NCBI GenBank assembly: GCA_017553205.1
Contig: JAFZMV010000049.1
Coordinates: 1-34,820 of the forward strand
DNA: 34,820 nt
Reading direction: 5' to 3'
Source: Selenomonadaceae bacterium
Lineage (GTDB): Bacteria; Bacillota; Negativicutes; Selenomonadales; Selenomonadaceae
The translations under genes and the position numbers were made by a program. Numbering within the stretch: the stretch's first letter is position 1; each line of letters opens with the position of its first letter. Shown here piece by piece: positions 1 through 34,820 of this stretch. Below the pieces are notes generated by a model. The model saw only the letters and a program-made list of their open reading frames with translations. It had not been told where the DNA came from and ran no database searches.

Positions 1-45
1 GCCACTCTTGATGAGTGCAGTCCGTTTGACAACTTGCGGACTTAA
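1..45 (+). pseudogene. C-terminal end of a TnpB-like (IS605 OrfB) protein, cut by the window edge
   Basis: The first frame is open from the window edge to TAA at 43-45 and reads ATLDECSPFDNLRT. A T-(V/L)-D-E-x-S motif followed by a short L-(R/K)-S/T tail is how many IS605 OrfB/TnpB proteins end, and the frame continues after the stop with an LKS-containing stretch that could be a frameshifted or decayed tail. The strongest support is position: it lies directly upstream of hairpins typical of the right end of such elements. Only 14 codons are visible, so whether the transposon protein is intact cannot be judged from this window. Confidence 0.35.
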
Positions 46-166
46 ATGGCTTTGGTAATTAGCAGACCTCTACTCCGACTGAAAAGTTTGGAGCAAGTCA
101 GCCGTATCTAAGCAATTTGGGGTTTCACTCCCCAAGCTAGCAAATTTATTCGCTGGTAGTTGACAA
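1..166 (+). ncRNA. Right end of an IS200/IS605-type element with omega-RNA-like structure
   Basis: This non-coding stretch holds a series of hairpins: CACTC/GAGTG (3-7/13-17), AGTCCG/CGGACT (19-24/37-42), TTGGGG/CCCCAA with a 7-nt loop (117-122/130-135) and CTAGC/GCTGG (136-140/152-156), ending in GGTAGTTGAC near 166. TnpB guide RNAs (omega RNAs) overlap the tnpB 3' end and finish at the transposon right end in a terminal hairpin, and this layout fits. The guide would then be the sequence from about 167. The family and exact end are inference. Another structured RNA associated with mobile elements cannot be excluded, because the element is truncated by the window edge. Confidence 0.45.
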
Positions 167-190
167 TAAAGAAATCATAAAATAATGACG

Positions 191-220
191 GCACTTTGCA
201 AAATGCAGAGTGCTTTTTTT
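191..220 (+). terminator. Rho-independent terminator, plus strand
   Basis: A 10-bp stem (191-200 with 204-213, one G-T wobble) has a 3-nt loop and is followed by seven T residues at 214-220. It lies just past the putative IS right end, so it terminates either the element or the gene the element entered. Confidence 0.75.
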
Positions 221-230
221 GTCGGAAAAT

Positions 231-259
231 AAAAAAACGACGCAGATTTTTTTGCGTCG
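231..259 (-). terminator. Rho-independent terminator of the BASS symporter gene
   Basis: The stem CGACGCA/TGCGTCG (238-244/253-259) is followed on the minus strand by a T7 run (complement of 231-237). It sits 25 bases beyond the stop codon of the BASS symporter gene. Confidence 0.75.
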
Positions 260-283
260 ATAAAATTTTTTTGATAAATCGTT

Positions 284-1207
284 TTATTTTCTTTTGGAAA
301 AATAATTTGCAATCAAAGAGCCTGAAATATTATGCCAAACAGAAAAAATTGCTCCCGGAATTGCAGCAGATGCTCCAAAATGAACCATCGCCAATGAAGT
401 TGCCAAACCTGAATTTTGCATGCCGACTTCGATTGAAATTGCTTTTGCCTTCGCAGTATCCATTTTTAAAATTTTTGCTAAAGTGAATCCTAAAAAATAA
501 CCCAAAATATTATGTAAAACAACCGCAACTAAAATCATAAATCCGACTTCAAAAATTTTCGCAGAATTTACGGAAACAACTCCGCCGAGTATTAGAATTA
601 TCGCAATAATTGAAATCATTGGAAGATATTCTAAAATTTTTTTCAAATTTTTTCCGAACGTCGCATTTATAAAAATTCCCAAAAAAATCGGAACAAAAAC
701 GACTTGGAAAATTGAAATCATCATTGCATAAAATGAAATATCCAGCCATTCGCCCGCGAAAAAAAACATTAACGCGGGAGTGACAAACGGTGCCAAAATT
801 GTTGTCGTCATTGTCATTGAAACGGAAAGTGCCAAGTCGCCTTTCGCCAAAAAAGTCATGACGTTTGAAGAAGTTCCGCCCGGACAGGCTCCGACTAAAA
901 TTATTCCTACAGCAATTTCAGGCGGAAACGAAAAAATTTTTGTGATTAAAAATGCAAGCAACGGCATAATTGTAAATTGTGCAATCGCTCCGATTAAAAC
1001 ATTTTTCGGATTTTCCAAAATAAATTTAAAATCTTCAATTTTTAATGTCATTCCCATTCCGAACATTACAACGCCGAGAAAAATTGTAATTTTTGGAACA
1101 GTCCAAATAAAACTTGCAGGAAAAAATAAAGCTGTTGCTGTTGCAATAATTACAAGTAATGACATATTTTTTTGAAAAAATTTATTTATGGAACTCAATA
1201 CAAACAC
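284..1207 (-). CDS. BASS-family sodium-dependent organic anion symporter
   Basis: This 307-residue, very hydrophobic protein has nine to ten predicted membrane segments. It shows the two signatures of the bile acid:sodium symporter (BASS, SBF) family: GACPGGTSSN near residue 105 and EVGMQNSGLA near residue 262, which in family structures form the crossed helices that bind Na+ and substrate. Length matches bacterial BASS proteins. Substrates vary in the family (bile acids, pantothenate, 2-oxo acids, sulfonates), so none is assigned. The start drawn is GTG at 1205-1207. A TTG at 1196-1198 is better placed behind the SD-like GGGGTG and would remove three residues. It appears monocistronic, with its own promoter candidate and a strong terminator. 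Confidence 0.9.
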   Translation of the reverse strand: MFVLSSINKFFQKNMSLLVIIATATALFFPASFIWTVPKITIFLGVVMFGMGMTLKIEDFKFILENPKNVLIGAIAQFTIMPLLAFLITKIFSFPPEIAVGIILVGACPGGTSSNVMTFLAKGDLALSVSMTMTTTILAPFVTPALMFFFAGEWLDISFYAMMISIFQVVFVPIFLGIFINATFGKNLKKILEYLPMISIIAIILILGGVVSVNSAKIFEVGFMILVAVVLHNILGYFLGFTLAKILKMDTAKAKAISIEVGMQNSGLATSLAMVHFGASAAIPGAIFSVWHNISGSLIANYFSKRK

Positions 1208-1322
1208 CCCGTATTTTCTCGTATACTTATACCAATTTCGCGAATCAGCAAGGATAAAATTTAAATTAAACGTCGCGATTGTTTGTCACAGAAAAATTTT
1301 GGTTTCACTATTTACCACGATT

Positions 1323-1350
1323 ACTATAATTCTTATTTCGCACCTGCCAA
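1323..1350 (-). promoter_or_regulatory. Candidate sigma-A promoter for the BASS gene
   Basis: Reading the minus strand, TTGGCA (1345-1350) and TATAGT (1323-1328) are separated by 16 nt. The predicted transcript would have a leader of about 110 nt. No other convincing promoter lies in the 175-bp gap between the transglycosylase stop and the symporter start. The leader contains two TCGCGA palindromes but no riboswitch that I recognise. Confidence 0.45.
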
Positions 1351-1382
1351 AATAATTTTGTAACTTTTCAACAGCTTAAAAG

Positions 1383-1976
1383 CTATCTGCTTGCAAAAAG
1401 TTGTTGTTCTTCATTGCTTGAACCGTAAAGTTCGTTGTATTTTTCACGGCAAGCCAAAACTTTTTTGACGTATTGACGAGTTTCCAAATAGGGAATTTTA
1501 TCAACGTCAGAAAAATTTTTTTCCCAGCCGCCCTGCTCCATCCAATGGCGGACATTTCCGCGTCCCGCATTATATGCTGCCAAAGCCAGAACGTCATTAT
1601 AAAAAAACTCGTCCTCAAGTTCCGCCAAATACCAAATTCCGTATCTGATATTTTTATCGGTGTTATGCAGTTCATTTATTGACGGCGGTTCTTCGTCCAG
1701 ACAAACGGCAATCCAGTTTGCAGTTTCAGGCATAATTTGCATTAAGCCGACTGCTCCGCTTTTTGAAACCGCACCTTCAGTAAAATTACTTTCAACTTTC
1801 ATTACTGACACAGCCAAAAATTTATCGACTTGATAACGCGAAGAAACTTCCTCAACTTTTTCTCGGTATGGAAACGGATATAAAAAATTTTTTTGAGCTG
1901 ACGGCGAATTAAACAGGTATAAAAAAATTAACACCGCTGTCATAAAAAGTATTTTGAATAAATTTTTATTAAGCAT
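1383..1976 (-). CDS. Lytic murein transglycosylase, SLT (Slt70-like) domain
   Basis: This protein of about 197 residues has an N-terminal membrane anchor or signal segment (roughly residues 8-24) and then a compact SLT domain. The catalytic glutamate lies in KVESNF, followed by the family motifs GLMQIMPETA and AAYNAGRGNV. Such enzymes cleave the MurNAc-GlcNAc bond of peptidoglycan to give 1,6-anhydro ends, outside the cytoplasmic membrane. Of two in-frame ATGs, the second (1974-1976) is chosen because GAGG lies 7 nt upstream, while the first (1980-1982) abuts it. The coaE stop lies only a few bases upstream, so translation is probably coupled. It is the last gene of the long minus-strand run, and no strong terminator follows. 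Confidence 0.9.
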   Translation of the reverse strand: MLNKNLFKILFMTAVLIFLYLFNSPSAQKNFLYPFPYREKVEEVSSRYQVDKFLAVSVMKVESNFTEGAVSKSGAVGLMQIMPETANWIAVCLDEEPPSINELHNTDKNIRYGIWYLAELEDEFFYNDVLALAAYNAGRGNVRHWMEQGGWEKNFSDVDKIPYLETRQYVKKVLACREKYNELYGSSNEEQQLFASR

Positions 1977-1985
1977 TGCCATTCC

Positions 1986-2597
1986 TCATTGTGAATTTTT
2001 AAATTGCCAACGTCCTTCAACTGATTTTTTTATTTGTTTCTGCAAGGCTGAAAAAGAAGTTTGATTTTTTACTACAAGGTCTGCACGGCGACAAATTTCT
2101 CTAATCGGCATTTGAGATTTTATTCTTGTAACGGCTTGTTCAGCATTTATTTTGTCGCGTTTTATCAATCTGTTCAACTGCAAATTTGTCGGCAGATATA
2201 CCGCCCAAATTTCGTCAAATAAATCTTCCCAACCAGCCTCAAAAAGTAACGGCACTTCCATGACAACTAATCTTTCACCGCGTTCTTGACAGTCAACTAA
2301 AATTTGTCTTGCACGATTCAACAAAACAGGATGAGTTACAGAATTTATCCATTTTCTTTCCTCCACGTCATGAAAAATAATTTCACGGACAATTCTTCTG
2401 TCAATATGCCCGTTTCCAAGAAGAATTTGCTCGCCGAAATGTTTTACATAGTCGTTAAAAAATTCTTCGCCGGGCTGTAAAAGTTTGCTTGTTTCTTCGT
2501 CAATATCAAAAGTCACAGCACCGTAATTTTTTTTTAGTTCAAAAGCGACAGCAGATTTTCCGCAGGAAATTCCGCCCGTCAATCCTATAGTAAACAA
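1986..2597 (-). CDS. coaE: Dephospho-CoA kinase
   Basis: The product has 203 residues, the usual CoaE length. The Walker A loop GLTGGISCGKS is at residues 5-15, and the conserved HPVL and VPLLFE segments follow at the expected spacing. The enzyme phosphorylates the ribose 3'-OH of dephospho-CoA using ATP, the last step of coenzyme A synthesis, in the cytoplasm. The start is TTG (2595-2597), supported by GGAGG 8 nt upstream and by the protein beginning directly before the P-loop as in homologues. It lies 18 bp after the cvfB-like gene and about 9 bp before the transglycosylase start. Confidence 0.95.
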   Translation of the reverse strand: MFTIGLTGGISCGKSAVAFELKKNYGAVTFDIDEETSKLLQPGEEFFNDYVKHFGEQILLGNGHIDRRIVREIIFHDVEERKWINSVTHPVLLNRARQILVDCQERGERLVVMEVPLLFEAGWEDLFDEIWAVYLPTNLQLNRLIKRDKINAEQAVTRIKSQMPIREICRRADLVVKNQTSFSALQKQIKKSVEGRWQFKNSQ

Positions 2598-2615
2598 AAT
2601 TTCTTCCTCCGAAAT

Positions 2616-3476
2616 TTATTTTGAACAAATTTTAAAACCGTTGTCAAATTTTTCAATCTGTTTTGTTTTGAGCAAATGACCGATCGCACGTTTAAAAGCC
2701 GCCTTACTGACATTGAAAACCGCTTGAATTTTTTGCGGGTCTGTCTTGTCGGTAAAATTTATTTTTCCGCCGTTGTCTTTGATAAATTTCAAAATTTTTT
2801 TTGCGTCCTCATTTATCGCAAGTTCTTTAACTTCTCTGAGTGATGCGTCAAGTCTGCCGTCCTCTCTGACGTAAGTTATACGAGCTTCCAAAATTTCGCC
2901 GCATTTTAACTTTCTCGGAATATGTTTTTGCGGAATGAAAACAATATTTCTTTCAGTCGAAAATAAAAATGCTCCTGCCTCAATAATATTATAAATTGCT
3001 CCTTTAACTTTATCGCCACGTTTGATATTTTCTGCAGGTTTTGACGCACGCCGAATTTCATCAGAAACTTTCATGCTTGTCGCAAGTCTGCCGGATTTAT
3101 CAATATAAAGTTTTGCCCAGACAATATCTCCGACATCAGGCTTGCCGATCATTTCCGCATACGGCATAAAAATTCCGCGTTCAGCTCCGACATCTAAAAA
3201 AATTCCGTCCGCAGATTTATTGATAACTTTCAGGCGGGCAATTTGTCCGACTTTCATTTTAGGAACTCTCATGCTTGCGGTAAGTCTTTTTTTTGGATCG
3301 AGATATAAAAAAACTTCAACATTTTCCCCGACTTTAACTTCTGAAGTCTGTTGAGTTTTATGCAGAAGAATATCATCATTAGAATTTCCCGTTCCCGCAT
3401 TTAAAAAAACTCCGAATTCACTTTCGCGGACGATTTTTAAATTGGTGACGGTCATAGGTTTTAAATCAGTTTTCAT
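2616..3476 (-). CDS. cvfB: S1-domain RNA-binding protein, CvfB (YitL) family
   Basis: The product has about 286 residues and consists of consecutive S1-like beta-barrel repeats (roughly residues 8-70, 75-140 and 150-215) followed by a C-terminal winged-helix-like segment (about 225-286). This is the CvfB architecture, in which family members bind RNA and influence virulence and protease gene expression in staphylococci. The frame is open further upstream, but ATG at 3474-3476 fits homologues and overlaps the end of rsfS by 11 nt, suggesting translational coupling. No strong Shine-Dalgarno is seen. A second ATG at 3453-3455 is possible. Confidence 0.85.
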   Translation of the reverse strand: MKTDLKPMTVTNLKIVRESEFGVFLNAGTGNSNDDILLHKTQQTSEVKVGENVEVFLYLDPKKRLTASMRVPKMKVGQIARLKVINKSADGIFLDVGAERGIFMPYAEMIGKPDVGDIVWAKLYIDKSGRLATSMKVSDEIRRASKPAENIKRGDKVKGAIYNIIEAGAFLFSTERNIVFIPQKHIPRKLKCGEILEARITYVREDGRLDASLREVKELAINEDAKKILKFIKDNGGKINFTDKTDPQKIQAVFNVSKAAFKRAIGHLLKTKQIEKFDNGFKICSK

Positions 3477-3816
3477 AGTTTTCAATTTTTGCATCGCCCC
3501 AAAGTTTTTCCAGTGCGTAAAAATCTCTGTTTTCGGTTTTAAAAATATGTGCGACAACATCGCCGTAATCCATCAAAACCCATTCGCCTTCGTGATAACC
3601 TTCTTTGTGGTTGAAGTGAATATTTTCTTTGTCGAGTTCTTCCTCAATGTTGTCGGCAATGGCACGAACTTGAGTAGCAGTATTCGCCGAGCAGATAATA
3701 AAATAATCCGTGGAAAACATCAGCCCTCTCATGTCCATAATAACAATTCTTTCGGCTTTTTTGTCGTCAGCCGCCTTACAAATTTTCTTTGCCAATTCTA
3801 AAAAATTTTCATTCAT
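3466..3816 (-). CDS. rsfS: Ribosomal silencing factor RsfS
   Basis: This 116-residue protein matches the RsfS/DUF143 family over its whole length. It has the N-terminal helix with AADDKKAERIVIMDMR, then YFIICSANTATQVRAIAD, and the characteristic GEWVLMDYGDVVAHIF and YALEKLWGDA. RsfS binds ribosomal protein uL14 and blocks joining of the 50S and 30S subunits when nutrients are short. AGGAG lies at good spacing before the ATG. Its place after nadD, yqeK and an LCP gene is the order commonly seen in Bacillota. Confidence 0.95.
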   Translation of the reverse strand: MNENFLELAKKICKAADDKKAERIVIMDMRGLMFSTDYFIICSANTATQVRAIADNIEEELDKENIHFNHKEGYHEGEWVLMDYGDVVAHIFKTENRDFYALEKLWGDAKIENYEN

Positions 3817-3837
3817 ATTTTATACTCCTTTCAATTT

Positions 3838-4833
3838 TCATTCATCTGTGGCTTTATCTTCGGTAATATCCTGAATCGGGAAAAGTTCGCTGATTCTTGC
3901 ATCAATCTCTCCAACATTCGGAACCCATGAGCCGTTGGAATTTTCGGAACCGGGCAACATTATAGTTGCAGGAGGATCTGAACTCATTTGGCGTAAAACG
4001 TTTGCCAAGTGAGCCGAGTCAAAAATTTCCGCACTGGTTTCCATTTTGTTTCTGAAAATATCGGCAATCGCGGGAAGTTTAGGAATTGTATCAAGCTGTA
4101 AAACTTTTGCATAGAGGGCTTTCATAAATTTTTGCTGGCGTTGAACTCTTCCTACATCTCCGAGCTTTTCTCCGAGAAATCTCAAATATTTTTGTGAATC
4201 CTCTCCGTTTAAATGCTGATAACCTTGACCGAGATGAATCGACAAACCTGACTCAGGGTCTTCATAATCCATATTTTCTTCAACGTAAATATCCAAGCCA
4301 CCCAAAACATCAATCAATTCCGCAAAAGTACTCATGCCGATAACAATATATTGATGAATCGAAACTCCCAAAAGTTGCGAAACATGACGGACGAGTAAAT
4401 TTGCTCCTCCCCAGCTGTATAAATTTCCCAAATGACCATAAGAAGAATTTGAACTGACCCAAGTATTTCGAGGAATTGAAATAAGACGCGATTTGCCTGT
4501 GTCATTTGAAAAACTCAAGACCAAAATTGTATCAGCTTGTTGTTCTCCCTGTTCTCCGTCGTCAATTCCCAGAATCAAAATATTTGTATAGCCGTCAAAT
4601 TTCGGATCAATCGCCCGTGCAGTTTTCCTGTCGTTGTAGCCTTGATACATTGTATCAAATTCGTTGTAAACTCTGCTGCCTACATTATACACCGATATTC
4701 CGACAAATAAAACTGCAGAAATCAAAAGAGATAAAATTACGCACATAAAAATCAGACGAAAAACTTTTATTTTCCGTCTTTTTCTTACTTTTTTTCTCTT
4801 TTGCTTAATATTTTCCTTAGTTTCATTTGTCAT
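3838..4833 (-). CDS. LytR-CpsA-Psr (LCP) family cell-wall glycopolymer ligase
   Basis: The product has about 331 residues: a very basic cytoplasmic N-terminus (KQKRKKVRKRRK), one membrane segment near residues 27-48, and an extracytoplasmic LCP domain. Domain motifs are NILILGID, QADTILVLSFS, ISIPRNTWV and the arginine-rich KYLRFLGEKLGDVGRVQRQQKF. LCP enzymes transfer lipid-linked anionic glycopolymers onto peptidoglycan or other acceptors. The canonical R-A/S-D-T and S-I-P-R-D are here Q-A-D-T and S-I-P-R-N, mild deviations at phosphate-binding positions. ATG at 4831-4833 is preferred. An in-frame GTG at 4840-4842 would add three residues. The gene lies 28 nt after the DUF4160 gene and 21 nt before rsfS. 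Confidence 0.9.
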   Translation of the reverse strand: MTNETKENIKQKRKKVRKRRKIKVFRLIFMCVILSLLISAVLFVGISVYNVGSRVYNEFDTMYQGYNDRKTARAIDPKFDGYTNILILGIDDGEQGEQQADTILVLSFSNDTGKSRLISIPRNTWVSSNSSYGHLGNLYSWGGANLLVRHVSQLLGVSIHQYIVIGMSTFAELIDVLGGLDIYVEENMDYEDPESGLSIHLGQGYQHLNGEDSQKYLRFLGEKLGDVGRVQRQQKFMKALYAKVLQLDTIPKLPAIADIFRNKMETSAEIFDSAHLANVLRQMSSDPPATIMLPGSENSNGSWVPNVGEIDARISELFPIQDITEDKATDE

Positions 4834-4861
4834 GACAGACACTGCCCTATAATTACGATTA

Positions 4862-5140
4862 TTAACGATAAAATTTCACTTCGCCGAAATATTTTTCCCA
4901 TTCAGAAATAATTCTTATATTATTAGCCTCAATGAACCGCATGATGTTGTATAAATATCTGCTTGGAATTTTTGAATTGTTGTGACACAATTCGCATTTT
5001 CCTTCAGAAGTCAACCAAATTTTTGTAGCGTTGGCTGATTGATTTCCCTCAGATACATGAACATGCACAGGTTCAACAGGCTGGTTTTCATTTGCCCAAA
5101 AATAAATTATGTAACTACCGATCTTGAAAAGGCGGGGCAT
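4862..5140 (-). CDS. DUF4160 family protein
   Basis: The product has 92 residues. It begins MPRLFKIGSYIIYFWANE and continues with an H-V-H-V segment, matching the short DUF4160 family, whose hallmark is an early beta-strand pair and a proline-histidine-rich loop. The function is unknown. Family members often sit beside a second small gene, and some pairs have been proposed as toxin-antitoxin-like. The start ATG (5138-5140) is fixed by GGAGG 8 nt upstream, inside the preceding gene, giving a 26-nt overlap with it. That overlap implies coupled translation. The pair interrupts the usual yqeK-LCP-rsfS order. Confidence 0.75.
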   Translation of the reverse strand: MPRLFKIGSYIIYFWANENQPVEPVHVHVSEGNQSANATKIWLTSEGKCELCHNNSKIPSRYLYNIMRFIEANNIRIISEWEKYFGEVKFYR

Positions 5141-5393
5141 TTTCAAAACCTCCATTTGCGGCAAAATGCATGATTAAATCGGCACTGTTTTTTATAATGT
5201 CCATATACTTTTCAAATTCGTCGTAGGTGTAGTTGTGAACTTCCGCGATTTTAAAACTCGGCAGATAGACAACCAAATGATTAAATCCGTCAAATACAGG
5301 AGTTTCAACGCGGACTTTTACGGAACCGTCTTTCAAAACTTCAGTATGCACAATTTCTGTATCGTCGTCTAAAGTCATCAAAGGATAAATCAT
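5115..5393 (-). CDS. Small protein paired with DUF4160
   Basis: The product has 92 residues and is acidic. The first half is a beta-rich stretch (MIYPLMTLDDDTEIVHTE, then VKVRVETPV and HLVVYLPSFK), followed by a helical stretch with YDEFEKYMDIIKNSADLIMHFA. No catalytic motif, signal or membrane segment is seen. It resembles small Bacillota hypothetical proteins that precede DUF4160 genes, but I cannot name a domain. Its ATG overlaps the yqeK stop in an ATGA junction and its 3' end overlaps the DUF4160 gene by 26 nt, so the two small genes are tightly embedded in the operon and probably act together. Confidence 0.75.
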   Translation of the reverse strand: MIYPLMTLDDDTEIVHTEVLKDGSVKVRVETPVFDGFNHLVVYLPSFKIAEVHNYTYDEFEKYMDIIKNSADLIMHFAANGGFENAPPFQDR

Positions 5394-5974
5394 TTTTTAT
5401 TTTCCTTCCTGTTCAAAATCAAAAAATTTCTTGCGTCGATTGTGTCAGGGTGAAGGAGAGAGTTTTTTTGAGTCACAAAAATTATTGATTCATTCATCGC
5501 CGTTAAAATAATTTCGTCGAGATTGTTGGAAGTTTCCGCAAGTTCACGAAGTTTATCAACGCCGGGATAATCTCTGTTCGGTTCAATCATATCGGCAAAA
5601 TAAATTATTTTATCCAATGCCGACATATTTTTTGCTCCGACTGTGTGACGATAAATCGCTTGAGAAATTTCCGAATCGTTCACGCCGTAAATTTCGGAAA
5701 TCATTTTTGCACCGATATATGCATGAAGAAGGAGAGGAGAATTTTTTTCAACTTCGCCGATTTTTATTCCGCGTTTTTCAGCTTGTGCCGGAAGTTCATC
5801 ATTTTCAAATTCTCTTGCACAGTCATGAAGAAGTCCCGCAATATATGCTTTTTCGGAATCAACGCCAAATTTTTTTGCAAGTTTAACTGCGGTATCTGCA
5901 ACGCCGATTGAATGAGCGAATCTGCTTTTTTTCAATCTGCTTTGAAGTTCCCTGCGAATTTCGTCAACATTCAT
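5390..5974 (-). CDS. yqeK: YqeK-type HD-domain Ap4A hydrolase
   Basis: This 194-residue HD-superfamily protein shows the metal-binding pattern of YqeK: an early AHSIGVA histidine, the HD pair in AGLLHDCA, then the LLLHAYIGA and YRHTVGAKNM histidines, and the late KIIYFADMIEPNRDYPGVD aspartate motif. YqeK hydrolyses diadenosine tetraphosphate symmetrically to two ADP, limiting a stress-linked dinucleotide. Its stop overlaps the next start (ATGA), and its own start overlaps the 3' end of nadD by 4 nt. The nadD-yqeK pairing is conserved in Bacillota. Confidence 0.95.
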   Translation of the reverse strand: MNVDEIRRELQSRLKKSRFAHSIGVADTAVKLAKKFGVDSEKAYIAGLLHDCAREFENDELPAQAEKRGIKIGEVEKNSPLLLHAYIGAKMISEIYGVNDSEISQAIYRHTVGAKNMSALDKIIYFADMIEPNRDYPGVDKLRELAETSNNLDEIILTAMNESIIFVTQKNSLLHPDTIDARNFLILNRKENKK

Positions 5975-6570
5975 CTGTACAAATTCTCCCTGTAAATATA
6001 TTGTTCGACTTCTTCGGGGACGAGATATTTTATAGACCTTCCGAGTTTAATTCTTTCGCGAATATTCGTTGAGGAAATTTCAAAACTTGGAGTTATAAAC
6101 TGATGAATGTGTTGAAGTCCTGTACTTCCGAAAACTTTTTTCACCTTGTCAAAATTTAATTCCACGCCCGGACGAGCCGCCGCCAAAAAATTTGCCTTGC
6201 CGACAAGTTCTTGAGCTTTATGCCAGTTTTCTAAATCCGCCATAGAATCAGAGCCGATTATAAAAAATAATTCCGTGTCTTTTCCGTATTTTCTGTGCAG
6301 TTCGTTCACCGTGTCCAAAGTATATGAAAAACCTTCGCGGAGCATTTCCATAGGCGACACATGAAAATATTCATTTGATTTTGTGGCGAGATAAGTCATC
6401 ATCAGTCGATGGGCTTTTGATTCTATTTTACGTTCTGTTTTATGCGGCGGACGTGCTGAAGGGATAAACAAAATTTCTTTGAGTTGAAAAATTTCCCGTG
6501 CTGATTCAGCCATCGCCAAATGTCCCAAATGTATCGGGTCGAAAGTCCCGCCCATTATTCCAAGTCTCAA
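5971..6570 (-). CDS. nadD: Nicotinate-nucleotide adenylyltransferase
   Basis: This 199-residue nucleotidyltransferase has GGTFDPIHLGHL at residues 7-18 with the HxGH motif, and ISSTNIRER near the C-terminus. These match the two ATP-binding signatures of NadD. The enzyme adenylates nicotinate mononucleotide to deamido-NAD, releasing pyrophosphate, in NAD synthesis. The start is TTG (6568-6570), with GGAGGG 7 nt upstream. The TTGA sequence there is both the nadD start and the stop of the preceding small gene, a 4-nt overlap. Confidence 0.95.
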   Translation of the reverse strand: MRLGIMGGTFDPIHLGHLAMAESAREIFQLKEILFIPSARPPHKTERKIESKAHRLMMTYLATKSNEYFHVSPMEMLREGFSYTLDTVNELHRKYGKDTELFFIIGSDSMADLENWHKAQELVGKANFLAAARPGVELNFDKVKKVFGSTGLQHIHQFITPSFEISSTNIRERIKLGRSIKYLVPEEVEQYIYRENLYR

Positions 6571-6752
6571 TTTGAATCCCTCCAGACAAAAACAAGAATT
6601 ACAATTAAAGTCGTGAAAAAAATTAACAGTCCTGCACGAAGATAATCAAAAAAATCATGCCGACCTTTTGGAGTCTGCAAATAATTTTTTATTGTCTTGA
6701 GATAACCAAGAAAATTTCTAATTCCTAATTCCTGATTATCTCGTCTGACCAT
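6567..6752 (-). CDS. Small single-pass membrane protein between proA and nadD
   Basis: The product has 61 residues: a charged N-terminal half, then one hydrophobic segment AGLLIFFTTLIVILVFVW (about residues 40-57) and a short DSN tail. I recognise no family. The only in-frame ATG lies inside the proA 3' end (overlap 6736-6752), with no good ribosome-binding site. Its stop overlaps the nadD TTG start. Residues 6-13 (NQELGIRN) are encoded by an AATTAGG-type repeat also found in intergenic DNA at 16283, so the N-terminus may be a recent extension or the true start may be an internal TTG near residue 25. Confidence 0.5.
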   Translation of the reverse strand: MVRRDNQELGIRNFLGYLKTIKNYLQTPKGRHDFFDYLRAGLLIFFTTLIVILVFVWRDSN

Positions 6753-7989
6753 TACCGCTAATCAAATATTTCATAGTGGTTAAAGCCTCAAGACCCATCG
6801 GTCCGCGTGCATGAAGTTTTTGCGTACTGATTCCGATTTCTGCACCGAAACCAAATTCAAAACCGTCAGTAAATCTTGTGGATGCATTGACATAGACGCA
6901 AGCCGCATCAACAAAAGTTTGAAATTTTTCAGCGGCTTTTTCGTCGCGTGTAATAATTGCTTCAGAATGTTCGGTGTTGTATTTGTTTATATGAGCAATA
7001 GCCTCGTCAATATCGTTGACAACTTTCACCGACAAAATTAAATCGTTGTATTCGGTTGACCAATCTTCTTCTTCAGCAGGTATCATTTCGGGACAAATTT
7101 TTCTTGCGTTTTCATCTCCACGCAGTTCAACTTTATTTTCAGTCATCAGTTTGGAAATTTTTGGAAGAAATTCTTCAGCAACATCTTTATGAACAAGTAA
7201 ACTTTCCATAGCGTTGCAAACTGAAGGACGGGAAATTTTTGCAGATAAAACAACAGGCAGAGCAATTTCAAAATCTGCCGACTTATCAACATAAATATGA
7301 CAAACTCCCGTGCCTGTTTCAATTACGGGAACTGTTGCATGTTCGACGACTCTTTTAATTAAGCCCGCACCTCCGCGAGGAATAATAACATCAATAAGTT
7401 TTCTGAGTCTGCACATTGCAACAACTGCATCGCGATCTGTTATCGCAATAAATTCTATAGAATGTTCAGGGATTCCGACTTGATAAGCAGCTGCTGTCAA
7501 AATTTCTATAAGTTTTTGATTAGTGCGGATTGCCTCCGAACCTCCACGCAAAATACATGCGTTTCCTGATTTCAAACAAAGTCCTACTGCGTCAACCGTA
7601 ACATTCGGACGAGCCTCGTAAATTATTCCGATTAAACCGAAAGGAACTCTGACACGACGAATTTTTAAACCGTTCGGACGAACAACTTGAAAATCTTCAT
7701 GACCGATAGGATCGGGAAGTGCGGCAGTTTGTCTTAAACCTTCCGCCATATCCGAAATTCTTTTCGGTGTCAAAGTCAATCTGTCTATCATATTGGGGCG
7801 AGTATTTTTTTCTTTAGCCGCTTTCACGTCCTCAGAATTTACAGAAATAATTTCGTCTTGATTTTTTTCAAGAGCCTCCGCCATTTTTAAAAGTGCCTGA
7901 TTTCTCACATCAATAGAAAGACCTGCCAAAATTCTTGACGCAGCTTTTGCAGGTTCGGCTTGTATCGCTATAACTTGTTTTAAAAGCAC
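6736..7989 (-). CDS. proA: Gamma-glutamyl phosphate reductase
   Basis: The 417-residue product is full length for ProA, an aldehyde-dehydrogenase-superfamily enzyme. It reduces gamma-glutamyl phosphate with NADPH to glutamate semialdehyde in proline synthesis. Visible signatures are VPFGLIGIIYEARPNVT, the catalytic cysteine in RPSVCNAMESLLVH near residue 257, and the C-terminal FGFGAEIGISTQKLHARGPMGL. The start is GTG (7987-7989) with GGAG 9 nt upstream. It is the first gene after the promoter at 8046-8074 and so heads the long minus-strand operon. No proB (glutamate 5-kinase) is in the window, so the partner enzyme must lie elsewhere. Confidence 0.97.
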   Translation of the reverse strand: MLLKQVIAIQAEPAKAASRILAGLSIDVRNQALLKMAEALEKNQDEIISVNSEDVKAAKEKNTRPNMIDRLTLTPKRISDMAEGLRQTAALPDPIGHEDFQVVRPNGLKIRRVRVPFGLIGIIYEARPNVTVDAVGLCLKSGNACILRGGSEAIRTNQKLIEILTAAAYQVGIPEHSIEFIAITDRDAVVAMCRLRKLIDVIIPRGGAGLIKRVVEHATVPVIETGTGVCHIYVDKSADFEIALPVVLSAKISRPSVCNAMESLLVHKDVAEEFLPKISKLMTENKVELRGDENARKICPEMIPAEEEDWSTEYNDLILSVKVVNDIDEAIAHINKYNTEHSEAIITRDEKAAEKFQTFVDAACVYVNASTRFTDGFEFGFGAEIGISTQKLHARGPMGLEALTTMKYLISGNGQTR

Positions 7990-8045
7990 TTCTTTTCACT
8001 CCTTTTAAAATTTAAAATCATCTTTCTTCCAGAAAATTTTCTTTC

Positions 8046-8074
8046 ATTATAAATTCATTTTTTATATTGTGCAA
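8046..8074 (-). promoter_or_regulatory. Near-consensus sigma-A promoter of the proA-led operon
   Basis: On the minus strand, TTGCAC (8069-8074) and a perfect TATAAT (8046-8051) are separated by 17 nt. The transcript would start near 8039, about 50 nt before the proA GTG. It lies just past the rpoC terminator, making proA and its followers independent of rpoBC. Confidence 0.8.
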
Positions 8075-8106
8075 GTTTTTTAGCAAATAAAATCAATTTA
8101 TTGCGT

Positions 8107-8140
8107 AAAAAAATACCCTCCAAAAAAATTTTGAAGGGTA
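8107..8140 (-). terminator. Rho-independent terminator of rpoBC
   Basis: An inverted repeat TACCCT(T/C)CAAAA...GGAGGGTA spans 8114-8140. On the minus strand it is followed by seven T residues (complement of 8107-8113). It lies about 20 bases past the rpoC stop. Confidence 0.8.
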
Positions 8141-8159
8141 GAAACTTTTTTATAAATTT

Positions 8160-11100
8160 TTATTCTGCAGTATTTTCCGCAACAGTGTCAACGACAGCCA
8201 ACGAACGATAACGCGGCATGCCTGTTCCTGCAGGAATCAATTTTCCGATGATGACATTTTCTTTCAAGCCGATAAGCGGATCGATTTTGCCTTTGATAGC
8301 CGCGTCAGTCAAAACTTTCGTGGTCTCTTGGAAACTTGCCGCACTCAAGAAAGAATCAGTCGCCAAAGATGCCTTTGTAATTCCCAAAAGAATCGGTTTA
8401 GCAACAGCAGGTTCTCCGCCGCTTTCGATGGCTTTTGTATTTGCCGTTTCAAAAACATTTATATCCACAAATTCGCCGGGCAGGAAATCAGTTGAGCCGG
8501 AATCTTCGATTTTAACTTTGTGGAGCATTTGACGAACCATGACTTCAAGATGTTTGTCGTTAATTTCAACACCCTGAGATTTATAAACTTTCTGAACTTC
8601 ATAAACAAGATACTGCTGAGTAGCTTTCAAACCGCTGATTCTCAAAATATCATGAGGATTGATAGCACCTTCGGTGAGTTTTTGACCTGCTTTGACAAAA
8701 CCGCCTTCCTCAACGCACATTCTTGAACCGAAAGGAATTGTATATTCGCGTGTAATTCCGTTATCGGGAGTAATAATAATCATGGGCAGATCGTTTTTCT
8801 CATTTCTGCCGAAAGAAATTTCTCCGTCAACTTCCGCGATAATTGCGTTGTGTTTCGGTTTTCTTGCCTCAAAAAGTTCTTCGACACGCGGCAGACCTTG
8901 AGTAATATCGTCGCCCGCAACACCGCCTGTATGGAAAGTTCTCATTGTGAGCTGTGTACCAGGTTCACCGATAGACTGTGCGGCGATAATTCCGACAGCC
9001 TCGCCGACTTCAACAGGCGACTGATTCGCCAAATCTCTGCCGTAACATTTTATGCAGACACCGAATTGAGATTTACAAGTAAGAACACTACGGATTTTAA
9101 CTTTTTCACGAACAGCGGCAATTTTCTTTGAAAGTTTTCTGTCAACCGTGTCATTGATACCTGCGATTTTATTTCCGTCATTGTCAAAAATATCTTCTGC
9201 AAGAACGCGACCGACAATTCTGTCCTCAAGTGATTCAATAATTCCGCTGCCTTCTTTTATGGCTTCGACTTCAATTCCGCGAACATTATTATTTCTTATG
9301 AAAATTTCTCCGACTTCGCTGTCAAGAATTTCATCAAGCATTTCATGAGTTAAATTTTCGCCGGCTTTAAAAATTTTGTCGTCAACATGAACATCTTTTG
9401 CAAGTTCTTTGCCGATATGTTCATGAATAAAGGCATGACGAATTTTTTCACGCTTAATATCATCTTTTGTGCCGAGCAAAATAGTTTCTTGTACAAGTGA
9501 ATGACTTGCAGAATTCGGAGAAGTTAAACTCCTTCCGCGAATTGAAATTTCATCAACTCCAAGTCCGCCGATTTTCTCCAAAGATTTTTCGTCAAGAATT
9601 GTATCATGTTTTATGGCAACTTCTTTTGTAGTGGGATTTAAAATATCTGTTGCCAAAACTCTGCCGACAAGTTCCTCATTCAAAATTTCAAGTGCGTCAA
9701 AAGTTTCTGACGCGAGCAAAGCTCTTTCAAGTTTCAAATTGATTGTTGAAACGTCGCAGTCTTCTTCACGGACAATGACATCTTGAGCAACGTCAACAAG
9801 ACGGCGAGTCAAATAACCGGAGTCAGCAGTTCTGAGTGCGGTATCTGCCAAACCTTTTCTTGCACCGTGACTGGAAATAAAGTAATCGGAAACGCTGAGA
9901 CCTTCGCGGAAATTTGCAGTAATAGGCAAGTCGATAATTTTTCCTGAAGGATCCGCCATAAGTCCACGCATACCCGCAAGCTGTCTCATCTGCTGTTTGT
10001 TACCGCGTGCACCACTGTCTGCCATCATGTAAATCGGATTAAATTTGTTATCCTTTTCAAGATTCGACATCATAGCATCGGCAACATCATCAGTTGCTTT
10101 TGTCCAAAGGTCTACAACTTTTTTATAACGTTCTGCATCGGTAATAAGACCGCGTGCAAATTGTTTTTCAACTTTTGTAACTTTTTCTTTTGTTTCTGCG
10201 ATAATATCTTTTTTCTGCGGAGGAACAACGACATCAGAAATTGCAACAGTCATTCCTGCGATACAAGCATAATGATAACCGAGCTTTTTAACTTCGTCGA
10301 TAACTTCAGCGGTTTTTGTTGCTCCAAGTTCATCAAAACAATTTGCAACAAGTTTGCCGAGTTCTTTTTTGTTCATGACAATTCCGAGTTCAAGTTCGCC
10401 CGTATCTTTATTTTTTTTGCAGTAACGTAAATTCGGGGTGAGAATTTCATTGAAAATCATTCTGCCCAAAGAAGTTTTTACAAGAGTAAACTCTCCTGTT
10501 AATTCATCTCTGACAGACTGCGGAAGTTCGCTAGTATTTATTTTTGCGGTAATTTCTGCTTGAAGTTCAAGGTCACCCTGCTGATAAGCCATTAAAGCCT
10601 CTTCAATTCCCGTGACGATTTTGCCTTCGCCTTTAGCATTTTTCTTAATGCTGGTCAAGTAATAAGTTCCAAGAACCATATCTTGAGTAGGAACGATAAT
10701 GGGCTTGCCGTCTTTCGGAGCAAGAATATGATTTGCGGCGAGCATTAAAACTCTTGCCTCTGCCTGTGCCTCTGCACTCAAAGGCAAATGAATAGCCATC
10801 TGATCGCCGTCAAAGTCCGCGTTGTAAGCAGTACAGGCGAGCGGGTGAAGTTTCAAAGCACGACCTTCAGTCAAAACAGGTTCAAATGCCTGAATACCAA
10901 GACGGTGAAGTGTCGGAGCACGGTTTAAAAGTACGGGGTGTTCTTTAATAACTTCTTCAAGTACGCCCCAAACATCGGCATTTGCACGCTCAACTTTTTT
11001 CTTTGCGGCTTTAATGGTTGTGTTTCCGTCCGCAGAAAGTTTTTTCATGACAAACGGCTTGAAAAGTTCCAACGCCATTTCTTTCGGAATACCGCATTGA

Positions 11101-12158
11101 TGAAGTTTTAACTCAGGACCGACAACAATAACCGAACGTCCCGAATAATCGACGCGTTTTCCCAAAAGATTTTGTCTGAAACGTCCCTGCTTACCTTTAA
11201 GCATGTCGCTCAAAGATTTTAAAGCACGATTACCGGGACCTGTTACAGGGCGACCGCGACGACCGTTATCAATTAGAGCGTCAACAGCTTCCTGCAACAT
11301 TCTTTTTTCGTTGCGGACAATAATATCAGGTGCTTCAAGGTTTAAAAGTCTTTTCAGGCGGTTATTTCTGTTAATAACTCTTCTGTACAAGTCGTTTAAA
11401 TCACTTGTGGCAAATCTTCCGCCGTCAAGCTGAACCATCGGACGAAGATCAGGCGGAATAACGGGAACAACTTCCATAATCATCCATTCGGGACGGTTGC
11501 CGGATTTTCTGAAAGCCTCGACAACTTCAAGACGACGAATTGCACGAAGTCTTTTTTGTCCGCCTGCAGTTTTCAATTCTTCGCGGAGTTCTTCGCTCAT
11601 TTTATCCAAGTCAAGTTCTTTAAGAAGATATTGGATAGCCTCAGCACCCATACCGACTTTAAAAGTATTGCCGAATTTTTCGCGGGCTTGTCTGTATTCG
11701 CCTTCAGATAACAGGGCTTTTTTCTGCAAATCGCTTGTGCCGGGATCTAAAACAATGTAATAAGCAAAATACAAAACTTTTTCCAAATTTCTCGGAGACA
11801 TGTCAAGAATTAAGCCCATGCGGCTGGGGATTCCTTTAAAGTACCAAATATGAGAAACTGGTGCGGCAAGTTCAATATGTCCCATGCGTTCGCGACGAAC
11901 TTTTGCACGAGTAACCTCAACGCCACAACGATCGCAGACAATTCCCTTATAACGTACGCGTTTATATTTTCCGCAGTGACATTCCCAGTCGCGAGTAGGT
12001 CCAAAAATTTTTTCGCAGAAAAGTCCGTCGCGTTCAGGTTTAAGTGTGCGGTAGTTAATTGTTTCAGGTTTTTTGACTTCGCCATGCGACCATTCGCGGA
12101 TTTTTTCGGGCGATGCCAATCCTACCCGCATTGAATCAAAAACATTTACGTCAAGCAT
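8160..12158 (-). CDS. rpoC: DNA-directed RNA polymerase subunit beta'
   Basis: The 1,332-residue product is the beta' subunit. It has the N-terminal zinc site [20 protein letters not shown], the active-site Mg loop [12 protein letters not shown] near residue 449, the second zinc site with [15 protein letters not shown] near 1024, and [19 protein letters not shown] of the trigger-loop region. It is about 130 residues longer than the B. subtilis protein. The excess lies between the VREEDC segment and the second zinc site, where three related units of the form GRVLAxDI...IxIR occur in a row (about 827-880, 909-955 and 973-1022). The ATG follows the rpoB stop by 15 nt with AGGAGG upstream. Confidence 0.99.
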
Positions 12159-12173
12159 AGTTTGACCTCCTAA

Positions 12174-15100
12174 TCACATGTCGTCGTCATTGCCGTCGAA
12201 ACTTCCAAAACCGCCAAAATCATCATTGAGATTATCATTGAAATTTAAATCGTCATCATTCGGAATATCAAGATTGTCAAATTTATCGTCAAATTCAAGC
12301 TGTTTTTTCATTTTGCGGCTGAAAATTTCTAAATCTTTTTCATCAACTTTAAAATCTTCTTCTTTGAAAATATCTTCGTCAGTCGGCTCCATGTCTTTAT
12401 TGCTGTCCATATCGTTATCAAATTCTGAATCAGCGTCGATACCTTCCGCAATAATAGAATCATCATCAGGTTTCGGCGGAACAGGGACTTCATGTTTTCC
12501 ATGATTTCCGACATCAACTCCGAGTTCTTCGGCAGTGTTGCGGATAGTTTTTTCGTCGTCGTCCTCTTCGTCGTTGATAACAATTTCTTTTGCGTCGCCG
12601 CTCAAAACTTTAATATCAAGACCGATTGACTGCAATTCCTTAATCAAAACTTTGAATGATTCGGGAACTCCGGGCTCAGGAATGTTATTTCCTTTGACGA
12701 TAGCCTCATACGCTTTGACACGTCCGACAACGTCATCAGATTTAACCGTCAAAATTTCCTGCAGAGTATAAGACGCACCGTAAGCCTCTAACGCCCAAAC
12801 TTCCATTTCTCCGAAACGTTGACCGCCGAACTGAGCTTTACCGCCGAGCGGCTGTTGTGTTACTAAGCTGTACGGACCTGTTGAACGAGCATGAATTTTA
12901 TCATCAACCAAATGATGAAGTTTAAGCATGTAAACGCAGCCGACAGTAACACGATTTTCAAAAGGTTCGCCTGTTCTGCCGTCGTATAAAATCGTTTTTC
13001 CGTCGTCGTCAAGTCCTGCCGCTTTGATGGTGTTGATAATATCGGATTCTTTAGCACCGTCAAAAACAGGAGTTGAAATATACATTCCCGCTCTGCCTGT
13101 TTTCGGCATGCCGTATTTCTTAGTGTCATAGCCGAGTTGTTCAAGTTTTTTGGCAACATAACCGGGATTTTCTTTAATTTCAAAACCGAGTTTTCTGACT
13201 GCCATTCCCAAATGTGTTTCAAGAACCTGACCGATATTCATTCGAGAAGGAACGCCGAGAGGATTCAAAACAATATCAACGGGAGTACCGTCCGCCAAGA
13301 AAGGCATATCCTCTTCACGCATGATTCTGGAAACAACACCTTTATTTCCATGACGACCGCTCATTTTGTCGCCGACTGAAATTTTTCTCTTCTGTGCAAT
13401 ATAGACGCGGACTTGTTTATTTATTCCGGGTCCCATTTCGTCGTTATTGTCACGGGTGAAAACTTTAACATCTACAACTTTTCCGGATTCACCATGCGGA
13501 ACTCTCAAAGAAGTATCGCGGACTTCGCGGGCTTTTTCGCCGAAAATTGCACGAAGTAAACGCTCTTCCGCAGTCAATTCAGTTTCACCTTTTGGAGTAA
13601 CTTTACCGACTAAAATATCGCCCGGGCGGACATCAGCACCGACCGCAATAATTCCGTCAGAATCCAAATGTGCAAGCAAATCATCAGAAACATTCGGAAT
13701 ATCTTGCGTGACTTCTTCAGGTCCAAGTTTTGTGTCGCGTGCGTCGCACTGATATTCTTCAATATGAATCGAAGTATAAATATCTCGTTTTAAAAGATTT
13801 TCGCTGAGTAAAATTGCGTCCTCGTAGTTGTAACCTTCCCAAGGCATATACGCAACAATAATATTATAACCGAGTGCCAATTCGCCATGATCCGTTGCAG
13901 GACCGTCTGCAATCGGCTGTTTTGCTTCGACATGTTCGCCTTTATCAACAAGCGGAATTTGATTTATACAAGTTCCCTGATTTGAGCGGACAAATTTTTG
14001 CAAAGTGTAAACATCTCTGCCGCCGTCATCTGTTTTGATATGAATTGTACTTGCGTCAACTTTTACAACAGTTCCCGCACGTTTTGCCAAAACCATAACG
14101 CCCGAATCGCATGCGGCTTTAAATTCCATGCCTGTACCGACCAACGGGGCTTGAGTTTTCAAAAGCGGAACTGCCTGACGCTGCATGTTTGCTCCCATCA
14201 ATGCACGGTTAGCGTCGTCATTTTCAAGGAACGGAATCATGGCAGTTGCGATTGAAACTACCTGTTTCGGCGAAACGTCCATGTAATTTACTTTTTCGCG
14301 TCTGACCATAGTAGTTTCTTCTCTGTGACGAGCCGTAACACGTTCATTAACAAACCAGTCATTTTCGTCAAGAGGTTCGTTAGCCTGTGCGATTGTCAAA
14401 ACTTCTTCTTCGTCGGCAGTCATATAGCGGACTTCGTTTGTAACTCTATGATGTTCTTGATCAACTTTTCTGTAGGGAGTTTCCATGAAACCGTACTGAT
14501 TTACTCTCGCATAATTTGAAAGTGAACCAATCAAACCGATATTAGGACCTTCAGGAGTTTCAATCGGACACATTCTGCCGTAATGAGAGTTATGAACGTC
14601 GCGGACTTCAAAACCTGCACGCTCACGACTTAAACCGCCGGGACCAAGTGCAGAAAGTCTGCGTTTGTGAGTAAGTTCAGAAAGCGGGTTATGTTGATCC
14701 ATGAACTGTGAAAGCTGGGAACTTCCGAAAAATTCTTTAATAGCGGCAACAACAGGACGAATATTTATTAAATTCTGCGGTGTAATCATTTCAGAATCTT
14801 GAATTGTCATGCGTTCACGGACAACACGTTCCATTCTGCTCATGCCGACTCTGAATTGATTCTGCAGAAGTTCGCCTACACTTCTTACACGACGGTTGCC
14901 GAGATGGTCTATATCGTCAGTAGTTCCCATGCCGTTCATTAAGTCAATAAGATAACCTATTGCACTGACAATATCAGCAATACAAACTGTCCGATTATCT
15001 TTTATATCAAGGGACGGAGCACAGAGCATTGTATAATCTTCGTCTTTATCAGTTTTAATTTTTATCTGAACTGGAGTAATAAAACCGTGATGATTTTTAT

Positions 15101-16094
15101 CGGGAACAAGATCAAAAATTTCTGCTTCGCGTGTTTCGTCGATAGCTTTCAAATTGTCTTCGGTGATAACGGTACCTGCAGGAATTAAGACTTCACCTGT
15201 TTCCGCGTCAACAATATCATCTGCAAGAGTTTTATCAATAAGACGACGCTGCCAGCCGAGTTTTTTGGTCATTTTGTAACGTCCGACAGATGCAAGATCG
15301 TAACGTTTGGCATCAAAAAACAGGGAATTTAAAAGCTGTAAAGCACTGTCAGGTGTTGCAGGTTCGCCCGGGCGAAGTCTTTTGTAAATTTCCAAAAGTG
15401 CTTTATCTTTTGTATCAACATCGCTTTCGCGTTCGAGTTCCTCTTTAATAATCGGATTGTTTCCGAAAAGCTCAAGAATTTGAGCATCAGTTTCAAAACC
15501 TAATGCACGCAGGAAATAACTTACGGGCATTTTTCTTGTTCTGTCAATTCGGACGCTTATGGAATCAGAGGCATCTGTTTCAAGCTCAATCCATGCACCG
15601 CGATTTGGAATGACAGTAGCGGCAAAAAGTTTCTTGCCTGTCTGATCAATCGTTGCATCGTAATAAGCCCCGGGAGAACGCACCAGCTGACTGACTATAA
15701 CGCGTTCCGCACCGTTAATAACGAAAGTTCCTGTTTCAGTCATCAGCGGGAAGTCGCCCATAAAAACTTCCTGCTCCTTAACTTCGTCATTCGCTCCATG
15801 ATTTACAAGCTGGACATTCACACGAATGGGAGCGGCGTATGTGCCGTCGCGTTCTTTACATTCGGCAAGCGAATATTTCGGTTCACCGAGTTTGAAACTC
15901 TTGAAAAACAATTTCAAACTGCCGGTAAAATCGCTGATAGGGGAAATATCTCTTAAAATTTCTCCCAAGCCCTCTTCGATGAACCATTTGTAAGAATTAC
16001 GCTGAATATCAAGAAGGTGAGGAATCTCCATAACCTCTTTAATTCTTGCGTAACTGTACCTTGTCCGCTTACCAACTTGAACAGGATTAAACAT
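12174..16094 (-). CDS. rpoB: DNA-directed RNA polymerase subunit beta
   Basis: The 1,306-residue product is the catalytic beta subunit. The rifampicin-binding segment reads [18 protein letters not shown] followed by [13 protein letters not shown], keeping the Asp, His and Ser positions of sensitive enzymes. Asn518 (E. coli numbering) is His here. Further conserved motifs are [41 protein letters not shown] and the C-terminal [24 protein letters not shown]. After the normal end, around [12 protein letters not shown], the protein carries an acidic tail of about 120 residues rich in D, E and N. The start ATG has GAGGAG upstream. It is transcribed with rpoC from 16241-16269. Confidence 0.99.
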
Positions 16095-16125
16095 AAACTG
16101 CAGTCACTCCTCATTTTTGACTAAA

Positions 16126-16241
16126 GCAGGAATTTTTTTTCATGCGTTGAAAAATAATCCAAAATTTTTTGTGGCTTATAATTCCTGCAAAGGTTTCCGC
16201 CGTCAAGCGATCGTCGAAACTTAATAGAACCGTAGCGGAAA
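16126..16241 (-). promoter_or_regulatory. Structured 5' leader of rpoB
   Basis: The predicted leader of about 140 nt carries two inverted repeats read on the minus strand: TTTCCGC/GCGGAAA (16235-16241/16194-16200) at its 5' end, and GCAGGAATT/AATTCCTGC (16180-16188/16126-16134), a perfect 9-bp stem with a 45-nt AT-rich loop. The second ends about 30 nt before the rpoB start. Neither is followed by a convincing T run, so a role in autoregulation or RNA stability is a guess. No known leader family is recognised. Confidence 0.45.
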
Positions 16242-16269
16242 TTATATATTTTATTCGTGATACTGTCAA
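16241..16269 (-). promoter_or_regulatory. Perfect-consensus sigma-A promoter of rpoBC
   Basis: On the minus strand TTGACA (16264-16269) and TATAAT (16241-16246) are exactly 17 nt apart. The predicted start point is near 16234, giving a leader of about 140 nt. This is the strongest promoter match in the window and fits a highly expressed polymerase unit. Confidence 0.9.
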
Positions 16270-16342
16270 GAAACGCATTTTCAATTAGGAATTAGAAATG
16301 GGTAATTCGTAATGATGAAAACGTTTTAAAACTTTAAAAAAG

Positions 16343-16371
16343 TTGGAGAATTTTTTTTAATTAGGCATTAT
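16343..16371 (+). promoter_or_regulatory. Candidate promoter of the pyrophosphatase gene
   Basis: TTGGAG (16343-16348) and CATTAT (16366-16371) are 17 nt apart, 30 nt upstream of the gene. The match is moderate. The intergenic DNA here also holds AATTAGG-type repeat copies (16283-16299 and around 16359-16380). Confidence 0.35.
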
Positions 16372-16403
16372 GCATTCCAAATTATCATAAGGGGGCTTTT
16401 TTG

Positions 16404-18059
16404 GTGAAAGGTAAAGGGAACAAACCGATTTATGTTGTCGGTCACAGAAATCCGGACACAGACTCAATTTGTTCGGCGATTGGTTATGCTCATCTCAAGC
16501 AGGCACTGGGATTTAATGCCGTTCCTGCACGTTGCGGAAAGATTAACAATGAAACGAAATATGCTTTGGAATATTTCAAAATGGATCAGCCGCTTTTGTT
16601 GACTGATTTATATCCACGCGTGAAAGACGTTGCACTTGAATGTAAAACTGTTGTCCGCCAGCATGACACTTTGAAACATCTCGGAGAAGTCATGAGAAAA
16701 AGCGAATTGCAGTCAGTCCCCGTCACCAACAGTAAAGGTGATTTAGTCGGCATTGTAACAGTCGGAGATTTGGCAAAAAGATATTTTCTCGAACTCGGTC
16801 TGCAAAGTTTAGTTGATATGCGTGTCCGTTATCGTGACATCATTCAAGCGACCGAATCAAAAGTTTTGGTTGCAGGCGATGAAAATGATTTTATCGAAGG
16901 AAATATAAAAATCGCGGCGGGCAGTGTCGAAACAACAATTTCAAATTTACAACCGAAAGATATTGTCTTAGTCGGTGACAGAAGTGTCGGCACTCTGAAA
17001 AAAATTCTTAACGCGGGAGTTGCCTGCATGATTGTTACAGGCGGCTGTCGTGTTGCCCCCGAAGCTCTTGCCGAAGCCTCAACATTGAAAACTTTTGTAC
17101 TTGCCACGCCTTATGACACTTACACCGTAGGCAGACTTTTAAATCAGTGTGTTCCCATTCGCAGAATCATGCACCCCGATCCTGTTTGTTTCCGTCCGAT
17201 GGATTTACTGAGCGACATTAAAGGAGTAATGGACGAAAACCGATTCAGAAGTTATCCCGTTGTAGAAAACGGAAAACTTGTCGGAATTGTCAGTTCAGAT
17301 GAAATTATGCTCCCTGAACGTGAAAAAGTAATTTTAGTTGACCATAACGAACGCGGGCAGGCTGTCGAAGGAATTGAAGACGCAAAAATTGTTGAAATTA
17401 TAGATCATCACAGACTTGGAGGAGTTCAAACTTCCGAGCCGATTTATATTCATCAAGAACCTGTCGGCTGTACTTGTACAATCGTTGCAAATATGCATTG
17501 GCATCAGGATATTGAAATTCCGCCGTCAGTTGCAGGGCTTTTACTTTCCGCGATAATTTCTGACACCGTTTTATTTAAATCTCCGACTTGTACCGCTTAC
17601 GACAAAAAAACCGCCGAAAAACTTGCTGATATTGCAGGAGTTGATTTGAAAGAATACGGGCTTGCAATGCTTAGAGCGGGTGCAGGTATCGGCGGAAAAA
17701 CTCCGAGCGAAATTGCTAAAAACGACATGAAAGAATTTAAAATCGGCGACTACAGAATTATTGTAAGTCAAATTTCTGTCATGGATCCGAAAGAAATTCT
17801 TGATATTGAAGAAAAACTTATCGAAGTCATGAAAGAAAATTGCGAGCGTGAAGGATTCGACATGCATTTACTCATGGCAACTGATATTTTGGAAGAGGCA
17901 ACTTATTTGCTTTATGCCGGTTCTCCGAAAACTTTAATCGGCGAGGCTTTCAAGAAAGACGCGAGCGGAACTCATGTTTATCTGCCCGGTGTTATGAGCC
18001 GCAAAAAACAAATTATCCCGCCGCTTTCTGAAGCCGTCAAAAGAATTAAACCGCAGTAA
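16404..18059 (+). CDS. ppaC: Manganese-dependent inorganic pyrophosphatase with CBS-DRTGG regulatory insert
   Basis: This 551-residue family II (DHH) pyrophosphatase hydrolyses pyrophosphate. The DHH domain starts with GHRNPDTDS, is interrupted by a first CBS domain (about residues 70-125), a DRTGG-like domain (about 125-245) and a second CBS domain (about 250-305), then resumes with LVDHNE, IIDHHRLGG and the substrate-binding SRKKQIIPPL near the end. CBS-type pyrophosphatases are inhibited by AMP/ADP and activated by ATP or diadenosine polyphosphates. The frame opens at TTG 16401, but GTG 16404 is chosen, being 8 nt from the GGGGG ribosome-binding site. It diverges from rpoB. Confidence 0.95.
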   Translation: MKGKGNKPIYVVGHRNPDTDSICSAIGYAHLKQALGFNAVPARCGKINNETKYALEYFKMDQPLLLTDLYPRVKDVALECKTVVRQHDTLKHLGEVMRKSELQSVPVTNSKGDLVGIVTVGDLAKRYFLELGLQSLVDMRVRYRDIIQATESKVLVAGDENDFIEGNIKIAAGSVETTISNLQPKDIVLVGDRSVGTLKKILNAGVACMIVTGGCRVAPEALAEASTLKTFVLATPYDTYTVGRLLNQCVPIRRIMHPDPVCFRPMDLLSDIKGVMDENRFRSYPVVENGKLVGIVSSDEIMLPEREKVILVDHNERGQAVEGIEDAKIVEIIDHHRLGGVQTSEPIYIHQEPVGCTCTIVANMHWHQDIEIPPSVAGLLLSAIISDTVLFKSPTCTAYDKKTAEKLADIAGVDLKEYGLAMLRAGAGIGGKTPSEIAKNDMKEFKIGDYRIIVSQISVMDPKEILDIEEKLIEVMKENCEREGFDMHLLMATDILEEATYLLYAGSPKTLIGEAFKKDASGTHVYLPGVMSRKKQIIPPLSEAVKRIKPQ

Positions 18060-18075
18060 TAAACAGGGGATAGGA

Positions 18076-18156
18076 TTTAGGGGCTAGGAATTAGGGAATT
18101 AGGATTAGATACTAAATTTTTTTCTAACCCCTAATCCCTAACAACTAACCCCTAAA
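18076..18156 (+). repeat. Imperfect long inverted repeat of TTAGGG-type units
   Basis: The spacer after the pyrophosphatase holds TTTAGGGG (18076-18083) paired with CCCCTAAA (18149-18156), TTAGGG (18091-18096) with CCCTAA (18136-18141), and ATTAGG (18098-18103) with CCTAAT (18130-18135), making one long interrupted hairpin. There is no following T run on the plus strand, so it is not a classical terminator. The units resemble the AATTAGG repeats at 6716-6738 and 16283-16299. Confidence 0.6.
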
Positions 18157-18180
18157 AAACGACCGAAGGGAGATTTTAAA

Positions 18181-18366
18181 ATGAGCAGTGATGACAAGTC
18201 GGCAGTTTTGCAGGCAATGAGAAAAATGAAAAAAGCCAACCGCAATGTTGACGACATTGAAGAGAGAGGAAATTCAGGAAACAAAAGACGCAGAAATGAT
18301 GACGACGACGAAAGTATTATTGACAGCATTATTGACGCAGTTTCAAATTTCAAAGGAAGAGATTAA
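18181..18366 (+). CDS. Small charged protein of unknown function
   Basis: The product has 61 residues: a basic N-terminal half (KSAVLQAMRKMKKANRNVDD), a KRRRNDDDDE charge switch in the middle and an amphipathic C-terminal helix IIDSIIDAVSNFKG. There is no membrane segment, signal or cysteine. I recognise no family. It is credible because AAGGGAG lies 8 nt before the ATG and a clear terminator follows within 20 nt. Whether it shares a transcript with the pyrophosphatase across the repeat at 18076-18156 cannot be told. Confidence 0.7.
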   Translation: MSSDDKSAVLQAMRKMKKANRNVDDIEERGNSGNKRRRNDDDDESIIDSIIDAVSNFKGRD

Positions 18367-18382
18367 TTGACAAATATTTTTC

Positions 18383-18417
18383 AACCGAATTTTTCATGAA
18401 GTTCGGTTAATTTTTTT
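18383..18417 (+). terminator. Rho-independent terminator after the small charged-protein gene
   Basis: The stem AACCGAA/TTCGGTT (18383-18389/18402-18408) has a 12-nt loop and is followed by AA and seven T residues (18411-18417). It separates the small gene from the peptidase gene. Confidence 0.75.
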
Positions 18418-18443
18418 ATCAAAAAAAGGAGGCGATTTTTTTC

Positions 18444-20462
18444 ATGAATCCTCAAAAGTTTTTAAAAATTTTCTGCACGTTTGTTTTTGCAGTTTGTGCA
18501 TTTTTTATTTCGGGCTGTGACCTTGACGACGAAGACGACGTAAAAGAAAAAGTTACTTTCGCCGATGCTTACGATCCCAATGATACTTGGCTTGTGTACT
18601 GGTATATTTGCGGAAGTGACTTGGAGAGTGACGGCGGAGCGGCAAGCGAAGACATTCAAGAAATGCTCAATGCAAATCTTCCCGACAATGTAAAAGTTCT
18701 GATTCAGGCGGGCGGTGCAAATCAATGGCATAACGCTGTCGTAAAATCTGGAAAAACAAATTTACTTCTCTACGACAAAGACGGACTTCACGAACTTGAA
18801 ACACAACCCGACGCAAACATGGGAGCGGCTGAAACTTTGGCGGGATTTTTACAGTACGGCAAAGATAATTTTCAAGCCGACCATAAAGTTTTTATCTTCT
18901 GGGATCATGGTGGCGGCAGTGCCTTCGGACTTTGTTTTGACGAAAGAACAGATGATTCTCTCAGCTTAAATGAAGTTCATGATGCGTTCGCGTCAGTTTA
19001 CAATAATTCTCCCGAAAATCCGCCTTTTGAAGTTATCGGCTTTGATACCTGTTTAATGGCAACTTATGAACTTGCAAACGATTTATACGGCTTTGCAAAA
19101 TATATGGTTGCGTCTGAAGAAGTTGAACCGGGCAACGGTTGGGAATATACGGGAATGTTGACGGCATTGGCTGAAAATCCTGCGATGGGTGGCGATGGTC
19201 TTGGTCAGTCAATCTGCGACACTTATTACCAAGGCTGTGAAGATGCTTGGACGGAAGACAGCGTTACTCTTTCAGTTATCGACTTATCCAAAATTCCGCA
19301 ACTCCGACAGGCTTATGAAAATTTCGGTGCAGAGGCTTTAAAATTATCTGCTGAAAATCCAAAAAAATTCTTCTCTAATCTCGGCAGACATGCCAAACGT
19401 TCCGAAAATTACGGCGGTAATACTCGTGAGAGCGGTTATTACGATATGATTGACCTTGCTGACTTGGCGAAAAAATCCAAAGAACTTCTCCCGCAGACTT
19501 CCGAAAATTTAATTAATGCGATTGACGATGCAGTTGTTTACAAAATCAACGGCGAATATCGAGATCAGGGCAGCGGGATTTCAGGTTTTTATCCTTATGA
19601 CGGCGGCGAACAAATGTTGAGTATGTACTCTCAGATTTATTCCGCTCCGCTCGCTCAAAAATGTTTGTACCACCATTTAATTTATGGCGTTATGCCTCCC
19701 GAAGCTGAAAAGGTTTTGCAAAATGCTGCAATACAAGAAGTTCAATCCGTTTCTCAACCCTCAGGAAAGAAACAAATTTTCAATATTGCAGACTTGGAAG
19801 ACACAAAAATAAAACTTGATAAAAATTATAACGCTTATGTCAAATTAAATTCCGCACAGATGGATATTGTATCAAGCGTCCATTGTATTTTAGCTTACGT
19901 TGATGTTGAAAATGATATTATTCTTTATCTCGGCAGTGATTCAAATGTTGATGCAGACTGGGATAAAGGAATTTTCAAAGACAATTTTGACGGAACTTGG
20001 ATGATGTTGGAAGGTTATCCCGTTTATGTTGAAGTTACTGCTGATGAAGAAGATTATATTTTGTACTCCGTGCCGATAAAATTAAACGGCGTAAGATGTA
20101 ATTTAGAAATCGCCTATAATTACGACGAAAAAAATTATAAAATTCTCGGTGCAAGAAGAAAATACGACGATAAAAAAATGGCTGACAAAAATTTAATCAA
20201 ATTGAAATCGGGCGACAAAATTACAACTTTGCATTACGGCATGACAATCAGCGGAAATGATACAGACTTTACCGAAGTTGAAGTCGATACATTTACTGTC
20301 GGAAACAAACAGCCCGTCTTTGCTGATGAAAGTGTTGGCAGTGGCGAATATTTGTACTGTTTTGAGTTTGTTGCTCCGAATAATGAAACTGCAACTTCAG
20401 AATTTGTAAACTTCACTGTTAAGGACGACGGCTCAATTACAACGACTAAACTTACAGATTAA
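18444..20462 (+). CDS. Clostripain-like (C11) cysteine peptidase lipoprotein
   Basis: The 672-residue product begins with a lipoprotein signal peptide: hydrophobic residues 8-22 and lipobox ISGC with Cys25. An acidic linker follows, then a clostripain (peptidase C11) domain at about 45-400. The catalytic dyad is visible as His155 in WDHGGGS and Cys203 in FDTCLMA, with the N-terminal WLVYWYICGSDLES strand typical of the family. C11 enzymes usually cleave after basic residues and can self-activate. The C-terminal part (about 420-672) is beta-rich without a recognised domain. It has its own SD (AGGAGG) and is framed by terminators, so it appears monocistronic. It should act at the cell surface. 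Confidence 0.9.
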   Translation: MNPQKFLKIFCTFVFAVCAFFISGCDLDDEDDVKEKVTFADAYDPNDTWLVYWYICGSDLESDGGAASEDIQEMLNANLPDNVKVLIQAGGANQWHNAVVKSGKTNLLLYDKDGLHELETQPDANMGAAETLAGFLQYGKDNFQADHKVFIFWDHGGGSAFGLCFDERTDDSLSLNEVHDAFASVYNNSPENPPFEVIGFDTCLMATYELANDLYGFAKYMVASEEVEPGNGWEYTGMLTALAENPAMGGDGLGQSICDTYYQGCEDAWTEDSVTLSVIDLSKIPQLRQAYENFGAEALKLSAENPKKFFSNLGRHAKRSENYGGNTRESGYYDMIDLADLAKKSKELLPQTSENLINAIDDAVVYKINGEYRDQGSGISGFYPYDGGEQMLSMYSQIYSAPLAQKCLYHHLIYGVMPPEAEKVLQNAAIQEVQSVSQPSGKKQIFNIADLEDTKIKLDKNYNAYVKLNSAQMDIVSSVHCILAYVDVENDIILYLGSDSNVDADWDKGIFKDNFDGTWMMLEGYPVYVEVTADEEDYILYSVPIKLNGVRCNLEIAYNYDEKNYKILGARRKYDDKKMADKNLIKLKSGDKITTLHYGMTISGNDTDFTEVEVDTFTVGNKQPVFADESVGSGEYLYCFEFVAPNNETATSEFVNFTVKDDGSITTTKLTD

Positions 20463-20476
20463 AATTTTACCTCATT

Positions 20477-20528
20477 AGGCGATAAATCTCTTGCGTTTAT
20501 AACAACGAGATGAATCGCCTGATTTTTT
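20477..20528 (+). terminator. Terminator of the C11 peptidase gene
   Basis: The stem AGGCGAT/ATCGCCT (20477-20483/20514-20520), extended by ATCTC/GAGAT, encloses an AT-rich loop and is followed by TTTTTT (20523-20528). Confidence 0.75.
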
Positions 20529-20535
20529 GTAAATT

Positions 20536-20567
20536 AAAAAACCCTCTTCAAATTTAATTGAAAAGGG
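20536..20567 (-). terminator. Terminator of the TAXI solute-binding protein gene
   Basis: On the minus strand, CCCTTTTCAA and TTGAAGAGGG (within 20542-20567) pair, followed by six T residues (complement of 20536-20541). It may also act weakly on the plus strand. Confidence 0.75.
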
Positions 20568-20603
20568 CTTTTTATTTCTTACAGAGTACTACTGATTCGG
20601 AAA

Positions 20604-21566
20604 TTATTCTTTAAAGAATTTTTCTGAACCGCCGTTCATTTTTATGAAGTCCATACCGTCGAGAGCCTTATCTTTTGAAATGGCTTTTGCGGCAGAGTGA
20701 GCGGCTGAAATTCTGTCAAGTCCGCCGAAAATTGCTTTTGTTATGGAATAACCGATCTCATCAGTCATTTTGTCAGTTGTAACAAGAATTGCCATTACGC
20801 TGACAGTTTGTACTGCCTCATCAAATCCTTGATAAGTTCCTGCCGGAATTGAAGTTTTTGTATAGAAAGGATATTCCTTGACGAGCGATTCAACTTTTTC
20901 ATTATCAAGAGAAATCAAACGAATTTTTTTCTGAGATGCAACATCTTGGACTGAGGCAGTAGGATAACCTGCAGTCAAGCATGCAACATCAACAGTACCG
21001 TCTTTGAGTGCACTTGCACCCTCTGCAAATGAAAGGAACTGTTCGTCAATATCGTCATAAGTTAAACCATAGGCTTTGAGAATCTGGCGTACGTTACCTT
21101 CAACGCCGCTGCCTGCTGCTCCGACTGCAACTCTTTTTCCTTTCAAGTCCGCAATGTTTTTAATTCCTGATTCTTCTAAAGTTACAAATTGACAAGTTTC
21201 AGGATAGAGCGATGCAATACCACGCAGATTTTCAACTTTGTTTTCAAACATTTCCATGCCGTTTACAGCGTAATAAGCTATATCGTTTTGTACAATAGCC
21301 ATATCAACTTGCTTATCTTTGAGCATGTTAATATTGGCAACTGATGCACCTGTACTTTGAGCACTGGCGTTTATACCTTGTGCATCTTTGTTCAAAACTT
21401 CCGCAATAGCTCCGCCAATAGGATAATAAGTACCCGCCGTGCCTCCTGTAGCGATATTAATGAAAGTATCTTTGCTTTCACCGCCACCGCAACCAATCGC
21501 CGTCACAGCCATCGCCAGAGCAAGACCCGCCGTCAATGCTCTTTTAAAAAATTTCGGTAATCCCAT
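20604..21566 (-). CDS. TAXI-family TRAP transporter solute-binding lipoprotein
   Basis: The product has about 320 residues. A signal peptide ends in lipobox AIGC with Cys26, followed by a glycine-rich GGGES linker and the TAXI domain. Diagnostic stretches are NIATGGTAGTYYPIGGAIAEVLN, STGASVANINMLKDKQVDMAIVQND and the later GKRVAVGAAGSGVEGN. These periplasmic proteins capture small carboxylates (glutamate-like ligands in a few studied cases) for a fused 4TM/12TM TRAP permease. No TRAP permease gene is nearby, so the partner lies elsewhere. ATG at 21564-21566 is chosen over the longer open frame because AAGGGGTG lies 6 nt upstream and the signal peptide begins there. Confidence 0.93.
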   Translation of the reverse strand: MGLPKFFKRALTAGLALAMAVTAIGCGGGESKDTFINIATGGTAGTYYPIGGAIAEVLNKDAQGINASAQSTGASVANINMLKDKQVDMAIVQNDIAYYAVNGMEMFENKVENLRGIASLYPETCQFVTLEESGIKNIADLKGKRVAVGAAGSGVEGNVRQILKAYGLTYDDIDEQFLSFAEGASALKDGTVDVACLTAGYPTASVQDVASQKKIRLISLDNEKVESLVKEYPFYTKTSIPAGTYQGFDEAVQTVSVMAILVTTDKMTDEIGYSITKAIFGGLDRISAAHSAAKAISKDKALDGMDFIKMNGGSEKFFKE

Positions 21567-21612
21567 TGATAACACCCCTTCTAAAAAAATTCTTGAAAAA
21601 TTTCTATGTTGA

Positions 21613-21618
21613 ATTATA
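21613..21618 (-). promoter_or_regulatory. Extended -10 promoter of the TAXI protein gene
   Basis: On the minus strand a TATAAT hexamer is preceded by TGG, giving the extended -10 form. No good -35 lies at 16-18 nt. Transcription would start about 40 nt before the ATG. Confidence 0.5.
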
Positions 21619-21789
21619 CCATGACTCCCAAATTTATTACAGTAATTTTTTTGCGTGTCACAAGCGTTCAATAAATGACATTCAAAGATTTAAAAATCTG
21701 TTTTGTATAAAAATGTTACACTTCGCAAAAAAATAAGGAGTGAGTTAAAAGTACAAGAATATTTTTCTTAAATATTACTCCGACGACCA

Positions 21790-21924
21790 AAAAAGCAAAA
21801 ATTAGGCAACAAAGTAGGAATCGCAAATGCTCTGCCTTTATATTTACCGCCATACAGTCCAGACTTGAATCCAATCGAGATGCTTTGGTCAAAATTGAAA
21901 ACTTTTATTCGTAATTTTATCTCT
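21790..21924 (+). pseudogene. C-terminal fragment of an IS630-family DDE transposase
   Basis: In the frame of 21814 the translation includes LYLPPYSPDLNPIEMLWSKL followed by KTFIRN, which is the highly conserved end of IS630-type DDE transposases and contains the last catalytic acidic residue (E in NPIE). The rest of the transposase, including the first two catalytic aspartates, is absent: a stop codon lies about 35 codons upstream at 21769-21771, and the sequence ceases to resemble the family soon after KTFIRN. Confidence 0.8.
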
Positions 21925-21972
21925 CACCTAACTTTTTTCGGCTTTTTTTGTCTAATTTTCGCGGAGAATTAT

Positions 21973-21998
21973 ACGATTTTACACTACCGTAAAATCGT
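21973..21998. repeat. Perfect 10-bp hairpin
   Basis: ACGATTTTAC (21973-21982) and GTAAAATCGT (21989-21998) are exact inverted repeats around a 6-nt ACTACC loop. No T run follows on either strand, so it is more likely an element end or recognition hairpin than a terminator. Confidence 0.7.
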
Positions 21999-22077
21999 TG
22001 GTCAAAACAAAAATCAATAAAATAAAATCTTCAAAGGACTGATTTTCTATGGTATAATTTTTTTGAAACTTCAACAT
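21979..22077 (-). pseudogene. Possible truncated 32-codon reading frame with a strong ribosome-binding site
   Basis: On the minus strand ATG at 22075-22077 lies 8 nt after a perfect AGGAGG and opens a 32-codon frame (MLKFQKNYTIENQSFEDFIL and onwards) that stops inside the perfect hairpin at 21973-21998. The ribosome-binding site suggests the 5' end of a once-longer gene, perhaps part of the inserted element. No family is assigned. Confidence 0.3.
22053..22058 (+). promoter_or_regulatory. Possible extended -10 promoter reading toward the EptA-like gene
   Basis: TATGGTATAAT on the plus strand is an extended -10 motif. CTTCAA lies 18 nt upstream as a weak -35. It lies about 210 nt before the transferase frame and upstream of the MITE-like unit, so a transcript from here would cross that unit. 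Confidence 0.3.
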
Positions 22078-22112
22078 CGTTTGTACCTCCTGTGTTTTTA
22101 TTTTGTAGTTTA

Positions 22113-22219
22113 TTACGCCGACGATTAAAATTCCTAAAATCTTTGAAAAATTTTTGCAGATATAAAGAGCGAATATAAACTCACGAAAAAAAATTTAGGA
22201 TTTATTGTCGCCGGAGTAA
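22113..22219. mobile_element. MITE-like unit of 107 bp
   Basis: Imperfect terminal inverted repeats of about 27 bp frame the unit: TTACGCCGACGATTAAAAT with TCCTAAAAT on the left, and ATTTAGGATTTATTGTCGCC with GGAGTAA on the right. Both ends are flanked by TA (22111-22112 and 22220-22221), as expected for an IS630-mobilised MITE. It has no coding capacity and lies 45 bp before the EptA-like gene. Confidence 0.6.
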
Positions 22220-22264
22220 TAGTACATTTGCTTTGAAGTTTTTTTATTTATTTGCTAGCACAAC

Positions 22265-24220
22265 GTGTTAATTATTTTTTTAAAGGACTTGATAAAAATT
22301 TTTAATTTTGACGAAAAACAAAAAAAGTTTTTTCAACGTGCAATAATTTCTGCGTTGATTTATTTTTATTTGATGAATGTTTTTTATGTAGACATGGGAC
22401 AAGTCATGGGAGCAACTTATATTGTCCCGTCATTCGTTCCGATGATTTTCTTTTTGTTCGTCGGACAAGTTGCACTAAACGAAATAATTTTTTCAAAAAA
22501 ACTTCTTCCAAATTTATTGACAGGCTTGGCATGGTGCGTGACATTTATTTTGGTTTATACTTGGACTTATCAAAAACCATGGTTCATGTCGTTAATATGT
22601 TATGATTTTGTAGTTGGGACGGCAATTTTTTTATTTTTGTCTAGTCTGGAAGTTTTATTCACAAGAATTTTTTCTGCAAGAATAACGGCGGCGATAATTT
22701 CAATTTTAAATTTTTTCTGCTTGGTGATTCCGTTTATTCAAGCGGTTTATTATTGCATGTTCTGGCATTGTCTTTCGCCTGCGTCGTTGATGGCTCTTTA
22801 TCTGACGAACTGGAAGGAAAGTATAAATTTTATTCAGTCGAATATCGGGACGGTTGGAACAATTTTAATTTTCGCGGGAATATTTTTTCTGCTCCGACTT
22901 GCTTATAAATTCCATAAAAATTTCTGTGAAAATTTTCAGACGAAAAATTTTTCCACTCTGCAAAAAATTTCCGCCGTGATAACTTTGCTCGGAAGTTTTT
23001 GGGCGTTAATTTATTTTGTTCCTCAAACTTCCATTGCGGGACTTTGGAAAAATGTCACCGATTATGTTGCCGAAACTCAAAAATTTTCTCATAACTACGA
23101 CGAAAGATTTGCAAATTTGAAAATCGACGCTGAAAAAACTTTAGCTGCAAAAGCTCACGGCACTGTAATTTTTGTTATCGGTGAATCTGCCAGCAGAAGT
23201 TATATGCATGCTTTTACTCCCGATTTTCCTTTTGAAAATACTGTGTGGCTTGACAGTAAACTTTCAGACGAAGAAAAAATTTCACGCGGAAAAAATTTTG
23301 ATTTGCTTGTGAAAGTTCATGAAGATTTTCAGCAGAATGAAAAAAATTCTCCCAATCTTGCACCGACTGACGGAGAATTTTTAATTTTTCAAAATGCTTA
23401 TGCCTCGTGGTCGCAGACTGTTCCGGTTTTACAGCGTGCTTTGACGGAGCAGAGCCAGTACAATCAAAAAGAATTTTATGATTCTCTTTCGATTATTGAC
23501 GCGGCAAAAAAGGCGGGATATAAAACTTATTGGTTCAGCAATCAGGGACGTTACGGAGAATATGACAGTGCCATAACTTTGGTTGCGAAAACTGCGGACG
23601 TTTCGGAATGGACTGACGATGCTTATGATTTTTCAGACATTGAAGACGAACGTCTTTTAAAATTTTTTGAAAAAGTTAATCCCGCAGAAAATAATTTTAT
23701 AGTTTTTCATTTGATGGGAAGTCACATTTACTATAACAATCGTTATCCGCGAAGTTTCAAAAAATGGGTGACTGCCGACGGAACTGGAATGATGACATCT
23801 GCGGCGGCTTATGCAAATACAATTTTATATACTGATTTTGTTTTGTCGAAAATTTTTGACTACGCGAAGGAAAATTTAAATCTGCAGTCGATGATTTATT
23901 TTTCAGATCACGGCGAAGATTTGCAAATTTCTCATAATCCTGACGTTTTTAGTTTTGATATGGTTCGTATTCCGTTTTTTATTTACTTGTCGCCCGAATA
24001 TGAAAAAATTTTTCCCGAACAAAAAAATATTCTCAAAGCTCACCGCCGAGAATATTTTACAAATGATATGATTTATGATACGGTCTGCGGAATTTTAAAT
24101 GCGAAGTCCGAAAATTATGACGCGGGACAAGATTTTTCTTCCGCCGAATACAAATTCAACCGAGAAAATTTAACTACAATGTTGGGGCAAAGAAAAATTT
24201 CTGATGACATTGAAAATTAA
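22265..24220 (+). CDS. EptA-like membrane phosphotransferase (alkaline phosphatase superfamily)
   Basis: The product has up to 651 residues: five hydrophobic segments within about residues 25-265, then a periplasmic sulfatase-fold domain. Domain motifs are VIFVIGESASRSYMHAF, with the nucleophile position at Ser308 after Glu307, YASWSQTVPVLQRALT, FHLMGSH and YFSDHGEDL near 550 for metal binding. This architecture is that of lipid A or LPS phosphoethanolamine transferases and related phosphoglycerol transferases. Most EptA enzymes use Thr at the nucleophile, while Ser occurs in sulfatase-like relatives, so donor and acceptor are left open. The drawn start is GTG 22265, without a ribosome-binding site. 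An AAAGGA at 22286 hints at a start slightly downstream. Confidence 0.85.
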   Translation: MLIIFLKDLIKIFNFDEKQKKFFQRAIISALIYFYLMNVFYVDMGQVMGATYIVPSFVPMIFFLFVGQVALNEIIFSKKLLPNLLTGLAWCVTFILVYTWTYQKPWFMSLICYDFVVGTAIFLFLSSLEVLFTRIFSARITAAIISILNFFCLVIPFIQAVYYCMFWHCLSPASLMALYLTNWKESINFIQSNIGTVGTILIFAGIFFLLRLAYKFHKNFCENFQTKNFSTLQKISAVITLLGSFWALIYFVPQTSIAGLWKNVTDYVAETQKFSHNYDERFANLKIDAEKTLAAKAHGTVIFVIGESASRSYMHAFTPDFPFENTVWLDSKLSDEEKISRGKNFDLLVKVHEDFQQNEKNSPNLAPTDGEFLIFQNAYASWSQTVPVLQRALTEQSQYNQKEFYDSLSIIDAAKKAGYKTYWFSNQGRYGEYDSAITLVAKTADVSEWTDDAYDFSDIEDERLLKFFEKVNPAENNFIVFHLMGSHIYYNNRYPRSFKKWVTADGTGMMTSAAAYANTILYTDFVLSKIFDYAKENLNLQSMIYFSDHGEDLQISHNPDVFSFDMVRIPFFIYLSPEYEKIFPEQKNILKAHRREYFTNDMIYDTVCGILNAKSENYDAGQDFSSAEYKFNRENLTTMLGQRKISDDIEN

Positions 24221-24225
24221 AAATT

Positions 24226-25599
24226 TTAATCGTCATTGCTGTCCATAAATCTGGACATATTTTTTTGCGTGATGAAAAATGCGATCATCAGCGGAATACA
24301 TGCACCAATCCATGCCATCGGATTTGCAAGGCATGCTCCGAAATATCCCCAATAATCTACCAAGAATATCGCGGCGGCAATTCTCATGATAAGTTCCATA
24401 GCTCCCGCGACTGTCGGCACAAAACTTTTTCCGAGTCCCTGCAAAGTAAATCTGAAGATAAACAGCAAAGACAAAATCCAATAACAAACGCCGTTAGTTA
24501 TCAAAAATAATCTGCCGTATTCAACAATTTGTTCCTGACCTTCTCCGACAAAGAGTTTGATAATATCAGCACCGAAGAAAATATTAAAAATCGCAACCGC
24601 AAAACTAAATGAACAACTCATCCAGACAGTTTTTTTCACACCGTCATGTATTCTTTCAAATTTTTTTGCTCCAAAATTCTGTGCGGTATAAGCGGCAATC
24701 GCAACTCCGAAACTCATCATGGGCATAACGGCAATTCCGTCAACTCTGTGAGCCGCCGCAAATGATGCAACTGCAACAGGTCCCAGCCCGTTTAAAGCCA
24801 TCTGCAAAACCACTGCACCTATCGCAATTATCGACGACTGAAAAGCCATAGGCAGACCGATTTTTAAATGTTCCCAGATAACTTCTTTTTCAATTTTCCA
24901 GTCTTCTTTTTTGAAATGCAGGAGCGGCACTTTTAATTTTATGTAGAAGAAACAAATTATATTTCCGATTATCAAAGATAAAATTGTTGCTCCTGCCGCA
25001 CCCGGTATTCCCAGTTCAAGCACGATTATTGCAACAGGTTCAAGCAAAATATTTATCGTCAAAGTTGTTGCTTGAATAACTGTCGGCATTTTGCTGTCGC
25101 CGAGTGCACGAATCAAATTTGACTGCATTTGAATCATCATGAAACCGATAATTCCGCCGTAAATTATCACTATAAAACTGTATGCACCTTCAATAATTTC
25201 AGGAGGAGTTTGCATGATTTCCAAAAGTTCCCTGCAGTATGCAACGCCGACAACGGATAAAATTATCGCCGAGATTAACGAAAGCACCAGACAAACTACC
25301 ACGCTGTATCTTAATCCGTCATAATCTTTTGCTCCGAATCTTTGCCCAGTATAAATCGAAAAACCGCTCGTCATTCCCATGACAAATCCCAGCATTAAAA
25401 ACATCAGACTGCCTGTACAACCGACTGCCGCCAATGCCTCAACGCCCAAAAATCTTCCGACTATCAAAGTATCAACAAAACCGAAAAGCTGTTGAAAAAC
25501 ATTTCCCGCCAACAAAGGCAGTGTAAAATAAAAAATTAGTTTTGCCGGCGAACCTTCAGTTAAATCTTTTACCGCACCCAAATTTTTTTCTTCCGCCAT
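24226..25599 (-). CDS. MATE-family multidrug efflux transporter
   Basis: This 457-residue integral membrane protein has twelve predicted helices in two MatE halves (about residues 18-230 and 240-445). The family pattern is visible in PLLAGNVFQQLFGFVDTLIV followed by GRFLG, in ALGDSKMP, and in the second-half repeat IGLPMAFQSS and LQGLGKSFVPT. MATE proteins export drugs or metabolites by H+ or Na+ antiport. AGAGGAG precedes the ATG. It lies 46 bp after guaA in the same direction and may be cotranscribed. Its stop lies only 5 bp from the convergent EptA-like gene stop, with just a weak AT palindrome between them. Confidence 0.93.
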   Translation of the reverse strand: MAEEKNLGAVKDLTEGSPAKLIFYFTLPLLAGNVFQQLFGFVDTLIVGRFLGVEALAAVGCTGSLMFLMLGFVMGMTSGFSIYTGQRFGAKDYDGLRYSVVVCLVLSLISAIILSVVGVAYCRELLEIMQTPPEIIEGAYSFIVIIYGGIIGFMMIQMQSNLIRALGDSKMPTVIQATTLTINILLEPVAIIVLELGIPGAAGATILSLIIGNIICFFYIKLKVPLLHFKKEDWKIEKEVIWEHLKIGLPMAFQSSIIAIGAVVLQMALNGLGPVAVASFAAAHRVDGIAVMPMMSFGVAIAAYTAQNFGAKKFERIHDGVKKTVWMSCSFSFAVAIFNIFFGADIIKLFVGEGQEQIVEYGRLFLITNGVCYWILSLLFIFRFTLQGLGKSFVPTVAGAMELIMRIAAAIFLVDYWGYFGACLANPMAWIGACIPLMIAFFITQKNMSRFMDSNDD

Positions 25600-25645
25600 A
25601 ATTTTCTCCTCTAAAAATTTTCACCTTGACGCAAAAATTTTTGCT

Positions 25646-27214
25646 TTATTCAAATTCAATCGTCGCAGGCGGTTTACTCGTGCAGTCGTATAAAACTCTG
25701 TTCACGCCTTTAACTTCGTTGACAATTCTGTTTGCAACTGTGTTTAAAACATTCCAATCAATTTGAGCAGCGTCCGCCGTCATGAAATCATTCGTCAAAA
25801 CTGCACGGAGAACAATCGCATAATCATAAGTGCGACCGTCGCCCATAACTCCGACGGAACGCATATTTGACAGTGCGGCAAAATATTGACCAAGTTCGGG
25901 AGCAATTCCCGCCTTGAAAATTTCTTCGCGGTAAATTGCGTCAGCGTCTTGGACAATTTTTATTTTTTCTGCGGTAACCTCTCCAATAATTCTGATACCG
26001 AGACCGGGACCGGGAAAAGGTTGACGACTTACTAAATTTTCAGGGAGATTTAATTCGCGTCCCGCCTGTCTGACTTCATCTTTAAACAAAAGTCTGAGTG
26101 GTTCAATAATTTCCTTGAAGTCCACAAAGTCAGGAAGTCCGCCAACATTATGATGAGATTTTATAACGGCGGATTTTCCAAGCCCGCTTTCGATAACGTC
26201 AGGATAAATTGTTCCTTGTACCAAAAAATCTACTGCACCGATTTTTTTCGCAACGTCCTCAAAAACTCTGATGAATTCTTCGCCGATAATTTTTCTTTTG
26301 CGTTCTGGGTCAGTCACTCCCGCAAGTTTCTGCAAAAATCTTTCTCCCGCGTCAATTTTCATGAAATTCAAATCGTAATTCTTGAAAACTTCTTCGACTT
26401 CAACCGCTTCATTTTTCCGCAAAAGTCCATGATCTACAAAAACACAAGTTAAATTTTTTCCGACAGCTTTACTCAACAAAACTGCCGCAACTGATGAATC
26501 AACTCCGCCGCTCAATGCACAAAGAACTTTTCCGCCACCAATTTTATTTTTCAGTTCGGAAATTTTTTCTTCAACAAATGAATCCATTTTCCAATCTCTC
26601 GAACAGCCACAAATATCAACGAAGTTGGAAAAAATTTTTTTGCCTTCGACAGTGTGCAAAACTTCGGGGTGGAATTGGACGGCAAATAATTTTTTCTCCG
26701 AATTTTCCGCCGCTGCAATAGGACAACTTTCACTTTTTGCAGTCACAGAAAAATTTTCGGGCAATGAAAAAATTCTGTCACCATGACTCATCCAAACAAT
26801 AGAATTTTTTTCGACGTTTGAAAAAAGTTTTGAGTCAGAAATAATTTCAACTTCAGTTTTTCCGTACTCTTTGACTTCAGCAGGTTTAACTTCTCCGTTT
26901 AAAACATGAGTCATTGCCTGTGCACCGTAACAAATTCCAAGTACGGGAATATTTAATTCAAAAAGTTCTTTCGGTGGAAGAGCAGAATTTTTTTCGTAAA
27001 CACTTTGAGGGCCGCCCGTCAAAATAATTCCTTCAGGTTTCAAATCTTTTACGGCAGAAAAATTTATCGCCGTACCCAGTCCGCTTTTAATATTTTTATC
27101 GACAGAATTTTTTTCATCTGTCAGCGTGTGGACTTCACAGTAAACATTATTTTCACGGACACGACGAGCGATAAGCTGATTATACTGCCCGCCGAAATCT
27201 AAAACTAAAATCAT
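25646..27214 (-). CDS. guaA: GMP synthase (glutamine-hydrolysing)
   Basis: The 522-residue product has the two GuaA domains. The N-terminal class I amidotransferase carries the nucleophile Cys near 95 in GICYGAQ and the His-Glu pair in QFHPEV near 182. The C-terminal ATP-pyrophosphatase carries the P-loop LSGGVDSS near 236-242 and the dimerisation domain ending in [11 protein letters not shown]. It converts XMP, glutamine and ATP to GMP, releasing pyrophosphate, in purine synthesis. GAGGTG precedes the ATG by 6 nt. The leader is only about 25 nt, so no purine riboswitch fits upstream. Confidence 0.98.
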
Positions 27215-27243
27215 TTAAAACACCTCGCCAAAAAATTTCCTGC

Positions 27244-27249
27244 ATTATA
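27244..27249 (-). promoter_or_regulatory. Extended -10 promoter of guaA
   Basis: On the minus strand TATGGTATAAT gives an extended -10, with a poor -35 (GCGTCA) 17 nt upstream. It is back-to-back with the plus-strand promoter at 27266-27294, so guaA and the large glycosyltransferase gene are divergent from about 45 bp of shared DNA. Confidence 0.55.
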
Positions 27250-27265
27250 CCATAAAAATATTTAA

Positions 27266-27294
27266 TTGACGCTTAAAAGAATAGAAATTATAAT
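27266..27294 (+). promoter_or_regulatory. Near-consensus promoter of the large multidomain gene
   Basis: TTGACG (27266-27271) and TATAAT (27289-27294) are separated by 17 nt. The start point near 27301 gives a leader of about 45 nt. This promoter occupies the first codons of the longest open frame and is one reason to place the gene start at 27347. Confidence 0.85.
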
Positions 27295-27346
27295 TTACCG
27301 CAAAAATTACGGATATTTTTTTATTTTGTTTGAAAGGAAAAAAATT

Positions 27347-30300
27347 ATGGCTTTAAAAAACTTAGCTGATAAACTTTATTCGACGTTTATGAAAAACTTT
27401 CCGAATGAATCTTCGGAAGTTTGCAAAATATTTTTATCTGCCTCCGACATGAAAACTCGTGCGGTTGTCAGAAATGCATCTGCAACTTCTCCAAAAGAGG
27501 CTTGGGAAATTGCACTTGAAGAATTGAAAAAAATTCTTAAGTCCGAAAAAATTGATCCCGTTATTCTTCGTGCAGACTGGGTTATTTCTTCCGAAAAAAT
27601 TACTTGGGAAAATTTTATTAAATTGGTTGAAGATACCCGCAGAAATTATTTTCGCAAAGGTCTTGCACTTGACAGCGATTACAAAATTGCTTTCACGGAA
27701 ATGGAAATGAACGGAAATGCCATGCTTTATCAAGGTGGAAAAGAAGGCAGTGCATATGGTGTTTTCCGCCAAAATCGCAGTGATACCTACTGTCAAAAAC
27801 GTTTCGGCATGGATTTTCCGACACCCTCACCGACTGACACAGTTGAAATTTTTGAAACTCAAGGTGTCTTTATTCAAGAAAATGAAGAACCAAAATTTAT
27901 TACGGGAAAAGATATTTATGCAGGTCGCCGCGATACTTCTACTATTGATTCCGAACTTTTTATGACTCTGGCGAAAAACGGTGCAAAATATTTGGCGGGA
28001 CAAGTTCAAAAATCCGGAAAATTTATTTACGGCTATCATACTTGTTTTCATAATCAGATAAAAACTTATAACACTCTGCGTCATATGAGTTCAACTTTTG
28101 CCATGCTTGATGTTTACGGAGCATACAAAAAAATGCCTCCTATCAAACTCGGCAAAGCAATTATAAACGCTGTAGAATATGCTGTTAAAAAATTTATTTC
28201 TTACAGAACTTTGGATGACGGAACAAGAGCGGCTTATCTTGCCGATCCTTTCAGCGAAGAAATAAAACTCGGCGGCAACGGCGTTTCACTTCTCGCACTC
28301 GTGAAATATACCGAACTCATGCACACGAAAAAATATCTGCCTCTTATGAAAGAACTTGCCAACGGAATTTTATCAATGCAAAATCCTGACGGTTCATTTG
28401 TTCACGTTTTAAACACTTCAGATTTTTCAGTTAAAGAGCCTTTTAGAATTGTTTATTATGACGGCGAAGCAGTTTTTGGAATGTTGCGTTTGTACTCCAT
28501 AACTAAAGATGAAAAATTACTTCAAGCATCTGTTTTGGCGTTTGAACGTTTTATCAAAACGAATCATTGGAGAAATCATGATCATTGGCTTTCTTATGCC
28601 GTCAATGAACTTACAAGTTATAAACCTGAAGCAAAATATTTTGAATTCGGAATAAATAACTTTTTGGGTTTTCTGTCGTTTATTTATCACAGAGATACTC
28701 AATTTCCAACTTTAATGGAATTGATGATGGCGGCAGATACCATGCTCGAACGCTTGAAAACCATGCCGGAAATGTCAGAACTTTTGCAAAGAGTCAACTT
28801 TAATGATTTTTATGCGGCATTGGAGAAACGTGCAGAAAATTTATTAAACGGATATTTCTGGCCCGAACTTGCCATGTATTTTGCAAAACCCGAAGTTATT
28901 GCAGGAAGTTTTTTCATTCGTCACCATGCTTTCAGAGTTCGCATTGATGATGTTGAACATTATCTTTCCGGTTTTGTTGCTTATTGCCGTTATCTTGAAC
29001 GCAGAAAAAATCTTCCAGCACCCGTTCCCACTCAAAAACTTCTTGGCGGAAAAGCGGAAGGTACAGGAATTTTTAATATTCAATCGACTGAAGTTACACT
29101 GGAATCGACTGAAAAAGTTATAACGGAATCCAATGAAGAAAAAAAATTTTCTCCATTAGAAGTGAATTCGTCGAACCTTGATACAGAAACTGCCGAAAAA
29201 ATAAATTTTCAAATTGATAACCCTGATGAAGTTGACATAGAAGACTTTAAAAAAAAATTAAAATCGAATAATGCTGAAATTTTTTTCATGCTGGACAACA
29301 TTGAAAAAAATGCCCCTGGTCTTGAATTGTCAGCTTTCCGCCGTGCAAAATTTTTTAAAAAATATTTCGACGTTAATGTCTGCTTTATGATAAATGCTTT
29401 CCAGAATAACATTCAGGAGCAAATAAACCATTATCAACTTGACAGTAATTTTTTGAATATGTACGATTATTTTCAAGAGATTGACAGAAAAAATTTTGTA
29501 TCTTCAAATCAAACAGTGTTGATAAATCCCGACAAAAACATTTATCGTGATACTTACGATCCTTTAGGTTTTTTAAGCAGACGAAAAAAATTTGATTCTA
29601 CTATTAAGCAGCCGTCTGAGATAATTTATTATCGCCCAGACGGCACGGAGGCTTTATTTGAATCATATGAATTTGTTAATAATGAAAATGTTTTAAAATC
29701 CGCCGAACTTATAGGAAGGGATAAAACTGTTATAAAAAAATTTTCTTCGCGAAAAGAATTGATTTCGTATTGGGTTTTGTCCGTACTCAACGATAAAGAA
29801 AAAAAATATATTTTAATCGGTGACAGAGGGGCATCGTACATACAAACTTATATTAACATTAAAACAAATGCTTCGAAAAATTTTTATGTTTTTCATGTGA
29901 TTCATAACACACATTTTATCGGCTCAAATCCTTCTAAAAGTCGCATACGAATTAGAAACTGTTATCTGTACGATGACAGACTGCAGGCAAATGGAATTAT
30001 TGTTTTCACTCAACATCAGAAAGAAGATATTTTACGGCGTTTTCAGTTAAATAATGTTTTTGTTGTTCCACATTCGTTGAAAGATTTTTCTCCGTCCGCA
30101 GTGGAAGTCGATCCGTTCAAAATTATTTTTGTCGGCAGACTTGTTGAACAAAAAGATCCTGTAAAAACTTTGGAAGCCTTTAAAATTGTTTCTCAGGCTG
30201 TGCCGCAGGCTCATTTGCATTTTTACGGCGAAGGTGGCAGAAGACGAGAGCTTAAGGAAAAAATAGAACTCTATGGTTTGCAGGATAAAGTTTTTTTTGA

Positions 30301-32452
30301 AGGCTTTGTTACAAATATTGCAGATGTGTATTGTTCTGCTGCTTTGTCTTTATGCACAAGTAAATTTGAAGGTTTTTCTATGTCAAATCAAGAGAGTTTA
30401 CAGCTGGGGTGTCCTGTTGTTTCATTTGATTGCAATTATGGTCCTTCGGATATGATTATAGACGGTGTAAACGGTTTTCTTGTAAAGCCCGGCGATGTGG
30501 AAACGATGGCACAAAAAATTATTCTTATACTTCAAAATCCCGAACTGCGTCAAACACTTTCTAAAAATGCACCCGATACTGTGCAAAAATATGCTCCGCC
30601 TGTGGTTGCAAAAAAATGGGCTAATTTGTTCTCAGATTTATTGACCGATGAACTGCCTGTGAATTCTGAAGAAACCATTCCGAAAAATTTTGAAACTGAA
30701 AAGACTTTTGATGAGACCAATTCCACCATGAAAGGTTTGACTGAAACCATGCTTAAAGCTCTTCAGATGCTCGGCATTGACACTTCATCTCCGATTTTTT
30801 CAGATAAAACATTGAAAGCACCTTCAGATTATTTGGGAGAGGATTTTGTTTTAAACTCGGATTCAAGAAATATTTTGTGTCGTGCTTGTAGAATATCGGA
30901 TAGAGATTTAAATGCCGATTACAACATTTTCAGAAGTCAATACTTGGCTCAAAAACCTCTCAAAAAGACTGAAACAGATATAACAGTTTACTTCTGTGAC
31001 TACATGCTTTTTTCTCGTCCAAATGACTGCGATATACACGATTATTTTGACTTTGAATTTTATAATAAGTCTTTGGAAGTACAACAAACCTTTATTTGCG
31101 GAAACAATCGCCGTAAGCATAATCGCGTTGGAAATGATCGGCAGTATGTCAGAGTGTTGGCACATAAATTCCGCACGAATAAATTATTTTCTGATTTTAT
31201 TCACAGAGATTGGATTATCACAACAGAATGTACTTTTGAGGAATTTAAGAATTTTGTTACCAAACACCCAAAATTTTTCTCAAAAACCAATTTTGGCGGC
31301 GGCGGAAAAGGCGTTGAAGTTGTTCAAATTGATTCGGATTCAGATTTGGAAAATATTTTTTCAAGATTAAAAAGTGAAGAACGACTGTTGGAAGAACCGA
31401 TTTTGCAGAACGAAATCATGAAAAGTTTTTGTCCTGACACATTAAACACCGTAAGAATAAACACTTTTTTAGATATACACAATGTTGTTCACATTTTGAC
31501 AGCCAGTGGCAGATTTGGACGACTTGGAAATATCGTAGATAATTTTCATGGTGGCGGATTTTCTGTTACAATAGACGTAAAAACGGGAATAATCATTTCA
31601 GACGGATTGAACAGAGTTCATGAGCGTTTGAAAAAACATCCCGATACAGGAAAAATCTTCAGAGGTTTTCAATATCCTTTTTGGGAAAAAGTATGTAAGA
31701 CCGTTATTCAAATGGCAAAAAAAATCCCTCAAATGCGTCATGTAGGATGGGATATTGCCATAAATGCACAAGGAGATATTGATCTTGTAGAGGCTAACGA
31801 TGCACCTGCCACCGATGTTCAGCAAGCTCCTGATTCAATCGGCAGATTTTATCTTTATAAGCCTCTTGTTGAAGAATTAGAAAATTATAATTCGGCGATG
31901 ATGAAATTTTTAGGCTATCGAGTCAATAATCTTAATAATTTCAATAAAGCATATGAAACAGATTCCGGTCGCAGTCCTGAAAGATTACAGTTGGCGATAG
32001 CAAAATTATCTGCGAATTGTTTAAGTTTGCTTGATTTGGGTTGTCGAGAAAATAAATTAGTCAAGACACTTTGCCCTGATAATGTCAAATATTATCCTGT
32101 CGATTATAAAAATTTTGACGACGAAGTTATTGTTTGCGATTTTAATAAAGGTGAATTCCCGAATATTAAGGTTGATGCCTGCCTTTGTGCGTATACTGCA
32201 GAATATGTTACATGTCTTCCGGAATTTTTGAAAAAAATGTGTACATCTACTCTAAAACAAATTTTGATGTTGTGTCGTCCTGTAGACAAAGAAAGAAGAT
32301 TTCGTTACAGATGGAATCACCCATTTCAAACTGATTTTACGGAACAGTTTTTGATTGAAACGCTTGAAAAAAATAATTTCAAATTAAATTCGGCTGTTTC
32401 GTGTCAAGGTAATTCTTCAGTTATTTTATATGACTTCAGAAGGATCATGTAA
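27347..32452 (+). CDS. Four-module surface-polymer enzyme: helical toroid, GT4 glycosyltransferase, ATP-grasp, methyltransferase-like
   Basis: The product has 1,701 residues without signal peptide or membrane segments. Residues 1-560 form an all-alpha, toroid-like region with repeated aromatic helices (GYHTCFHNQ, MQNPDGSFVHVL, YYDGEAVFGM) of unknown activity. After a low-complexity linker, residues 645-1100 are a GT4 glycosyltransferase with FVGRLVEQKDP and the EGFSMSNQE E-x7-E motif, resembling poly(glycerol-phosphate) glucosyltransferases. Residues 1185-1510 fit a sugar-transfer-associated ATP-grasp, with the glycine-rich loop TNFGGGGKGVEVV and the metal-binding DLVEANDAPATD. Residues 1540-1701 have a Rossmann start, LLDLGCREN, then YYPVDY and VIVCDFN, like SAM-dependent methyltransferases. 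The start ATG follows GAAAGGA. recJ starts 25 nt downstream. Confidence 0.85.
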   Translation: MALKNLADKLYSTFMKNFPNESSEVCKIFLSASDMKTRAVVRNASATSPKEAWEIALEELKKILKSEKIDPVILRADWVISSEKITWENFIKLVEDTRRNYFRKGLALDSDYKIAFTEMEMNGNAMLYQGGKEGSAYGVFRQNRSDTYCQKRFGMDFPTPSPTDTVEIFETQGVFIQENEEPKFITGKDIYAGRRDTSTIDSELFMTLAKNGAKYLAGQVQKSGKFIYGYHTCFHNQIKTYNTLRHMSSTFAMLDVYGAYKKMPPIKLGKAIINAVEYAVKKFISYRTLDDGTRAAYLADPFSEEIKLGGNGVSLLALVKYTELMHTKKYLPLMKELANGILSMQNPDGSFVHVLNTSDFSVKEPFRIVYYDGEAVFGMLRLYSITKDEKLLQASVLAFERFIKTNHWRNHDHWLSYAVNELTSYKPEAKYFEFGINNFLGFLSFIYHRDTQFPTLMELMMAADTMLERLKTMPEMSELLQRVNFNDFYAALEKRAENLLNGYFWPELAMYFAKPEVIAGSFFIRHHAFRVRIDDVEHYLSGFVAYCRYLERRKNLPAPVPTQKLLGGKAEGTGIFNIQSTEVTLESTEKVITESNEEKKFSPLEVNSSNLDTETAEKINFQIDNPDEVDIEDFKKKLKSNNAEIFFMLDNIEKNAPGLELSAFRRAKFFKKYFDVNVCFMINAFQNNIQEQINHYQLDSNFLNMYDYFQEIDRKNFVSSNQTVLINPDKNIYRDTYDPLGFLSRRKKFDSTIKQPSEIIYYRPDGTEALFESYEFVNNENVLKSAELIGRDKTVIKKFSSRKELISYWVLSVLNDKEKKYILIGDRGASYIQTYINIKTNASKNFYVFHVIHNTHFIGSNPSKSRIRIRNCYLYDDRLQANGIIVFTQHQKEDILRRFQLNNVFVVPHSLKDFSPSAVEVDPFKIIFVGRLVEQKDPVKTLEAFKIVSQAVPQAHLHFYGEGGRRRELKEKIELYGLQDKVFFEGFVTNIADVYCSAALSLCTSKFEGFSMSNQESLQLGCPVVSFDCNYGPSDMIIDGVNGFLVKPGDVETMAQKIILILQNPELRQTLSKNAPDTVQKYAPPVVAKKWANLFSDLLTDELPVNSEETIPKNFETEKTFDETNSTMKGLTETMLKALQMLGIDTSSPIFSDKTLKAPSDYLGEDFVLNSDSRNILCRACRISDRDLNADYNIFRSQYLAQKPLKKTETDITVYFCDYMLFSRPNDCDIHDYFDFEFYNKSLEVQQTFICGNNRRKHNRVGNDRQYVRVLAHKFRTNKLFSDFIHRDWIITTECTFEEFKNFVTKHPKFFSKTNFGGGGKGVEVVQIDSDSDLENIFSRLKSEERLLEEPILQNEIMKSFCPDTLNTVRINTFLDIHNVVHILTASGRFGRLGNIVDNFHGGGFSVTIDVKTGIIISDGLNRVHERLKKHPDTGKIFRGFQYPFWEKVCKTVIQMAKKIPQMRHVGWDIAINAQGDIDLVEANDAPATDVQQAPDSIGRFYLYKPLVEELENYNSAMMKFLGYRVNNLNNFNKAYETDSGRSPERLQLAIAKLSANCLSLLDLGCRENKLVKTLCPDNVKYYPVDYKNFDDEVIVCDFNKGEFPNIKVDACLCAYTAEYVTCLPEFLKKMCTSTLKQILMLCRPVDKERRFRYRWNHPFQTDFTEQFLIETLEKNNFKLNSAVSCQGNSSVILYDFRRIM

Positions 32453-32477
32453 ATTTTACTGATCGGAGAAAATTTAA

Positions 32478-34472
32478 ATGCAAAAAAAATGGATAATAAA
32501 AACTGACGACCCTGTAAAAGTTTCAAGACTTTCAAAAGCGTTGGGAATAACTGAACTCACCGCAAAAATTTTAATTCATCGCGGAATCACCAGAGTTGAG
32601 GACGCAGAAAATTTTTTAAATCCCGAAAATGCTCCTTTCAATAATCCTTTTGACATGCTCGGAATGAATACGGCGGTTGAAAGAATTATTTCAGCGATTA
32701 ACGACGGAGAAAAAATTTGCGTTTACGGAGATTATGACGTTGACGGAGTTTCTGCATCGGCTATTATGATTCGTGCTTTAAAAAGATTCGGTGCAGATGT
32801 TGAAAGTTATATCCCGAAACGTTCAGAAGGTTACGGCTTAAATATTCCCGCACTTCAAAAAATTTCTGAAAGCGGCACAAAACTTTTAATTTCTGTGGAT
32901 TGCGGAATTTCAAACGAAAAAGAAATTTCTGCTGTCTGCGAAAATCTTGATGTAATTGTTACGGATCATCATCTTGAAGCGTTGGAAAAAGTTGTGAGTG
33001 CAGTTGTCGTTATAGATCCTCATCAAATCGGCTGTAATTATTCGGAAAAAAATTTATGCGGTGCTGGTGTCGCTTTTAAAATTTGTCAGGCTCTTGCTCA
33101 AAAAATTGACGGAACAGATTTTTCAGACTACACGACTGATATTGAACTTGCTGCCCTTGCTACTGTTGCCGATTTGGTTCCGCTGACCGGGGAAAACAGA
33201 AAAATTGTTCGCATGGGTTTAAATGCCATGCCTTTGACGGAATGTATCGGACTTCGCGAACTTATAAAAGTTTCAGATCTTGAAAATAAAAAAATTTCTG
33301 CGGGACATATCGCTTTTAAAATTGCTCCTCGTTTAAATGCTGTCGGTCGTCTTGAATCTGCGTCGGAAGGATTAAAACTTTTATTGACTGAAAATTTTGA
33401 AGAGGCTAAAGAACTCGCAAAAAAACTCGACAAAACCAACCAAGAAAGAAAAAATATTGAAACTGAAATGTTGCAAAAAGCTGAAGAAAAAGTTTTAAAA
33501 ATTCGTGAAGATTGTGCAGGAATTTTATCTTCGTTCATAATTGCGGGAGAAAATTGGAATGCGGGAGTAATCGGGTTGACTGCGTCGAAACTTGTTGAAA
33601 AATATAATCTGCCGACAATAATTTTATCTGTTGAAGGAGAATTTGCTCGCGGTTCCTGCAGAAGTATTCCCGCACTTCACATGAAAAATGCACTTGATTC
33701 AATGGCAGAAATTTTTGAGCAGTACGGCGGACACTCTCAAGCGGCTGGACTTTCAATAAAAACTGAAAAAATTCCTGAACTTCAAAAACGTTTTGATGAA
33801 TATGTCAGAAAAAATTTGAGCGACGAAGATTTTCTTCCGATTTTAAATGTTGACGCTCTTTTGCACCCTGCTGAATTGACTGTCGCCGATGCTGAAGAAT
33901 TTGAAAAATTTAAACCGTGCGGCATGGGAAATCCTCGCCCGATTCTTGCTTGTCAAAAAATTCGCGGAAATTCTGCAAAGACTGTCGGAAAAAACAGAAA
34001 TCATTTAAATTTTGTAATTTCTTCAGAAAATGACAGCTCAAAAAATATTCGTGCGGTTGCTTGGGATAAAGCAAATTTTGCGGCGATGATTGAAAATGAA
34101 TTTTTTGATATTTCTTATGAACCTGAAATTGATGAATGGCAAAATATTGTCAGAGTGCAATGCGTTGTAAATTATCTTGAACCGACTAAAGAAAATTTTC
34201 CGACTCGCGAAAATTTGGCGGAGATTTATAAATTTTTAAAATTCCTCGCCACGAAAAATAATTATTTTGAAATTTGCGATATTGCGAAAAAATTTAATTC
34301 CGCAACGGGAAAAAATTTTTCAACTTATACGATTTTAAATGCGGTAGATATTTTTCGTGAACTCGGTTTGATTCATGTGAACGAAAATGAAAATACTTTC
34401 GACATTCCCAAATGCAACAAAAAAATAAATCTGGAAAATTCAAGGACTTTTAGACTCGGAAATAATTTTTAA
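32478..34472 (+). CDS. recJ: Single-stranded-DNA-specific exonuclease RecJ
   Basis: This 664-residue DHH-family exonuclease degrades single-stranded DNA 5' to 3' in recombination and mismatch or base-excision repair. Motifs in order are VYGDYDVDGVSASA near residue 83, LISVDCGISN, the DHH motif in VTDHH near 160, LATVADLVPL, and in the DHHA1 domain NWNAGVIGLTASKL and the GGHSQAAGLS nucleic-acid-binding motif. An OB-like region follows. The last 90 or so residues add a helical, winged-helix-like segment (FEICDIAKKFN and onwards) beyond the E. coli core. The ATG has GGAG 9 nt upstream and follows the large enzyme gene by 25 nt, so it is probably cotranscribed. Confidence 0.96.
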   Translation: MQKKWIIKTDDPVKVSRLSKALGITELTAKILIHRGITRVEDAENFLNPENAPFNNPFDMLGMNTAVERIISAINDGEKICVYGDYDVDGVSASAIMIRALKRFGADVESYIPKRSEGYGLNIPALQKISESGTKLLISVDCGISNEKEISAVCENLDVIVTDHHLEALEKVVSAVVVIDPHQIGCNYSEKNLCGAGVAFKICQALAQKIDGTDFSDYTTDIELAALATVADLVPLTGENRKIVRMGLNAMPLTECIGLRELIKVSDLENKKISAGHIAFKIAPRLNAVGRLESASEGLKLLLTENFEEAKELAKKLDKTNQERKNIETEMLQKAEEKVLKIREDCAGILSSFIIAGENWNAGVIGLTASKLVEKYNLPTIILSVEGEFARGSCRSIPALHMKNALDSMAEIFEQYGGHSQAAGLSIKTEKIPELQKRFDEYVRKNLSDEDFLPILNVDALLHPAELTVADAEEFEKFKPCGMGNPRPILACQKIRGNSAKTVGKNRNHLNFVISSENDSSKNIRAVAWDKANFAAMIENEFFDISYEPEIDEWQNIVRVQCVVNYLEPTKENFPTRENLAEIYKFLKFLATKNNYFEICDIAKKFNSATGKNFSTYTILNAVDIFRELGLIHVNENENTFDIPKCNKKINLENSRTFRLGNNF

Positions 34473-34509
34473 AATTTGAGCTTTTCACGAAAAAATATTT
34501 GCAAACAAA

Positions 34510-34543
34510 AAATCCCAACGACTTTTGCCGAAGGGATTTTTTT
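34510..34543 (+). terminator. Rho-independent terminator after recJ
   Basis: The stem AAATCCC/GGGATTT (34510-34516/34533-34539) is followed by a T run through 34543. It closes the presumed large enzyme-recJ transcript. Confidence 0.65.
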
Positions 34544-34545
34544 GT

Positions 34546-34820
34546 GTTTAAATTATTTTTTTTATTTGAATTTAAAATTTTCAAGAAATTCGAGAACTTT
34601 TACTCATTTTTAGAAATTTTTTACCAATCCCAATCAGATTTATTTAAATGTTTTCCCATAACTTTTTCAGCGTGAGCCCACACGGGCGTTTCACAAATTT
34701 GTCAAAGTGATTGACTTTTGAAAAATTGACTTTAAATGTTTCATTTTTTAAGAAAATATTTCGCATTTTTTGATAGATAACATTCCAAAGTTGCAAAATC
34801 TGAAAAACAAATTTAAAAAA
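34546..34820. other. AT-rich terminal spacer without a supported gene
   Basis: I see no supported gene here. On the minus strand a short stretch read between a TGA upstream and TAA at 34621-34623 encodes TPVWAHAEKVMGKHLNKSDW and a final DW. It has protein-like composition and may be the 3' remnant of a gene, but upstream frames are broken by stops. No tRNA or repeat was recognised. Confidence 0.3.

Follow-up and report, generated by a model that had tools for sequence, protein, structure and literature searches.

The acceptor of the glycosyltransferase TarM is teichoic acid. Cyanophycin synthetase applies ATP-grasp and Mur-ligase chemistry to Asp carboxylates, and its product is a free polymer with no ribosomal backbone. 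In the available portions of the published reports, SdgB is described as glycosylating SD repeats (PMC8561734; PMC3794999), its donor-site residues are described (PMC8561734), and SdrI is stated to have both serine-aspartate and alanine-aspartate repeats (PMC4850167). Adhesins with Asp-Ala repeats are known biofilm factors; the example from Paracoccus denitrificans, BapA, has 891 such repeats, is a predicted substrate of type I secretion (T1SS) and is needed for biofilm formation (PMC5588039). The apparent mass of BapA exceeds its true mass, its authors could not exclude post-translational modification, and the chemistry of the repeat tract is left unexplained in the available part of that report (PMC5588039).

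The window analysed here is the entire contig C17 of genome G000 (34,820 nucleotides). It contains an open frame of 1,701 codons (27347-32452, + strand) that is free of stops, as the initial annotation had claimed, and that encodes a fusion of four modules designated N, GT4, AG and MT. The features of the locus are:

25646..27214, - strand: guaA, which we take to be the gene for GMP synthase; divergent neighbour of the fusion gene
27332..27339, + strand: putative ribosome-binding site GAAAGGAA, 7 bases upstream of the ATG at 27347
27347..32452, + strand: fusion protein N-GT4-AG-MT, 1,701 residues, with modules common to relatives
27347..29086, + strand: N module, residues 1-580, unnamed family with conserved YYDGEA (370-375), HDHW (411-414) and FRVRIDDVEH (529-538)
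29087..29266, + strand: acidic linker, residues 581-640, placed from sequence, boundary approximate
29267..30661, + strand: GT4 module, residues 641-1105, SdgA/SdgB/TarM-like
30662..30721, + strand: linker, residues 1106-1125, boundary approximate
30722..31876, + strand: AG module, residues 1126-1510, ATPgrasp_ST, with the Pfam match at 1259-1496
31877..32449, + strand: MT module, residues 1511-1701, methyltransferase-like Rossmann segment
32478..34472, + strand: recJ, 25 bases 3' of the fusion-gene stop

A TTG located 27 codons upstream of the ATG is a possible alternative start; the ATG is the start in most of the aligned relatives. The immediate neighbours are guaA, a MATE transporter gene and recJ. 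The recJ gene is possibly co-transcribed with the fusion gene and is outside the function proposed below. An LCP-family glycopolymer transferase gene lies 22 kb from the fusion gene in the same window. Among the genes of the window, none could be recognised as coding for an adhesin or a T1SS component, and no SD-repeat protein gene was recognised next to the fusion gene.

The four modules originally proposed are supported. GT4 and ATP-grasp were recovered by Pfam; the N and C-terminal segments of the window protein itself gave no Pfam match over a cut-off. The GT4 module matched PF00534 (1.2e-38, residues 916-1076) and the SdgA model (1.6e-55), with scores of 188.6 and 166.8 bits for the SdgA and SdgB NCBIfam models, whose cut-off of 800 was not reached. 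Its nearest solved relatives were SdgB chains, among them 7vfl and 7vfk (lowest E 8.7e-42), with TarM next (2.4e-36). In the phmmer alignment H853, R931, K936, E1008 and E1016 lie opposite His246, Arg329, Lys334, Glu406 and Glu414 of SdgB, and the region of the DUF1975 acceptor-binding insertion is crossed with gaps. The PF00534 match and the retained active-site residues uphold the GT4 assignment.

The AG module matched ATPgrasp_ST (PF14397) at 1.9e-44, with 152.4 bits against a gathering score of 31.4. Residues K1313, E1349, E1350, R1370, D1469, E1482 and N1484 are invariant across 17 modules; K1313, E1349/E1350, D1469, E1482 and N1484 are presumably the ATP and Mg residues. The ATP-grasp call is confirmed by the profile score and by the retained active-site residues. 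In the MT module the segment DLGCRENK (1563-1570) was taken to be motif I of a class I SAM methyltransferase, and the glycine-rich GxGxG is absent. Methyltransf_23 matched 9 of the 17 members of the alignment (A2, from which two truncated modules of 18 were left out; best match 7e-6), the window member being unmatched. Because D-x-G-C-R and D1586 are invariant in the 17 modules, the MT segment, though degenerate, is conserved for something. A PDB profile search with AG-MT returned nothing at 0.01, and no paper on 'sugar-transfer associated ATP-grasp' was found among the open-access papers searched.

N gave no match over the curated cut-off in Pfam, NCBIfam or PDB sequence searches, and the best result of a PDB profile search was a short local match at 0.0078. 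Weak Pfam matches below cut-off were obtained with GH88 for 7 of 23 members (best 0.0021), with Pectate_lyase_2 for three and with GH127 for two. All three are toroid folds; on such hits the helical toroid initially read for N is tentative. The initial statement that N matches no nameable family therefore stands for Pfam and NCBIfam; N is not an orphan, since relatives are encoded in 434 stretches of a GTDB-based species-level genome collection. The idea that N is confined to the genus of the window was dropped on the same count. The best 80 of the 434 stretches were kept, corresponding to 78 loci with titles largely from Pseudomonadota. The named relatives of highest identity were from uncultured Selenomonadaceae/Selenomonadales, and several of their titles mention ruminant hosts. 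In the databases N genes are called 'Mur ligase family protein', 'poly(glycerol-phosphate) alpha-glucosyltransferase' or hypothetical.

Long Asp-Ala runs were present in the first three N neighbourhoods read (Staphylococcus simulans, Listeria and Agrobacterium). In a six-frame scan for Asp-x (D-x) runs of at least 8 dipeptides, 28 of the 78 N loci had a run within the fetched flanks, divided as 28/62 non-Selenomonad and 0/16 Selenomonad loci. Since none of the 16 Selenomonad loci has a flanking tract, the link in the window's own group is by genome and not by neighbourhood. Nine of the ten plasmid-collection loci read carried a tract (L162, L163, L164, L166, L281, L283, L284, L285 and L286); the tenth, L282 from Acinetobacter, has a T1SS-target protein and no tract. 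The Klebsiella tract was visible only in a wider stretch of 30 kb. The adjacency counts are probably too low, because several tracts run into contig ends.

At the level of genomes, 26 proteobacterial genomes with N were searched for an Asp-Ala-type tract. A match (E<=1e-15) was obtained in 22, and in every one of these the top-scoring locus holds a true D-x run. The 26 were hand-picked from the non-Selenomonad part of the 78 loci, when T1SS and adhesin labels had been seen and the tract had not yet been noticed; a label of adhesin homology, which may itself reflect the tract, was borne by 13 of the 26 picked loci and by 26 of the 62 non-Selenomonad loci. The control was a class sample of 274 genomes drawn for one Gammaproteobacterium, which includes small genomes and is unmatched for lineage and size. 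N (E<=1e-50) was found in two of these, and a tract match in four, one of them N-positive; the three N-negative matches comprised one true tract, in a (DT)n protein, and two without a D-x run. The comparison of 22/26 N-positive with 1/272 N-negative genomes gave a Fisher p of about 3e-28, and that for the genomes without an adhesin label at picking (10/13 with a tract) a p of about 4e-15, both values ignoring relatedness and genome size.

In the genus of the window, strong D-x tracts, mixed from DA, DS, DT and DG, were found in 7/17 N-positive versus 0/49 N-negative genomes (p=2.5e-5), the loci returned being read at about one per genome. Ten N-negative genomes gave weaker matches, at loci that hold nothing comparable in the way of a D-x run (scores of at most 7 out of 30). 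Among the 17 N-positive genomes, G019 and G066 gave weak tract matches, and the strong tract was absent from ten, that of the window included. In a tree, the N of the window pairs with that of G073 (99/95), a genome with a long tract protein, and the remaining rows of their 10-row clade are from tract-bearing genomes, except G009. N travels with proteins whose Asp-Ala/Asp-Ser tracts run to hundreds of repeats, in Pseudomonadota, in Bacillota and in the window's genus, and these proteins are often encoded next to N and type I secretion genes or carry an LPXTG anchor; this co-occurrence is an association and does not amount to modification.

The window genome itself gave 0 candidates for a D-x tract; none was found in 13 RTX-bearing stretches, and the non-repeat part of the G073 tract protein had no match in this genome. 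The absence is evidence against the model, but weak, because the assembly is in 171 contigs and several tracts elsewhere are at contig ends. RTX repeats, on the other hand, are plentiful in this genome, at 36 places, and the motif F-D/N-L-Q-x-F stands near the start of 5 of the 17 RTX-bearing frames read, as it does at the start of the tract proteins of G073, G023, G081 and G046. Given this RTX-rich genome, in which no tract was found, and the shared starts, the substrate in the window species may be a tract-free RTX adhesin, or the tract may have been lost in assembly.

Homologs of HlyD (T1SS, E<=1e-20) were present in 31 of the 78 N loci. At the same threshold they were found in 16 of the 26 picked N loci versus 0.24 expected (60 matches in 139 Mb), an enrichment that may be inflated because those loci were hand-picked after the T1SS and adhesin labels had been seen. 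In Klebsiella aerogenes the order adhesin-TolC-ABC-HlyD-[N-GT4] is on one strand, and the tract is nearly pure (DS)n. The tract proteins of Gram-positive bacteria are of LPXTG type or are named pls and SdrF; in S. epidermidis SdrF is followed by N and then by a GT4-like gene on the opposite strand.

The partners of N were compared at 37 tract loci: 27 with a Mur ligase within 3.5 kb (L098, an N-methyltransferase fusion, being counted among them because of a nearby Mur homolog), two with a glycosyltransferase (GT) and eight with no partner found. The N-GT2 locus of Lampropedia (L145) was afterwards moved from the last class to the GT class, leaving seven partnerless loci. The Ser/Thr share of the tract was <=0.39 at 25 of the 27 Mur-partnered loci and 1.0 at the other two, both from Methylobacter; at the GT loci it was 0.99 (Klebsiella N-GT4), 0.92 (S. 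epidermidis) and 0.71 (Lampropedia N-GT2). Ser tracts with GT partners in 3/3 cases (>=0.71) versus Mur partners at <=0.39 in 25/27 correspond to a one-sided p=0.007, with n=3. A Mur ligase is exceptionally paired with a Ser tract at both of these Methylobacter loci and in a genome of Oceanospirillum. The N genes of Listeria and Enterococcus adjoin tract proteins, and neither a GT nor a Mur ligase or ATP-grasp partner was found for them within 3.5 kb. The Enterococcus N match is in two pieces, and the gene may be broken. Pure Asp-Ala tracts would fit an amide ligase, because Asp is the only functional side chain there, and Ser tracts could take a sugar.

In relatives the modules were found alone, in arrays and in other fusions. 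Among 66 genomes of the window's genus, N was present in 17, AG-MT in nine and both in seven. N occurs there as a standalone protein (about 570-620 aa) or with GT4, with PGA_cap and a Mur ligase, with one or two YheCD ATP-grasps or with a second N. Single AG-MT genes encode about 590 aa, arrays with as many as five (L065) or three (L066) units are also present, and AG is joined to MT in every genus copy read that no contig end cuts. In a class sample of 300 genomes an AG-MT match was obtained in 17, with full modules in the four that belong to the window's genus and partial matches in the other 13. Across the 78 loci the partners of N were a Mur ligase, PGA_cap with a Mur ligase, or YheCD, and in single cases a methyltransferase, GT2, or Mur with peptidase S11. 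In G073 N is fused to three AG-MT units and no GT, the last unit being cut by the contig end, and this fusion gene adjoins purA and guaA (guaA by Pfam). Because both fusion genes adjoin guaA, this suggests that the two are the same locus, without and with a GT. That one polypeptide should cover a whole step was initially called unusual, and it is, yet module shuffling in the genus has produced it among other combinations.

The reading preferred here, with a probability of roughly 0.58, is that the window protein modifies, after translation, large secreted surface proteins that either bear acidic (Asp-x)n tracts or fall in the same RTX class exported by type I secretion. It would work like SdgA/SdgB with a ligase chemistry added, and not as a teichuronopeptide synthase or builder of a cell-wall polymer. 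The fusion protein is probably cytoplasmic. N, the shared module, would, given its association with the tracts, recognise the Asp-x tract, or the adhesin that bears it, or else act on one of these. GT4, judging from its conserved residues, would move a nucleotide-activated sugar onto Ser/Thr of the substrate in the manner of SdgA/SdgB. AG, for which a carboxylate ligase step is plausible, would use ATP to join a carboxylate, for instance that of an Asp residue or of a sugar acid, to an amine or amino acid through an amide. MT may methylate or only bind, and the finished adhesin would then be exported, as the T1SS neighbours in relatives suggest. A broader scheme, held tentatively and at slightly under even odds, is a cross-phylum maturation of adhesins in which N handles (Asp-x)n and its partners are interchangeable: GTs would act on Ser/Thr of (DS)n, and Mur ligases or ATP-grasps would amidate the Asp side chains of (DA)n, giving something like cyanophycin on a ribosomal backbone. 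The window protein would be a three-chemistry member of this scheme. Two observations weigh against the adhesin reading in particular: tracts are not adjacent in the window's group, and a GT92 gene adjoins one N-YheCD gene (L081), which fits glycan work as well.

It is possible, with the odds against it, that the main catalysis lies in N, perhaps as a transferase or epimerase whose substrate is the Asp-x tract or a sugar attached to it, and that the other modules carry out successive tailoring. The partnerless N genes of Listeria and Enterococcus (the latter perhaps broken), which adjoin tract proteins, are in line with this, as is the set of residues invariant in N across 73 sequences, which includes E120, H246, D412 and E507. 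No fold, ligand or characterised relative points to a chemistry for N, however, and its conservation fits a binding module equally well.

That N has no chemistry of its own, and is a chaperone or export adaptor that keeps acidic tracts soluble and hands them to the modifying enzymes and to secretion, is considered rather unlikely. The association data are the same for this explanation, and N does stay constant while the chemistry of its partners varies; N is nevertheless fused straight to catalytic domains in many loci, and its strongly conserved residues resemble a site.

The function first proposed for the protein, synthesis of a glycopolymer followed by TupA-like ligation of an amino acid, received little support from context. 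GT4 would here extend a surface polysaccharide, the ATP-grasp would add an amino acid, and N would be a glycan-binding or glycan-acting toroid, for which its weak GH88-type matches could speak. PF14397 is named for an association with sugar transfer, TarM, a wall teichoic acid enzyme, is the second-closest solved GT, the AG-MT array of L065 is flanked by sugar-phosphate mutase/isomerase genes (PGM/PMM and PGI), suppliers of sugar phosphates, and both the GT92 gene and the LCP-family transferase gene of the window could be added to these. Yet the adjoining guaA and recJ are non-polymer genes, N of relatives outside the genus co-occurs with D-x adhesins and is often near T1SS genes, and SdgB, the nearest solved GT, outscores TarM, and this explanation is judged quite improbable. 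A merging of separate genes by assembly or annotation was dropped as hardly credible, since, although relatives encode the modules in genes of their own, the 1,701 codons are stop-free and the same modules are fused otherwise in other genomes, including N with AG-MT at the guaA-linked locus of G073.

Under the preferred reading, modification of secreted adhesins, N is proposed as a candidate enzyme family for Asp-Ala adhesins, because the two occur together in Pseudomonadota, in Gram-positive Bacillota and in Selenomonads. The prediction is a sugar on the tract where Ser alternates with Asp, and an amide-linked group where Ala does. This may give a role to the adhesin-side genes annotated 'poly(glycerol-phosphate) alpha-glucosyltransferase' or 'Mur ligase family protein'. 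In the open-access papers searched, none joining D-x adhesins to Mur ligases, ATP-grasps or N was found among the matches listed, and none was found there that treats BapA and type I secretion of an adhesin together with a Mur ligase.

Compared with the known systems, the window AG resembles TupA-like ATPgrasp_ST proteins in scoring over the Pfam cut-off and keeping the ATP-grasp residues, but it is joined to MT, and no polyuronic acid or teichuronopeptide genes adjoin the window gene. TarM, the wall teichoic acid GlcNAc transferase, is the next solved relative of the GT (2.4e-36 versus 8.7e-42 for SdgB), although nothing adjoining the window gene points to teichoic acid. Cyanophycin synthetase can serve as a model for the N-Mur partners, whereas the window protein is without a Mur domain. 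BapA is the same kind of protein as those that N genes accompany; it is of substrate type and not an enzyme, and the available part of its report names no modifying enzyme (PMC5588039). SdgA/SdgB, O-GlcNAc transferases of the Ser-Asp repeat adhesins of staphylococci, differ in that the window GT is fused to N, ATP-grasp and MT, scores 188.6 bits against 800, and comes from a genome in which no tract was found. They are nonetheless closest to the window GT4, by NCBIfam profile and, for SdgB, by PDB sequence search, with the donor-site residues aligned. Relatives of N adjoin SD/DA-repeat adhesins, once with a GT4-like gene (S. epidermidis), and an SD-repeat gene lies beside two relatives of N that have a GT.

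The N domain (residues 1-580 of the fusion protein) was found beside secretion and RTX genes in relatives. In Klebsiella aerogenes (locus L281, 2168-19756), genes for a 'clumping factor', TolC, a type I secretion (T1SS) ATPase, HlyD and N-GT4 form an operon-like series; the 'clumping factor' carries a nearly pure (DS)n tract, and its gene and that of the T1SS ATPase are broken. At L081 (1917-17998), an N-YheCD gene adjoined by a GT92 gene has a gene for a large RTX protein on each side, one product being 1,700 aa long and the other at least 1,775 aa, and Asp-x dipeptide tracts are absent from this locus.

The Acinetobacter baumannii locus L282 (3541-11440) is an exception to the pairing of N with such tracts: a stand-alone N adjoins a 2,031-aa T1SS-target protein that lacks an Asp-x tract. 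In genome G616, where N was not found at E ≤ 1e-50, a 2,032-aa open frame (L242) carries a (DT)n tract.

The window also encodes:
3838-4842, LCP-family glycopolymer transferase
18444-20462, clostripain-like peptidase
22265-24220, CptA-like phosphoethanolamine transferase

Stand-alone genes joining the ATP-grasp and methyltransferase-like modules occur in tandem arrays of five (L065, 6037-14801) and three (L066, 2743-7988). The former is flanked by a PGM/PMM gene, with an RTX protein gene beyond it, and on the other side by PGM and PGI genes. Homologs of the methyltransferase-like segment only occur in other genera (L186-L191), one of them within a 978-aa frame.

Among 17 RTX-bearing frames read in the window genome (L219-L231), an F-D/N-L-Q-x-F motif lies close to the start of five, and eight end in an ENLTQE-like motif; these motifs are perhaps a secretion signature of the genus.
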